A program made the translations under genes and the position numbers. Below are positions 1 through 64,000 of a stretch of 64,000 bases of DNA, one piece after another (the first letter of the stretch is position 1; every line of letters begins with the position of its first letter). The notes under the pieces were generated by a model. The model did not search any database and was not told the DNA's origin. It worked only from the letters and a program-made list of their open reading frames with translations. The stretch comes from Lachnospiraceae bacterium (lineage in GTDB: Bacteria; Bacillota; Clostridia; Lachnospirales; Lachnospiraceae), in contig JAIEAP010000042.1 of NCBI GenBank assembly GCA_029071325.1, positions 62,001-126,000 on the forward strand, read 5' to 3'.

Positions 1-935
1 GAGAGGCGACTACGGGTATGCTGTCCTATAAGCTGCGCATTGAGGAAATCGCACGGGATGTGGCGGAGTTCTGCGGTTTCTCACAGAGTATGAATTATTC
101 CTTCGAGAGCCCCAAGGTGTTTGACAAATTACTGGTGCCGGAGGATTCCTCTCTGCGTCAGACCGTGGTGATCTCCAACCCTCTGGGAGAGGATTTCAGC
201 ATTATGCGTACAACTCCGCTCAACGGTATGCTGACCTCCCTTGCCACGAACTTCAACCGCAGGAATAAGGATGTGCGGCTCTATGAACTGGGTAACATCT
301 ATCTGCCGTTTGCCATTCCCGTGACAGAGCTTCCGGACGAGCGGATGCAGTTTTCTCTGGGTATGTATGGAGAGGGGGATTTCTTCACCATGAAGGGCGT
401 TGTGGAGGAATTCTTCGGTCAGGTGGGTATGAATGACAAGATTACCTACGATCCGTCTGCAGAGAGACCATATCTGCACCCAGGAAGGAAAGCAGATATT
501 ATCTATAAGAATAAGGTGATGGGATATTTGGGGGAGATCCATCCGCTGGTAAGTGCTGCGTATGGTATCAAGGACCGTGTCTATGTGGCGGTTATCGATA
601 TGCCGTCCATCATGGATGAGACATCCTTCGACCGTAAATATCAGGGAATTGCCCGTTTCCCGGCTGCAACAAGAGATATCAGCATGGTGGCGCCGAAAGG
701 CATTTTGGCAGGAGATATCGAGAAGATATTTGACAATAAGGGCGGAAGCTATCTGGAAAGCTATCATCTATTTGATATCTATGAGGGCGAGCAGATCAAG
801 GAAGGTTATAAATCCATGGCGTATTCCCTGACCTTCCGTGCACAGGATAAGAATCTGGAAGAAGCAGACTTAAGCGCAGCAATGAACCGTATTGTCAAAG
901 CATTAGAGGCGATGGGCATTGAATTGAGGGCATAA
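1..935 (+). CDS. pheT: Phenylalanyl-tRNA synthetase beta subunit, C-terminal part (truncated by window edge)
   Basis: Reading frame open from the window start; core and C-terminal ferredoxin-like anticodon-binding domain ([15 protein letters not shown]...[33 protein letters not shown]). Confidence 0.95.
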
Positions 936-939
936 GAGC

Positions 940-1965
940 ATGGATGTAAAAGATTTTGATTACGAGCTTCCGCAGGAGTTGATCGCCCAGGACCCGCTTG
1001 AGGACCGGTCCAGTTCCAGACTTATGGTATTGGACCGTCAGACAGGAGCTGTCACCCATAAAGTATTTAAGGACATTGCAGACTATCTTCAGCCGGGAGA
1101 CTGCTTGGTCATTAATAACACAAAAGTGATCCCGGCAAGGCTGTTTGGCGTGCGTGTGGGCACGGAGGCCAAAATTGAGCTTCTTCTGTTGCACCGTCAT
1201 GAAAACGATGTGTGGGAGACACTGGTGAAGCCGGGGAAAAAGTGCAGGATCGGCACGCAGATCTCCTTCGGAGACGGTTTGCTTATGGGGGAGATCATTG
1301 ATGTGATAGAGGATGGCAACCGGCTGATCCGTTTCTGTTATGAAGGGATTTTCGAGGAGATATTAGACCGGCTTGGGCAGATGCCGCTGCCGCCTTATAT
1401 TACGCACCAATTGCAGGATAAAAACCGCTATCAGACGGTGTATGCCAAGTACGATGGCTCTGCTGCCGCACCTACCGCGGGGCTTCATTTCACACCGGAG
1501 CTTCTGGATACAATCCGGGCGAAAGGAATATCTGTTGCGGAGGTGACGCTTCATGTGGGATTGGGCACGTTCCGTCCAGTGAAGGCAGATACCGTTGAGG
1601 AGCATCATATGCATTCGGAATTTTATCAGATTGACCAGAGTGAGGCGGACAAGATCAATGCTGCAAAAGCAGCGGGAGGACGTGTGATCGCAGTCGGCAC
1701 CACCAGCACAAGGACGCTGGAATCCGCCGCCCTTGCAGACGGTACGGTTCCGGCAAAGAGCGGCTGGACGGATATTTTCATTTATCCTGGCTATACCTTT
1801 CAGGTAGTGGATGCGTTGATCACGAACTTTCACCTGCCACAGTCGACACTGGTGATGCTGGTTTCTGCATTGGCAGGACGGGAGCATGTCTTACAGGCAT
1901 ATGAGGAAGCGGTGAAGGAGAGATACCGGTTCTTCAGCTTTGGGGATGCTATGCTGATACTCTGA
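940..1965 (+). CDS. queA: S-adenosylmethionine:tRNA ribosyltransferase-isomerase
   Basis: [57 protein letters not shown]. Confidence 0.97.
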
Positions 1966-2083
1966 TTTTTCTGTTGTAATGATCTGGAAAATGATATAAA
2001 ATACAAATATGAGTGTTGCATGTCCGGCAGGGACTGCGGAGGAAAAAACGTCCGGCAGGACGGAAGACAAGAAGGAGAATCCT

Positions 2084-2425
2084 ATGGAAGAGAAGAGAAA
2101 ACACAAGAGACTGGATCTGGATGTGTCTATCCAGCTTGAAAAGCTGGAGGAGGGCGATTTCACCAATTTGAAATACATTCGAGTGAAGGTGACGGATATT
2201 TCCCGCTCCGGTATCGGATTCATATCTGATCAGGAATTGAAGGTGGGTACATATTATGACACAAGAATTGAGATCTGGACGAAGGAGATCATAGACAGTG
2301 TGCTTGAGATTGTGCGGCAGGATCCTATTGGAGACGGAAAATACAAGTACGGCTGTATCTTTGTGGGAATGACAGATACTGATGCTCTGAAGATTGATAT
2401 TTATCAGATTTTTAACGACGTGTAA
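2084..2425 (+). CDS. PilZ domain protein (putative c-di-GMP receptor)
   Basis: Start at MEEKRKHKRLDLDVSIQLEK with upstream aaggag; RxxxR-like KRKHKR and DISRSGIGF (D/NxSxxG) motifs. The ORF-track start at 2009 is probably too early. Confidence 0.8.
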   Translation: MEEKRKHKRLDLDVSIQLEKLEEGDFTNLKYIRVKVTDISRSGIGFISDQELKVGTYYDTRIEIWTKEIIDSVLEIVRQDPIGDGKYKYGCIFVGMTDTDALKIDIYQIFNDV

Positions 2426-2435
2426 CGTCAGATAT

Positions 2436-2474
2436 AAAACGGGTGTCCCAAAACTATGGGACACCCGTTTTTTT
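2436..2474. terminator. Intrinsic terminator between convergent pilZ-domain gene and aroA
   Basis: aaaacgggtgtccca-aaacta-tgggacacccgttttttt. Confidence 0.9.
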
Positions 2475-2484
2475 ATCATATGTA

Positions 2485-3762
2485 TCATCGTGTTAAATCC
2501 GCCAGATCTTCATAGAAGCCCGGATAGGAAATATTGACGATCTCCGCGTCCTGTATGTTATTAGAACCCTCAGAGGACAGAGCTGCAACAGCAAATGCCA
2601 TGGCAATCCGGTGGTCCAGGTAAGAGTTGATGGAAGCGCCGTGAAGCGGTCTGCCTCCATGTATCACCATACCGTCATCGGTGGCAGTCACGTCCGCGCC
2701 CATGGAGGCAAGATTCGTGGTGACAGACATAATGCGGTCGGTTTCCTTAACCTTCAGTTCAGCGGCATCCCGGATGACGGTAGTACCCGTTGCGTAGGCT
2801 GCCATAACGGCAATCATGGGAATCTCATCAATCAGCGTGGGGATCAGGTCGCCGTCTACGACGGTGCCGTGCAGTGTGCTGCTGCGGACCAGAAGATCGC
2901 AGACCGGCTCCCCGGATACGGTGCGTGGATTCAGCTTTGTAATGTCACCGCCCATGGCAAGAGCCACTTTCAGAATGCCGTCCCGGGTGGGATTGACACC
3001 GACATTTTCGATTAAGATCTCAGAATCCGGAACGATCAGTCCTGCAGCGATAAAATATGCCGCAGAGGAAATGTCACCGGGCACCTGGATCTTCTGTGCC
3101 TGTAGTGTCGGTTCAGGCTCGATGGATGCGGTTACGCCTTCGGATGTGACATGAGCGCCGAAACCGCGTAGCATCAGTTCTGAGTGGTTGCGGGAGAGTA
3201 CGGGTTCCGTCACGCTGGTAACCCCGTCTGCAAAAAGTCCGGCTAAGAGCACGCAGGATTTTACCTGGGCAGAGGCAACCGGTGAATTGTAGTGTATGGC
3301 ATGCAGCCGGTGTCCGTGAATGGACAGGGGCGCGCAGTTATTGCCGTTGACGCTGGAAATATCTGCGCCCATCTGTCGTAACGGAGTCAGAATACGTCCC
3401 ATAGGGCGGGTCTGGATGGATGCGTCCCCTGTAAGGGTGCAGTCGATATCGGAGCCAGAGAGGATACCGGAAATGAGACGTGTTGTTGTGCCGCTATTGC
3501 CGGCATCCAGCACGCAGGCAGGAGAAGAGAGCCCGTGAAGCCCTTTTCCATGCACCAGAATGTGGTCTCCGGTACGTTCAATGCCAATCCCCATTTTCCG
3601 GAAGCAGTCAATGGTGGACAGACAGTCTGCCCCTTCTAGGAAATTTGTGATCTCAGTGGTGCCATGAGCAAGTGAGCCCAGCATGATGGCACGGTGGGAG
3701 ATGGATTTGTCTCCCGGAATTCTGACAGTTCCCCGCAGGGAATTTACAGGTTGTATCTGCAT
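2485..3762 (-). CDS. aroA: 3-phosphoshikimate 1-carboxyvinyltransferase (EPSP synthase)
   Basis: GDKSISHRAIMLGSLAHG; DAGNSGTTTRL; LKVKETDRI; DHRIAMAFAVAAL. Confidence 0.97.
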   Translation of the reverse strand: MQIQPVNSLRGTVRIPGDKSISHRAIMLGSLAHGTTEITNFLEGADCLSTIDCFRKMGIGIERTGDHILVHGKGLHGLSSPACVLDAGNSGTTTRLISGILSGSDIDCTLTGDASIQTRPMGRILTPLRQMGADISSVNGNNCAPLSIHGHRLHAIHYNSPVASAQVKSCVLLAGLFADGVTSVTEPVLSRNHSELMLRGFGAHVTSEGVTASIEPEPTLQAQKIQVPGDISSAAYFIAAGLIVPDSEILIENVGVNPTRDGILKVALAMGGDITKLNPRTVSGEPVCDLLVRSSTLHGTVVDGDLIPTLIDEIPMIAVMAAYATGTTVIRDAAELKVKETDRIMSVTTNLASMGADVTATDDGMVIHGGRPLHGASINSYLDHRIAMAFAVAALSSEGSNNIQDAEIVNISYPGFYEDLADLTR

Positions 3763-3813
3763 GTATCGTAAAGTCCTTTCTATTGTTTGGTGACCGGCAT
3801 ATAACGCAAGGCA

Positions 3814-4911
3814 TTATCTCTCATAAACCGTATAGTGATATTTGCGCAGCAGCGCCACAGCCTGTTCTAAGGAAGGCGCGTCATACATTTCAATGTGAAG
3901 TACGCCGTTTTCAAATTCCCGGTTATGCAGGATGCCGATATTCTTGATACTCAGGTTGTTGCTGGCAAGGATGGTAGCGATAGTGGCAATTCCGCCTGCC
4001 TCATCAATCAGATCGCAGAAACATTCGTATACCTGTCGGATAGGCCCTGCTGTACTGATGTTGATGGAATCCCTGTAATTCTTGGCGCACAGGAAAAAGT
4101 TCCGGATCTCATCGGAAGATTCCGATGCAATGAATCCACGCATGCGGCTGAGCTCGGCGGCAAAGTCGTCCATCAGATGCAGGATCTGTTCCCGGTTGGA
4201 TGCACAGATGTGCTGCCACATCTCCGGTGAGGAGGAGGCGATGCGGGTGATATCTTTAAAGCCTCCCGCCGCAATGGTTTTCATAGTTTCCTGACTGTCA
4301 TCCGTCTCTGCGATAAGGTTTACAAGACTTGCCGCAATGATATGGGGCAGATGGCTGATGGAAGCAGTGGCATGGTCATGCTTGCCGCAGTCCATGACCA
4401 GGGGAATCGCACCCAGAGAGGCGATAAAAAGCCGGAAATCCTCCAGATCATGGACGGTAGTCTGCTCCGTGGGTGTCAGGATATAGTAAGCGTTTTCCAG
4501 AAGATATGGCGTGGAGGCGGCAAAGCCCGTACGCTCTGAGCCTGCCATGGGGTGTCCGCCGATAAAGCAGTGTTCCAGTCCGAGAGAACGGACACTGCGG
4601 TGGATATCACCCTTGACGCTGCCCACGTCTGTGATGAGGCACCCGGGTTTTATAAATGGTTTCAACATCTTTAAGTATTCTATGTTTTTCTGAACGGGAC
4701 AGCACAGCACGATGAGATCGCAGTCTGAAAAGTCCTTCATCTCTAACAGACGGTGGTTGGAGATAACCCCCTCTTTGGCTGCGTCATCCACTGTTTCCTG
4801 GTGACCTGAGGTGGCGATGATATCCGCCTGAGGATAGACTCGATTGATCGCTTTTGCAAGAGAGCCGCCGATAAGTCCCAGTCCGATAAATCCTATCTGA
4901 TTACATTCCAT
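3814..4911 (-). CDS. tyrA: Prephenate dehydrogenase with C-terminal ACT-like domain
   Basis: IGFIGLGLIGGSLAKAI; GGHPMAGSERTGF; C-terminal IATIATILASNNLSIKNIGILH. Confidence 0.93.
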   Translation of the reverse strand: MECNQIGFIGLGLIGGSLAKAINRVYPQADIIATSGHQETVDDAAKEGVISNHRLLEMKDFSDCDLIVLCCPVQKNIEYLKMLKPFIKPGCLITDVGSVKGDIHRSVRSLGLEHCFIGGHPMAGSERTGFAASTPYLLENAYYILTPTEQTTVHDLEDFRLFIASLGAIPLVMDCGKHDHATASISHLPHIIAASLVNLIAETDDSQETMKTIAAGGFKDITRIASSSPEMWQHICASNREQILHLMDDFAAELSRMRGFIASESSDEIRNFFLCAKNYRDSINISTAGPIRQVYECFCDLIDEAGGIATIATILASNNLSIKNIGILHNREFENGVLHIEMYDAPSLEQAVALLRKYHYTVYER

Positions 4912-5928
4912 TTACTGCATGCTCCTTTTGCTCAGGGAAATATAGGGACGTATGTTCTGCATAACCGCGTCAAACTGCTCAAAATTCAGAGACTGGGGTC
5001 CATCGGAGAGCGCGTGTGCCGGATCGTTGTGTACCTCGATCATCAAACCGTCTGCGCCGCAGGCAATTCCCGCTTTGGCAAGGGGTTCTACCAGAGAACG
5101 GACACCAGTGGCATGGCTGGGGTCAACGATGACCGGAAGATGCGACTTTTCTTTCAAGACACAGACTGCACTTAAATCCAGGGTGTTGCGGGTTGCTGTC
5201 TCGAAGGTGCGGATGCCCCTTTCACAGAGAGCCACATTGGGATTCCCGGAGGATATAATGTACTCGGCAGCATTCAGCCATTCGTCAATAGTGGCGGCAA
5301 GTCCGCGTTTTAAGAGAACGGGAAGACCTGCTTTGCCTACTTCTTTCAGCAGTTCGAAATTCTGCATATTGCGGGCGCCTATCTGCAGCATACTGACATA
5401 TTTTACGGCAGATTCCACAGCGTGTGCGCTGGTGACTTCACAGATTGTGGCAAGCCCGGTTTCATCTGCGGCTGTTTTCATATATTTTAAGCCTTCTTCT
5501 TCCAGTCCCTGGAAGGAGTAAGGTGAGGTTCTTGGCTTGTATGCACCGCCCCGGAGAATGGTTGCTCCGGAAGCCTTTACGGCGGCTGCGATCGTCAGGA
5601 GCTGTTCCTCTGTTTCAACCGCACAGGGTCCTGCCATAATGGTCATGTTATCGGAACCGATGCTGGTATTGCCTACGGCAAAGCTGGTAGGCTCTGGATG
5701 GAATTTACGGTTGGACAGCTTGTAGCTTTCTGTGATGGCAACGACCTTCTCCACAAAAGGAGAGGACTCAATGCGGGGAACGTCCAGCTTTGACTTGTCG
5801 CCCACTACACCGATGATGGTGACCTGTTCTCCATGGGACAAGTGCGTTTTCAGCCCCTGTGCTTCTACCTGGTCAATGATCTTATCCACCTCAGAGTCGG
5901 CAGACATTGGTTTCATAACAATAATCAT
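4912..5928 (-). CDS. aroF: 3-deoxy-7-phosphoheptulonate synthase (DAHP synthase, AroAI-beta type)
   Basis: MIIVMKPMSADSEVDKIIDQVEAQGLKTHLSHGEQVTIIGVVGD; MAGPCAVETEEQL; RGGAYKPRTSPYSFQGL; VDPSHATG. Confidence 0.95.
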   Translation of the reverse strand: MIIVMKPMSADSEVDKIIDQVEAQGLKTHLSHGEQVTIIGVVGDKSKLDVPRIESSPFVEKVVAITESYKLSNRKFHPEPTSFAVGNTSIGSDNMTIMAGPCAVETEEQLLTIAAAVKASGATILRGGAYKPRTSPYSFQGLEEEGLKYMKTAADETGLATICEVTSAHAVESAVKYVSMLQIGARNMQNFELLKEVGKAGLPVLLKRGLAATIDEWLNAAEYIISSGNPNVALCERGIRTFETATRNTLDLSAVCVLKEKSHLPVIVDPSHATGVRSLVEPLAKAGIACGADGLMIEVHNDPAHALSDGPQSLNFEQFDAVMQNIRPYISLSKRSMQ

Positions 5929-5988
5929 GGATAAACCCTCTTTTCTCTTTCTTCATATGATGTCGTTGTATTCAGATACAATAACCAT

Positions 5989-6017
5989 AATATAATGGAA
6001 ATGATTTGAAAAGTCAA
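5989..6017 (-). promoter_or_regulatory. Putative sigma-A promoter of aroF-tyrA-aroA
   Basis: On the minus strand TTGACT-17 bp-TATATT. Confidence 0.6.
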
Positions 6018-6186
6018 CACTTCAACGCGTTAAAGTGAAAGAATATTTGTAAAAAATATTGGAAAATATGGCGCGAAATGTTCACCCGGAATTAATAAAA
6101 TCTTCATAATTACTGTCTATAATATATAATAACAAGGTAAAACGACAAAATTTTTTGGTAAATTTTACAGATAAGGAGGTGGCGAA

Positions 6187-7500
6187 ATGAGAGTAAAGCG
6201 GGTAATCTTTGCATTGGTACTGATGGTAGTGCTGTTTCTGGACAGTCCTCAGTTCTCCCAGGCAAGATCTCTCATTGCGTCATCGCTTGCCGCAAATGGA
6301 AATGAGCAGGGAATAATGTCGGGGATTCAGACGGATCGCGAGAATATCTGGAAGGATTCTTATCGTATCACCTATTATCTGAACGGAGGGATTCCGGATA
6401 TGGAACTGCCGGACAGCTATATAATAGAAGAACTTCCCATCCGGCTGGCAATTCCCAGAAAACCAGGATATAATTTTGCAGGATGGTATACGGAAAGCAA
6501 TTTCCGCAATAAAATATATGAAATTAATGAGGACGGGATAGGAGATATTACCCTCTATGCCAAGTGGACCAAAAGCATTGATGCTAATTACAGTGTTGAA
6601 ATGTATTCTTACAATACTATGTCCCAGGTCAGCGGTACCGATAAAGTGTTAAAGGAATGTGATTACGGTTTTATACAGAATGTGGATATTCCCGGAATGC
6701 CGGCCACCAGAGAACAGGATTATATCAATCAGATGATGCCCACGGCAAGCCAGTGCCCGCAGGGCATGTGTATCACAGATGATTATATCCTGGTGACTGC
6801 CTATAGCCCCGATGACAGTGAAAAGCTGGGCGCGTTGTATGTGTTTGACCGCGATACGGGAGAATATCTGGTGACAATTGGTATGAAGAAGCGCAGTCAT
6901 CTGGGGGGACTGACCTTTGATGGACGGAATCTGTGGATCTGTCATTCGGATTCCCGTTCCCTGGAGCGGCTCAGTTATCAGTATATCCAGCTGATTGCTC
7001 AGTCCGCGCCTAAGATGTTTGTGGACGCCACCGGCATGTTTGAGGAATACCGCGTGGCAAATATGCCCTCCTGTATTACTTATCATGATGGTTTGCTGTG
7101 GGTGGCTACCCATAACGTATATTTCCGCTCTGTCATGATCTCATATCAATACCTGGATGGGGAACTGGTGGAGCAGCAGCGGGTGAATATCCCGTCCAAG
7201 GTGCAGGGAATCGCCTTTGATGATATCGGGGATATTTACCTGAGTACTTCATATGGCAGAGATAAATCGTCTTATCTGAGAGTGTATCATGGCATCCAAG
7301 AACTGGATCAGAGCCCATGGAAACCGGGACATAAGGTGGAAATGCCGCCCTGTTCCGAGGAAATCTGCTGGAACAACGGCACATTGTATGTTCTGTTTGA
7401 ATCCGCCAGCGAAAAATATTTTGAGGGAACCGACGGAAAAGGAAACAGCATCTGTCCCATTGACCATATTCTGACCATTGAGACGGACTCACTCCGATAA
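6187..7500 (+). CDS. Secreted protein with one InlB-B/Listeria-Bacteroides type repeat and a C-terminal beta-propeller-like region
   Basis: Signal-peptide-like N-terminus; YRITYYLNGG...IPRKPGYNFAGWYTE...ITLYAKWT; repeated short beta-strand segments (LGGLTFDGRNLWICHSDSRSLERL; GLLWVATHN). Confidence 0.7.
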   Translation: MRVKRVIFALVLMVVLFLDSPQFSQARSLIASSLAANGNEQGIMSGIQTDRENIWKDSYRITYYLNGGIPDMELPDSYIIEELPIRLAIPRKPGYNFAGWYTESNFRNKIYEINEDGIGDITLYAKWTKSIDANYSVEMYSYNTMSQVSGTDKVLKECDYGFIQNVDIPGMPATREQDYINQMMPTASQCPQGMCITDDYILVTAYSPDDSEKLGALYVFDRDTGEYLVTIGMKKRSHLGGLTFDGRNLWICHSDSRSLERLSYQYIQLIAQSAPKMFVDATGMFEEYRVANMPSCITYHDGLLWVATHNVYFRSVMISYQYLDGELVEQQRVNIPSKVQGIAFDDIGDIYLSTSYGRDKSSYLRVYHGIQELDQSPWKPGHKVEMPPCSEEICWNNGTLYVLFESASEKYFEGTDGKGNSICPIDHILTIETDSLR

Positions 7501-7521
7501 CATCGCCGGAAGGCGCACAGC

Positions 7522-7549
7522 TTGACAAATTTCCGGTATGTGGTAGAAT
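7522..7549 (+). promoter_or_regulatory. Putative sigma-A promoter of leuS
   Basis: TTGACA-16 bp-TAGAAT, ~80 bp before the leuS start. Confidence 0.6.
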
Positions 7550-7628
7550 TTTATGCGTATGTATCCTGTTGGAACCAATAATTGGAATTTATAGATACAA
7601 GCATAAATTCACTAGGAGGAATGAAAGA

Positions 7629-10049
7629 ATGTCTCAAACCATGGCACCGTACAATCACAGAGCGGTAGAACAGAAATGGCGTAAGGTATGGGAGGAAAAC
7701 CCCATCAACGTCAATGACGGCAAAAAGCCGAAATATTATTGTCTGGATATGTTCCCATATCCATCCGGAAACGGATTGCATGTCGGACACTGGAGAGGAT
7801 ATGTGATTTCTGATGTATGGAGCCGTTATAAACTGATGCATGGTCATTATGTGATCCATCCCATGGGGTGGGATGCTTTCGGTCTTCCGGCAGAGAATTA
7901 TGCGATCAAGATGGGCGTTCACCCGGAGAAATCCACTGCTGAGAACGTGAAGAACATTAAGCGGCAGATTCAGGAGATCGCAGCGATTTATGACTGGGAT
8001 ATGGAGGTAAATACCACCGACCCTGATTTCTATAAATGGACTCAGTGGATCTTTGTGAAGATGTTCAAAGAAGGGCTTGCCTATGAAAAGGAGATGCCTA
8101 TCAACTGGTGTCCCTCCTGCAAGACGGGGCTTGCAAACGAGGAGGTTGTCAACGGTAAATGTGAGCGCTGTGGCGCAGACGTGACCAAGAAGAACTTGAA
8201 GCAGTGGATGCTGCGCATCACAAAGTATGCAGACAGGCTGTTATCTGACCTTGATAAGCTGGACTGGCCGGAGAAGGTTAAGAAAATGCAGACCGACTGG
8301 ATCGGCAAAAGTAACGGTGCAGAGGTTGATTTTAAGGTAGAGGGCATGGATCAGGCGATCACTGTTTATACCACCAGACCGGACACTCTCCACGGCGCTA
8401 CTTTTATGGTGCTTGCACCGGAGCATGCGCTTGCAAAGGAACTTGCTAATGATGAGACCAGAGCGGCGGTTGAGGAGTACATTTATCAGGCGTCTTTAAA
8501 ATCCTCCGTGGACCGTTTGCAGGATAAAGAGAAGACAGGCGTATTCACCGGATCCTATGCCATCAATCCGCTCAACGGCGCTAAGGTGCCCATCTGGCTG
8601 TCTGATTATGTGCTGGCAGATTACGGAACAGGGGCTATCATGTGTGTGCCTGCCCATGATGACAGAGACTTTGAATTTGCCAGAAAATTTGATATTCCCA
8701 TTATTCAGGTTATCTCCAAGGACGGGAAAGAGATTGAGCATATGACGGAGGCTTACACCGAGGCCAAGGGTATTATGATCAATTCCGGTGACTGGAATGG
8801 AATGGAATCTTCTGTGTTAAAGCAGGAGGCGCCGGAAATGATTGAAAAAATGGGATTCGGCAAGAAGACCACCAATTATAAGCTCAGAGACTGGGTGTTC
8901 TCCCGCCAGCGTTACTGGGGAGAGCCGATTCCTATTGTGCACTGCCCGGACTGCGGCGCTGTGCCGGTGCCGGAGGAGGAACTGCCGCTGCTTTTGCCGG
9001 AGGTGGAGTCCTATCAGCCTACGGGAACAGGAGAATCTCCCCTTGCCGACATTACCGAATGGGTCAACACGACATGTCCCTGCTGCGGTAAGCCTGCAAA
9101 GAGGGAAACCAACACTATGCCTCAGTGGGCGGGGTCTTCCTGGTATTTCCTGCGTTATGTAGACAATAAGAATGATAAGGAACTTGTGAGCAGAGAGAAG
9201 GCAGATGCTTATCTGCCGGTAGATATGTACATTGGAGGCGTGGAGCACGCGGTGCTGCATCTGCTGTATTCCAGATTCTATACAAAGTTCTTATACGATA
9301 TTGGGGTGGTGGACTTTGACGAGCCCTTTACCAAGCTCTTCAATCAGGGCATGATCACCGGTAAGAACGGTATTAAAATGAGTAAATCCAAGGGCAATGT
9401 GGTGTCGCCTGATGATCTGGTCCGTGATTATGGATGCGATTCTCTGCGCTTGTATGAACTGTTCGTGGGACCGCCGGAGCTGGATTCCGAGTGGGACGAC
9501 CGCGGAATTGACGGAGTGTACCGCTTTATCACCAGGTTCTGGAATCTGGTAATGAGTCAGAAGGATGTGGATGTTCCGGAGACGAAGGAACTCATTAAGA
9601 TCCGTCACAAAATGGTATTTGACATTACCCAGAGATTGGAATCCTTCAGTTTAAATACGGTGGTATCCGGTTTCATGGAATACAACAATAAGCTGATCGA
9701 ACTGTCCAAGAAGGGCGGCGTGGACAAGGAAACATTGCGGACGTTTGTTCTGTTGCTGGCTCCGTTTGCTCCCCACATCTCAGAAGAACTGTGGTCTGAG
9801 TTGGGCGGTGAAGCCTCGGTATTCGCACAGAAATGGCCGCAGTATGACGCGGCAGTCATGGAGGACGAAGAGATTGAGATTGCGGTTCAGATCAACGGTA
9901 AGACCAGAGGCGTTGTAAGCCTTGCCAAGGATGCGGCAAAGGAAGCAGCTTTGGAAGCGGGAAAGGCTGTCATTGCTGACAAGCTGACTGGTGACATCAT
10001 AAAGGAAATTTATGTTCCGGGTAAGATCATCAATATTGTTATGAAATAG
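7629..10049 (+). CDS. leuS: Leucyl-tRNA synthetase
   Basis: MFPYPSGNGLHVGHWRGY; KMSKSKGNVVSPDDL; aggagg 8 bp upstream of ATG 7629. Confidence 0.98.
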   Translation: MSQTMAPYNHRAVEQKWRKVWEENPINVNDGKKPKYYCLDMFPYPSGNGLHVGHWRGYVISDVWSRYKLMHGHYVIHPMGWDAFGLPAENYAIKMGVHPEKSTAENVKNIKRQIQEIAAIYDWDMEVNTTDPDFYKWTQWIFVKMFKEGLAYEKEMPINWCPSCKTGLANEEVVNGKCERCGADVTKKNLKQWMLRITKYADRLLSDLDKLDWPEKVKKMQTDWIGKSNGAEVDFKVEGMDQAITVYTTRPDTLHGATFMVLAPEHALAKELANDETRAAVEEYIYQASLKSSVDRLQDKEKTGVFTGSYAINPLNGAKVPIWLSDYVLADYGTGAIMCVPAHDDRDFEFARKFDIPIIQVISKDGKEIEHMTEAYTEAKGIMINSGDWNGMESSVLKQEAPEMIEKMGFGKKTTNYKLRDWVFSRQRYWGEPIPIVHCPDCGAVPVPEEELPLLLPEVESYQPTGTGESPLADITEWVNTTCPCCGKPAKRETNTMPQWAGSSWYFLRYVDNKNDKELVSREKADAYLPVDMYIGGVEHAVLHLLYSRFYTKFLYDIGVVDFDEPFTKLFNQGMITGKNGIKMSKSKGNVVSPDDLVRDYGCDSLRLYELFVGPPELDSEWDDRGIDGVYRFITRFWNLVMSQKDVDVPETKELIKIRHKMVFDITQRLESFSLNTVVSGFMEYNNKLIELSKKGGVDKETLRTFVLLLAPFAPHISEELWSELGGEASVFAQKWPQYDAAVMEDEEIEIAVQINGKTRGVVSLAKDAAKEAALEAGKAVIADKLTGDIIKEIYVPGKIINIVMK

Positions 10050-10063
10050 GCTGTGCAATATAA

Positions 10064-10102
10064 CAGGAGGGACTGTATCATTTTAAGAGACAGTCCCTCC
10101 TG
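10064..10102. terminator. Perfect 13-bp inverted repeat between convergent genes, terminator-like but with no clear U-tract
   Basis: caggagggactgt-atcattttaagag-acagtccctcctg. Confidence 0.55.
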
Positions 10103-10123
10103 TACTGTAAACCTATAGGGAAG

Positions 10124-10411
10124 CTACCGTTTTTTTCCGAAAGTGCGCATCATTTTGAGCATCTGATCCGCTTTTTTTCGCTCCTCCTCAGACATATTCT
10201 GTTTGAGTATTTCAATGAGGAGCTCGGTCTCAGTATTCGAGAAGGTCATTCCCTGGCTGCGCGCATTGTTGGCGGCATTCATCATGGTATTTGCCATGGA
10301 TTTCATATCGCCTCCGCTGTGGTTTTGCGAAGCAAAATCCATCAGAAATTGTAATTTTTCCGGAGAAATGTTATTTAGGGCGGGATTGCCCTTTAAAAAG
10401 TCTAAATTCAT
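10124..10411 (-). CDS. Uncharacterised 95-aa protein
   Basis: MNLDFLKGNPALNNISPEKLQFLMDFASQN...; start overlaps the stop of the upstream gene (10408-10411). Confidence 0.7.
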   Translation of the reverse strand: MNLDFLKGNPALNNISPEKLQFLMDFASQNHSGGDMKSMANTMMNAANNARSQGMTFSNTETELLIEILKQNMSEEERKKADQMLKMMRTFGKKR

Positions 10412-10758
10412 GAGGCAGAAGGATTCCTTTCTGAAAACATAATGTCATAGGCAGACATGAACTGGAGCATATTAAGCAGAGATTCGATGTTTTCCCGTTC
10501 TACATCACTGCATTGTTCGCACAGGTCCGTCATCATCTGGTACATGCGCTCCTGGGGGGAGTCGGCAGACACAGACTGGATGACCATGGAATTCTGAGAG
10601 AACATCTGAGCGGTTTTCTGCAGTTCCAGATATTTTACCAGCAGTGCAAAGGGCCGCTGCCTGCTGGGATTCAGATATGGAATCATAGTTTTCATCATCT
10701 GGAGATTATGGCTTTGCACCTGTGTATCAAAAAGGGTTGGTTTAAATTCGGTATCCAT
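10408..10758 (-). CDS. Uncharacterised 116-aa helical protein
   Basis: Translationally coupled with the 95-aa ORF; no recognised domain. Confidence 0.65.
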   Translation of the reverse strand: MDTEFKPTLFDTQVQSHNLQMMKTMIPYLNPSRQRPFALLVKYLELQKTAQMFSQNSMVIQSVSADSPQERMYQMMTDLCEQCSDVERENIESLLNMLQFMSAYDIMFSERNPSAS

Positions 10759-10860
10759 AGACGAATCAAAGTCCTTTTTCTTTTAACCTATGTCGGCGGA
10801 ATGGAAAATATAACTTATCCTGCATATACTATGATTGAATCATAAAAACAGGTGAGTAAA

Positions 10861-11022
10861 ATGGGAAAATTGATCATAGAGGGCAATCAGGTTTATGAAT
10901 TGGATGAACAGTGCCTGAAAAATAAGGCTGAGGAGAAGAAAAAGCAATCTCCGGATGAAGTGCAGACAAGGGGAAACGGCAGAATGTCACCGTCCATGCA
11001 GACGCGCAGGGGTGGAAGGTAA
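10861..11022 (+). CDS. Putative 53-aa basic/charged small protein (absent from ORF track)
   Basis: ATG with aggtgagt upstream; MGKLIIEGNQVYELDEQCLKNKAEEKKKQSPDEVQTRGNGRMSPSMQTRRGGR*, followed by an intrinsic terminator. Confidence 0.5.
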   Translation: MGKLIIEGNQVYELDEQCLKNKAEEKKKQSPDEVQTRGNGRMSPSMQTRRGGR

Positions 11023-11070
11023 CGTCGGAGAATTGTGCGTTGAAAACTGCCACGGGATGTTGTATGATAA

Positions 11071-11103
11071 GAACAGGAGAGGAGGAAGCTCCTGTTCGTT
11101 TTT
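11071..11103 (+). terminator. Intrinsic terminator between the 53-aa ORF and the GGDEF gene
   Basis: gaacaggag-aggaggaag-ctcctgttc followed by gttttt. Confidence 0.7.
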
Positions 11104-12219
11104 GTGCAGAAGGTGAAGGAGTATATGAAAAGCAAGGGAATAAAGGCATTTGTTGATTTTATAGGCAAAGATATCGGTGGAGAGCATGAGTTTCAGAAGA
11201 TTACGGTAATTATCCGCATCATACTGATATCTTTGATGGTGTATTTTACGGCAAACATGATTGTCTGTGATGTCACGTTTACAACTCCATATATTTTGTT
11301 ATTTTACGGTGTTTTTTTACTGAGTTTTGTCGGAATATTCTTTTTGTCTTACCATTGCGTGACGCATGTTGTTCTGTGGTGCTTTAATCTCAGCACTATG
11401 ATCTGGCTGGTGGCAATCGTGCAGTTCTTCGGATGGAATATCGGTGTGCAGCATTTTCTTATGCCGCTTGTCATGCTGTATTTTTTTGCCATCGAAAAGC
11501 ACTATGTGCGTAAGGTGCTGTATGCGGTTTTTATAACTTTCTGCCGTATTCTGCTGTTTTTTATATACAATAAGAAAACGCCGGTCTGGCAGCTGTCGGG
11601 AGGAGAAGAGAATATCCTGCAGATTCTGAATACGATCACGATTTTCTGGTGTATTTCGGTCATTGCATATATCTGCAGCAGAAATAGTCAGGAGATGGAG
11701 GAAAAACTGATAGAATATAACAGTCAACTGCAAAGTCAGGTCAATACTGATACGCTTACGGGGCTTTTCAGCAGAAGGAAGGCTCTGGAATATATGGATT
11801 GGATCGTTACGGAGTCCAAGTGGAAAAACTGCTTTTGTCTGTGTATCTGCGATATTGACCATTTTAAAAATGTCAATGACACATATGGGCACGATATGGG
11901 AGACGAGGTATTGAAAGCGGTTGCCGGCGTTCTGGAGGCAGAGGTGTACGGAAGCAATCTGGCGGCGCGCTGGGGAGGAGAGGAATTCCTTCTGCTGTTT
12001 CCGGGACACGGCGGCAGCGAGGTATATGACCGGCTGGAGCGGCTAAGAAAAAGAATAGGGGAAATGCGGGTGACGGTGGGAGATGCGGCGATCGGCGTCA
12101 CTATGACATTCGGATTGGCGGAATATAATGCACAGAATGGATTAAATGCCACCATTAAGGAGGCTGACCGGAAGCTCTATCAGGGTAAGAAAAGCGGAAG
12201 GAATACCGTGGTATTTTAA
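11104..12219 (+). CDS. Membrane diguanylate cyclase (GGDEF domain, GGEEF signature)
   Basis: Several N-terminal TM helices; DTLTGLFSRRKALEYMD; ICDIDHFKNVNDTYGHDMGDEVL; ARWGGEEFLLL. Start may be ATG 11125 rather than GTG 11104. Confidence 0.9.
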   Translation: MQKVKEYMKSKGIKAFVDFIGKDIGGEHEFQKITVIIRIILISLMVYFTANMIVCDVTFTTPYILLFYGVFLLSFVGIFFLSYHCVTHVVLWCFNLSTMIWLVAIVQFFGWNIGVQHFLMPLVMLYFFAIEKHYVRKVLYAVFITFCRILLFFIYNKKTPVWQLSGGEENILQILNTITIFWCISVIAYICSRNSQEMEEKLIEYNSQLQSQVNTDTLTGLFSRRKALEYMDWIVTESKWKNCFCLCICDIDHFKNVNDTYGHDMGDEVLKAVAGVLEAEVYGSNLAARWGGEEFLLLFPGHGGSEVYDRLERLRKRIGEMRVTVGDAAIGVTMTFGLAEYNAQNGLNATIKEADRKLYQGKKSGRNTVVF

Positions 12220-12251
12220 AAGGGCTGACTGCTTAAGCAGTCAGCCCTTTT
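12218..12251. terminator. Bidirectional intrinsic terminator
   Basis: aaaagggctgactgc-ttaa-gcagtcagccctttt. Confidence 0.9.
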
Positions 12252-12265
12252 GTTGCGGTTAAAAA

Positions 12266-12502
12266 TTAGCAGCCGCAGCCACAGCCATTGTTGTTGAAAC
12301 CAATGCCGTCACCGAATCCGCCGCAGAAGAAGAGCAACAGGATGATCCAGATGCAGCTGTTGTCGCCACAGCCGCCATTGTTGCCGAATAAACTACTGGT
12401 TCCGTTTCCACAGCAGCTGGAAAGCAGCAACAGAATCCAGATAATGGAACAGCATCCATTTCCCTCATTGCATCCACAGTTTGTAGCAGCTAAATCACTC
12501 AT
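12266..12502 (-). CDS. Small Cys/Gly-rich protein with two hydrophobic segments
   Basis: 78 aa, 12 Cys; CCSIIWILLLLSSCCGNG and SCIWIILLLFFCGGFGDG; good SD (ttggaggttcaaac-ATG on minus strand). Confidence 0.7.
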   Translation of the reverse strand: MSDLAATNCGCNEGNGCCSIIWILLLLSSCCGNGTSSLFGNNGGCGDNSCIWIILLLFFCGGFGDGIGFNNNGCGCGC

Positions 12503-12563
12503 GTTTGAACCTCCAATATTTATCTTACAGTGTATTGTATGGAGGAGGCTTATCCGTTGTTAC

Positions 12564-14339
12564 TTAATCATCAGATATTTTTTTAAGATGGGAAATATCA
12601 GGATGGACAGCCATGGAATAATTGGTATAATACACCACAAAACCTGGGACGGCGCCGTTTGGCTTTTTCACGTTCTTACGCTGGAGGTAGTCAATCTCCA
12701 CTTTGTCATTCTCCCGGCCGTTTGAGTAATATCCAGCAAGCTGAGCGGCTTCCTCAAATACCCGGTCCGGCAGTTCCTGCCCCTGTGTTTTTACTACTAC
12801 ATGGGAGCCGGGCATGCCTTTGGCGTGGAACCACCAGTCACCGCCGTCGGCAAATTTGAAGGTGAGCTCGTCATTTTGTGTATTGTTCTTGCCTACATAG
12901 ATATGAAATCCGTCCGAGGACAGATAGTGTAACGGCCTGCTTTTGACGGCCTGCTGTTTTTTCCCTGTATACTTTCGCTTGAGATATCCGGATTGCTCCA
13001 GCTCTGCCCGGATCTCCATGAGATCATTTTCGGATTCTGCGATGTGCAGGGCGGTGTCGATGGAGGACAGGTGGTCGAGCTCCTGTCTGGTGGATAACAG
13101 TTGTTCCTGAAGTGCATCACGGGTCCGTTTCAGCTTGTTGTAGCGTGCAAAATATTTCTGGGCGTTTTCCAGAGGGGTGCAGGTGCCGTCCAGAGGGATG
13201 GTCAGTTCCTGGTTATCGTAATAATTCAGTACGGTAACGGAAGAAGCGCCTTCCTCCACCTGGTAACCGTAGGTGTTGAGAAGTTCGCCGTATATGCGGT
13301 ATTTGTCCATTTTCCCGGTGTCCTTAAGCTGTTTCTCCTGAAGATCCAGCTTCTTGCGGCTGCGGTCCAGAAGATTGGAGACTATCTTGCGCAGATCGGC
13401 AGATTTCTGCCGGATGCGTGTATAGGCGCTGCGCTTGGCATAGAATTCCTCCAGAACGGCGGAGACGGAAGTATAGGAAACTGCCGTATAGCCATCGGGA
13501 GAAACAGCTTCCGCCGTGCCGGTCCCGTACTGGTGCAGGGGAATTGCAGAGAAATCTACCGGCACGTTTCCACGCAGTATCATTACAGGATGGAAATCTT
13601 CTTTCTTGATATCCTCCATGATCCATGAAAAATTGTGGTACAGGTGAAGAAGCTCATCCTGGTTTAATGCGGACACCGGCAGATCCGGGTCGATGGATGC
13701 CCGGCAGCAGATTTCAGCCGCCATTTGGCTGCTGATACCGGTATAGGAGTCAAAGATCGCCTTGCCGCAGCCGGCAGGGTGTGATGTGACGGAAGCAAAA
13801 AAGGACGCTTCATCCGCATCAAGGGGAGAGGTTTTCTGTCTTGTCTCCGGTATAAAGTATGCACGGCCGGGCAGAACTTCACGGATGGAGCTTACCTGGG
13901 CGGAGATATGCTTGATACTGTCGATGATGCGGTCCTTGTCGTCGCAGAATATGATGTTGCTGTATTTGCCCATCAGTTCAATGATCAGATGCTTTCTGCG
14001 AAGATCTCCAAGCTCATCTAAGTGTTCCACCTGGATGCGGATGACGCGTTCCAGTCCCGGCTGGGTAATGTCTACAATACGCCCGTTTGCGATATGCTTG
14101 CGCAGCACCATGCAGAAATTCGGTGCAGTCATGGGACTGGTGCGGTTGGTTACTGTAAGATATATATAGGGGAGTGAGGCACTGGCACTTAAGGCAAGCC
14201 TGCGCACTCCGTCACTTGTCTTGATAGTCAGGAGCAGTTCGTCTGATTCCGGCTGCGCAATTTTGCTGATGCGCCCCTGCAATATGGTCTGCCGCAGTTC
14301 ACTGACAAGTCCTGCGACCATGATTCCGTCAAATGCCAT
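12564..14339 (-). CDS. rqcH: NFACT/fibronectin-binding-like protein, Rqc2 homologue RqcH
   Basis: MAFDGIMVAGLVSELRQTILQGRISKIAQPESDELLLTI; DGFHIYVGKNNTQNDELTFKFADGGDWWFHAKGMPGSHVVVK. Confidence 0.95.
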   Translation of the reverse strand: MAFDGIMVAGLVSELRQTILQGRISKIAQPESDELLLTIKTSDGVRRLALSASASLPYIYLTVTNRTSPMTAPNFCMVLRKHIANGRIVDITQPGLERVIRIQVEHLDELGDLRRKHLIIELMGKYSNIIFCDDKDRIIDSIKHISAQVSSIREVLPGRAYFIPETRQKTSPLDADEASFFASVTSHPAGCGKAIFDSYTGISSQMAAEICCRASIDPDLPVSALNQDELLHLYHNFSWIMEDIKKEDFHPVMILRGNVPVDFSAIPLHQYGTGTAEAVSPDGYTAVSYTSVSAVLEEFYAKRSAYTRIRQKSADLRKIVSNLLDRSRKKLDLQEKQLKDTGKMDKYRIYGELLNTYGYQVEEGASSVTVLNYYDNQELTIPLDGTCTPLENAQKYFARYNKLKRTRDALQEQLLSTRQELDHLSSIDTALHIAESENDLMEIRAELEQSGYLKRKYTGKKQQAVKSRPLHYLSSDGFHIYVGKNNTQNDELTFKFADGGDWWFHAKGMPGSHVVVKTQGQELPDRVFEEAAQLAGYYSNGRENDKVEIDYLQRKNVKKPNGAVPGFVVYYTNYSMAVHPDISHLKKISDD

Positions 14340-14441
14340 GGCATAGATTCCTTTCTGTATGTTACTTAAGATGTAGTATTCCTACCAAGTATAATGAAAA
14401 AGCATAGAAAATACAAGCATTCCACTGCAGACCATGAAAAC

Positions 14442-14470
14442 TTGACTAATATAACAATTTCATCTATAAT
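14442..14470 (+). promoter_or_regulatory. Consensus-like sigma-A promoter of the yicC-remA-gmk-rpoZ cluster
   Basis: TTGACT-17 bp-TATAAT. Confidence 0.8.
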
Positions 14471-14498
14471 AAATGTATCTATGCGTTAGGAGGCTGCT

Positions 14499-15377
14499 AT
14501 GATCAATAGTATGACCGGCTTCGGAAGATGGGAAGTCGAGGAGGACAACCGGAGGATTACAGTCGAGATAAAGGCGGTCAATCACCGTTACCTCGATATC
14601 AACGTTCGTATGCCCAAAAAGCTGGGGCTTTTTGAAAATACGGTACGGACCCTGATGAAGGAGTACATGCAGCGCGGTAAGGTGGATGTATTCATTACAT
14701 ACGAGGACTGCAATGAGACGAAGATGTCCCTTGCATACAATGAATCCCTTGCAGCGGAGTATGTAAAATACATAACGCAGATGGCAGAGACTTTTCATCT
14801 GCCCGGCGACTTAAGCGCAGTTACCCTGTCCCGCTGTCCGGAGGTACTGACCATGCAGGAGCAGGACACGGATGAGAATGAACTGCTTGCAGTGCTGGAG
14901 AAAGCCCTGCGCAAGGCATGTGAAGGTTTTGTGGAGACAAGGGCAGACGAGGGGATGCGTCTTAAGGCAGATCTGATGGAGAAGCTTAAGAATATGCTTT
15001 CTTATGTGGACTTTATTGAGGAACGTTCTCCTGTTATGCTGCAGGAGTACCGCCAGCGCTTGGAAGAGAAAGTGAAGGAAATCCTGCAAGACACACAGAT
15101 GGATGAATCAAGAATTGCAACAGAAATTACGATTTTTGCGGATAAGGTCTGCGTTGACGAAGAGACTGTACGCCTGCGAAGCCATATCAAGGCAATGCAG
15201 GATGCGCTTTCGGAGGGCGGAAGCGTAGGGCGGAAACTGGATTTTATTGCCCAGGAGATGAACCGGGAAGCGAACACGATTCTGTCTAAGTCGGGTGATC
15301 TGGCAATCTCCGATACTGGAATCAATCTCAAGACGGATATCGAGAAAATCCGGGAACAGATTCAGAATATCGAATAG
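14499..15377 (+). CDS. YicC/YloC family endoribonuclease
   Basis: MINSMTGFGRWEVEEDNRRITVEIKAVNHRYLDINVRMP; QEMNREANTILSKSGD. Confidence 0.95.
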   Translation: MINSMTGFGRWEVEEDNRRITVEIKAVNHRYLDINVRMPKKLGLFENTVRTLMKEYMQRGKVDVFITYEDCNETKMSLAYNESLAAEYVKYITQMAETFHLPGDLSAVTLSRCPEVLTMQEQDTDENELLAVLEKALRKACEGFVETRADEGMRLKADLMEKLKNMLSYVDFIEERSPVMLQEYRQRLEEKVKEILQDTQMDESRIATEITIFADKVCVDEETVRLRSHIKAMQDALSEGGSVGRKLDFIAQEMNREANTILSKSGDLAISDTGINLKTDIEKIREQIQNIE

Positions 15378-15385
15378 GGGAAGAT

Positions 15386-15643
15386 ATGGCAGCTTTGATG
15401 AATGTAGGGTTTGGCAATGTGGTGAATACAGAGAAGATTGTTGCGATACTTCTGCCGGATTCGGCGCCGGCCAAGCGTATGATACAGCGTGCCAAGGAAA
15501 CAGAAAATATAATTGACGCTACTCAGGGCAGAAGGACACGGGCGGTCATTGTGATGGAGAACCGATATGTGGTATTGTCCGCATTGCAGCCGGATACGCT
15601 GACCGGACGGTTTCATGAGTTATATAAGGCGGCAGAGGAATAA
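15386..15643 (+). CDS. remA: RemA-like DUF370 regulator
   Basis: NVGFGNVVNTEKIVAILLPDSAPAKRMIQRAKETENIIDATQGRRTRAVIVMENRYVVLSAL. Confidence 0.93.
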   Translation: MAALMNVGFGNVVNTEKIVAILLPDSAPAKRMIQRAKETENIIDATQGRRTRAVIVMENRYVVLSALQPDTLTGRFHELYKAAEE

Positions 15644-15646
15644 GAC

Positions 15647-16282
15647 ATGGAAAATAAAGGAATATTATGTGTAGTGTCCGGCTTTTCCGGAGCCGGGAAG
15701 GGAACCGTGATGAAAGCGCTGCTGGAAAAATATCCCAGCCAATATGCGTTGTCTGTCTCGGCAACCACAAGAGCCCCCAGGGAAGGGGAAGAAGAAGGCG
15801 TTGCTTATTTCTTTAAGACGCAGGAGGAATTCCAGCGGATGATAGAGGAGGACGCTTTGATTGAATACGCCGGGTATGTGAACCACTATTACGGGACGCC
15901 CCGGGCATATGTGGAAAGCGAAATGGCCGCAGGACGAGACGTCATACTGGAAATTGAGATACAGGGAGCTCTGAAGGTGAAAGAGAAGTTCCCGGAGGCG
16001 GTGCTATTGTTTATCATGCCGCCTACGGCAGAGGAATTGAAACGCCGGCTGGTGGGCAGGGGGACCGAAGATATGGCCACCATTGAGGCGAGACTTGCAC
16101 GGGCATCCGAAGAAGCGGCAGGAATGGAACAATATGACTATATTGTGGTCAATGACAGGCTGGAAGCGTGTGTGGAGGAACTCCATCAGATCATGATAAG
16201 CGAGCATCACCGCACCGGCAGAAATATAGAAGAAATTCATAAAATCAGAGAAGAACTGAAGCGTTTTTCGAAAGGAGAATAA
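15647..16282 (+). CDS. gmk: Guanylate kinase
   Basis: VVSGFSGAGKGTVMKALLEKYPSQYALSVSATTRAPREGEEEGVAYFF. Confidence 0.97.
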   Translation: MENKGILCVVSGFSGAGKGTVMKALLEKYPSQYALSVSATTRAPREGEEEGVAYFFKTQEEFQRMIEEDALIEYAGYVNHYYGTPRAYVESEMAAGRDVILEIEIQGALKVKEKFPEAVLLFIMPPTAEELKRRLVGRGTEDMATIEARLARASEEAAGMEQYDYIVVNDRLEACVEELHQIMISEHHRTGRNIEEIHKIREELKRFSKGE

Positions 16283-16286
16283 AGCT

Positions 16287-16538
16287 ATGATACATCCATC
16301 TTATGTAGAGTTAATGAAGGTCGTAAATCACGATGTGGAGATTGGCGAGGAGCCGGTGGTCAACAGCCGTTACTCTATTGTGATCGCTACATCCAAGCGG
16401 GCAAGACAGCTGATCGCCGGAGATGAGGCGATGATTGACGGCACGGGCAAGAAGCCGCTTTCCATTGCGGTAGAGGAATTAAATGAGGGTAAGGTCAGAA
16501 TTGAAGGAGAAGACAGCTCACTGGAAGAGGATGAGTAA
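16287..16538 (+). CDS. rpoZ: DNA-directed RNA polymerase omega subunit
   Basis: SRYSIVIATSKRARQLIAGDEAMIDGTGKKPLSIAVEELNEGKV. Confidence 0.92.
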   Translation: MIHPSYVELMKVVNHDVEIGEEPVVNSRYSIVIATSKRARQLIAGDEAMIDGTGKKPLSIAVEELNEGKVRIEGEDSSLEEDE

Positions 16539-16545
16539 TTGACCG

Positions 16546-16575
16546 AGGTTGCCAACATAGTTGGTAACCTTTTTG
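16546..16575 (+). terminator. Intrinsic terminator after rpoZ
   Basis: aggttgccaac-ata-gttggtaaccttttt. Confidence 0.85.
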
Positions 16576-16615
16576 TCATAATAGTTACTATTTACACTGC
16601 GAAGCAGGAGGCGGT

Positions 16616-17938
16616 ATGAACATTTTTTTTGTCTCCCTGGGCTGCGATAAGAACCTGGTGGATTCTGAGTATATGTTGGGGATGATCCGGGACGCGGGAC
16701 ACAGTATCATAGATGATGAGTCCAAAGCAGATGTCATTGTGGTGAATACCTGCTGTTTTATCGGAGATGCCAAGGAGGAGAGTATCAACACCATTCTTGA
16801 GATGGCGGAATATAAGACAAGCGGCAGGGCCAGGGCGCTGATCGTGTCGGGATGTCTGGCACAGCGTTATAAGGAAGATATCGAGCGGGAGATTCCGGAG
16901 GTGGACGCCATTTTGGGCACCAATTCCTACGACAGTATTGTTACGGCAATCGATGAAGTGACATCGGGCAGACATTATACCAGCCACAATTCTCTGGAAG
17001 GGCTTCCTGCGTTACACACCAAGCGCTGCGTCACCACAGGCGGTCACTATGCACATTTGAAGATTGCAGAGGGATGTAATAAGCGGTGCAGTTACTGTAT
17101 CATTCCGTATATCAGGGGCAATTACAGAAGCGTTCCTATGGAGGAACTGATCGCTGCTGCAAGAGAGCTGGCGGCAGGCGGTGTGAAAGAGCTTATTCTG
17201 GTGGCACAGGAAACCACGCTGTACGGAATTGATCTCTATGGGAAAAAATCCTTAGGGAAGCTTCTGGATGCACTGAATGAGATACCGGGACTTTACTGGA
17301 TCCGCATTATGTATTGTTATCCGGAAGAAATCGATGATGAGCTCATTGATGCCATAAAACGCAATTCCAAGGTCTGCCATTATCTGGATATTCCGATCCA
17401 GCATGCCAATTCCGATGTGTTAAAAGGCATGAACCGCAGGACGAATAAAGAGGACCTGATCCGCATCATCCGACGTCTGCGGGAAGAGATACCGGATATC
17501 ACGCTTCGGACGACTCTGATCTGCGGATTTCCGGGAGAGACGCAGGAGCAGCACGAAGAATTGATGGCATTTGTCAATGAAATGGAATTTGACCGGTTGG
17601 GCGCGTTTGCATTTTCGCCGGAAGAGGGAACCAAAGCAGAACAAATGACGGATCAGATTCCGGAGGAGACGAAGGAACTTTGGAGACAGGAGGTCATGGA
17701 ACTGCAGGAGGAGATCATCTTCGAGAAAAACGAGACTCTGACCGGCAGAGAATTTTATGCCTTTATTGAAGGCAGGGTAGCGGATGAGGATGCCTATGTG
17801 GGCAGAACATACCGGGATGCTCCGGAGATTGACGGGTACATTTTTGTACATACCGATAGGGAACTGATGACGGGAGACTTTGTGAAGGTACGGGTCACAG
17901 GAGCATATGAATATGATTTAATAGGAGAATTAGCATGA
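16616..17938 (+). CDS. rimO: Ribosomal protein S12 methylthiotransferase
   Basis: VSLGCDKNLVDSEYMLG; radical SAM CNKRCSYCIIPYIRGNYRS; C-terminal TRAM. Confidence 0.97.
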   Translation: MNIFFVSLGCDKNLVDSEYMLGMIRDAGHSIIDDESKADVIVVNTCCFIGDAKEESINTILEMAEYKTSGRARALIVSGCLAQRYKEDIEREIPEVDAILGTNSYDSIVTAIDEVTSGRHYTSHNSLEGLPALHTKRCVTTGGHYAHLKIAEGCNKRCSYCIIPYIRGNYRSVPMEELIAAARELAAGGVKELILVAQETTLYGIDLYGKKSLGKLLDALNEIPGLYWIRIMYCYPEEIDDELIDAIKRNSKVCHYLDIPIQHANSDVLKGMNRRTNKEDLIRIIRRLREEIPDITLRTTLICGFPGETQEQHEELMAFVNEMEFDRLGAFAFSPEEGTKAEQMTDQIPEETKELWRQEVMELQEEIIFEKNETLTGREFYAFIEGRVADEDAYVGRTYRDAPEIDGYIFVHTDRELMTGDFVKVRVTGAYEYDLIGELA

Positions 17939-18474
17939 ATCTTCCAAACAGACTGACGATTTTAAGGGTGATATTAATTCCGTTTTTTGTATTATTCCTG
18001 CTGCTCCCCATTACGGAATACGATAACTATATTGCGGTGGGGATTTTTATTCTGGCAAGCCTTACTGACATGCTGGATGGCAAAATCGCCCGGAAATATA
18101 ATATGGTGACGAACTTCGGCAAGTTTATGGATCCTCTTGCGGATAAGCTGCTGGTGTGTTCAGCGATGATCTGTCTTGTTGAGACAGGGCAGCTTGCGGC
18201 ATGGATTGTAGTTATTATTATAAGCAGAGAGTTCATCATCAGCGGCTTCCGTCTGGTGGCGTCGGACAATGGCGTTGTGATTGCCGCCAGCTACTGGGGA
18301 AAGTTTAAGACCACGTTTCAGATGCTGATGGTCATTGCGCTCATCTTAAATATCGATCATGAATACTACCGGATATTCTGCGGGGTTCTGACATATGTGG
18401 CGCTGGCGCTGACGGTGATTTCTCTGGTGGATTATATCTGGAAAAACCGTACCGTGTTAAAGGAGCAGAAATGA
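17935..18474 (+). CDS. pgsA: CDP-diacylglycerol-glycerol-3-phosphate 3-phosphatidyltransferase
   Basis: MNLPNRLTILRVILIPFFVLF; DMLDGKIARKYNMVTNFGKFMDPLADKLL. Confidence 0.96.
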   Translation: MNLPNRLTILRVILIPFFVLFLLLPITEYDNYIAVGIFILASLTDMLDGKIARKYNMVTNFGKFMDPLADKLLVCSAMICLVETGQLAAWIVVIIISREFIISGFRLVASDNGVVIAASYWGKFKTTFQMLMVIALILNIDHEYYRIFCGVLTYVALALTVISLVDYIWKNRTVLKEQK

Positions 18475-18971
18475 CAGACAGACAACAGTTGCCTATCGAA
18501 GAATATGTGGTGGATATTTTAAAAAGAAATCATCTTCAGATTGCTACGGCAGAGTCCTGCACCGGAGGGCTTGTGGCTGCAACGCTGATCAATGCTGCCG
18601 GGGTGTCAAGTGTACTGGAGGAATCCTATGTCACTTATTCTGATGGAACGAAGATGAAGATCCTTGGCGTGTCGGAGGATACGCTGGCGCGCTATACTGC
18701 GGTCAGTGAGGAGACCGCCCGGCAGATGGTGTCCGGCGTCTGCCGCGTTGCAGGGACGGATGTGGGGATCTCTGTGACCGGTATTGCAGGACCGGACGGG
18801 GGCAGTGAGGAATTCCCGGTAGGACTGGTGTATATCGGCTGGAATATAAGAGGGCACATTACCGTGAGACGATATGAATTTCCGGGGGACAGACAGCAGG
18901 TACGTTTTGCTGCTGTAGAACAGGCGCTGTCCGTACTGCCGCAGCTTATGGAAGAAGAGGGATATCGATGA
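18471..18971 (+). CDS. CinA C-terminal family (nicotinamide-nucleotide amidase-like)
   Basis: ATAESCTGGLVAATLINAAGVSSVLEESYVTYSDGTK; VSVTGIAGPDGG pattern. Confidence 0.93.
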   Translation: MTDRQQLPIEEYVVDILKRNHLQIATAESCTGGLVAATLINAAGVSSVLEESYVTYSDGTKMKILGVSEDTLARYTAVSEETARQMVSGVCRVAGTDVGISVTGIAGPDGGSEEFPVGLVYIGWNIRGHITVRRYEFPGDRQQVRFAAVEQALSVLPQLMEEEGYR

Positions 18972-19522
18972 GGATCATAGCCGGAAAAGGAAGACGGCTT
19001 CCGTTAAAAACTGTAGCAGGAATGGATACAAGACCGACGACAGACCGGATCAAAGAGACACTGTTTAATATGCTGCAGCCGGGTATTCCGGGCTGTGTAT
19101 TTTTGGATCTATTTGCCGGCAGCGGACAGATCGGACTGGAGGCGGTAAGCCGGGGCGCAGATCAGGCGGTGTTCGTGGAGCAGAACCGGAAGGCGGCAGA
19201 ATGCATCCGGGATAATATTGCATTCACCAGGTTTGACGGACAGTGTACGCTGCTGGTGATGGATGTGTTGGCAGCGCTGCGGTCACTGGAAGGACGGCAG
19301 TATTTTGATATTGTGTTTATGGACCCGCCGTATCACAAGGATCTGGAGTTTTCTGTGCTGGAATACCTGGCGGCTTCCAGGCTGATCGACGAGGATTCCA
19401 TGATCGTGGTAGAGGCAGCGCTGGATACAGATATGAGCCGCGTGACCGGACTTGGCTATGCCATAGAGAAAGTGAAACAGTACAAGACAAACCAGCATGT
19501 GTTTTTAACCAGAAAGGGCTGA
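18968..19522 (+). CDS. rsmD: 16S rRNA (guanine966-N2)-methyltransferase
   Basis: [15 protein letters not shown]...[42 protein letters not shown]. Confidence 0.96.
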
Positions 19523-19529
19523 TAGGATA

Positions 19530-20015
19530 ATGAAAAGAGGAATCTACCCGGGAAGCTTTGACCCGGTAACGAACGGGCATGTGGATATGATCGAACGCGC
19601 GGCTAAGATTGTGGATCATCTGGAGGTCGGCGTACTGAATAACCGGGCAAAAAATCCATTGTTTTCTGTGGATGAACGTGTTAGTATGTTAAAGGAGATA
19701 ACAAAGGATATGCCCAATGTGTCAGTATCTTCTTTTGACGGATTGCTGGTGGATTATATGGAGGAGATAGGCGCCTCTATCATTGTGCGGGGGCTTCGGG
19801 CGGTGACGGATTTTGAGTATGAGTTACAGATTGCGCAGACCAATCATCGGGTAAATCCCAACATCGATACTCTGTTTTTGACGACGAACATCCAGTACTC
19901 CTATCTCAGTTCTACGATGGTGAAGGAATTTGCCTCCTATGGCGGGGACATTTCCCATTTTGTGCCGTTACAATTCATAGATAGGATATATGAGAAATAT
20001 AACATTAAGAAATAA
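19530..20015 (+). CDS. coaD: Phosphopantetheine adenylyltransferase
   Basis: [48 protein letters not shown]. Confidence 0.98.
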
Positions 20016-20027
20016 GGAGCGTAGCGT

Positions 20028-20678
20028 ATGAGCAGCAGAATGGAACAGATTATTGAGGAAATCGAGGAGTACATTGATAATTGTAAGTATCAGCCCTTGT
20101 CCAGCACTAAGATCATTGTGAACAAGGATGAACTGGAAGAACTCCTGACAGAACTGAAGATGAAGACTCCGGAGGAGATCAAACGCTATCAGAAGATTAT
20201 CAGCAATAAGGAAGCGATTCTTGCAGATGCCCAGGCGAAAGCAGATGCCATTATTGCGCAGGCGCAGGTGCAGACCAACGAGCTGGTCAGTGAACATCAG
20301 ATCATGCAACAGGCGTATGCGCAGGCGAATGAGGTCGTGATGATAGCCACCAAGCAGGCGCAGGAGATTCTGGACAATGCCACCAATGATGCCAACAGTA
20401 TCCGCATGGGAGCCATCAGCTATACCGATGACAATCTGCACACGGTGGAGGAAATTCTGACCCATGCCATTGAGACCTCCCGGATGCGATATGACAGTCT
20501 GGTCCATTCCCTGCAGGGATGCCTTGACGTGGTGACTGCTAACCGCAGCGAGTTGCTTCCGGCATCGGAAGAACTGGAACCGGAGAAGCCTGCGGCCGAC
20601 GCAGCGCAGGCCGCTGCAAAGGCCTCCAAGGCAGAGGAGGGCGCTGCGGACACAGATAAGGCACAGGCGCGGGAATAG
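20028..20678 (+). CDS. Coiled-coil protein with Ala-rich C-terminal tail (uncharacterised)
   Basis: Long Q/A/E-rich helical segments; tail EKPAADAAQAAAKASKAEEGAADTDKAQARE. Confidence 0.75.
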   Translation: MSSRMEQIIEEIEEYIDNCKYQPLSSTKIIVNKDELEELLTELKMKTPEEIKRYQKIISNKEAILADAQAKADAIIAQAQVQTNELVSEHQIMQQAYAQANEVVMIATKQAQEILDNATNDANSIRMGAISYTDDNLHTVEEILTHAIETSRMRYDSLVHSLQGCLDVVTANRSELLPASEELEPEKPAADAAQAAAKASKAEEGAADTDKAQARE

Positions 20679-21593
20679 CTACAGATAAGGATAGATCATA
20701 TAAGCAACGCTGCCCGAGGACAGTGCCAGTAAAAATTTGATCAGTACATAGCGTTTCATAGGCAGACGCACTCTGGAAACCATAGAGTAGGTCTGGGCAA
20801 TGCCGCATATGCCGCCCATGGATGTCAGGGCAATGACTCCTGTGAAGGCAATACGGGCAGGGTAACCTGCAGCGGTAATAAGCGCGATACCGTTGGTGAT
20901 TTCCAAGGGAGCCGCAAGAACGGTCTGCCACAGAGGATGGGATATATACAATTGCAGGAATGCTGTCAGAATGGAGAACAGCATGATATATCCCCCTAAT
21001 TTACACAGAATTTCAAAGCCGTTCATGATTCCGGCATCTACGATAGAAAAGTCCATTTTTAATCGTGGTGCCGTTTCTGTTTGTTTTGAGAAGTCCCGCA
21101 TACGTCGGTATGCAATACTTCCATAGATGAGGGGCGGAACGTACAGCAGAAGAAGCACCGGCAAAATCAGATGATCGGCCCTCATTCTATCGTGCACAAT
21201 ATAGCTTGTGATAAAGATTGGACTGATGTTATTGCTGATTACAAATATTGCGGAAGCCTCCTGATGGCTTAACTTTCCCTCCTCCACCATCTGGGCACAG
21301 ATGCGGCTTCCCATGGGAAAGCCGAAGAGGAAGCCTGCAATCACAGGAAACGCGCCGTTTTTCGTGCAGGGCAGGATCCGGCGTGCCAGTGGGTGCAGAA
21401 TGCGGGCAATCTGAAAGAAGGCATTGGAGGAAATCAGAATATCCGATATAATGGCAAAGGGAAGCAGTGCCGGCAGGATATTCTGATACCAGATGGCAAG
21501 TCCCTGGGCCGCAGCCCGGACCGTGACCGTCGGATGAAGTAACAGCAATAATAATCCAAAAAACAATAACAGAAGAGAAATAGTTTTTTTCAT
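20679..21593 (-). CDS. ylbJ: YlbJ-like sporulation integral membrane protein
   Basis: Polytopic membrane protein; IWYQNILPALLPFAIISDILIS; GFLFGFPMGSRICAQM; next to coaD/rsmD as in other Firmicutes. Confidence 0.8.
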   Translation of the reverse strand: MKKTISLLLLFFGLLLLLLHPTVTVRAAAQGLAIWYQNILPALLPFAIISDILISSNAFFQIARILHPLARRILPCTKNGAFPVIAGFLFGFPMGSRICAQMVEEGKLSHQEASAIFVISNNISPIFITSYIVHDRMRADHLILPVLLLLYVPPLIYGSIAYRRMRDFSKQTETAPRLKMDFSIVDAGIMNGFEILCKLGGYIMLFSILTAFLQLYISHPLWQTVLAAPLEITNGIALITAAGYPARIAFTGVIALTSMGGICGIAQTYSMVSRVRLPMKRYVLIKFLLALSSGSVAYMIYPYL

Positions 21594-21623
21594 AGTCTAA
21601 TATATTTGTAGAAAAAATCAAAT

Positions 21624-22469
21624 ATGCGAAGTTCTATGAAGAAAGCAATTGCAAAAATAATCCTGTTATTATTGGCTGTCTGCTGCGATGTGTGGCTGAC
21701 TGCATATGTAAGGAAACAGGCATCCTTTTATCAGCCCTTTGATGAATCCTGCATGGAGCGGGTGATAAAAAATCAGGAGATTATACCGGATACAGTGAAG
21801 CTGCTGCAGGAATATGCGGCGGAAACCGATATGACATATGAGGAATGGTTATGGGCGTATCTATATACCGGGTCAGATGACAGCCAGGTGATGGAACAGA
21901 CATGGGAGCGGCTTTGGAACAGATATCCGGAAGAAATCCAGCAGCAGACGGAGTATCTTAGGGCAATCTGGTCCGATCTTGTGTACTTTCCGGTACCGGC
22001 TTCCTCTCTGGATGCGGATAAGCAGGTGGCATTTGAAAATTCCTGGATGCAGAGCCGCACCTATGGGGGAAATAGGGGGCATGAAGGCACAGATATTATG
22101 GCCTCCATCAACAGCCGCGGCGTGTATCCCATCATCAGCATATCCGATGGCGTGGTGGAGAAGATGGGGTGGCTGCCCAAGGGCGGTTACCGCATCGGGG
22201 TGCGCAGTGAGCACGGCGCGTACTTTTATTATGCCCATTTGTCTGATTATGCAGAAGGGCTGAAAGTGGGAGACCGGGTTCATGCAGGCGACCTTTTGGC
22301 CTTCATGGGCGATACCGGTTACAGCGAGGTGGAGGGAACCACCGGAAACTTTGACGTACACCTGCATTTTGGTGTATACTTAAATGATGCGGCGGGAAAT
22401 GAATTTGCAGTAAATTCTTATGCTGTACTGCAATATCTTGAGGAACGCAAATTGCAGTATCCTTATTGA
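21624..22469 (+). CDS. M23 family metallopeptidase, membrane anchored
   Basis: N-terminal hydrophobic segment; RGHEGTDIMA, GVYPIISISDGVVEKMGW, HLHFGVYLN. Confidence 0.9.
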   Translation: MRSSMKKAIAKIILLLLAVCCDVWLTAYVRKQASFYQPFDESCMERVIKNQEIIPDTVKLLQEYAAETDMTYEEWLWAYLYTGSDDSQVMEQTWERLWNRYPEEIQQQTEYLRAIWSDLVYFPVPASSLDADKQVAFENSWMQSRTYGGNRGHEGTDIMASINSRGVYPIISISDGVVEKMGWLPKGGYRIGVRSEHGAYFYYAHLSDYAEGLKVGDRVHAGDLLAFMGDTGYSEVEGTTGNFDVHLHFGVYLNDAAGNEFAVNSYAVLQYLEERKLQYPY

Positions 22470-22481
22470 GACAAATGTGTG

Positions 22482-22675
22482 TATCTGAGTTTCTGTTATT
22501 TCCCGAATTTTGTGCGCCATAGGGTTCCCATCGCAGAGCGATGTGAACATTTTGCGGCGGAAAGTGTGTTGGAAAACAAGTTTTCCAAACACTTTTCCAC
22601 GCAAAATATCCGTGTTGCCGAAGGCAACAAGACCCTATGGCGCCTCAAAATCACAAAATGCAGAAACTCAGGATA
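22482..22675. repeat. Candidate MITE-like palindromic element with four-stem (cloverleaf-like) folding potential
   Basis: Ends tatctgagtttctg / cagaaactcaggata; inner tgcgccatagggt / accctatggcgc; internal hairpins catcgc-aga-gcgatg, ttttgcg...gtgttggaaaac-aa-gttttccaaacac...cgcaaaa, gttgcc-gaa-ggcaac. Confidence 0.75.
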
Positions 22676-22689
22676 AAAAGGAGTTTGTC

Positions 22690-23406
22690 ATGGCAATGCT
22701 GAGGATTGATAAATTATTGACGGAGATGGGATTTGGGAGCAGAAGCCAGGTAAAGCAGATGGTTGCCAGGGGCAGAGTGAGCGTGGACGGCACGGTAGTA
22801 TCCCGCCCGGAGACAAAAATGGACCCGGAACTGTCTGAAATTACGGTGGATGGGATGCCTGTAGTTTATACACAGTATGAATACTATATGCTACATAAGC
22901 CCGCAGGTTATGTCAGCGCTACCCAGGACAATTGTTATCCTACGGTGGTGGAACTGATTACCGGCGCCGTGCGCGGAGATTTGTTTCCGGTGGGACGGCT
23001 GGATCTTGATACAGAAGGATTGCTTCTCGTCACCAATGACGGGGCGCTGGCACATAAGCTTCTGTCCCCGAAAAGGCATGTGCCCAAAGTCTATCAGGCA
23101 AGGGTCACGGGTATAGTCGATGGGGAGGATATTGCAGCGTTTCAAAACGGTATGGATATCGGAGAACCGGAATGGACGCTTCCGGCGACGCTTCGTGTCA
23201 TTTCCACAGACGAGACGGAATCTTTCGTGGAGGTTGTGATCACGGAGGGAAAATATCATCAGATCAAGCGTATGTTTGCGGTAAGAGGCAGGGAAGTCCT
23301 GTATTTGAAACGCATCTCAATGGGGAGCCTTACGTTGGATGATACACTGAAAAAGGGTGAGTACCGCCCCTTAAGCGGACAGGAAATTGCGGAGTTGAAA
23401 CGATAA
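22690..23406 (+). CDS. RsuA/RluB/RluF-type pseudouridine synthase with S4 domain
   Basis: Start at MAMLRIDKLLTEMGFGSRSQVKQMVARGRVSVDG (SD aaaaaggag); GRLDLDTEGLLLVTNDG; EGKYHQIKRMFAVRG. Confidence 0.93.
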   Translation: MAMLRIDKLLTEMGFGSRSQVKQMVARGRVSVDGTVVSRPETKMDPELSEITVDGMPVVYTQYEYYMLHKPAGYVSATQDNCYPTVVELITGAVRGDLFPVGRLDLDTEGLLLVTNDGALAHKLLSPKRHVPKVYQARVTGIVDGEDIAAFQNGMDIGEPEWTLPATLRVISTDETESFVEVVITEGKYHQIKRMFAVRGREVLYLKRISMGSLTLDDTLKKGEYRPLSGQEIAELKR

Positions 23407-23408
23407 GT

Positions 23409-25322
23409 ATGGCGCAGGGATTTTTACCGATATCGAAACAGGATATGGAAGAACAGGGAATCGGGCAGTTGGATTTTGTCTATGTTACAGGGGATGCCTA
23501 TGTGGATCACCCGTCCTTTGGACATGCTATCATCAGCAGGATACTGCAGGCGCACGGTTACACGGTGGGTATCATTGCGCAGCCGGATTACCGGGATCGG
23601 GCAAGTGTCACCGTACTGGGGGAACCAAGGCTGGGCTTTCTTGTGACGAGCGGCAACATGGACTCTATGGTGAATCATTATTCTGTGTCCAGGAAACGCC
23701 GCCGGACAGATGCCTACAGCCCTGGGGGCGTGATGGGGAAACGGCCGGATTATGCTGTTGTGACCTACTGCAATCTGATCCGTCAGACCTATAAACACGT
23801 TCCCGTCATCATTGGCGGAATCGAGGCAAGCCTTCGGAGATTGGGACATTACGATTACTGGTCCAACCGGGTGAAACGATCCATTCTGCTGGATTCCGGT
23901 GCGGATCTGATCTCTTACGGAATGGGAGAACACAGCATCGTAGAAATTGCAGATGCCTTAAACAGCGGTCTTGCCGTGGGGGACATTACATTTATAGACG
24001 GGACGGTCTATAAGAGCAGAAACAAAGAAGATATCTATGATGCCATCGAGCTTCCTTCCTTTGAAGCGATCCGGGAAGATAAACGCGCGTATGCTAAGAG
24101 CTTTTATCTGCAATATCAGAACACGGATCCCTTTGCGGCAAGAAGGCTGTATGAGACGTATGACGGCAAAATGTTCGTAGTACAGAATCCGCCGGCAAAG
24201 CCCTTAAGCGAGCAGGAGATGGATGATGTATATGCGCTCCCCTATATGAGGACTTATCATCCCTGCTACGAAAAAGAAGGCGGGATCCCGGCAATTTCAG
24301 AGGTGAAGTTCTCACTGATCAGCAGCCGGGGCTGCTTTGGAGGCTGCAGTTTTTGTGCCCTGACTTTCCATCAGGGACGTATTATTCAAAGCCGCAGCCA
24401 TGATTCCATTGTGGCAGAGGCCCAACAGATGATACAGGACCCTGACTTCAAGGGATATATCCATGATGTGGGCGGACCTACGGCAAATTTCAGAGAGCCT
24501 GCATGTGGGAAACAGTTGACGAAGGGAGCCTGCCCGAACCGGCAGTGTCTCTTCCCGAAGCCCTGTCCCAATCTCAAAGCGGATCACAGCGATTATATCG
24601 CGCTGCTGCGGAAGTTACGGAAGCTGCCCGGCGTTAAGAAGGTCTTTATCAGGTCGGGTATCCGGTTTGATTATCTGCTGTGTGATACGAAGCATGATTT
24701 TCTGACGGAGTTATGCAGATACCATGTCAGCGGCCAGCTAAAGGTGGCACCGGAGCATATCTCCGATGCGGTGCTCACACGGCTGGGCAAACCTCCGGTG
24801 CAGGTTTACCGCCGTTTTGTGCGCGCCTATGAAGAGACAAATGAACGGTTGGGGTTAAAGCAGTATCTGGTGCCGTATCTGATGTCCTCCCATCCCGGCT
24901 CTACCTTAAAGGAAGCTGTGGAACTGGCAGAGTATCTGCGGGATCTGGGATATATGCCGGAGCAGGTGCAGGACTTTTATCCGACACCCTCCACGATTTC
25001 CACCTGTATGTATTATACGGGATTGGATCCTCGGACTATGGAGCCGGTGTATGTAGCAACGAATCCCCATGAGAAAGCCATGCAGCGTGCGCTGATCCAA
25101 TACCGCGCTCCGGAGAATTACGATCTGGTATACGAGGCGCTGACGAAAAGCGGACGAACGGATTTGATCGGCTATGACGAAAAATGTCTGATCCGGCCCA
25201 GGAAGCCGGCATCCGGCACCAGCAGGGGAGGAAAGCCTGCCGGGGACAGAAAGAATCCGCCCAGGAAAAAGAAAACGATACGCAACGTCCATAAAAAGCA
25301 AAGAAACGAGCACAAACTATGA
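23409..25322 (+). CDS. YgiQ family radical SAM protein
   Basis: DAYVDHPSFGHAIISRILQAHGYTVGIIAQPD; SRGCFGGCSFCALTFHQGRIIQSRS; basic C-terminal tail. Confidence 0.95.
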   Translation: MAQGFLPISKQDMEEQGIGQLDFVYVTGDAYVDHPSFGHAIISRILQAHGYTVGIIAQPDYRDRASVTVLGEPRLGFLVTSGNMDSMVNHYSVSRKRRRTDAYSPGGVMGKRPDYAVVTYCNLIRQTYKHVPVIIGGIEASLRRLGHYDYWSNRVKRSILLDSGADLISYGMGEHSIVEIADALNSGLAVGDITFIDGTVYKSRNKEDIYDAIELPSFEAIREDKRAYAKSFYLQYQNTDPFAARRLYETYDGKMFVVQNPPAKPLSEQEMDDVYALPYMRTYHPCYEKEGGIPAISEVKFSLISSRGCFGGCSFCALTFHQGRIIQSRSHDSIVAEAQQMIQDPDFKGYIHDVGGPTANFREPACGKQLTKGACPNRQCLFPKPCPNLKADHSDYIALLRKLRKLPGVKKVFIRSGIRFDYLLCDTKHDFLTELCRYHVSGQLKVAPEHISDAVLTRLGKPPVQVYRRFVRAYEETNERLGLKQYLVPYLMSSHPGSTLKEAVELAEYLRDLGYMPEQVQDFYPTPSTISTCMYYTGLDPRTMEPVYVATNPHEKAMQRALIQYRAPENYDLVYEALTKSGRTDLIGYDEKCLIRPRKPASGTSRGGKPAGDRKNPPRKKKTIRNVHKKQRNEHKL

Positions 25323-26290
25323 TCAGTTACAGGATAGGAGCCAACGAAGCCGGACAGAGATTCGACAAGTATCTGCGCAAGCTTCTGCGGGAAGCTCCTT
25401 CAAGTTTTATATATAAAATGCTGCGCAAAAAAAATATTGTGCTAAACGGCAGAAAATCAGACGGCTCCCAGATACTGGCAGACGGAGATGAAGTAAAGCT
25501 GTTTCTGGCGGATGACACACTTCATAAGTTCATGGGACAGCCGTCGGGTGAGGGGGAGACTCTGTCCGGCAGTTACCCCTATCATCCCCTGGAGGTTCTC
25601 TATGAGGATGAAGACTGGCTGATGGTCAATAAGCCTGCGGGCATATTGAGCCAGAAGGCTGTGCCGGAGGATATATCCATGAATGAATGGATCATCGGAT
25701 ATCTGCTGCACACAGGGTGTCTTATGCCAGAGCAGCTGGCCACCTTTAAGCCTTCTGTCTGCAATCGTCTGGACCGCAACACGTCAGGATTGCTTGCTGC
25801 AGGCAAAACATTGGCGGGATCGCAGAGCCTGTCGGAAGCATTCCGGGAGAGGACCGTGCAGAAACATTACCGCTGCCTGGCGGCGGGACGTGTGACGGAG
25901 AGCATGCACTTGAGAGGGTATCTGAGCAAGGATGAGAAGACAAACCGGGTAACACTTACTACTGAGGAGGTCGCCAATGCACGCCCTATTGAGACGGAGC
26001 TTACGCCTCTTAGCGTATACCGGGAGGCAACGCTTCTGTCGGTGCATCTGATCACAGGACGTACCCATCAGATCCGCGCCCATCTTGCCTCTATCGGTCA
26101 CCCGATATTGGGGGACGGCAAATACGGGGACAGCCGCGTCAATGAGGAGTGGAAGAGACGGGCCGGTGTCCGGCGGCAGCTTCTGCATGCCTACAGCCTG
26201 ACGCTTGCAGACGGGCGAAGTATTACGGCGGAGCTTCCGCAGGATTTTTGCAGAGCGCTTAGAGAATTAGAACAGGAGACACACAAATGA
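25319..26290 (+). CDS. RluA family pseudouridine synthase
   Basis: QRFDKYLRKLLREAPSSFIYKMLRKKNIVLNG; CNRLDRNTSGLLAAGKT; GRTHQIRAHLASIGHPILGDGKYG. Confidence 0.94.
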   Translation: MISYRIGANEAGQRFDKYLRKLLREAPSSFIYKMLRKKNIVLNGRKSDGSQILADGDEVKLFLADDTLHKFMGQPSGEGETLSGSYPYHPLEVLYEDEDWLMVNKPAGILSQKAVPEDISMNEWIIGYLLHTGCLMPEQLATFKPSVCNRLDRNTSGLLAAGKTLAGSQSLSEAFRERTVQKHYRCLAAGRVTESMHLRGYLSKDEKTNRVTLTTEEVANARPIETELTPLSVYREATLLSVHLITGRTHQIRAHLASIGHPILGDGKYGDSRVNEEWKRRAGVRRQLLHAYSLTLADGRSITAELPQDFCRALRELEQETHK

Positions 26291-26934
26291 GATTGTATAT
26301 CATGCGGCATGGAGAGACCGATTACAACAAAAAGGGACTGATTCAGGGGAATCTTGATATACCGTTAAATGAATACGGATTGGAACTGGCGCGCCGGACA
26401 AGACAGGGCTTTGAGGCGGAGGGACTGCACTTTGATATCTGTTATTGCAGTCCTCTGATCCGCGCCAGGAAGACCGCAGAGATTCTCTTAGAGGGGACGG
26501 AAACGCCTATTGTGACGGATACGCGTATCCGGGAAATGCATTTTGCAGAAGGGGAGGGCGTTCCGCTGGCAGATATTTCCGTAAAGCCGGAGTACGCCAA
26601 TATCGATGCGCTTTTTCATAATCCCAAAATGTACCGTGCCACCGCGCTGGGGGAGAGCTATGAGGCGCTTTTTGCCAGAGTAGATGATTTTATGGAGCAT
26701 GAGATCTATCCCAGGGAGGGGCAGTATGAGAATGTTCTGTTGTGCTGTCATGGCGGTATTATCCGGGCGTTTCTCGCCTTTTTGAAGAAGCTGGATCTGG
26801 ATGAATTCTGGAATAACCATCAGCCCAATTGCAGTGTCAACATCATAGAGGTCAAAGACCGGCAGATCAATATCATAGAGGAGCATAAAATCTATTATAC
26901 GCTGCCGGAGGAGCGGAAGGGGGCAATTTTGTAA
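26287..26934 (+). CDS. Histidine phosphatase family (phosphoglycerate mutase-like)
   Basis: MRLYIMRHGETDYNKKGLIQGNLDIPLNEYG; VLLCCHGGIIRAFL. Confidence 0.93.
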   Translation: MRLYIMRHGETDYNKKGLIQGNLDIPLNEYGLELARRTRQGFEAEGLHFDICYCSPLIRARKTAEILLEGTETPIVTDTRIREMHFAEGEGVPLADISVKPEYANIDALFHNPKMYRATALGESYEALFARVDDFMEHEIYPREGQYENVLLCCHGGIIRAFLAFLKKLDLDEFWNNHQPNCSVNIIEVKDRQINIIEEHKIYYTLPEERKGAIL

Positions 26935-27467
26935 TGCCGACCTGGAATTCCAGGGGACTTCGGGGTTCTACCTTAGAAGAATTCATCAACCGTACCAATG
27001 AGAAATATCTGGAACACAAACTGGCGTTGATACAGAAGATTCCCACCCCCATTACCCCTATTAATATTGATAAGGAGACAAGGCATATCACACTGGCTTA
27101 TTTTGATCAGAAGAGCACCGTAGACTACATAGGAACAGTACAGGGAATTCCGGTGTGCTTCGATGCCAAAGAATGCCATACGGATACCTTTCCTCTGGCA
27201 AATATCCATGAGCATCAGGTGAGGTTCATGGAGGATTTTGAAGCACAGCAGGGAGTAGCGTTTCTCATTATTTTCTTCTCTAAACGGGATGAATTTTATT
27301 ATCTGACTTACCGCAAAATGCGCGCATTTTGGGACCGCGCCATGGAGGGCGGCAGGAAGAGCTTTCGCTATGAGGAACTGGAACCGGAATATTTCCTGAG
27401 ACCTAAGCCCGGACTGCTTGTGCCGTTTTTGGACGGTCTGGCAAAGGATTTGGAGCACAGGGATTGA
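26934..27467 (+). CDS. recU: RecU-like Holliday junction resolvase
   Basis: RGSTLEEFINRTNEKYLEHKLALIQKIPTPITPI; STVDYIGTVQGIPVCFDAKEC; FPLANIHEHQVRFMEDF. Confidence 0.88.
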   Translation: MPTWNSRGLRGSTLEEFINRTNEKYLEHKLALIQKIPTPITPINIDKETRHITLAYFDQKSTVDYIGTVQGIPVCFDAKECHTDTFPLANIHEHQVRFMEDFEAQQGVAFLIIFFSKRDEFYYLTYRKMRAFWDRAMEGGRKSFRYEELEPEYFLRPKPGLLVPFLDGLAKDLEHRD

Positions 27468-27492
27468 CAAGTGCGGAAACTTTCCCTATAAT
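27464..27492 (+). promoter_or_regulatory. Consensus sigma-A promoter of the his operon; -35 contains the recU stop codon
   Basis: TTGACA-17 bp-TATAAT; TGA 27465-27467 is the recU stop. Confidence 0.85.
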
Positions 27493-27507
27493 AGACAGAG
27501 AATTTAT

Positions 27508-27574
27508 TGTAGTAGCATGGTAGCACGATAAAGTGCGCCGCGTAAAACGGCGGTTTGAGCGGTCTGCTGCTGCA
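27508..27574 (+). promoter_or_regulatory. Candidate structured 5' leader of hisZ
   Basis: Closing stem tgtagtagca/tgctgctgca (10 bp with two G-U pairs) around hairpins gcac-gataaa-gtgc and cgccg-cgtaaaa-cggcg, which share one boundary nucleotide. Confidence 0.35.
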
Positions 27575-27592
27575 TCCAAAACGGAGGATATT

Positions 27593-28786
27593 ATGAGAAA
27601 TCAGTTGTTACATACACCGGAGGGCGTCCGTGATATCTACAATGGAGAGTGCGAGAAGAAGCTTATGCTGCAGGAAAAACTCCATGCTACGTTAAAGCAT
27701 TACGGATATCACAGCATACAGACGCCATCCTTCGAGTTTTTTGATATATTCGGAAAAGAGGTAGGAACGATTCCCTCACGGGATCTCTATAAGTTTTTTG
27801 ACCGGGAAGGAAATACCCTGGTGCTGCGTCCCGATATCACACCGTCTATCGCCCGGTCTGTGGCAAAATATTTTCAGGACGAGGATATGCCCATCCGGCT
27901 GTGCTATATGGGAAACATTTTTATCAATAATAACAGCTATCAGGGCAGGCTGAAGGAATCGACCCAGCTTGGAGCAGAGCTCATCGGAGATAATTCGGTA
28001 GATGCCGACGCGGAAATGATTTCCATGGCCATTGAGTCCCTAAAGAGCTGTGGATTAAGGGAGTTCCAGATCAGCGTGGGGCACGTGGACTTCTTTCGGG
28101 GACTGATGGAGGCTGCGGGGCTTTCCGAGGATCAGGAGGAAAATATCAGGGAACTGATCGCAAACAAGAATTTCTTCGGAGTGGAGGAAGCAGTGGATTC
28201 CTGTGAAATGCCGGAGGACTTAAAAAAGCTGTTTGGAATGCTGGGTGTTCTGTATGACGGACCGGGGGAGTTCGCAGAGGCAAAACAGATTGCGGATGCT
28301 TATCCCAGGCTGAGGGAAGCCGTCTGTCATCTGGAGGCATTAGACGAGGTTTTAAAGATTTATGATGTGGATAAATACATCACTTATGAGCTGGGGATGC
28401 TCAGTAGTTATAAATATTACACCGGCGTGATCTTTGCGGGCTATACTTATGGCAGCGGAGAGCCTATTGTAAAGGGCGGAAGGTATGACCGCCTGCTCCC
28501 GCATTTCGGCAAGGACGCTCCTTCCATTGGATTTGCCTTCGTGGTAGATCAGCTTATGGCGGCGATCGCAAGACAGCATATTGAAATCCCCGTGCCCCAT
28601 GATAACCAGATGATCGTATACAAGGCCCAGCTACGCAGGGAGGCAATCAGCAAGGCGCGTGCGCTGCGGCATCAGGGCTGTAACGTGGAGCTGGTGCTGT
28701 GGCAGGAGGGGAGAACTCAGGCGCACTATGAGGATTATGCTTCCGCAAGAAATATTGCAACATTGTTATGGATGGACGGTGAATAA
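27593..28786 (+). CDS. hisZ: ATP phosphoribosyltransferase regulatory subunit
   Basis: LLHTPEGVRDIYNGECEKKLMLQEKL; HisRS-like core; directly followed by short-form hisG. Confidence 0.93.
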   Translation: MRNQLLHTPEGVRDIYNGECEKKLMLQEKLHATLKHYGYHSIQTPSFEFFDIFGKEVGTIPSRDLYKFFDREGNTLVLRPDITPSIARSVAKYFQDEDMPIRLCYMGNIFINNNSYQGRLKESTQLGAELIGDNSVDADAEMISMAIESLKSCGLREFQISVGHVDFFRGLMEAAGLSEDQEENIRELIANKNFFGVEEAVDSCEMPEDLKKLFGMLGVLYDGPGEFAEAKQIADAYPRLREAVCHLEALDEVLKIYDVDKYITYELGMLSSYKYYTGVIFAGYTYGSGEPIVKGGRYDRLLPHFGKDAPSIGFAFVVDQLMAAIARQHIEIPVPHDNQMIVYKAQLRREAISKARALRHQGCNVELVLWQEGRTQAHYEDYASARNIATLLWMDGE

Positions 28787-28787
28787 G

Positions 28788-29447
28788 ATGGAGAATAACA
28801 GATACCTGACTTTTGCATTGGGCAAGGGAAGGCTGGCAGATCAGACGTTAAAAACCTTTGAACAGATTGGTATTACCTGTGAAGAGATGAAGGATAAGAA
28901 AACCCGCCGACTGATTTTTGTGAATGAGGAATTGAAGCTGCGTTTCTTTCTGGCAAAGGGGCCGGACGTGCCGACCTACGTAGAGTACGGTGCGGCTGAT
29001 ATAGGGATCGTAGGCAAAGATACGATACTGGAAGAGGCGCGGAATATTTACGAGGTGCTGGACTTAGGATTCGGCAAATGCCGTATGTGCATCTGCGGAC
29101 CGAAGGAGGCAAAAGAACTTCTGCAGCACCATGAGCTGATCCGTGTTGCAACCAAATATCCCAGAATCGCAAAGGACTATTTCTATAATAAAAAACATCA
29201 GACAGTGGAGATCATCAAGCTGAACGGTTCCATAGAGCTTGCACCTATCGTAGGGTTATCTGAGGTGATCTGCGATATTGTGGAGACAGGCTCTACGCTT
29301 CGGGAAAATGGACTGGATGTGCTGGAGGAGGTATGTCCGCTGTCGGCACGGATGGTGGTCAATCAGGTGAGCATGAAGATGGAGCATGAACGCATTAACC
29401 GGCTGATTACAGATTTGAAGCATGTGCTGCAGGAGGGAAATGTATGA
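28788..29447 (+). CDS. hisG: ATP phosphoribosyltransferase, short form
   Basis: LTFALGKGRLADQTLKTFEQIGITC; EYGAADIGIVGKDTILE; DIVETGSTLRENGL. Confidence 0.96.
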   Translation: MENNRYLTFALGKGRLADQTLKTFEQIGITCEEMKDKKTRRLIFVNEELKLRFFLAKGPDVPTYVEYGAADIGIVGKDTILEEARNIYEVLDLGFGKCRMCICGPKEAKELLQHHELIRVATKYPRIAKDYFYNKKHQTVEIIKLNGSIELAPIVGLSEVICDIVETGSTLRENGLDVLEEVCPLSARMVVNQVSMKMEHERINRLITDLKHVLQEGNV

Positions 29448-30751
29448 GAATCTTACAATTGACAAAAGAAACGCAGAATAATATCCTGGAAGATCTTCTG
29501 AAACGAAGCCCGAATAGTTACGGTGAATTCGAGGCAAGGGTGCAGGAGATTATTGAAAATGTGCGTGACCGCCGGGATGAGGCTCTGTTTGATTATACCA
29601 GGCGCTTTGACGGGGCGGATATCGACAGCTGCAGCATTATGGTGATGGAGGAGGAAATTGCCCGGGCATACGAACAGGTCGACCCGAAACTGCTTGCGGT
29701 AATCCGCAAGGCGTTAGTAAATATCCGTACTTATCATGAGAAGCAGCGTCAGAACAGTTGGTTTGAGAGTTCTGATAAGGGAATCATCTTGGGTCAGAAA
29801 GTAACTGCACTGCAGCGCGTGGGCGTGTATGTTCCAGGCGGCAAGGCTGTATATCCCTCCTCGGTACTGATGAATATCGTACCGGCGAAGGTTGCCGGGG
29901 TAGATGAGATCATCATGACTACGCCGCCGGGAAAGGACGGAGCGGTGAACCCTTCTACACTGGTGGCTGCCAAGGAAGCCGGTGCGGATCATATCTATAA
30001 GGTGGGCGGAGCCCAGGCAGTGGCCGCCCTTGCCTTTGGTACTCAGAGTATTCCCAAGGTGGATAAGATTGTGGGCCCCGGAAATATTTATGTGGCGCTT
30101 GCGAAAAAAGCAGTGTTCGGTCATGTGAGCATCGATTCCATTGCAGGTCCCAGCGAGATTCTGGTACTGGCGGACGAGACGGCAAATCCCAGATATGTGG
30201 CTGCGGATTTATTGTCTCAGGCAGAGCATGACGAGATGGCGTCTGCGATTCTGATCACCACAAGCAGAGAGCTTGCTGAAAAGGTATCGGATGAGGTGGA
30301 CCGTTTTGTGGCACGGTTATCACGGCGGGAGATCATTGAGAAGTCTCTCGATAATTATGGATATATCCTGGTGGCAGACACCATGGAGGAGGCGGTTGCC
30401 GCTGTCAATGAGATTGCATCGGAGCATCTTGAGATCGTGACAGCGAATCCCTTTGATGTGATGACACGGGTTCGCAATGCCGGGGCAATTTTCCTCGGTA
30501 CATACAGCAGCGAGCCGCTGGGCGATTATTTTGCGGGGCCCAACCATGTGCTTCCCACCAACGGAACGGCGAAATTCTTTTCCGCATTGTCCGTGGATGA
30601 CTTCATCAAGAAGTCCAGTATCATTTCTTATTCCAGGGAAGCGCTGCAGGAGATTTATCAGGACGTGGCACAGTTTGCAGAATGTGAGCAGTTGACGGCA
30701 CATGCAAACTCCATAAAAGTAAGATTTGAGGATGAAGCGCAGGGGGATTAA
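29444..30751 (+). CDS. hisD: Histidinol dehydrogenase
   Basis: VGVYVPGGKAVYPSSVLMN; IAGPSEILVLADETANPRYVAADLLSQAEHD; NHVLPTNGTAKF. Confidence 0.97.
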   Translation: MRILQLTKETQNNILEDLLKRSPNSYGEFEARVQEIIENVRDRRDEALFDYTRRFDGADIDSCSIMVMEEEIARAYEQVDPKLLAVIRKALVNIRTYHEKQRQNSWFESSDKGIILGQKVTALQRVGVYVPGGKAVYPSSVLMNIVPAKVAGVDEIIMTTPPGKDGAVNPSTLVAAKEAGADHIYKVGGAQAVAALAFGTQSIPKVDKIVGPGNIYVALAKKAVFGHVSIDSIAGPSEILVLADETANPRYVAADLLSQAEHDEMASAILITTSRELAEKVSDEVDRFVARLSRREIIEKSLDNYGYILVADTMEEAVAAVNEIASEHLEIVTANPFDVMTRVRNAGAIFLGTYSSEPLGDYFAGPNHVLPTNGTAKFFSALSVDDFIKKSSIISYSREALQEIYQDVAQFAECEQLTAHANSIKVRFEDEAQGD

Positions 30752-30752
30752 T

Positions 30753-31346
30753 ATGGAAAAAAGACGAGAAGCAGACTATACCAGAAAGACGAAGGAAACG
30801 GATATACGCCTGTCCTTTCATGTGGACGGAAGCGGAAAGGCAGAGATCAATACCGGCATCGGTTTTTTTGACCATATGCTGGAAGGGTTTGCAAGACACG
30901 GGCTGTTTGACCTTAACGTTAAGGTAACGGGAGACTTGAAGGTAGATTGTCATCATACCATAGAGGATACAGGGATCGTTCTGGGAAATGCGATCCGTAA
31001 GGCCGTGGGAGATAAGAAGAGTATCCGGCGTTATGGCAGCATTATGCTTCCCATGGACGAGACACTGGTGTTGTGCGCCATTGATCTATCCGGCAGACCA
31101 TATCTGGTCTTTGACGCAGATTTTACCACAGACCGGGTTGGATATATGGACACGGAGATGGTGAAGGAATTCTTCTATGCGGTATCTTATACGGCGGGCA
31201 TGAACCTTCACCTTAAGGTAATGTCAGGCGGAAATAACCATCACATGATAGAGGCGATGTTCAAAGCATTTGCCAAGGCGCTGGATGAAGCTACACAGGT
31301 GGACGAACGCATCACCGATATATTATCGACGAAAGGCAGTTTGTAG
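30753..31346 (+). CDS. hisB: Imidazoleglycerol-phosphate dehydratase
   Basis: INTGIGFFDHMLEGFARHGLFDL; CHHTIEDTGIVLGNAI; GGNNHHMIEAMFKAFAKAL. Confidence 0.97.
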   Translation: MEKRREADYTRKTKETDIRLSFHVDGSGKAEINTGIGFFDHMLEGFARHGLFDLNVKVTGDLKVDCHHTIEDTGIVLGNAIRKAVGDKKSIRRYGSIMLPMDETLVLCAIDLSGRPYLVFDADFTTDRVGYMDTEMVKEFFYAVSYTAGMNLHLKVMSGGNNHHMIEAMFKAFAKALDEATQVDERITDILSTKGSL

Positions 31347-31355
31347 GTGAAAGTT

Positions 31356-32636
31356 ATGGATCATAAAAATATTGTTGCAACCATTTATCTCAAAGACGGG
31401 CAGGCGGTAAAGGATTTTGCAGATATGCAGCCGGTGGGAGATTTCCGGCAGATTGCCAAGCTGTATAACGACAGTGGGATCGATAAGATTCTGATCTATG
31501 ATCTGAGTACGGAGGATGAGGAGCATGAGCGCAATATCCATGCCATCAAAGAGATTTTTCGTATCGTGGAGATACCCATCTATGCAGGCGGTAACATTAA
31601 CCGTCTGGAAGACATTAAGAAGTATATCTATGCAGGCTGTAAGCAGGTGGTCTTAAACGGTGCAAAGCCGGTGACGGTATCTCTTGCGGCGGAGGCTGCG
31701 GCACGATTTGGTAAGGAACGGCTGATCGTATCGGTGGAGAATGTGGATTTCCTCTTTAAACACAGTGACATCATGGAAGAGTATTTCCATGAGATGATCG
31801 TGATGAATCAGCGTATTATGGACAGCGTGGAAAATCTTACGAATATACCGTATGTGGTGCAGTTTGATGTCTTTGATGAGACAGAGGTCATGCGGGCGCT
31901 AAAGAGGGAGAATGTCCGGGGTATCTGCGGTGCTTTCTTCAATCAGCCGGAGACGGATATCATGTCCTTAAAAACTGCCTTTACCTATGCAGGTATCCGT
32001 ATGGATAATTTTGCTCCGGTCCTGCGGTGGAGCGATCTGAAACTGAATTCTGACGGCATGGTTCCGGTCATCGTGCAGGATTACCGTACAGCGGAAGTGC
32101 TGATGCTGGCTTATATGAACGAAGAGGCATTTCAGGCTACCATTATCACCGGGCGCATGACCTATTACAGCAGAAGCCGTGAGGCGTTATGGATCAAGGG
32201 GGAGACCAGCGGGCACTTCCAGTATGTGAAATCTCTGACGGCAGACTGTGATAAGGATACGATCCTGGCAAAGGTGTCACAGGTTGGGGCAGCATGCCAT
32301 ACCGGCGCTTACAGCTGCTTCTTCAATGAGATTGTGAAGAAGGAATATTCGGATAAGAATCCCCATAAGGTTCTGGAGGACGTCTATAAGGTTATCGTAG
32401 ACCGCAAGGCAAATCCAAGAAATGGGTCTTATACCAATTACCTTTTTGACAAAGGCCTGGATAAGATACTGAAGAAGGTAGGGGAGGAGGCAACGGAGAT
32501 CGTAATTGCCGCCAAGAATCCTGAGCCTGAGGAGATTATTTATGAGATTTCCGATTTCCTGTACCATACCATGGTGCTGATGGTGGAAAAGGGAGTTACA
32601 TGGGAAGATGTGACTCAGGAACTGGCACAGAGATAA
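31356..32636 (+). CDS. hisIE: Fusion: degenerate HisA/HisF-like barrel domain + HisI (phosphoribosyl-AMP cyclohydrolase) + HisE (phosphoribosyl-ATP pyrophosphatase)
   Basis: N-terminal [17 protein letters not shown]...[31 protein letters not shown]; His[24 protein letters not shown]...[17 protein letters not shown]; His[23 protein letters not shown] 31347 is an alternative start. Confidence 0.9.
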
Positions 32637-32662
32637 AGGACGCATGCAGGAATAAATATAAG

Positions 32663-32707
32663 AACCTCACATACATTGTAGGGACAGTGTATGTGAGGTT
32701 TTATTTT
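32663..32707 (+). terminator. Intrinsic terminator after the his operon, abutting the next start codon
   Basis: aacctcacatac-attgtagggacagt-gtatgtgaggttttatttt then ATG at 32708. Confidence 0.8.
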
Positions 32708-33061
32708 ATGACAGAGGACAGCGTAGAGGCACGCCGGGCCTATATTCAAAGCGTTAAGGATTCCTTCCATCAGGAAAGCCAGCGGGGCGGCAGGAATACA
32801 GCCGGGTCTATCGGTGAGGAGGAGGATGCTCTTGTTGGAAGCGGCACTATGTTTAAAGTAAGGCTTTTGATTTCCGCATTTTTGCTGGCGGCATTCATAT
32901 TCTGTGACCGGACCGGCGAGAAGATCGCAAGCTATACGACGGAAGAGGTTTACGCCAGGCTCGAAGAAAATTATGATTATACAAAATTTAATAAATATGT
33001 TATGATGTCATCGGACGCTTTCCACAAGGAGGTAGAAGATGAACCGTCTGGCATTAAGTGA
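32708..33061 (+). CDS. Uncharacterised 117-aa single-TM protein
   Basis: MTEDSVEARRAYIQSVKDSFHQ...MFKVRLLISAFLLAAFIFCDRTG; the ORF-track start at 32600 runs through the terminator. Confidence 0.55.
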   Translation: MTEDSVEARRAYIQSVKDSFHQESQRGGRNTAGSIGEEEDALVGSGTMFKVRLLISAFLLAAFIFCDRTGEKIASYTTEEVYARLEENYDYTKFNKYVMMSSDAFHKEVEDEPSGIK

Positions 33062-34904
33062 TGATATTCTGATGTCGGTGGATAAACCGGCACGTTATAT
33101 CGGAAATGAATGGAATATGGTGAAGAAGGATCCCGCGGCGGCTGACATCCGGTTTGCAATGTGCTTTCCCGATGTGTATGAGATCGGTATGTCGCATCTG
33201 GGGATTCAGATTTTATATGATATGTTCAATAAACGGGAGGATGTATACTGTGAGCGCGTGTATTCTCCCTGGCCGGATCTGCACGCCATCATGAAGGAAA
33301 GACAGATCCCTCTGTTTGCCCTGGAGAGTCAGGACCCTGTGAAGGACTTTGATTTTCTGGGTATCACACTGCAGTATGAGATGTGTTATACAAATGTCCT
33401 GCAGATACTGGATCTGGCACAGATTCCGCTGATGGCGCAGGAACGGGGGGAGGAAGACCCTATCGTCATAGGAGGAGGTCCCTGTGTATATAATCCCGAG
33501 CCAGTGGCGGATTTTTTTGATCTGTTTTATATCGGTGAGGGGGAGACATCCTATGATGCTTTGTTTGAATTGTACAAGCAGTGCAGGCGGGAGGGATGTT
33601 CCAGAGCCCAGTTCCTGCGCCGCAGCGCATCCGTACCGGGTATCTACGTTCCCTCGCTTTATGATGTGAGCTATCAGGCAGACGGAACCATTGCGGCCAT
33701 GACCCCGAAGTATGAGGATGTGCCTGCAACCGTGACAAAGCAGGTGCAGATGGATATGTCCGCTGCGGTTTATCCCGAGAAACCGCTGGTTCCTTTTATC
33801 AAGGCGACTCAAGATCGTGTCGTTCTGGAGATCCAGCGGGGCTGCATACGGGGATGCCGTTTCTGTCAGGCAGGTATGATCTACCGACCCACCCGGGAGA
33901 AGGATGTGGAGGTATTAAAGCATTATGCCTGTGAGATGTTAAAGAATACGGGGCATGAAGAGATATCTTTAAGCTCTTTAAGTTCCAGTGACTACTCGAA
34001 GTTAGAGGAGCTGGTGACATATCTGATTGACAATTTTCGGGACAAGGGTGTCAATATATCATTGCCTTCCCTGCGTATCGATGCGTTTTCTCTGGATGTT
34101 ATGAGCAAGGTGCAGGATATACGCAAGAGCAGCCTGACGTTTGCCCCTGAGGCAGGTTCCCAGAGGCTGCGGGATGTGATCAATAAGGGGCTGACGGAGG
34201 AAGTGATCTTAAACGGTGCAGGCATGGCCTTTGAGGGCGGCTGGAATAAAGTAAAGCTCTATTTTATGCTGGGACTGCCCACTGAGACGGAAGAAGATAT
34301 GCGCGCCATTGCAGAGCTTGCCAATGAAATTGCGGTGCGCTATTATGAGATTCCGAAGGAAGCGCGGAACGGCAAGTGCCAGATTACCATCAGTACATCC
34401 TTTTTTGTCCCCAAGCCTTTTACGCCGTTCCAGTGGGCGCGTATGTACGATAAGGACAGTTATCTGGGACGTGCTAAGGTAGTCAATGATGCGGTAAAGG
34501 AACAGTTGAACCGCAAGAGCATCAAGTATAACTGGCATGAAGCGGATGTCACGGTTCTGGAGGGGATTTTGGCCAGGGGAGACAGAAGATTATCCAAGGC
34601 TCTTTTGAAGGTGTATGAAAAGGGTGGGATTTTTGATGCCTGGACAGAATTTTTTGATAATAGCCGCTGGGAGGAAGCATTTCAAGAGTGCGGGATTGAT
34701 ACGGATTTTTATACCATGCGGGAGCGTTCACTGGATGAAGTATTTCCCTGGGATTTTATTGACGCAGGCGTTTCACGGAAATTCCTGGAGCGTGAATGGC
34801 AGAGGGCCAGAGAGGAACAGGTGACGCCTAACTGCCGGACTATGTGCCAGGGCTGCGGGGCGGCAGTCTTCCAAGGAGGTGTGTGCTTTGAAGATAAGAA
34901 TTAG
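33039..34904 (+). CDS. TIGR03960-type B12-binding/radical SAM protein
   Basis: RFAMCFPDVYEIGMSHLGIQILYDMFN; IQRGCIRGCRFCQAGMIYRPTREKD; gene order with the DUF2344 protein, rng and rplU. Confidence 0.92.
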   Translation: MNRLALSDDILMSVDKPARYIGNEWNMVKKDPAAADIRFAMCFPDVYEIGMSHLGIQILYDMFNKREDVYCERVYSPWPDLHAIMKERQIPLFALESQDPVKDFDFLGITLQYEMCYTNVLQILDLAQIPLMAQERGEEDPIVIGGGPCVYNPEPVADFFDLFYIGEGETSYDALFELYKQCRREGCSRAQFLRRSASVPGIYVPSLYDVSYQADGTIAAMTPKYEDVPATVTKQVQMDMSAAVYPEKPLVPFIKATQDRVVLEIQRGCIRGCRFCQAGMIYRPTREKDVEVLKHYACEMLKNTGHEEISLSSLSSSDYSKLEELVTYLIDNFRDKGVNISLPSLRIDAFSLDVMSKVQDIRKSSLTFAPEAGSQRLRDVINKGLTEEVILNGAGMAFEGGWNKVKLYFMLGLPTETEEDMRAIAELANEIAVRYYEIPKEARNGKCQITISTSFFVPKPFTPFQWARMYDKDSYLGRAKVVNDAVKEQLNRKSIKYNWHEADVTVLEGILARGDRRLSKALLKVYEKGGIFDAWTEFFDNSRWEEAFQECGIDTDFYTMRERSLDEVFPWDFIDAGVSRKFLEREWQRAREEQVTPNCRTMCQGCGAAVFQGGVCFEDKN

Positions 34905-35607
34905 ATTCCGTAAATTTGGTGTTATGAAGTTCGTGGGACATCTGGATATGATGCGCTATTTCCAGAAGGTTATGCGGCGTGCCGAAATTGATATCGCCTA
35001 TTCAGAAGGATTTTCCCCGCATCAGATCATGTCCTTTGCGGCTCCTTTAGGTGTAGGTCTTACCAGTGACGGCGAGTATCTGGATATTGAGGTACACTCC
35101 ACGCCTTCTTCCAGACAGGCATTACAGCAGATGAATGATGCCATGGTGGAGGGAGTCGAGGTTATGTCTTACCGGAGGCTGCCGGACAATGCCAAAACCG
35201 CCATGTCTATCGTGGCTGCTGCTGATTACCGTGTATCGTATCAGGAGGCGTGTGATTGCCCATTTTCATTTTCTGAGCTTAAGGAAAAACTTCATGTATT
35301 TTATGATGAGGCGGAGCAGATTCCCGTAACCAAGAAGACGAAAAAGGGAGAGAAGACCATGGACTTAAAGCAGTTAATTTATGACCTTAAGGCTGTGGAG
35401 GATGAAGGACGGATCTCGTATAAGATGAAGGTATCCACAGGCAGTGTGGATAACGTGAAGCCGGAACTTGTGCTGGAAGCATTTTATGCTTTCCTGGGAC
35501 TAGACCTCCCTGATCAGCGTTTGCAGATTCACCGGATGGATGTGTATGGAACTGCCCTGGACGGATCTGTCATATCTTTAGAGGAGATGGGGGAGGACAT
35601 TGCGTAA
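34879..35607 (+). CDS. TIGR03936/DUF2344 radical-SAM-linked protein
   Basis: KIRIRFRKFGVMKFVGHLDMMRYFQKVMRRAEIDIAYSEGFSPHQIMSFAAPLGVGLTSDGEYLDIEV. Confidence 0.92.
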   Translation: MCALKIRIRFRKFGVMKFVGHLDMMRYFQKVMRRAEIDIAYSEGFSPHQIMSFAAPLGVGLTSDGEYLDIEVHSTPSSRQALQQMNDAMVEGVEVMSYRRLPDNAKTAMSIVAAADYRVSYQEACDCPFSFSELKEKLHVFYDEAEQIPVTKKTKKGEKTMDLKQLIYDLKAVEDEGRISYKMKVSTGSVDNVKPELVLEAFYAFLGLDLPDQRLQIHRMDVYGTALDGSVISLEEMGEDIA

Positions 35608-36871
35608 ACGTTATGTGATCACGCGCATGGAGATCAGGGGACGGGAGTATCTCATCTATACGGAATTTGATGACAGGGGGAAGCTGCAGGAGATTTCTGC
35701 TTCCCCCGCAGATCAGGATGAACTTCTTGGAAATATCTATATCGGAAAGGTTAAGGACATTGCAGCATCCATAGACGCTGCCTTTGTGGAAATTGCGCCA
35801 GGCAGGCGCTGCTTCTTGAGTTGCAGCGGTCTAAGACAGCCGTTGTTTACCAAGAAGATTGGCAAGAAGCTCATCTGTCAGGATGAGGAGCTGGTGGTTC
35901 AGGTCGTCCGCGATGCGGTAAAGACGAAAATCCCGGAGGTGTCCGGGGACCTGCAATTGGAAGGGCAGTATCTGGTGCTGACTGCGGGAAATCACAAGCT
36001 GGGTGTGTCGAATAAACTTCCGTCAGATGTATCAATGCGTTTAAGGGAAGCATTTCTGAATGGAATCAAAGCCATTCCGGGGGCTGCAGAAGAACTGGGG
36101 CGGGATTACGGCTGTATTCTGCGCACCAATGCCGAACGTGTGCCGATAGATCAGGTGATTTTGGAATACGAGAAGCTGCGGGAGCAGTATCTGGAAATTG
36201 TGCATACAGCGCCGCACCGGACGGCATATTCTCTGATCCGAAAGGCGAAGCCCTTCTACTTAAAGGAACTGGAAGGGATTCCTTATGAGGAGGAGGCGCA
36301 GATTGTCACCGACTGTCCGGATATCTATGAGACCATATTACAGCAGCAGAGGTTTTTGCCAGATATGGACAGGGCGGCGTCCGGGTCAGATGACCACAGC
36401 GCTGCAGAGAGGCCATGCTGCAGGGTAAGCTTGTATCAGGATGATTACCCATTAAGTAAGCTGTATTCCCTGGAGAAGCAGATAGAAGATGCGTGCAGGG
36501 AGCGTGTGTGGCTGAAGTCTGGAGCATATCTTGTCATTACGCCTACAGAGGCGCTGACGGTCATTGATGTCAACAGCGGAAAGCAGAACAAGGGAAAAGA
36601 TTCGAAAGAGAACTACCGGAAGATTAATCTGGAAGCGGCAGATGAGATTGCGCGTCAGCTGCGTATCCGCAATATTTCAGGTATCTGTGTTGTGGACTTT
36701 ATCAATCTTGATACGAAGGAGGCGCAGGCGGAGCTGATGCAGCATTTCCGGCGTGCGCTGTCAGCGGACCGTGTGCCGGTGCATCTGGTAGATATCACAA
36801 AACTGGGGCTGGTGGAACTGACCCGTAAGAAGGTGAAGCGATCTCTTATAGAACAACTGAAAAACAGTTGA
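35600..36871 (+). CDS. rng: Ribonuclease E/G family protein
   Basis: [59 protein letters not shown] start likely. Confidence 0.92.
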
Positions 36872-36896
36872 CGGCACAGGAAAATTGTGCTATGAT
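36868..36896 (+). promoter_or_regulatory. Sigma-A promoter of rplU-prp-rpmA; -35 overlaps the rng stop codon
   Basis: TTGACG-17 bp-TATGAT; TGA at 36869-36871 is the rng stop. Confidence 0.75.
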
Positions 36897-36902
36897 ACAA
36901 CA

Positions 36903-36978
36903 GTATGCCGCACAGTGAGGTACAAGTCTGCCTGTCGGGCAGCACCACAACTGGCGAGTAATGATAATAGGAGGTGCC
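36903..36978 (+). promoter_or_regulatory. Candidate L21 (rplU) leader RNA
   Basis: 5' UTR of rplU with ctgcc-tgtcg-ggcag hairpin; position matches known Firmicute L21 leaders, but the covariance model was not run. Confidence 0.5.
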
Positions 36979-36980
36979 AT

Positions 36981-37286
36981 ATGTACGCGATTATAGCAAC
37001 AGGTGGTAAACAGTACAAAGTATCCGAAGGCGATATCATTACCATTGAAAAGCTTGGTGTAGAAGCCGGAGAGAAAGTAACCTTTGATCAGGTAATTGCT
37101 GTATCTGACAATGAACTTAAGGTTGGCGCAGATGTAGCAAACGCATCCGTTGAGGCTTCTGTCGTAAAAGAGGGCAGAAGTAAGAAGGTTATTGTTTACA
37201 AGTACAAGAGAAAGACCGGCTATCACAAGAAGAACGGTCACAGACAGGCGTTCACCCAGGTTAAGATCGAGAAGATCAACGCTTAA
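36981..37286 (+). CDS. rplU: 50S ribosomal protein L21
   Basis: [47 protein letters not shown]. Confidence 0.98.
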
Positions 37287-37301
37287 TCCGAAGGATTTGC
37301 C

Positions 37302-37631
37302 ATGACCAGGATTACTGTTTTTCGCAATCACAAGCAGCAATATGTAGCTTTTTCCTGCCTGGGACATTCCGGGTATGCCGAAGCGGGAGAGGATATTGTG
37401 TGTGCCGGCATTTCAGCGCTGGTCATCAATACCATTAATGCGCTTGAGGCATTGACGTCGGAGGAATTTGAAACGGAGCAGGACGCAGGGACAGGACTTA
37501 TTACCGTGAGCTTTCTGTTGCCGGCGGAGCATGACGCGAAGCTTCTGATAGATGCCATGATTCTGGGCTTGCAGGGAATACGGAACAATTATGGAAATGA
37601 GTATATCACTTTAGACTTCAAGGAGGTGTAG
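37302..37631 (+). CDS. prp: Ribosomal-processing cysteine protease Prp
   Basis: FSCLGHSGYAEAGEDIVCAGISALVINTINAL (His/Cys positions conserved) between rplU and rpmA. Confidence 0.95.
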   Translation: MTRITVFRNHKQQYVAFSCLGHSGYAEAGEDIVCAGISALVINTINALEALTSEEFETEQDAGTGLITVSFLLPAEHDAKLLIDAMILGLQGIRNNYGNEYITLDFKEV

Positions 37632-37634
37632 GAC

Positions 37635-37925
37635 ATGTTGAATATGAACCTTCAGTTTTTCGCTCATAAGAAGGGAGTCGGCTCTACCAAGAACGGCAGA
37701 GATTCCGAGTCCAAGAGACTGGGCGCAAAACGTGCAGACGGACAGTTTGTTAAGGCTGGAAATATCTTATACAGACAGCGCGGGACCAGGATTCATCCGG
37801 GTACCAATGTAGGTATTGGCGGAGATGATACGTTGTTTGCTCTGACTGACGGAATCTTAAGATTCGAGAGAAAGGGCAGAGACAAGAAGCAGGCTTCTGT
37901 TTATCCGGTAGCGACAAACGAATAA
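37635..37925 (+). CDS. rpmA: 50S ribosomal protein L27 with Prp-cleavable N-terminal extension
   Basis: [39 protein letters not shown]. Confidence 0.98.
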
Positions 37926-37937
37926 GAGACATGATGA

Positions 37938-37966
37938 GACCCGGCACATATGTGTCGGGTCTATTT
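37938..37966 (+). terminator. Terminator-like hairpin after rpmA (weak U-tract)
   Basis: gacccggcaca-ta-tgtgtcgggtc-tattt. Confidence 0.5.
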
Positions 37967-37971
37967 GGAGG

Positions 37972-39439
<1,468 letters not shown>

Positions 39440-39444
39440 AATAA

Positions 39445-39741
39445 ATGACACTAACCAGTAAACAACGTGCTTTCCTGCGGGGAAAGGCAAGCATGATGGA
39501 ACCGATATTCCAGATTGGAAAATCCAGCCTCACGCCGGAGATCATTACAGCAGTTGATGATGCCATTGAGAAGCGGGAGTTGATCAAGGTATCTGTGTTA
39601 AAAAACTGTATGGATGATCCCAGATCGATTGCAGAAATGCTGGGTGAGCGTACACATGCTCAGGTGATTGCCGTAACCGGACGAAAAATCGTATTGTACC
39701 GTCCGAAGAAGAAGGATTCCAAGATACAATTGCCACAATAG
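39445..39741 (+). CDS. yhbY: YhbY/CRM-domain RNA-binding protein
   Basis: LTSKQRAFLRGKASMMEPIFQIGKSSLTPEIITAVDDAIEKRELIKV; ITGRKIVLYRP-like. Confidence 0.95.
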   Translation: MTLTSKQRAFLRGKASMMEPIFQIGKSSLTPEIITAVDDAIEKRELIKVSVLKNCMDDPRSIAEMLGERTHAQVIAVTGRKIVLYRPKKKDSKIQLPQ

Positions 39742-39748
39742 GAGGTAT

Positions 39749-40966
39749 TTGCCGCGTATGGAGAAGATAAGAATCGGTATTATTGGGGGAACCTTCAATC
39801 CCATTCATATTGGACATCTGATCATTGCACAGAATGCGGTCAGCCAGTATCATCTGGATCGTATTCTGTTCATTCCCACAGGGCGTTCTCCACACAAAGA
39901 CGATTCCTACATCGAGGAATCCGCACACCGGCTGGAAATGGTTAGGCTTGCCATCCGCAATAATCCGGCTTTTTATTTTTCTGCCATGGAAATCAATGCT
40001 CCGCAGACCAGCTATACATACCTTACGTTACAGGAGCTTTCCAGACAGTACCCGGAATGGGAACTTTACTTTATTATGGGGGCAGATTCTCTGGATTATC
40101 TGGAGAAGTGGCGTCATCCCGAGATTATCTGCAGCCTGGCAACGATTCTGGTGTCAATCCGGGACAATCTGAACATAGATGACATTCGATCCAGGGCGGA
40201 TACCTTAAGCCGCCGGTATGGAGCGAAGATTAAGCCTATCATTACCCCGAATGTGTCGGTGTCCTCCCGCGATATACGAAACCGGGTAAGAAATCACCAG
40301 CCCATCCGATATCTGCTTCCTGCGGAAGTGGAAGCTTATATCGAAAGCCATAATCTCTATCAGGAGCAGGATAGTCGTATGAACAATGAAGAATTACAGA
40401 AAATAAAGAAAAATCTAAAAAAAGAACTGGATAAGAACCGTTATGAGCATACGCTGGGTGTGATGTATACGGCAGGCTGTCTTGCCATGGCTCACGGAGC
40501 GTCTCTGGAGCAGGCGCAGTTGGCAGGCTTGCTGCATGATTGTGCGAAATGTGTGCCAAACGATAAGAAGCTTAAGATCTGTGAAAAAAATAACATTCCC
40601 ATTACAGAGGTGGAGCGTGCCAATCCGGTGCTGCTACACGCAAAGGTAGGCGCTTTTCTGGCAAAAGAAGAATATGGGGTGGAGAATGAGGCTGTGCTCC
40701 ATGCGATTGCCGTCCACACCACAGGCGTGCCGGATATGAGTATCCTGGATAAAATTCTGTTTATTGCAGATTATATAGAGCCCATGCGAAATAAGGCGTC
40801 AAATCTGTCCAGCATTCGCAAAATGGCATTTGCCGATTTGGATGAGACTCTGAAAATGATTTTAAGCGATACCATACATTATCTTAACGGCAGTAAGAAT
40901 GACAAGAATATTGACCCTATGACACGCAAAACTTATGAATACTATGCAGGAGGTTCCAATGAATAA
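39749..40966 (+). CDS. nadD: Fused nicotinate-nucleotide adenylyltransferase (NadD) and HD-domain YqeK-like hydrolase
   Basis: N-term RIGIIGGTFNPIHIGHLIIAQNAV; C-term KKELDKNRYEHTLGVMYTAGCLAMAHG...AGLLHDCAK...IAVHTTG...FIADYIEP. ATG 39758 is an alternative start. Confidence 0.93.
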   Translation: MPRMEKIRIGIIGGTFNPIHIGHLIIAQNAVSQYHLDRILFIPTGRSPHKDDSYIEESAHRLEMVRLAIRNNPAFYFSAMEINAPQTSYTYLTLQELSRQYPEWELYFIMGADSLDYLEKWRHPEIICSLATILVSIRDNLNIDDIRSRADTLSRRYGAKIKPIITPNVSVSSRDIRNRVRNHQPIRYLLPAEVEAYIESHNLYQEQDSRMNNEELQKIKKNLKKELDKNRYEHTLGVMYTAGCLAMAHGASLEQAQLAGLLHDCAKCVPNDKKLKICEKNNIPITEVERANPVLLHAKVGAFLAKEEYGVENEAVLHAIAVHTTGVPDMSILDKILFIADYIEPMRNKASNLSSIRKMAFADLDETLKMILSDTIHYLNGSKNDKNIDPMTRKTYEYYAGGSNE

Positions 40967-41315
40967 TCAATCAAAGGAAATGGCGAAAATCGCATTCCGG
41001 GCGCTGGAAGAGAAAAAGGCGGAGGATATCCGTATGATTGACATCAGCGGCATTTCCGTTATTGCAGATTACTTTATCATTGCCAACGGCAGTAATCCCA
41101 ATCAACTGCAGGCAATGCAGGAAAACGTGGAGGAACAGCTTTATAAAGCCGGTTTCCGTGAAAGACAGATAGAGGGCAATCAGCGTTCCAGTTGGATATT
41201 AATGGATTACGGTGATATCATTGTCCATATTTTCTCAAAAGAGGACAGGCTCTTTTATGATCTGGAGCGTATCTGGAGAGACGGGCGGGATATCTCGCCG
41301 GAAGAATTGAAATAG
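40959..41315 (+). CDS. rsfS: Ribosome silencing factor RsfS
   Basis: MIDISGISVIADYFIIANGSNPNQLQAMQENVEEQL; WILMDYGDIIVHIFSKEDRLFYDLERIW. Confidence 0.97.
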   Translation: MNNQSKEMAKIAFRALEEKKAEDIRMIDISGISVIADYFIIANGSNPNQLQAMQENVEEQLYKAGFRERQIEGNQRSSWILMDYGDIIVHIFSKEDRLFYDLERIWRDGRDISPEELK

Positions 41316-41331
41316 AAAATATTGCTTATCC

Positions 41332-41372
41332 ATGCAGCTACACTTACCAAGCGTAAGGGTAGCTGCATTTTT
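41332..41372. terminator. Intrinsic terminator between rsfS and lexA
   Basis: atgcagctac...gtagctgcatttttat. Confidence 0.8.
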
Positions 41373-41388
41373 ATCTGCAATTCATTCG

Positions 41389-42003
41389 TTAGAAGAACCG
41401 GAATACTCCGAATACTTTGCCAAGGATCGTGCAGTCATCTACAATAATGGGATCCATAGTATCATTCTCCGGCTGGAGGCGCACATGCCCATCTTCCTTA
41501 TAAAATGTCTTGACCGTAGCAGAATCTTCGATCAGAGCGACTACAATATCTCCGTTGCGTGCAGTATCCTGTTGTGCTACCAGAAGATTATCTCCGTCCA
41601 GGATGCCTGCGTTGATCATGCTCTCACCCTTAACCTTCAGCATAAAACTCTCTGCGTTGGGCATCAGCTCCACGGGAATCGGAAAATAATCCTCAATATT
41701 CTCCTGGGCAAGAATGGGCTGACCTGCCGCCACACGCCCGATGATGGGAACCTGTGTCATTTCTCTGCGGGTCAGGTTAAAGCAGTCGTCTATAATCTCA
41801 ATTGCACGGGGTTTGGTGGGGTCCCTGCGGATGTAGCCGTTCTTCTCCAGAGTCTCCAGATGGGAGTGGACGGAAGAGGTTGATTTCAAATGAACTGCCT
41901 CACAGATCTCCCGGACAGCAGGGGGATATCCCTTATGCAGGATCTCCTGCTTGATATATTCTAAAATCTCCTGTTGCTTTGCACTGATCTTTCCATATGC
42001 CAT
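41389..42003 (-). CDS. lexA: LexA repressor
   Basis: N-term w[76 protein letters not shown]. Confidence 0.98.
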
Positions 42004-42116
42004 TGCATTTCCTCCTTCATCATGTGAAATATGGTGTTAGAAATACTCCGTTATCACATGTGATCTTTTATAAAACAAGTCTATCATATTTTCGGGGAAA
42101 AAGCAAACACATATTC

Positions 42117-42130
42117 CGAAAATTTGTTCG
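42117..42130. promoter_or_regulatory. Candidate LexA (DinR) box 1
   Basis: CGAAAATTTGTTCG vs CGAACN4GTTCG (1 mismatch). Confidence 0.65.
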
Positions 42131-42139
42131 ATTTTCCTG

Positions 42140-42168
42140 TTGACAAACAGTTGTTCGGGTATTATAAT
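42140..42168 (+). promoter_or_regulatory. Sigma-A promoter of the yneA-like gene
   Basis: TTGACA-17 bp-TATAAT with a LexA-box-like sequence inside. Confidence 0.85.
42144..42157. promoter_or_regulatory. Candidate LexA box 2, within the promoter spacer
   Basis: CAAACAGTTGTTCG vs CGAACN4GTTCG (1 mismatch). Confidence 0.65.
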
Positions 42169-42188
42169 CAGGATACAAACGGATGTTC

Positions 42189-42202
42189 ACAACGTATGTT
42201 CG
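42189..42202. promoter_or_regulatory. Weak candidate LexA box 3
   Basis: ACAACGTATGTTCG vs CGAACN4GTTCG (2 mismatches). Confidence 0.35.
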
Positions 42203-42217
42203 GAAGGAGAATGCGAT

Positions 42218-42652
42218 ATGAGAGGAAATCATAGAAGAACAATCAACAGCAGGACCATTTATGCAGGGGATCATTCCGGAGAGTATGGAGGTTATGTTTC
42301 CAGAAACGCCGTAAGTATCCGCAGAGCGCGTGTCTGCCAGCTTCAGCGTAATTTTATCATACTGTTGGGTGCCGTTTTGTTTCTGATCTGCGGAATACTT
42401 CTGGGGAGCGGGTTTTTGAGTTCCTCCAGATCCAACGCTTCCGATAAGGACAGCCTTTACAAATATTATACCAGCATCGAAGTGTCATCTGGCGATACCT
42501 TGTGGACTATAGCGGAGAAATATGCGGACGGCAGGGCTTCTGATAAAGCCAGCTATATACAGGAAATCCGTGAGATGAATCATCTGCAGGACGATACCAT
42601 ACATGCCGGGGATTATCTTACCATTGCATATTATTCGCACGAATTTAAGTAG
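42218..42652 (+). CDS. YneA-like SOS cell-division suppressor candidate (single TM + LysM)
   Basis: NFIILLGAVLFLICGILLGSGFL TM; LysM YTSIEVSSGDTLWTIAEKYADGRASDKASYIQEIREMNHLQDDTIHAGDYLTIAYY; divergent from lexA. Confidence 0.75.
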   Translation: MRGNHRRTINSRTIYAGDHSGEYGGYVSRNAVSIRRARVCQLQRNFIILLGAVLFLICGILLGSGFLSSSRSNASDKDSLYKYYTSIEVSSGDTLWTIAEKYADGRASDKASYIQEIREMNHLQDDTIHAGDYLTIAYYSHEFK

Positions 42653-42702
42653 GAGTGCATATTATGGTGAGCGGAATAAGTTGAGAAAGGGTTTGGAGTA
42701 AT

Positions 42703-43242
42703 ATGAGTAATTCAGGAAGACCGATGATCGCCGTCGATTTATGCAATACGATATGTGATGTCAATGCGTCTTTGGAGCATATTTTTTCTACCAGACGCAG
42801 GCGGGGCAGTATGTACATAGAAGGAGTGACAGAGGCATTTTTCAAAGAAAATCCGGATTTTTTCCTGTATCCAAAGGTGTTTCCGTATGCAGTGGAAGTT
42901 TTGCAGATGCTGTCCATGCAATTTGACATCACTTATTTAACTGCGCGTCCGCCGGAAGCACATCTGGCAACGATGCAGTTTTTGTTTCAGCACAACTTTC
43001 CGGAGGGGGAATTGATTCATTCTTCCAATAAGATAGAGATATTTCTGGACAGGAATATGTCGTTTGCCTTTGATGATGCCCCTCGGGAAATTGCAAATTA
43101 TACCCAAAAGAACATCCCTGTGTTTGTCAAGAAATGGGACTATAATGAGGGGTTGGGTATCCAATTTGAATGGGAAGATATGTATCATTTCCTGGCATAC
43201 GGGAAATCTGTTTCCAAGTACCGCAAAACTGCCAGATATTAG
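42703..43242 (+). CDS. HAD-superfamily 5'-nucleotidase-like protein
   Basis: MIAVDLCNTICDVN (motif I), YLTARP (motif II), FAFDDAPRE (motif IV). Confidence 0.65.
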   Translation: MSNSGRPMIAVDLCNTICDVNASLEHIFSTRRRRGSMYIEGVTEAFFKENPDFFLYPKVFPYAVEVLQMLSMQFDITYLTARPPEAHLATMQFLFQHNFPEGELIHSSNKIEIFLDRNMSFAFDDAPREIANYTQKNIPVFVKKWDYNEGLGIQFEWEDMYHFLAYGKSVSKYRKTARY

Positions 43243-43416
43243 CAGAAGCAGTTCAACAAAAACCTCAATCCTCTCATTGCTGAAATATTGCGGATATGGT
43301 ATAATGTACGCGAATGAGGAAAACCGGAGGTTTTCCGAATGTGCACTGCGTTAGGCATCCGCCGGAGGCGCGTGCAAGACATGTCAGGGCAGACAGAAGA
43401 TTAGAGGGATTAGAAT

Positions 43417-44145
43417 ATGCTGCGTTTTATATATGTGATCGTGATGAACCTGTTTCGGGCTCCATACATGATCCGCAAAATGAGAAGGGAAGCAGATCAT
43501 CCGGAAAAATATTCGGAGACAGAGCGGTATCGTCTGGTGCGCCATGTCATCTATCTGATGAAGCGTACCGGTCGCATTACCACAGATGCATCCGGTGAGG
43601 ATAATCTGCCTCAGGAGGGTGGATATGTAATGTGTCCCAATCATCAGGGAAAGTATGACGCATTGGGAATTATCAGTACACATAAGGAGCCCTGTTCACT
43701 TGTGATGGATGAAGCTAAGTCACACACTATTTTGGTCAGTGAGTTTGTAGATCTGATTCAGGGAAAACGTCTGAGAAAAGATAATGTCAGGCAGGCACTT
43801 CGGATCATTAATGAAGTGGCGGATGATGTGAAGAACGGAAAAAGATATATTATATTCCCGGAAGGCGGATATTCATTTAACAATAAGAACTGTGTATGTG
43901 ATTTTAAAGCAGGCAGCTTTAAATCAGCAATCAAGGCAAAAGCGCCTATTGTACCGGTATCTCTGATTGATTCTTACAAGGTGTTTAACAGCTTTAATTG
44001 TCTGCCTATCAAAACTCATGTGCATTACTTAAAGCCTCTGTATTATGAGGATTATAAAGACTTAAAGACACCTGAGATTGCAGCGATTGTCAAACAGCGT
44101 ATACAGGAAGATATTGATGCGTATAATTGTCAGAAGGACATCTGA
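43417..44145 (+). CDS. Lysophospholipid acyltransferase (PlsC-like)
   Basis: MCPNHQGKYDALG (NHx4D); FPEGGYSFNNKN; APIVPVSLIDSYKVF. Confidence 0.88.
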   Translation: MLRFIYVIVMNLFRAPYMIRKMRREADHPEKYSETERYRLVRHVIYLMKRTGRITTDASGEDNLPQEGGYVMCPNHQGKYDALGIISTHKEPCSLVMDEAKSHTILVSEFVDLIQGKRLRKDNVRQALRIINEVADDVKNGKRYIIFPEGGYSFNNKNCVCDFKAGSFKSAIKAKAPIVPVSLIDSYKVFNSFNCLPIKTHVHYLKPLYYEDYKDLKTPEIAAIVKQRIQEDIDAYNCQKDI

Positions 44146-44146
44146 A

Positions 44147-44196
44147 TGTGCATCTGTGGAGGAGGCGTTGATTTTTAATCCTCCCGCAGATGCACA
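44147..44196. terminator. Hairpin terminator overlapping the 3' end of the convergent recombinase gene
   Basis: tgtgcatctgtggaggagg...cctcccgcagatgcaca. Confidence 0.65.
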
Positions 44197-45224
44197 TATT
44201 TTGCCGCAAGGCGCCTTCTTTCATCCTCCAGTGCAGCATAGTGTTTCTTGGTGGTATTTACGTCTTTATGCCCCAGGACATCAGCCACCAGATAAATGTC
44301 ACCTGTTTCGCGGTAGAGAGAGGTGCCATAAGTGCTGCGGAGTTTATGCGGTGTAATGTTTTTCATGGTAGTTACTAAACGCGAATATTTTTTGACAAGA
44401 TTTTCTACGGAGCGGACACCGATCCGTTTTTTCTGAAGGGAGAGGAAGAGGGCGTTACGGCTTCCTTCTGCGGCTTCTATATACTGTCGCTCTTCCAGGT
44501 AATCCAAAAGGGCGCTGCGCACTTCATCACCGAAATATACAACCACCTCTGCGCCTCCTTTACGGTGAACCTTTACGCCGTTGTTCTTGAAATCCAGATC
44601 TGTAATATCCAATCCTACACATTCTGATACACGGATACCTGTTCCCAGCATTAAAGTCATAAGCGCCAGATCGCGTTTCTTTGTCTGTGCGTGAAAGCGC
44701 TGTTGGCGTTCTGTGAGGTTTTCCCCGCTTTCCACCTCGTCCAGAAGACTTGCAACCTCATCAATATCCAGTCGCGTGATTGTTTTGTCATGCTTTTTCG
44801 GCATGAGGACAAGCTGTGCCGGGTTTTTTTCAATGATTTCTTTGCGGAAGTAGTAATTGTAGAAGCTTCTCAGGCTTGCCAGCTTGCGGGAAATGCCTCG
44901 CTCATCATTGGTGTGAGCGACACCGTCTTTTTCATAAATTCTCAGATAATCCAGATATTCTTCAATATCCATAGGTGATATCATGTCAAGGATATCGACG
45001 GTGTATTCGGTTATCGGTTTCTTGGCACAGACGGGATTATTTTCATGAAGAAATTCAAAGAAGATCCCCAGATCATAGGCATACGCCAGCAGTGTTCTGG
45101 AGGATACATTTGCCTTCATACCAATGAAAAATTCCCGGCAGAAGGACGGTAGATTTTTTTGAAGTTCCCGGAGTTTTAATTCGTTTCGGTTATTGACATC
45201 TTCATAATATGCTTTTTCTTTCAT
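44175..45224 (-). CDS. Tyrosine-type recombinase/integrase
   Basis: SAM-like core-binding domain; GTGIRVSECVGLDITDLD; HKLRSTYGTSLYRETGDIYLVADVLGHKDVNTTKKHYA. Confidence 0.9.
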   Translation of the reverse strand: MKEKAYYEDVNNRNELKLRELQKNLPSFCREFFIGMKANVSSRTLLAYAYDLGIFFEFLHENNPVCAKKPITEYTVDILDMISPMDIEEYLDYLRIYEKDGVAHTNDERGISRKLASLRSFYNYYFRKEIIEKNPAQLVLMPKKHDKTITRLDIDEVASLLDEVESGENLTERQQRFHAQTKKRDLALMTLMLGTGIRVSECVGLDITDLDFKNNGVKVHRKGGAEVVVYFGDEVRSALLDYLEERQYIEAAEGSRNALFLSLQKKRIGVRSVENLVKKYSRLVTTMKNITPHKLRSTYGTSLYRETGDIYLVADVLGHKDVNTTKKHYAALEDERRRLAAKYVHLRED

Positions 45225-45231
45225 AAGTATA

Positions 45232-45948
45232 TCATCTCTCCTTATCGAGTATAAGTCCGTTCAGGATTGCGGTAAACATCCGGTCTTTGACACCGGGATT
45301 GTCCCGGTTGATCTCTGAAAGCAGATCTTTCACATACTGCCGTTTGGTATAGCCATCTGCGGGACACGGATTATGCTGCACCGGAAGCTGGTATTTGTGC
45401 TGAAAACCAATTACTTCAGATGCCGATACATACATCAGTGGGCGTATGACGGTCAACCCTGTCCGATCCAGATGCGTAACTGGAGAAAATGTGTGGAATC
45501 TGCCTTCAAAGAGCAGTGAGAGCAGCATAGTCTCCAGCATATCCTCACGGTGATGGCCATAGGCAATTTTATTGCAGCCCAAAGCCTTTGCAGCATCATT
45601 CAGAGCGCCTTTTCGCAGTTTGGCACACAGAGAGCATGGATTTTCCTGGGCGTGTTCCTTCCAAACAATATCACGGATCTGTGTAGTAATTACATGATAA
45701 GGCACGTCAAGCGTCTGGCAGAGAGCAGCTATATTGTCGGTATCAAAACTGTCATATCCCAAATCTACAGTGATGGCAGTCAGATGAAAGGAATTGGGAT
45801 AAAAACGTCTTAAGCCAGCGAGAGAGTAGAGCAGAGCAAGACTATCTTTACCGCCAGAGATTCCTACGGCAATTGTGTCGCCCGGCTGAATCATCCCGTA
45901 ATCATCCAGTGCACGGCGGGTATAACTGTAAAGCCGCTGTAATTCCAT
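45232..45948 (-). CDS. TtcA-like PP-loop tRNA 2-thiolation protein
   Basis: VGISGGKDSLALLYSLAGL; CSLCAKLRKGALNDAAKALGCNKIAYGHHREDMLETMLLSL. Confidence 0.88.
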   Translation of the reverse strand: MELQRLYSYTRRALDDYGMIQPGDTIAVGISGGKDSLALLYSLAGLRRFYPNSFHLTAITVDLGYDSFDTDNIAALCQTLDVPYHVITTQIRDIVWKEHAQENPCSLCAKLRKGALNDAAKALGCNKIAYGHHREDMLETMLLSLLFEGRFHTFSPVTHLDRTGLTVIRPLMYVSASEVIGFQHKYQLPVQHNPCPADGYTKRQYVKDLLSEINRDNPGVKDRMFTAILNGLILDKER

Positions 45949-46148
45949 GAGAGAGTGCCTCCTGTGCCAGTTTAAATGTACAGAGTTAAACGGATGGGTT
46001 TTCCGAAATCATTATAACGCAAAAGGAGTGGAAAAGCCAGAGAATATCAAATATAATGATATGAGATGTAATAGAAAGTTTCGTCATGAAATTGGGTTTT
46101 GCGAATAGTTGAACATGATGTTAATGTAACATATAGGAGGATATTTAG

Positions 46149-46598
46149 ATGCGATTTTTGATACAGCGTGTGTTAGAAGCAAATGTAACCGTTGAGGACA
46201 AGGTGGTCGGGGAAATAGAAAAAGGATTTCTGGTTCTGATCGGGATTGCGGAAGACGATAATGAAACCATTGCAGATAAATGCATACGAAAATTGGTTCA
46301 GTTGCGTATATTTGAGGATGAGAACGGAAAAACCAACCGATCCCTCCGGGATGTGGATGGTTCGCTGCTTTTGATTTCACAGTTTACGCTATATGCGGAC
46401 TGCCGGAAAGGCAATCGTCCATCCTTTTGTAAAGCCGGCAATCCGGACAAGGCAAATGCATTATATGAATACATTATCGCGCAATGTCAAAAAGAAATTC
46501 CAAATGTTCAGACCGGTGTGTTTGGCGCAGATATGAAAGTATCATTGATCAATGATGGACCCTTTACTGTGATAATAGATTCTAACGATATTTCATAG
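46149..46598 (+). CDS. dtd: D-aminoacyl-tRNA deacylase
   Basis: [60 protein letters not shown]. Confidence 0.97.
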
Positions 46599-46706
46599 AT
46601 TTACATCTGAAAGTAGCAGGATTAAGTGATATGCATCTATTCGCAAAACACAGCTTTTACGAATAGATAAAAGTGAAATCAAGCAAACTACTCAAAAACA
46701 ACTAAA

Positions 46707-46741
46707 ATGACCAGTCAGCTATTGTGTTCCTGACTGGTCAT
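46707..46741. terminator. Terminator between convergent dtd and cytidylate kinase-like gene
   Basis: atgaccagtcag-ctattgtgttc-ctgactggtcat. Confidence 0.75.
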
Positions 46742-46757
46742 AGGGATTTTATAAAAA

Positions 46758-47381
46758 CTACCGCAATTTGATATATTCCTCAAGTAATGTAACGCAGCCA
46801 TCGATGCCAAGCTTTCCGCTGTCAAGCGTCAGATCATAGGTTCTAGCGTCTCCCCATTTCTTACTGGTATAATAATTATAGTAGCTGGCGCGCTGTTTAT
46901 CTTTCTTCATGATCAGATCACCCGCCTTATTCTCTGTGACATCCAACTCCTGAGCAATGCGTTTCATGCGAAATTCCAGGTCTGCATGGAGAAATACGCT
47001 GATACAGTTTGCTTTGTCGGCAAGCGCATAGTCCGCACAGCGACCGACAATCACACAGGAGTCTTTGGTTGCAAGCTTCTTTATTGTTTCAAATTGTGCC
47101 AAAAACACTTTCTGGTTCAAAGGCATATCTAAGAAAGGCGCTGTAGAATAGCGATTCAGGCTATAAGAATCCATGACCAGGGAATACAGAAAGCTGTTGG
47201 TGGGTTTTTCATCCTGACGCTCAAATATTTCTTCGCAAAATCCGCTTTCCTTTGCTGCCATTTGCAGCAATTTTTTATCGTAGAACTCGATGCCTAATTT
47301 ATCTGCGAGTTTTTGTCCGATTTCACGTCCGCCGCTTCCAAATTCTCGTCCTATCGTAACAACCAATTTGTTTTGTTTCAT
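46758..47381 (-). CDS. Cytidylate kinase-like family protein
   Basis: VVTIGREFGSGGREIGQKLADKLGIEFYDKKLL; VGRCADYAL. Confidence 0.93.
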   Translation of the reverse strand: MKQNKLVVTIGREFGSGGREIGQKLADKLGIEFYDKKLLQMAAKESGFCEEIFERQDEKPTNSFLYSLVMDSYSLNRYSTAPFLDMPLNQKVFLAQFETIKKLATKDSCVIVGRCADYALADKANCISVFLHADLEFRMKRIAQELDVTENKAGDLIMKKDKQRASYYNYYTSKKWGDARTYDLTLDSGKLGIDGCVTLLEEYIKLR

Positions 47382-47436
47382 AAGCCATCACCTCACGTTG
47401 TGAAAAATGTATATCTTTATAAAGAAATTATACCCC

Positions 47437-48372
47437 TCATTTGTGAAAATGTACAGTCAATTTGTGAAGTAAATCTGTAAAATATTCTGGAAGCGGCGCG
47501 GTAAATTCCATATAAGAACCAGTGACGGGATGAATAAAACCGATGGAATAGGCGTGCAGAGTCTGCCCTGTCAGATGATAGGGATTCTTCAGACTGCCAT
47601 ATACCCCATCTCCCAGCAACGGATGCCCGATACTGGCCATGTGTACGCGTATCTGATGCGTCCGTCCTGTCTCCAGGCGAAATTCCATATAAGACGCATT
47701 TTGGAAGCGTTCCAGGACGCGGTAATGGGTAATTGCCGGCTTGCCGCCCTGTGTAACGATGGCCATTTTCTTGCGCTGAACAGGGTGTCTGCCAATTGCG
47801 CCCCCTATCGTGCCGGACTCCTGCTTCACTATGCCCTGGACAATGCCGCGGTACACACGGTTGACAGAATGTTCCTTAATCTGTTCTGCGATGAGACGAT
47901 GGCTTCTGTCATTCTTACATATAATCAGGGAACCTGTAGTGTCCATATCAATACGATGCACAATTCCGGGACGTATCTCGCCGTTAATTCCGGATAGATG
48001 GTCTTTACAGTGATACATGACGGCATTGACCAGCGTTCCGCTGTAATGTCCGGGACATGGATGAACTACCATCCCCTTGGGTTTATTCACAATCAAGACA
48101 TCTTCATCCTCATATAGAATTTCCAGCGGAATATCCTCAGGCAGAATTGAGGTCTCGGCAGCTTCAGGTACAGAGACTGACACAATATCCATATAATGGA
48201 CCTGGCTGCTGACCTTAGACTGCACCACGTCATTTACCGTAACGCAACCATCTTTAATAAGCTTTTGAAAAAAACTGCGGGAAAACGCAGGATATAGGAC
48301 CGCAAGAAATTTATCCAGACGTTCCTCATCATATTCAACTGTCACTTCAAAGGTCTCTCGTATCTGTTCCAT
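47437..48372 (-). CDS. RluD-like pseudouridine synthase
   Basis: S4-like N-term; VNKPKGMVVHPCPGHYSGTLVNAVMYHC; HRIDMDTTGSLIICKND; GRTHQIRVHMASIGHPLLGDGVYG. Confidence 0.95.
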   Translation of the reverse strand: MEQIRETFEVTVEYDEERLDKFLAVLYPAFSRSFFQKLIKDGCVTVNDVVQSKVSSQVHYMDIVSVSVPEAAETSILPEDIPLEILYEDEDVLIVNKPKGMVVHPCPGHYSGTLVNAVMYHCKDHLSGINGEIRPGIVHRIDMDTTGSLIICKNDRSHRLIAEQIKEHSVNRVYRGIVQGIVKQESGTIGGAIGRHPVQRKKMAIVTQGGKPAITHYRVLERFQNASYMEFRLETGRTHQIRVHMASIGHPLLGDGVYGSLKNPYHLTGQTLHAYSIGFIHPVTGSYMEFTAPLPEYFTDLLHKLTVHFHK

Positions 48373-48375
48373 GTC

Positions 48376-48909
48376 TTACGATTCCTTATTTTTATTTTTC
48401 ATATTCTTGCGGGGCGGGAATATCGCTTCCCAATCCTCCTCTTTATAATAAAAGAGAACAAAGATAATAAGCAGCGCGCAGGATACTGTTACATAAATAT
48501 CTGCTACATTAAAAATCGGGAAATCAATCAGTGAAAAATAGAAAAAATCCACAACATAATTGTGCCAGATCCGGTCAATCATATTTCCCACAGCACCTGC
48601 ACCGATAAGTACGCTGATCATCTGCAGAGGCAGGAATCTCCTGCTTGCAGGAAGGCGGTGAAAAAACCATACGAGGACCACCAGGAAAATTGCAGTGGCG
48701 ATCAGGAAGAATACTTTCCTGCCCTGCAATACGCCAAAAGCAGCGCCCCGGTTCTCCAGATAACTCAGCTCGAATACACCCTCCCATAAGACAAGGGCTG
48801 ACCGATCCTTTAGATACAGAACTGCCAGATACTTAGTCAACTGGTCTGCCAGGATCAAAACCAGAAGTGCCAACAGAGAAATAATAGATATTTTATGTTC
48901 TTTTTTCAT
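48376..48909 (-). CDS. lspA: Signal peptidase II
   Basis: DQLTKYLAVLYL; YLENRGAAFGVLQG; GAVGNMIDRIWHNYVVDFFYF; FNVADIYV. Confidence 0.96.
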   Translation of the reverse strand: MKKEHKISIISLLALLVLILADQLTKYLAVLYLKDRSALVLWEGVFELSYLENRGAAFGVLQGRKVFFLIATAIFLVVLVWFFHRLPASRRFLPLQMISVLIGAGAVGNMIDRIWHNYVVDFFYFSLIDFPIFNVADIYVTVSCALLIIFVLFYYKEEDWEAIFPPRKNMKNKNKES

Positions 48910-49131
48910 AGAAAGTTCCTTTCTAAATAATGTCTGTTTTTTAAATCTGCATTGTATTTATGGAAATAAATCCAAGAAAATGATATTTTTGAAACAATAT
49001 TTTGTCATGATTAGTTTCCATTTATTAGAAAAATTAAAAATATAATCAAAAATTAAATGAAGAAAAATTCCGCTCATAAACAAGAACTAGTGGTTGAAAT
49101 ATTACGTATTTTTTCTTCCGTAATACGTTTT

Positions 49132-49890
49132 TTATATGTACTGCCGGTATAAAATCTTTATTCTGCCCTTTTTCGTTTCACCTGACACACCGTCAAAAAT
49201 AAATTTCCCGATGCCACGAACGGAAATTACGTCACCAGGTTTACATATGTATGTGTTATGTAAACGTTCTGCGCCATTGACGAAGATTTTGCCGGATTGT
49301 ATGAACGAAACAGCATGACTGCGTGATTTGCCAGAAAAAGCAGCGATCACATTATCCAGCCGGTTGGAGGCAATAATACTTGTGTGCTCCGTCATATTCG
49401 GAGTGAGGTTTTCGGCCGTCTGAGGAGGTACGATCTGGCACTGCACCACTGTGTGGCGGATTTCGTGTAGTTCCTCCAGAATATACGAACTCATCTCCTG
49501 TCTGACAAATAAATAAAAAGTATTTTGCTTTGCCAGGATATCTCCCAGCTTGTCCCGCTCCAGTCCCAAGCTCATCAATGAACCAAGAACATCACGATGG
49601 GACAGCTCCTGAGCAAACTTGGGATACATCGGTTGCAGCTGGATACATTCAATTGGATAATTCCACTCATAACAAAAAGCATCAGGTAGAAAGGCTGCCA
49701 TCTGACGCTCTGCATTGGGATAACCTCCAAAGACTTCGTGTGTTCCGTAAAGTCTGGGGGTTGCTTCCCGAAGAATATTCAGTTCATGTATTGTCAGAAA
49801 ATTGCTGAAGCAGACAATGCCTTTTTGGTCTGCCTGACGAGCTAGATCCACGAAACGTTTCTCACATAGGATATCTTCATTTACTGCCAT
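49132..49890 (-). CDS. ylmH: YlmH S4-domain RNA-binding protein
   Basis: GYPNAERQMAAFLPD; HRDVLGSLMSLGLERDKLGDI; S4 domain SHAVSFIQSGKIFVNG. Confidence 0.93.
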   Translation of the reverse strand: MAVNEDILCEKRFVDLARQADQKGIVCFSNFLTIHELNILREATPRLYGTHEVFGGYPNAERQMAAFLPDAFCYEWNYPIECIQLQPMYPKFAQELSHRDVLGSLMSLGLERDKLGDILAKQNTFYLFVRQEMSSYILEELHEIRHTVVQCQIVPPQTAENLTPNMTEHTSIIASNRLDNVIAAFSGKSRSHAVSFIQSGKIFVNGAERLHNTYICKPGDVISVRGIGKFIFDGVSGETKKGRIKILYRQYI

Positions 49891-49895
49891 ATACC

Positions 49896-50429
49896 TTACC
49901 TGAAGTCCGTCTGAATCGTGGAACCGGAAAAGCTGTCGAGTATTTCCTGAAAGTCGCCGGATATATCTACTGCTTCCGGCGTGATGATAAATATGTAATT
50001 GGAAATCTTCTGAAGATTTCCGTTGATGGCATAGCAGGAACCAGATGTAAAGTCGATGATCCGCTGTGCGATCTCCAGATCAAGCCCTTCTACATTTAAT
50101 ACTACCGTGCGGTTCATCAGCAGTGTTTCCGTAATCTCTCTGGCATCCTCAAAGGAAACAGGTTTGATGACACATACTGCCATCTGACTGTTCTGCTGCT
50201 TGCGGCCGGAACGCATGGGTGTGATCTTGGTGACTGGCTTCGGCTTTTCCCTGGAAATTACTTCTTCTTCTACATCATCCTCTTCTTTGTTCTTTTTGCT
50301 GAAGCGTTTTTTCTTAGGAGCCTCATCCTCCGGTTCTTCCTCATCATAATAATCATCATCATAGAAATCGTCGTCCTCATCATCTGGATTTAAACGCATG
50401 ACATCCATAAATTTATCAAAAAAACTCAT
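49896..50429 (-). CDS. sepF: Cell division protein SepF
   Basis: Acidic linker; VCVIKPVSFEDAREITETLLMNRTVVLNVEGLDLEIAQRIIDFTSGSCYAINGNLQKISNYIFIITP. Confidence 0.95.
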   Translation of the reverse strand: MSFFDKFMDVMRLNPDDEDDDFYDDDYYDEEEPEDEAPKKKRFSKKNKEEDDVEEEVISREKPKPVTKITPMRSGRKQQNSQMAVCVIKPVSFEDAREITETLLMNRTVVLNVEGLDLEIAQRIIDFTSGSCYAINGNLQKISNYIFIITPEAVDISGDFQEILDSFSGSTIQTDFR

Positions 50430-50449
50430 TGCTGTAATCTCCTAATATT

Positions 50450-51148
50450 TTATTTGTTATAATTGCGGGCTCCGAATATTCCGGTTCCTACACGCACCAT
50501 GGTAGCCCCCTCTTCAATTGCTACCTCGTAATCGCCGGTCATGCCCATAGACAAAATATCCATACATACATTATCAATGTTTTTGTTTCTTATGTCAACA
50601 GATAATTGCCGTATCCCCCGAAAATATTGCCGGTTATCTTCAGGATCATTTACGAGGGGGGCGATGGTCATAAGACCCTGAATACGCAGATTGTCAAGTT
50701 CTGCAATCTGCTCCGTTAAGACAATGGCATCTTCCCGTGTAATGCCGAATTTGGTATCCTCACCGGCAATATTGACCTGAACCAGGATCGGCACTGTGAT
50801 ATTTTTCTTTTTTGCCTGAATGTTGATCTCTTCTGCCAGGCGGAAGGAATCAACGGAATGGATCAGGCTTACCTTGTCAATCACACTTTTTACTTTATTG
50901 CGCTGCAGATGACCAATCATATGCCATTTGATATCATTTGGAAGCTCCTCATGCTTTTCCAGGATTTCCTGTACCTTATTTTCGCCGAAATTGCGAATGC
51001 CTTCCGCATATATTTCTGAAAGCATGGGGATGGGTTTTGTCTTGCTGACGGCGATCAAAGTCACTTCGCTGCGGGAGCGGCCTGCTCTCTGACAAGCTGC
51101 ATTTATCTTCTCTTCCACTTGTATTAAGTTTTCTTTTAACATATTCAA
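50450..51148 (-). CDS. YggS family PLP-binding protein
   Basis: VTLIAVSKTKPIPMLSEIYAEGIRNFGENKVQE; WHMIGHLQRNKVK; LSMGMTGDYEVAIEEGATMVRVGTGIFG. Confidence 0.96.
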   Translation of the reverse strand: MNMLKENLIQVEEKINAACQRAGRSRSEVTLIAVSKTKPIPMLSEIYAEGIRNFGENKVQEILEKHEELPNDIKWHMIGHLQRNKVKSVIDKVSLIHSVDSFRLAEEINIQAKKKNITVPILVQVNIAGEDTKFGITREDAIVLTEQIAELDNLRIQGLMTIAPLVNDPEDNRQYFRGIRQLSVDIRNKNIDNVCMDILSMGMTGDYEVAIEEGATMVRVGTGIFGARNYNK

Positions 51149-51163
51149 CCTCTCTTCCGGTAA

Positions 51164-52549
51164 TTAATTGATCAGATCATCTTCTGCAACGGAACCGCCT
51201 TCCAATGCAATATGATCATATAAGGAAATTCCAAAGTCCATGCCGGGACGGACGATGGCGTATTCTTCATTCTGAAACAGGATATCGATCTGTTTGAACA
51301 CCGCATATCCCTTGTTGACGTTGTACACACCTGTCAGATTTGCATGACTGTTCACCGTGTAGGTATCGTTGGAATCTGGTTTGCGGATCACAGTTCCTGT
51401 CGAAATACCGTCTTCATCAATGAAATATACATTTTCCAGCTGATTGTAAATAGCGGTGGGAACAAAGGAAATACTTTTGTCCTCAGGATTTTGTACATAC
51501 AATCCCAGGGAATTGGAGTCTCCTCCTCTGCTGAAATAATCCTTAGGCACCGTGTAGAAGGATTTTTCGGTAATGGAGCTTGTGGGAATCTTGAGACCAG
51601 TCTGCTTATCCAGCAGGAGTTCCAGGTCTATGTAACGCTCCCCTGCAAAACGTATCATATGATTGTGCAGGAACAATACCATATAATACGCATCCTCTAT
51701 CATGCGCAGTTCATAGTTCACCCAACATGTAGTGTTATCTTTTTTAAATTTGATCTCTATGACAGTGTCTTCCAGCAGACGTTGATAGTTATCCTCCGAA
51801 ATGGGGAAAATGATATTCCAATCCTCGCTGGTAATCAGCTTGTACACCGGATCACCCGCTTCTATCTGACTGTTGTTGGCGATGGTCTTTTTTTCATAAT
51901 CCAAAGGTTGTAGATAGGAAGGTGAAAAGGTATCCAGCGTAACGCTCTCATATCCATCCGTATAGTATGATACCAGACCTGGTTGCCCGGCATATTCCAG
52001 ATGGAATCCTTCCGAGGAGGCGGACACGGTATCCGACATCTGAGACAATGCGTTCTGGCTGACGGCTCCGGTAATCTGTCCGTTGACTTTTTCCTTGAAG
52101 CTATAGACATCATAAAATGAAATATTATCATAGTTTTGCATGAACTGGGCAACCTCAGATTTGAGCCCCTTAAAGTATGAGCTGTTTAAATCAGGCTTCT
52201 CAGGTGCTGCGGTCAGTTGATCGTGAATCTTTCCAGTCTCATCAATGGAATAGACCAGATTGTTCCATGCGGTTTTCGAGTTGTCGCCTGCAAAATAATT
52301 GAGATAACCGGACGCCGGCGCTGTCACTACCTGTTCCTGGCGAATGATAAAACCCTGATAGGTGTGATTTTCAGCAATGGTTCCCTGGGTTACCTCATAA
52401 ATGCGGATATGCTTTGTGGTAAAGTAGGTGAATGCATGAAACAATACATAAATCAAAATAATGACAAACACCACAATGCCGATATTCATATGATAAGGTC
52501 TGCGGTATTTTATAATTTTTTCGTTTTTTTTCGACACAAAAATTACCAC
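51164..52549 (-). CDS. HlyD/membrane-fusion-like protein in the sepF cluster
   Basis: N-term TM then HIRIYEVTQGTIAENHTYQGFIIRQEQVVTAPASGYLNYFAGDN; start ambiguous (GTG/TTG). Confidence 0.75.
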   Translation of the reverse strand: MVIFVSKKNEKIIKYRRPYHMNIGIVVFVIILIYVLFHAFTYFTTKHIRIYEVTQGTIAENHTYQGFIIRQEQVVTAPASGYLNYFAGDNSKTAWNNLVYSIDETGKIHDQLTAAPEKPDLNSSYFKGLKSEVAQFMQNYDNISFYDVYSFKEKVNGQITGAVSQNALSQMSDTVSASSEGFHLEYAGQPGLVSYYTDGYESVTLDTFSPSYLQPLDYEKKTIANNSQIEAGDPVYKLITSEDWNIIFPISEDNYQRLLEDTVIEIKFKKDNTTCWVNYELRMIEDAYYMVLFLHNHMIRFAGERYIDLELLLDKQTGLKIPTSSITEKSFYTVPKDYFSRGGDSNSLGLYVQNPEDKSISFVPTAIYNQLENVYFIDEDGISTGTVIRKPDSNDTYTVNSHANLTGVYNVNKGYAVFKQIDILFQNEEYAIVRPGMDFGISLYDHIALEGGSVAEDDLIN

Positions 52550-52630
52550 CTTGATTTACTTATAATTTGAACAGAAACGTATAAAAATAAGTCTGTAACC
52601 TAATACTATCTTTAAAAAGGAGGACTTATT

Positions 52631-52849
52631 ATGAATTCCAAAGGACTAGATTATACATTGCTGACACTTGTCATTATCGGAGCCGTCAACTGGGGGCTTA
52701 TTGGTTTCTTCCGCTTTGACCTGGTTGCATTTCTGTTCGGCAATATGAGCTGGCTGTCCCGCATTGTTTACGCAATCGTGGGTATTGGAGGACTGTATCT
52801 GCTTTCTGCATACGGCAGGATACGTTCCATCGATAAATCAGCAGCATAA
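52631..52849 (+). CDS. DUF378 small membrane protein
   Basis: LDYTLLTLVIIGAVNWGLIGFFRFDLVAFLFG...SRIVYAIVGIGGLYLL. Confidence 0.9.
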   Translation: MNSKGLDYTLLTLVIIGAVNWGLIGFFRFDLVAFLFGNMSWLSRIVYAIVGIGGLYLLSAYGRIRSIDKSAA

Positions 52850-52857
52850 TTAAAGAT

Positions 52858-52890
52858 AGGTGTCTTAAGTGAAAATTACTTAAGACACCT
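52858..52890. terminator. Intrinsic terminator between the DUF378 gene and the P-loop gene
   Basis: aggtgtcttaagt-gaaaatt-acttaagacacct. Confidence 0.85.
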
Positions 52891-52901
52891 GCATTTTATT
52901 C

Positions 52902-53321
52902 TTATAAAGAAGCTATTACCTTTGCCTTGGCACATTCCGGAAGCTTCGAGGCATCCATGGAAACACTGAGGATAAATTTGACTTTATATTTCTCGCTGAT
53001 AATGTCCAGTTTTTCGATTGCATGTAAAAACTCATCATCTTTGATGTTAGAAATCGTCAGAAAACTGTCTAAGTACATCTCATATAAATCGTGATCCTGA
53101 GATATGATACCACAGATAAAGCCCATAAACTCATCACAATTGTTTAAGGGAAAATCTGCAACATTGATCAAACGGATTTTGGTATCCAGTTCATACATGT
53201 GTTTCTGGCTTTTGTCCAGATATACGATATTTCCCTTGGCTGTCTGAATGGATTCGTTTACATTCTGCAGTAACAGCTTTGTCTTGCCCTTGCCTTTTTC
53301 ACCAGCAATAATATCAATCAT
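52902..53321 (-). CDS. Small P-loop protein, uncharacterised
   Basis: MIDIIAGEKGKGKTKLLLQNVNESIQTAKGNIVYLDKSQKHMYEL (Walker A-like GEKGKGKTK). Confidence 0.75.
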   Translation of the reverse strand: MIDIIAGEKGKGKTKLLLQNVNESIQTAKGNIVYLDKSQKHMYELDTKIRLINVADFPLNNCDEFMGFICGIISQDHDLYEMYLDSFLTISNIKDDEFLHAIEKLDIISEKYKVKFILSVSMDASKLPECAKAKVIASL

Positions 53322-53415
53322 AGTGTTTCCTCCTGAAATTTTCGCGTCCTTGATTTCACAGTGCATATATAATGCCTACCGACATTATACCGCATTCCGT
53401 GATGTTATACAATGG

Positions 53416-54414
53416 TTAGTTGCCATATCCGGTAATTATTTCATTCATCAGAAGATAGAGATCGCTTTTACCGTCGGCCTTCAGTACAATGGAAATAATA
53501 GATTCTCCGGCTCCGTTGGTGGATAACAATACCAGACAGTGTCCTGCCGCTCCCGTGGTTCCGGTTTTACCGCCTACCAGAGAAAAGCCTTCCGGAAAGG
53601 TCTCTCCGTTTGCCACGCGGTATTGGTTGGTGGTGCTCCACTCCTGTGTGCCCGCTGTGCCGTCTGCCTTGGTATATTCCGCCGTGTATTCAGAGGCGGA
53701 GAATATCCGGTAGAAATCTTCATTCGCCATGGCATGATGCAAAAATAAATAGAGATCGTATACGGTCGTATAGTGATCCTCGTTCGGCAGTCCATGTGGA
53801 TTTACAAAGTGAGAGCCGGTAGCGCCCATGCGCAGAGCCTCCGCATTCATTAATTCTGCAAAAGCCTCCTCACTTCCCGAGATATACTCTGCAAGGGCTA
53901 TTGCCGCATCGTTTCCGCTGCGTAACAGCAATCCATATAAAAGCGTTTGTACGGTATACTGGTCACCTGCCACCAGACCGCATTTTGAAGAATCGGATGG
54001 CAGATCCACCGCATGTTCACTGACCGTCACCACATCGGTGAGATTTCCGTGCAGAAGAACAACATATGCGGTCAGGATTTTTGTTGTGCTGGCAGGATAC
54101 ATGCGCTCATAGATGTTCTGAGCATAAGTAACCTCGCGCCGGGATAGATTAAATACTCCTGCAGCGCCCGCCACCTCCGAATGGATTCCTTCTGCCGCCG
54201 TGTTAGTCTGACCGCCGACACAGAAATTCTGCCCAAAATAAGTAAAAGAATCATTGGCTGCATTAGAAGATGCGGTGATACCAACAGTATCTCCGTAAAC
54301 ATCATATGCGTTTTTAAGATCAGCCCCTTCGGCTCCGCAGCCGCACAACCCCACAAGCAGGCACAGGCTGCAGATTGCAGCAAGTATTTTATTTATACAT
54401 TTCACGCCACTCAA
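53416..54414 (-). CDS. D-alanyl-D-alanine carboxypeptidase (S11), putative lipoprotein
   Basis: PASTTKILTA (SxxK), RSGNDAAIALA (SxN), GKTGTTGAAG (KTG); LLVGLCGCG near N-terminus. Confidence 0.92.
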   Translation of the reverse strand: MSGVKCINKILAAICSLCLLVGLCGCGAEGADLKNAYDVYGDTVGITASSNAANDSFTYFGQNFCVGGQTNTAAEGIHSEVAGAAGVFNLSRREVTYAQNIYERMYPASTTKILTAYVVLLHGNLTDVVTVSEHAVDLPSDSSKCGLVAGDQYTVQTLLYGLLLRSGNDAAIALAEYISGSEEAFAELMNAEALRMGATGSHFVNPHGLPNEDHYTTVYDLYLFLHHAMANEDFYRIFSASEYTAEYTKADGTAGTQEWSTTNQYRVANGETFPEGFSLVGGKTGTTGAAGHCLVLLSTNGAGESIISIVLKADGKSDLYLLMNEIITGYGN

Positions 54415-54784
54415 GATCTCCTCTGTCCAGTGATTTGATTAATAATTCTGCCGTTGCCAGGTTGGTGGCAAGCGGAATATTATGCGTGTCACACAGATGA
54501 ATAACATTGTGTACGTCCGGTTCATGGGATTTGGGCGTCAGGGGATCTCTCAGAAAAATAACAAGGTCGCACTCGTTATGTTCTATCTGTGCCCCCAGCT
54601 GCTGCGCGCCGCCTAAATGCCCTGCCAGATACTTGTGTACGTTAAGGTTTGCAACTTCTTCTATCAATCGTCCTGTTGTACCTGTAGCAAAGAGTTCGTT
54701 TTTGCATAAGATACCACGGTAGGCAATGCAGAAATTCTGCATTAATTTTTTCTTGGAATCATGTGCGATCAGTCCAATATTCAT
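54389..54784 (-). CDS. mgsA: Methylglyoxal synthase
   Basis: MNIGLIAHDSKKKLMQNFCIAY; FATGTTGRLIEE; LAGHLGGAQQLGAQI; VIFLRDPLTPKSHEPDV. Confidence 0.97.
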   Translation of the reverse strand: MNIGLIAHDSKKKLMQNFCIAYRGILCKNELFATGTTGRLIEEVANLNVHKYLAGHLGGAQQLGAQIEHNECDLVIFLRDPLTPKSHEPDVHNVIHLCDTHNIPLATNLATAELLIKSLDRGDLEWREMYK

Positions 54785-55899
54785 GAAGATTCCTCCTGTC
54801 CATATTTTCTGGGCTGAAGCCCTACATTTAGAACCAAACCTATACCAAGATACAGCGTCACCAGCGAGGTGAGTCCGTAACTGATAAAAGGCAGTGGTAA
54901 TCCGGTATTGGGGAACATTCCTGTTACGACACAAATGTTCACAAAACTCTGGAAGCCGATCAGTGAGGCAATTCCTCCGGCAATCAGACGGCCGGCAAGA
55001 TTTTTGGCTTTTCGGGCAACCAGAAGACATTCGATGGTGATGAACAGCAGTAATACGATGATCAGCGCCGTACCGAAAAAGCCCATCTCCTCTCCCACGA
55101 TAGAAAAAATAAAGTCGGTCTGAGGTTCTGAGATGAAGTTGCCGTTCTTGACCGAGGCAATATCCGTATTATACAGTCCTTTTCCCCACATCTGTCCGGA
55201 ACCTATCGCCATAATGGAGTTTTGCTGCTGATAGGCGATATTTGGATATTTTTCCGGTTCCAGCCAGCCTAAGATACGCAGCGCCTGATTACCGGTGAGG
55301 ATTTCCTGACCCGGCTGTAAAATCAGTGTCAGCAGAACAATGATGGAGGGAACGGATATCGCCAGCGCACCCACTACTATTTTATAACTTAATCCCGCCA
55401 GAAACAAGAGGGCGATGAAAATTAATGCAGTTACAATGGTAGTGGACAGATCCGGTTCTTTGTAGATCAGTACCAGAGGGATGCCGGCAAGGATCATGGA
55501 CAGCCCCAGTATTCGGATGGTGTTGAGTTTTTCACGGTATTTCTGCAGGAAATAGGCAAAAAACAAAATCAACAGTATCTTGCCAAGCTCCGAAGGCTGG
55601 AAACGTACACCGATGGTAATCCATCTCGTGGCCCCCTTACTGGACTCTCCAATGCGGAATATAGCGGCAAGAAGCGCTATGTTCAGAAGATAGATCGGCC
55701 AGGCAAACTTCAATATGAAATTGTAGTCCATCAGAGACACAATGACCATAACGACAAGTCCTATGGCGAAGCCGGCAATCTGTCTGCTCTGTACAGAGGG
55801 CTTCGCACTGCCGACTACCATGATGCCGATGATGGTCAGTGCAACTACATAGAACACTAGCCGAAACCTGTAATCTCTCAAATGATACTGTTTTAACAT
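54781..55899 (-). CDS. rodA: Rod shape-determining protein RodA (SEDS)
   Basis: MLKQYHLRDYRFRLVFYVVALTIIGIMVVGSA; GATRWITIGVRFQPSELGKI; GMFPNTGLPLPFISYGLTSL. Confidence 0.95.
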   Translation of the reverse strand: MLKQYHLRDYRFRLVFYVVALTIIGIMVVGSAKPSVQSRQIAGFAIGLVVMVIVSLMDYNFILKFAWPIYLLNIALLAAIFRIGESSKGATRWITIGVRFQPSELGKILLILFFAYFLQKYREKLNTIRILGLSMILAGIPLVLIYKEPDLSTTIVTALIFIALLFLAGLSYKIVVGALAISVPSIIVLLTLILQPGQEILTGNQALRILGWLEPEKYPNIAYQQQNSIMAIGSGQMWGKGLYNTDIASVKNGNFISEPQTDFIFSIVGEEMGFFGTALIIVLLLFITIECLLVARKAKNLAGRLIAGGIASLIGFQSFVNICVVTGMFPNTGLPLPFISYGLTSLVTLYLGIGLVLNVGLQPRKYGQEESS

Positions 55900-55933
55900 A
55901 ATACGATTACTTCCTGTTATTGCGTTACTGCTA

Positions 55934-56209
55934 TTAATTTCCCGCGTGATGGATATCCTTGATGGGGATATTGGCAAACAGTGCGGGAACACTGCCGTTA
56001 TCAGAGTCAGATTCTGTCTGTGTGATCTGGATATCCAACCCTTCCGCGTCAATCTCCATGTACTTTGATATTACCTGAATAATATCATTCTTAATGTTCT
56101 CCATAACATCCGGGGAACAATTGGCGCGGTCGGAAATCAATAATAATTTCAAACGATCCTTGGCAACGTCTCCGGAATTCTTTTTCTTAAAAAAGTCCAT
56201 AAATCCCAT
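55934..56209 (-). CDS. minE: Cell division topological specificity factor MinE
   Basis: KNSGDVAKDRLKLLLISDRANCSPDVMENIKNDIIQVISKYMEID. Confidence 0.95.
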   Translation of the reverse strand: MGFMDFFKKKNSGDVAKDRLKLLLISDRANCSPDVMENIKNDIIQVISKYMEIDAEGLDIQITQTESDSDNGSVPALFANIPIKDIHHAGN

Positions 56210-56221
56210 ACTGTTATCCCC

Positions 56222-57013
56222 CTAGTTTTTCTTGAATAAGCCGACAAATTTAGACCATACGCCGTTCTTGCTGTCCAAATCCAGCAGAGGGATATCTTCA
56301 CCCAAAATACGCTTGCAGATGTTGGAATATGCCTGTCCTGCAAGGGAATTGGAGCCAACCAGCGGTTCCCCCTGATTGGTGGATATTACGATCTGCTCAT
56401 CGTCCGGTACCGCACCGATCAGATTAATGGCAAGAATTTCCTGAACATCTTCGATAGACATCATATCGCCGCGTTTTACCATGTCGATGCGGACACGGTT
56501 CACGATCAGTTCCGTTCTGCCGATCTCATTGGCCTCTAACAGTCCGATGATGCGGTCGGCATCACGGATTGCCGATACTTCCGGTGTGGTCACGATTAAG
56601 GCGCGATCCGCACCGGCAATGGCGTTTTTAAATCCCTGTTCGATGCCGGCCGGGCAATCTAACAGTATGTAATCAAACTCCTCACGCAGTTCGTCCACCA
56701 GTTTCTTCATCTGTTCTGGTGTGACAGAGGTTTTGTCCCTGGTCTGTGCGGAAGGAAGCAGGTAAAGCTCAGGATATTTTTTATCCTTGATCAGCGCCTG
56801 CTTAATTCGGCAGTTCCCCTCTACCACATCCACCAGATTGTATACGATCCGGTTCTCCAACCCCATAACTACATCCAGGTTGCGCAGCCCGATATCGGTA
56901 TCGATCAGCACCACTTTCTTATTCATCTGTGCCAGACCCGTTCCCACGTTTGCTGTGGTTGTAGTCTTGCCTACGCCGCCTTTGCCTGATGTTATTACAA
57001 TTACTTCACTCAT
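56222..57013 (-). CDS. minD: Septum site-determining protein MinD
   Basis: VIVITSGKGGVGKTTTTANVGTGLAQMNKKVVLIDTDIGLRNLDVVMGLENRIVYNLVDVVEG. Confidence 0.98.
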   Translation of the reverse strand: MSEVIVITSGKGGVGKTTTTANVGTGLAQMNKKVVLIDTDIGLRNLDVVMGLENRIVYNLVDVVEGNCRIKQALIKDKKYPELYLLPSAQTRDKTSVTPEQMKKLVDELREEFDYILLDCPAGIEQGFKNAIAGADRALIVTTPEVSAIRDADRIIGLLEANEIGRTELIVNRVRIDMVKRGDMMSIEDVQEILAINLIGAVPDDEQIVISTNQGEPLVGSNSLAGQAYSNICKRILGEDIPLLDLDSKNGVWSKFVGLFKKN

Positions 57014-57031
57014 GTAATGAGACCTCCTGTT

Positions 57032-57709
57032 TTATATATTGTTTAACAAACCTTTTGTGATAGGCTCGATCAATATGCTGTCTTCTTCTACTACTGCTAT
57101 CTGTGGTTCCATGTTACGCTTACGGTTTTTAATGGCGCTTAAGGGTCCGCAGTCACTGCTGCGGCCAATGACATTTCCGATTTTGATCTGTACCGGATCC
57201 ATATCAAGCGCTGCCACAAATGCGTGTGGATTGCCGGCTGCGCCTGCATAAGCATTGCCCTTCAGGGAGCCTAATACTACAATATTCCCTTTGGCGATGA
57301 CCTTGGCGCCTGGATTTACGTCGCCCAGGATCACCAGGCTTGTCTCACATTCCAATACCTGACCGTTGCGCAGGGTTCCCTTATAGAACTGCCCGCTTCG
57401 TCCCGTCTGTTCGTCATCAAATGCACGGATCTTGTCGGCGCAGTATGCCGCGGTCTGCTCATCCCTGTCCAGCACACATACAATCTCAATGCTGCTGTTA
57501 TCCGTGATCACATCCATGATCTGCAGCTGCTCCTCCTGGCTTAACTCCCGACCTTCAAAGGACAAAGCAATTCTCGCATTGCGGAAGAATTTGTCGGAAT
57601 CATGAAGCTTCTTAGCAAGATCATCGAGCAGATCCGAAAACGAGCAATTGGAATCTAATATCAGGTTAATACCGTGCGGATTACTCTTCAATATAACTGG
57701 CTGTGTCAT
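57032..57709 (-). CDS. minC: Septum site-determining protein MinC
   Basis: C-terminal GQVLECETSLVILGDVNPGAKVIAKGNIVVLGSLKGNAYAGAAGN. Confidence 0.95.
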   Translation of the reverse strand: MTQPVILKSNPHGINLILDSNCSFSDLLDDLAKKLHDSDKFFRNARIALSFEGRELSQEEQLQIMDVITDNSSIEIVCVLDRDEQTAAYCADKIRAFDDEQTGRSGQFYKGTLRNGQVLECETSLVILGDVNPGAKVIAKGNIVVLGSLKGNAYAGAAGNPHAFVAALDMDPVQIKIGNVIGRSSDCGPLSAIKNRKRNMEPQIAVVEEDSILIEPITKGLLNNI

Positions 57710-57724
57710 AAATCTTTTTCCTCC

Positions 57725-60607
57725 TTAATCGGTAAAGGCGTTTGCCCGGTTGCCAACATCCTCGGCGACACCGTCAATCAGCGTACTGGGATCCTCCAGT
57801 TTGAAGTAATATTTGTAAATGGACGCCGCCAGCTCTGCCGTGTTGGCGGAGGTGTATCCATAAGCAATACGTATCGCAATGGATATCTCGGGATTTTCGT
57901 AGGGTGCATAGCCCACATACAATGCGTGGTTGGGGCGTGTGGTCACCTGCTGGGCGGTTCCTGTCTTACCGCCGGAGGTTATTGCCACATCATCGAACTG
58001 CGCATGATCCTCCACCACCATCCGCATACCTTCATGGATGGCATTCCAGGTACTGCTGCTGACTTCATCTATGGTATTGGCCACAGTGGGCTCATAGCTT
58101 TCCAGAACGTTGCCGCCGGCATCTGTCACCTTGGACAGAAGTGTGTAATTATACACCGTCCCGCTGGTGGCAACAGCTGTTACATACCGTGACAATTGTA
58201 TGGTGGTAAAACTGTTGTTACTTTGACCGATGGCTGAGGTGATAGGATATGCGCTTGCCTGCTGGGGTTTGCCCTCTGCGATCTCGATACCCGTCTTGGA
58301 ATCAAGACCATAGAGAGAGGAATATTTGTTGATGAGGTTGACACCACGGTTTTCGTTATAGACACCGTTTTCCCGGCTCATATCAAAGCCCACTTTATAA
58401 AAAAAGTAGTTACAGGAATCCCGGATGGCCTCAGAAACGTTGATGATGCCATGCGTACCTGCGGGATAGATCCAGCAGGTAGGACCATCTACCACCTCGT
58501 CAAATTTACCCTTATCCTCTATCTGGGTGGCTGTGCTGATATATCCCTCCGTCAGTGCAGCCGTAGCAGTGACCATCTTAAAGGTGGAACCCGGAGCCGT
58601 GCTCTGCTGCGTCGCATTATTGTAAAACGGCTTGGAGAGATCCTCGTACAGTTTATTGTAATACTGGCTGTCCACGGTGTTGGCAAGCCGGTTTGTGTCA
58701 TAGCCCGGGTATGTAACACATGCCAGAAGTTCTCCCGTGTTGACATCCGTGATAACCGCAGAACCGGTGCAGGGATCCAACGCCAGTTGGGCCGGCGTAA
58801 TCTCAAGATTTTTGATCTTGTCCTTCATAAACTGATACGGACTCATACTGCCATTACTCAGAGCACTGACATCGGTATCACTATAGTTTAACACTTTTTG
58901 GTCAAATAAGGCAAGACAAAGCTGTGTTCCAGTAACAGAATTATCCCGGATCATATAACGGTATATTTTCTTGGAGAAGCCCCGGTTAGAGGCTAAATCG
59001 TCTATAATATAGGAAACCAGAGCGTCATATACTTCCGTGGAATCGGAATATTGCTCGTCTATGGCAAGCTTTGTGATATCAATCCAGTTTTGACCGATGG
59101 CGCGCAGGAGCAACTGATTGATGCTGGTTCTGTCATTCTTGAAATCCCGGTAAATCTCGTCTGAGGTATCGATGGAGCTGGTCATAAGGATACCGTCATC
59201 ACACAGCAGGTCATAAACATAGCACATATAGGTGTACATTTCCTCCGGAAGCACGTTCATGTCTGCGGGTGCAGAACTGTTAAGGTACTCTTTTACTTGG
59301 TTTAATACGCTGTTTTGCTTGTTCAGAAATGCCTGCTGGATCTGCTGCTCCGTCTCGCTGGCATCCTCGCTTCCAAACGCCTCAATATTCAGCACGTTAT
59401 TATTGATCAGGGCAAAGTAGACATCATCAATAGGAATTACGATATCGGATGCCGATCCGCTGGTGGAATGGTTGTATTCTTTGATGTTTTCAATCTTAGA
59501 ATAGAGAATTCCGGCTACCTCCTGCTCTACCAGATGATAGACTGCCTCCTGCAGATCCTTATCAATGGACAGATATACATCGTTGCCGGCGGAAGGCTCC
59601 ACCCGGTCGGTAATCTCAGCTACCTTGCCCACGCTGTCTATGAATACTTCTTCGTAACCTTTGGTACCCTGTAACTGCAGATCCATTACCTGTTCAATGC
59701 CGGATTTTCCCACCACATCATTGAGGGTGTAACGGTCATCCTTCTTGGAAAACTCATCATACTCCTCCTGTGAGATTTTGCCGGTATAACCGATGATGTG
59801 GGAAAAATATACGCTGTCCACATACCGGCGGATCGTATCCTCCTCAATGTCAACGCCCTGGAGGCTGTTCATGTTTTCCGCGATATATGCTACGGTATCA
59901 TCGCTGACATTTTTGGCAATGGTGGTGGTAATGTATTTCTGGAAGCTGTTCTGTGAAATTGCATAGCGCAGCACCACAATGCGGTAGAGATCATATGCCG
60001 CATAATCATCTGTGCTAAGGTCAAATCCCTTTTTGCGGCACAGATAATCCATGACCTGCTGAGGCGTGGCCTCCGCTTCGTTATATTCCAGGTCTTTATT
60101 ATAGGCGAGATCCTCCACAGATGTGTGACCGTACACATCGGCAAGGAAACGCTTAAGGGAAGTGCCCTCTGCCGTGTAATAGAACCCGGTATTCTCGTTA
60201 AAACCGATGGCAAAGTGATTTTCTATTTCATCCCCGTTTTGATCCAATTCCTGCAGGATCATGAGCAGTTCCTGATTCAAAGAGGCATTGCGTTCCTTAA
60301 GATCGTCGTATTCGCCGTTATCTTCAATAATAATGCTGTGGGCGAGTTCATTGTATGCAAGCAGATTGCCGTTGCGGTCATAAATATTGCCCCGGGTGCT
60401 GTTCAACACACGTGTTTTCTGTATGCGGAGCCTGTAATTATTCTGATAGGATTCTCCTTTGAGAATCTGCAGATAGAACAGACGTCCCAGCAGAACAGAC
60501 GTGAGCAGTATCATAACAACGCTCAGGACAAAAACTCTTGATTTAAATATTTTGCCAATAAACTCTTTTATGATATCAAACAAATTTTGCTGCACTCCTT
60601 TTTTCAA
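57725..60607 (-). CDS. mrdA: Penicillin-binding protein 2 (class B, elongasome) with large insertion
   Basis: N-term TM, RGNIYDRNGNLLAYN; STAPGSTFKMVTA (SxxK); SCNYFFYKVG (SxN); GGKTGTAQQ (KTG); 960 aa. Confidence 0.93.
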   Translation of the reverse strand: MKKGVQQNLFDIIKEFIGKIFKSRVFVLSVVMILLTSVLLGRLFYLQILKGESYQNNYRLRIQKTRVLNSTRGNIYDRNGNLLAYNELAHSIIIEDNGEYDDLKERNASLNQELLMILQELDQNGDEIENHFAIGFNENTGFYYTAEGTSLKRFLADVYGHTSVEDLAYNKDLEYNEAEATPQQVMDYLCRKKGFDLSTDDYAAYDLYRIVVLRYAISQNSFQKYITTTIAKNVSDDTVAYIAENMNSLQGVDIEEDTIRRYVDSVYFSHIIGYTGKISQEEYDEFSKKDDRYTLNDVVGKSGIEQVMDLQLQGTKGYEEVFIDSVGKVAEITDRVEPSAGNDVYLSIDKDLQEAVYHLVEQEVAGILYSKIENIKEYNHSTSGSASDIVIPIDDVYFALINNNVLNIEAFGSEDASETEQQIQQAFLNKQNSVLNQVKEYLNSSAPADMNVLPEEMYTYMCYVYDLLCDDGILMTSSIDTSDEIYRDFKNDRTSINQLLLRAIGQNWIDITKLAIDEQYSDSTEVYDALVSYIIDDLASNRGFSKKIYRYMIRDNSVTGTQLCLALFDQKVLNYSDTDVSALSNGSMSPYQFMKDKIKNLEITPAQLALDPCTGSAVITDVNTGELLACVTYPGYDTNRLANTVDSQYYNKLYEDLSKPFYNNATQQSTAPGSTFKMVTATAALTEGYISTATQIEDKGKFDEVVDGPTCWIYPAGTHGIINVSEAIRDSCNYFFYKVGFDMSRENGVYNENRGVNLINKYSSLYGLDSKTGIEIAEGKPQQASAYPITSAIGQSNNSFTTIQLSRYVTAVATSGTVYNYTLLSKVTDAGGNVLESYEPTVANTIDEVSSSTWNAIHEGMRMVVEDHAQFDDVAITSGGKTGTAQQVTTRPNHALYVGYAPYENPEISIAIRIAYGYTSANTAELAASIYKYYFKLEDPSTLIDGVAEDVGNRANAFTD

Positions 60608-61094
60608 CAGCTTCCAGTCTCTGATTGATCTTCAGTATGACAGCATACAATACAACAGATACTAAAAGCGTATATACCAGTTCCGGAATGATGATGTGGA
60701 GCATATAATAATCCAGCCGGAACTGTCCGCGAAACAGAAAACGCAAGAGATATATGATCAGGTTATATGCCAGATCGCTTGCCGTGATCATCAGCATGGG
60801 AAGCTTGATGTCATCGGGATAAAACTGTTTCTTGAAGCATCCGGTAAGAAAGCCGACATACATATACAGCAGGGCATAAAATCCCAGATATTCCCCGAAG
60901 AAAATATCCAGAAGTAATCCGCTGATAAATCCGATGGTCAGCCCTTCTCTGCGTCCTCTCATAAATCCGAAGGATGCACACACCACGATCATAAGATTCG
61001 GTGAGATGGATGCAAAGGACAATACCTGAAACACGGTGCTCTGCAACAGAAAGCACACAATGATGATCAAAGCAACATATATTTTCCTTCTCAT
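60576..61094 (-). CDS. mreD: Rod shape-determining protein MreD
   Basis: Polytopic membrane protein; GFMRGRREGLTIGFISGLLLDIFFGEYLGFYALLYMYVGFLTG; between mreC and mrdA. Confidence 0.92.
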   Translation of the reverse strand: MRRKIYVALIIIVCFLLQSTVFQVLSFASISPNLMIVVCASFGFMRGRREGLTIGFISGLLLDIFFGEYLGFYALLYMYVGFLTGCFKKQFYPDDIKLPMLMITASDLAYNLIIYLLRFLFRGQFRLDYYMLHIIIPELVYTLLVSVVLYAVILKINQRLEAVEKRSAAKFV

Positions 61095-61948
61095 GACGTG
61101 CCCATATCTTTCTTATCTAAAATAACCAGCACCTGCTGTAAGTGCTCAAAATCTACCACAGGGGTGATGGTCCCCGATTTGGTCAGGTGATTGGAATCCT
61201 CGGAAATACTGCTGATATAGCCAATTAGGATTCCCGGCAGATATTTGTCGCTGACATTTGAGGTGACAAGCTGGTCGCCGAGCTGTACCTGATTGTCCTT
61301 ATCGTTCAGATTAGAAAAGGTAATGACCTGATCTTCGGTCATGCTCACCAAATCTCCGTTGACAATACAGTTATCGGAGGTAGACAGCACCATACCATAA
61401 ACGCTGGAACGGTCATCTATGATGGAGCGCACTTTGGCGTAATGCGGCCCTACATCAATCACAATTCCCACCAGACCGCTGCCGGCAAGCACATTCATAT
61501 CAATCTCGATGCCATCCTCAGAGCCCTTGTCGATCAAAAATGTATGGAACCAGTTACCGGGATCTTTGCCGATGACGCGGGCGCCGGTCTTCTCATAATC
61601 AGAATACTGCTTATCCAGGTCCAGAAGCTGCCGCAGGCTCTCTAACTCGTTCTGGTCTAACTTCATGGAATTCACTTCCTGGGTCAGATCTGCCACCTGC
61701 TGCCGCAGAATCTCGTTTTCATCCATAACCTCATGCATGCTTTTTAGGTTGTCTGCCCGATCAGACATCCAGCTTCCGATGGAATTGATTCCTTTTTGCA
61801 TGGGACCAAATATAGTGCCTGCCAAAGTGTTTAGGGGGCCTCCGCCCAGATTCAGGGCGAAACTTATATACATAGCTGCAATACACACAACCGTCAGTCC
61901 GGGCAGTACATATTTCGCTGGTATTCGAAATTTTGGTTTTCGTCTCAT
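61091..61948 (-). CDS. mreC: Rod shape-determining protein MreC
   Basis: LRQQVADLTQEVNSMKLDQNELESLRQLLDLDKQYSDYEKTGARVIGKDPGNWFHTFLIDKGSEDGIEIDMNVLAGSGLVGIVIDVG. Confidence 0.96.
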   Translation of the reverse strand: MRRKPKFRIPAKYVLPGLTVVCIAAMYISFALNLGGGPLNTLAGTIFGPMQKGINSIGSWMSDRADNLKSMHEVMDENEILRQQVADLTQEVNSMKLDQNELESLRQLLDLDKQYSDYEKTGARVIGKDPGNWFHTFLIDKGSEDGIEIDMNVLAGSGLVGIVIDVGPHYAKVRSIIDDRSSVYGMVLSTSDNCIVNGDLVSMTEDQVITFSNLNDKDNQVQLGDQLVTSNVSDKYLPGILIGYISSISEDSNHLTKSGTITPVVDFEHLQQVLVILDKKDMGTS

Positions 61949-61960
61949 ATCATGCCTCTA

Positions 61961-62977
61961 TTATTTATAGATTCTGGCTTTCATACTGAATCCCAGATGA
62001 CTGTATTTCTCATCGGAAACGATTTTGTTGAGCCCGCGGACAGCGCTCTCCTCCGGCGACTCACATTTATTGACCTTGATATTGGTAATCTGTGTAAACA
62101 ACTGATCCAGATTATGAATCTGGGATGCACCTCCGGTAATGTAGATTCCCGCGTGGATGATATCCCGTGCCAACTCAGGGGGCGTCTTCTCCAAGATCAT
62201 TTTGATAGAGGTACAGATAGAATTCAGGTTATCTTTGATGGCGTCATAGACTACATCCGCAGAAATCTCCATCTCGATGGGAAGACCGCTTACCACATCA
62301 CGTCCCACTACTACCATGCTGCTCTCAAGTCCGGGAGTGCCGGAACCGAGTTCCTCCTTTAAGGCTTTGGCGGTCTTGCTGCCAATCACCAGGTTATAGG
62401 TCCTCTTGATGTAACTGATGATGGATTCGTCAATGCGGTTGCCGCCAAAGTGCAGAAGATCGCTGAGCACAAGACCGCCCAGGGATATGACGGAAATCTC
62501 TGTGGTATCTGCTCCGATATCCACGATCATGGCTCCGGTGGGCTCATTGACGTTCAGCCCAAGCCCCACTGCGTCCGCCAGCGGCTTCTCGCACAGCAGA
62601 ACGGACTTGGGATGCATCTTGCTTTTATAGAAAATATCGAAGAACGCTTTTTTCTCCACTTCCGTGATATCCGTGGGAACCGCCACAATAAACTCTGCAC
62701 CCCTTAGCTTATTCTTCAGATGCTTCTCCAGAAATTCCTGTATCATCGCCTGCATATTGTTGAAATCGGCAATCACGCCGTTTACAATAGGAAAGGATAC
62801 CTGGATATGCTCAGGGGCCTTTTCATACATGGCATATGCGGCATCCCCAAATGCATACATCTGGTTTTTATTTACAATTGCAATGGTATTTTTTTCGTTG
62901 AGTATTTTTCCGGTTGCCTTGCAATATACCTTCATATTAGAAGTCCCAAGATCAATTCCGTAAATGTTATTAGACAT
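61961..62977 (-). CDS. mreB: Rod shape-determining protein MreB
   Basis: NIYGIDLGTSNMKVY; GAMIVDIGADTTEISVISLGGLVLSDLLHFGGNRIDE; GIYITGGASQI. Confidence 0.95.
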   Translation of the reverse strand: MSNNIYGIDLGTSNMKVYCKATGKILNEKNTIAIVNKNQMYAFGDAAYAMYEKAPEHIQVSFPIVNGVIADFNNMQAMIQEFLEKHLKNKLRGAEFIVAVPTDITEVEKKAFFDIFYKSKMHPKSVLLCEKPLADAVGLGLNVNEPTGAMIVDIGADTTEISVISLGGLVLSDLLHFGGNRIDESIISYIKRTYNLVIGSKTAKALKEELGSGTPGLESSMVVVGRDVVSGLPIEMEISADVVYDAIKDNLNSICTSIKMILEKTPPELARDIIHAGIYITGGASQIHNLDQLFTQITNIKVNKCESPEESAVRGLNKIVSDEKYSHLGFSMKARIYK

Positions 62978-63683
62978 TTCTTTCTCCCTCCGGGGCGCCG
63001 GTCAGCATCCCCTGTTCCCTAAAACTAAAATATTGATTATCTCCGATTATGATATGGTCGGAAAGTGCCACGCCAAGAATACGCCCACCCTCCAGAAGCT
63101 GTCTGGTGATCTGAATATCCTGCCGGCTAGGTAAAATATCGCCGCTGGGATGATTGTGTACCAGTATCATGTGAACGGTGCGGTATTCCAACGCTTTTAA
63201 GAATATCTCCCGGGGTGAAACAAGGGAGGCATTCACTGTGCCGACGGATATCACTGCGTCGTGGATCAGTCTGCACTTGGTGTCAAACATACACAAAAGA
63301 ACGTGTTCTTTCTCTTCATGGCGCAGCCGTTCCATGTAATAGGCGGCAACGGAGCGGGCGTTTTGCAGTACGACCTCATGCATCCGGACCGACATGGAAA
63401 TGCGTTTGGACAGTTCAGCGATACATTTTAGCTGAATTGCCTTTACTCTTCCGATACCGGGGATCTGCTGCAGTTCCGCAAGGCTCATCTGGTGTAATGC
63501 CAGCAAATTGCCGCATTTTGCCGCCAGGATCCGTTTTGCCACTTCCACGGAGGTGGCGCCGCTTGTGCCTGTTCGTATAATGACTGCAAGAAGCTCTGCA
63601 TCCGAGAGAAATTCGGCTCCCCGGTGCTGGCATTTCTCATAGGGCTGTTCCGATGGCGGCAGGTGTTTGGTAGTGATGTTCAT
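62970..63683 (-). CDS. radC: RadC family JAB-domain protein
   Basis: PPSEQPYEKCQHRGAEFLSDAELLAVIIRTGT; HhH IPGIGRVKAIQL; VHNHPSGDILPSRQD. Confidence 0.96.
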   Translation of the reverse strand: MNITTKHLPPSEQPYEKCQHRGAEFLSDAELLAVIIRTGTSGATSVEVAKRILAAKCGNLLALHQMSLAELQQIPGIGRVKAIQLKCIAELSKRISMSVRMHEVVLQNARSVAAYYMERLRHEEKEHVLLCMFDTKCRLIHDAVISVGTVNASLVSPREIFLKALEYRTVHMILVHNHPSGDILPSRQDIQITRQLLEGGRILGVALSDHIIIGDNQYFSFREQGMLTGAPEGERNV

Positions 63684-63750
63684 AAACCTTCCTTCCACTC
63701 TCTCACGGGATTTTGCCCATAGCCCTCCCCACAAGGCATATATCCATATA

Positions 63751-64000
63751 TTAGCACATCAGGCTGTTATTAACAAGTTTCTGTTCATTAAGTTTTTCTA
63801 AAGACATCAAAATCCCCAGTTTCGCGTGATACCATGTCAATCCGCCCTGGAAATACACGGCGTATGGAGGCTTGAGCGGACCGTCTGCACTGAGTTCTAT
63901 GGAGGAGCCCTGGACGAATGCGCCTGCTGCCATGATCACGTCGCTGTCGTAGCCCGGCATAGCCCATGGTTCCGGCGTTACATAACTGTCCACCGGCGCT
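63751..64000 (-). CDS. C-terminal fragment of methionine gamma-lyase family (YnbB-like) protein, cut by window edge
   Basis: YVTPEPWAMPGYDSDVIMAAGAFVQGSSIELSADGPLKPPYAVYFQGGLTWYHAKLGI. Confidence 0.85.
   Translation of the reverse strand, partial: APVDSYVTPEPWAMPGYDSDVIMAAGAFVQGSSIELSADGPLKPPYAVYFQGGLTWYHAKLGILMSLEKLNEQKLVNNSLMC

Follow-up and report, generated by a model that had tools for sequence, protein, structure and literature searches.

Tiny mobile non-coding palindromes of Lachnospiraceae gut bacteria: a hitherto undescribed family whose stems vary in concert

Bacterial MITEs such as Correia/NEMIS, RUP and ERIC are non-autonomous elements of 100-200 bp, highly base-paired and provided with terminal inverted repeats and target duplications (PMC2229807). 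REPINs, belonging to the REP-RAYT system, are dispersed palindromes that keep their hairpin folding through compensatory changes (PMC3116915). A process able to produce comparable structures is template switching, which is documented in E. coli (PMC7202029) and has been proposed to create and maintain hairpins, being inferred for the hairpins of RNA genes (PMC8794818); in this type of quasipalindrome mutation, imperfect inverted repeats are perfected in one step, and multi-base paired changes appear without wobble intermediates. The element described here shares the features of the first two systems and probably also those of the third. It represents an old copy of a non-coding, non-autonomous, MITE-like transposon, and the family to which it belongs, made up of tiny mobile DNA elements without coding capacity in Lachnospiraceae gut bacteria, had not been described before.

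Structure and surroundings of the window element

The DNA under analysis, hereinafter the window, is a stretch of 64,000 nucleotides from the genome of a Lachnospiraceae bacterium (assembly GCA_029071325.1, contig JAIEAP010000042.1, positions 62,001 to 126,000), referred to as G000. The initial annotation had described, upstream of an RsuA-like pseudouridine synthase gene, an imperfect outer inverted repeat enclosing three hairpins; this palindrome was recovered at 22482-22675, and the loops of its two short arms (AGA and GAA) are indeed of three nucleotides. The boundaries of the element (Table 1) were set by global alignment to an intact 196-bp copy of the genome G220 (L279:3783-3978), itself flanked by a target duplication; beyond them, the outermost bases contribute 2-3 more pairs, out to 22482 and 22675. 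The fold predicted for the + strand reaches -98.4 kcal/mol (z -10.8) and that for the - strand -103.3 kcal/mol (z -12.2), and none of 200 shuffled sequences folded as well on either strand. The termini of the window copy are homologous to those of the G220 element, the two aligning end to end. As the annotation had remarked, no clear target duplication is visible around this copy (bordered by ...GTGTGTA on the left and by ATAAAAA... on the right), whereas its relatives have clear ones.

Table 1. Features of the window element and of the two adjacent genes (positions in the window).
Feature	Position	Strand	Basis
Whole element (decayed copy of four-stem MITE, 189 bp)	22484..22672		Alignment to intact G220 copy; fold
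Left outer arm / terminal inverted repeat, TCTGAGTTTCTG...GCGCCATAG	22484..22522	+	Pairs with right arm; terminus homologous to G220 TTTGAGTTTCC
Arm 1 hairpin, TTCCCATCGC-AGA-GCGATGTGAA	22525..22547	+	Fold; both-side changes at 9/9 modelled pairs (A2)
Long middle arm, ATTTTGCG...GGAAAACAAGTTTTCC...CGCAAAAT	22549..22607	+	Fold; both-side changes at 12/14 modelled pairs
Arm 3 hairpin, TGTTGCC-GAA-GGCAACA	22613..22629	+	Fold; both-side changes at 7/7 modelled pairs
Conserved core GG...CC, 112 nt, three arms	22523..22634	+	Alignment A1, covariance model R1
Right outer arm / terminal inverted repeat, - strand reading CCTGAGTTTCTGCATTTTGTGATTTTGAGGCGCCATAG	22635..22672	-	Pairing with left arm; alignment to G220 copy
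Upstream gene, reads as M23-type peptidase (putative)	21624..22469	+	ORF; syntenic in 7 congeners
Downstream gene, RsuA-like pseudouridine synthase	22690..23406	+	Sequence, ORF; orthologues in congeners

The element stops just 5' of AAAAGGAG, the ribosome-binding site of the RsuA-like gene (start 22690). Long open frames run across it, one at 22479-22676 (65 aa) and another at 22510-23406, in which the rsuA frame is extended upstream to a TTG; going by the gene starts of the congeners, the frames crossing the element are suggested to be spurious.

The same window contains the rpmA-obg palindrome (37980-38135), which had been considered similar in style and different in primary sequence. It represents a separate, unrelated family, with no BLASTN similarity between the two window elements; it too is dispersed, with 27 BLAST matches in G000 and a conserved half GAGCAAAGTTAGCTGCGAAGCAGCG...GCGCCTTTGCG. 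Its long stem differs between copies yet stays self-complementary, the concerted variation being judged by eye.

Copies, empty sites and target duplications

The G000 genome was searched with a 221-bp stretch as the query and then with a covariance model built on the 129-nt core (alignment A1, obtained with MAFFT from sequence alone), and the element was found in at least seven places. The congener G002 (Lachnospiraceae MAG RGIG4815) yielded at least 35 covariance-model matches, and its copies total about 60 or more; 61 copies were collected, 60 from G002 and one from the MAG ABMPRH_237_1. A survey of 397 genomes of the family revealed four other carriers, i.e., G220, G284 and G351, with at least eight matches each (both strands counted), and G402; the element occupies nine places in 400 kb of G220, at least six places in each of G351 and G284, and one in G402, all the copy numbers from genome searches being lower bounds. 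In addition to G000 and G002, three other Lachnospiraceae genera carry many copies each, the remaining six congeners gave no covariance-model matches, and the distribution of the family is patchy. No member was found in phage and plasmid collections by blastn, nor in IMG/VR by the arm pattern. Matches to the arm pattern in Ideonella, Mesorhizobium and Planctomyces reached just 25-27 bits with the model and were taken as chance. The known forms of the element span 70-199 bp and are non-coding, dispersed and multicopy; no gene is carried by any copy examined, and the copies occur in all gene orientations.

The two genes flanking the window element lie about 15-109 nt apart in 7/7 congeners, where the element is absent, versus 221 nt in the window genome; the window element was therefore inserted at this site. 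Junctions without the element are likewise seen in relatives for several of the copies in G002. The intact G220 element is 196 bp long, with inverted termini TTTGAGTTTCC...GGAAACTCAAA, and target duplications of 7-13 bp (mostly 8-10) are present at all 13 G220 insertions (ends TTTGAG...CTCAAA), while only 2 of 156 control (mismatched) flank pairs reach 7 bp. These 13 insertions measure 70, 126, 154 and 195/196 bp. In G002, six of the 30 copies with canonical ends have AT-rich duplications of 6-8 bp, versus a mean of 0.29 in shuffles. Dispersal, empty sites, inverted termini and target duplications thus mark the element as a MITE-like transposon, non-coding and non-autonomous, and the evidence for its mobility is strong. 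Three deletion forms, L324:13578-13647 (70 bp), L287:9437-9562 (126 bp) and L270:17367-17520 (154 bp), are flanked by target duplications of 9-12 bp, from which it appears that the terminal repeats may be sufficient by themselves for movement.

Neither a longer element with a transposase nor any other autonomous partner was seen in about 1.19 Mb of G220 and in the collected loci; the same 1.19 Mb hold short copies, 13 of them complete, and several others that are truncated. The ends expected to bound an autonomous G220 copy are TTTGAGTTTCCCCATTTTT, with duplications of 8-10 bp. Concerning the mobilizing enzyme, a REPIN-type element, moved as single-stranded DNA by a RAYT, i.e., a Y1 tyrosine transposase, might be imagined, since dispersed palindromes with compensatory changes are found here as in REPINs (PMC3116915) and the hairpin arms have 3-nt loops. 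However, the Y1_Tnp domain (PF01797) has no match in G000 (99.9% complete) or in G002 (83% complete), although it was detected in the congeners G001 and G005 and in control genomes, and the 7-13 bp duplications, together with the terminal inverted repeats, point to a staggered double-strand insertion, so that this origin is extremely improbable.

Concerted variation of the stems and private arms

In alignment A2 (68 matches), which was fitted with the structural model and hence favours pairing, pairing holds in 98.0% of the modelled stem cells, both sides are altered at 36 of the 41 modelled pairs, and both-side changed cells number 362 versus about 40 changed on one side, a result matched by none of 500 shuffles. 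Alignment A1, built by MAFFT from the sequences only, already had both-side changes at 19 of the 41 pairs. At the 16 outer-stem positions beside the core, the arms mismatch at 8.3% of comparisons within a copy versus 47% between copies (0/5000 permutations), and the core GG...CC is nearly invariant across copies. The mismatches over all stems comprise 46 G-T and 27 A-C; the full outer stem (16 G-T, 20 A-C) shows no G-T bias, and the middle arm (28 G-T vs 18 A-C) some G-T excess.

The initial annotation had left open whether the palindrome was a member of a dispersed family or a structured RNA. The former part is borne out by copies, compensatory changes, empty sites and target duplications: the element is not single copy, being dispersed in the host genome, in G002 and in other genera, nor is it conserved as part of a coding frame, and compensatory changes between stem halves were found in every stem. 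A functional structured RNA, on the other hand, is neither needed nor favoured, with no Rfam match at gathering and wobble intermediates almost absent. In favour of such an RNA (a regulatory leader, an sRNA or a terminator) that spreads, its pairing being kept by selection on the transcript, are the very stable fold and the covariation found in all stems; several long-stem G002 copies also lie between convergent genes, with two relatives having ordinary terminator-like hairpins at one such site. This is nonetheless improbable: no Rfam family matches anywhere in the window at gathering, and at permissive thresholds the element is hit only by microRNA-hairpin models, which score far below their cut-offs; intermediates with a G-U changed on one side are seldom seen, and in the outer stem A-C mismatches are as common as G-T; all the congeners do without the element at the same site; and its copies stand in every gene orientation.

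In many G002 copies the outer stem is private and nearly perfect over 25-69 bp, and in several it is mismatch-free over 36-46 bp, with the proviso that G002 is an 83% complete MAG and individual private stems may include palindrome assembly errors. The inner part of these stems retains a degenerate version of the canonical end, and a search for donor sites found no other copy of them in the G002 assembly. Changes are mirrored on both arms in the form of insertions (L102, L085), a tandem duplication (L104) and extensions (L091, L097). In L093 (2340-2540), the 3' end and the stop codon of the adjacent gene lie inside the left arm, whose outer 20 nt are the 3' coding end of that gene, and the right arm is an exact inverted copy; the coding origin of the left arm is shown by the paralogue L153, 85% identical over the flank. 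Only in L093 does an arm correspond to native coding sequence. A general origin of the long stems by copying of the host flank at the present site was rejected, as it is supported for this copy only, and the orthologous empty sites of L079, L091 and L102 show neither arm as native. In L079 (3093-3221), the upstream frame passes through the stem into the core.

Two further observations concern G002. In L118:1-197 and L055, the contig ends inside the element and the arms match at all 64 bases compared, the comparison reaching the contig end; a contig ending in this way suggests that assemblies break at the palindromes of the family and that still longer stems occur. In L097:7015-7229 and L077:1377-1591, the core, whose middle arm contains additional sequence, is 199 nt long.

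The private stems might be thought to belong to the target, i.e., to pre-existing palindromes, such as terminators, into which cores were inserted. The location of some long-stem copies between convergent genes, and the short terminator-like hairpins of two relatives at one such site, would agree with this; but near-perfect palindromes of 44-69 bp are not ordinary terminators, the empty sites of relatives have no similar palindrome, one arm of L093 includes gene coding sequence, and the degenerate canonical ends persist within the private stems, all of which make such an origin very unlikely. Somewhat less remote, though still rather unlikely, is that arm complementarity is kept by selection at the DNA level through ordinary point mutations, the transposase or a single-stranded intermediate needing a cruciform. 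The about equally rare G-T and A-C mismatches of the outer stem and the nearly invariant core GG...CC are what such selection would produce, but it accounts neither for the insertions, tandem duplications and extensions into host sequence that are mirrored on both arms nor for the mismatch-free 36-46 bp stems.

Proposed mode of movement and comparison with known systems

It is quite probable that the element is a MITE-like transposon moved in trans, whose arms are kept complementary by hairpin template switching at the DNA level. A transposase acting in trans would move it, cutting with a stagger of about 8-10 bp; once the element has been inserted, or while it moves, a new strand would pause at the cruciform, fold back and copy one arm from the other, so that template switching would keep the stems complementary. 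Such copying would homogenize the arms and mirror insertions and duplications on both sides, and by overrunning the end of the element it could sometimes copy host DNA into the opposite arm. Independent compensatory mutation leaves the mirrored indels and the host-gene arm unexplained, whereas template switching explains them. The paired stem changes also fit template switching better than selection on RNA, and the data favour one-step copying between arms over slow compensatory mutation; the evidence for DNA-level templating is good but indirect. A variant in which end rewriting belongs to the transposition cycle itself, the ends of a folded hairpin intermediate priming synthesis on neighbouring sequence and new copies thereby sometimes gaining perfect, private terminal repeats from donor or target DNA, is rather unlikely.

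No host function is needed, and evidence for any is absent; as a side effect, the element might influence the translation of rsuA or, where genes converge, termination between them. The dispersed copies of one palindrome amount to a natural replicate experiment on the persistence of perfectly paired long stems, and the family includes a copy in whose stem the 3' end of a host gene is mirrored. More generally, strong covariation can arise in mobile palindromes at the DNA level without RNA function, which bears on the use of covariation as evidence for functional RNA.

The family is a new one of a known kind, and the mode of evolution of its stems is unusual. Unlike Correia/NEMIS, RUP and ERIC, it has a three-hairpin core closed by an outer stem and a different sequence, and its stems vary in concert, with private perfect arms. 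It differs from REPINs in that neither of the two carrier genomes tested has a Y1 transposase, in having duplications of 7-13 bp at terminal inverted repeats and in its 112-nt three-arm core. Compared with the template switching of E. coli and of RNA hairpins, the process is inferred here across dozens of dispersed mobile copies, with one stem extended into host DNA. A similar copy-specific dynamism of the arms characterizes the foldback transposons of Drosophila. Two of these, Galileo and Tetris (PMC2775673, PMC4079207), are transposons with long inverted repeats like the present family, but eukaryotic, of kilobase scale and with much longer arms.
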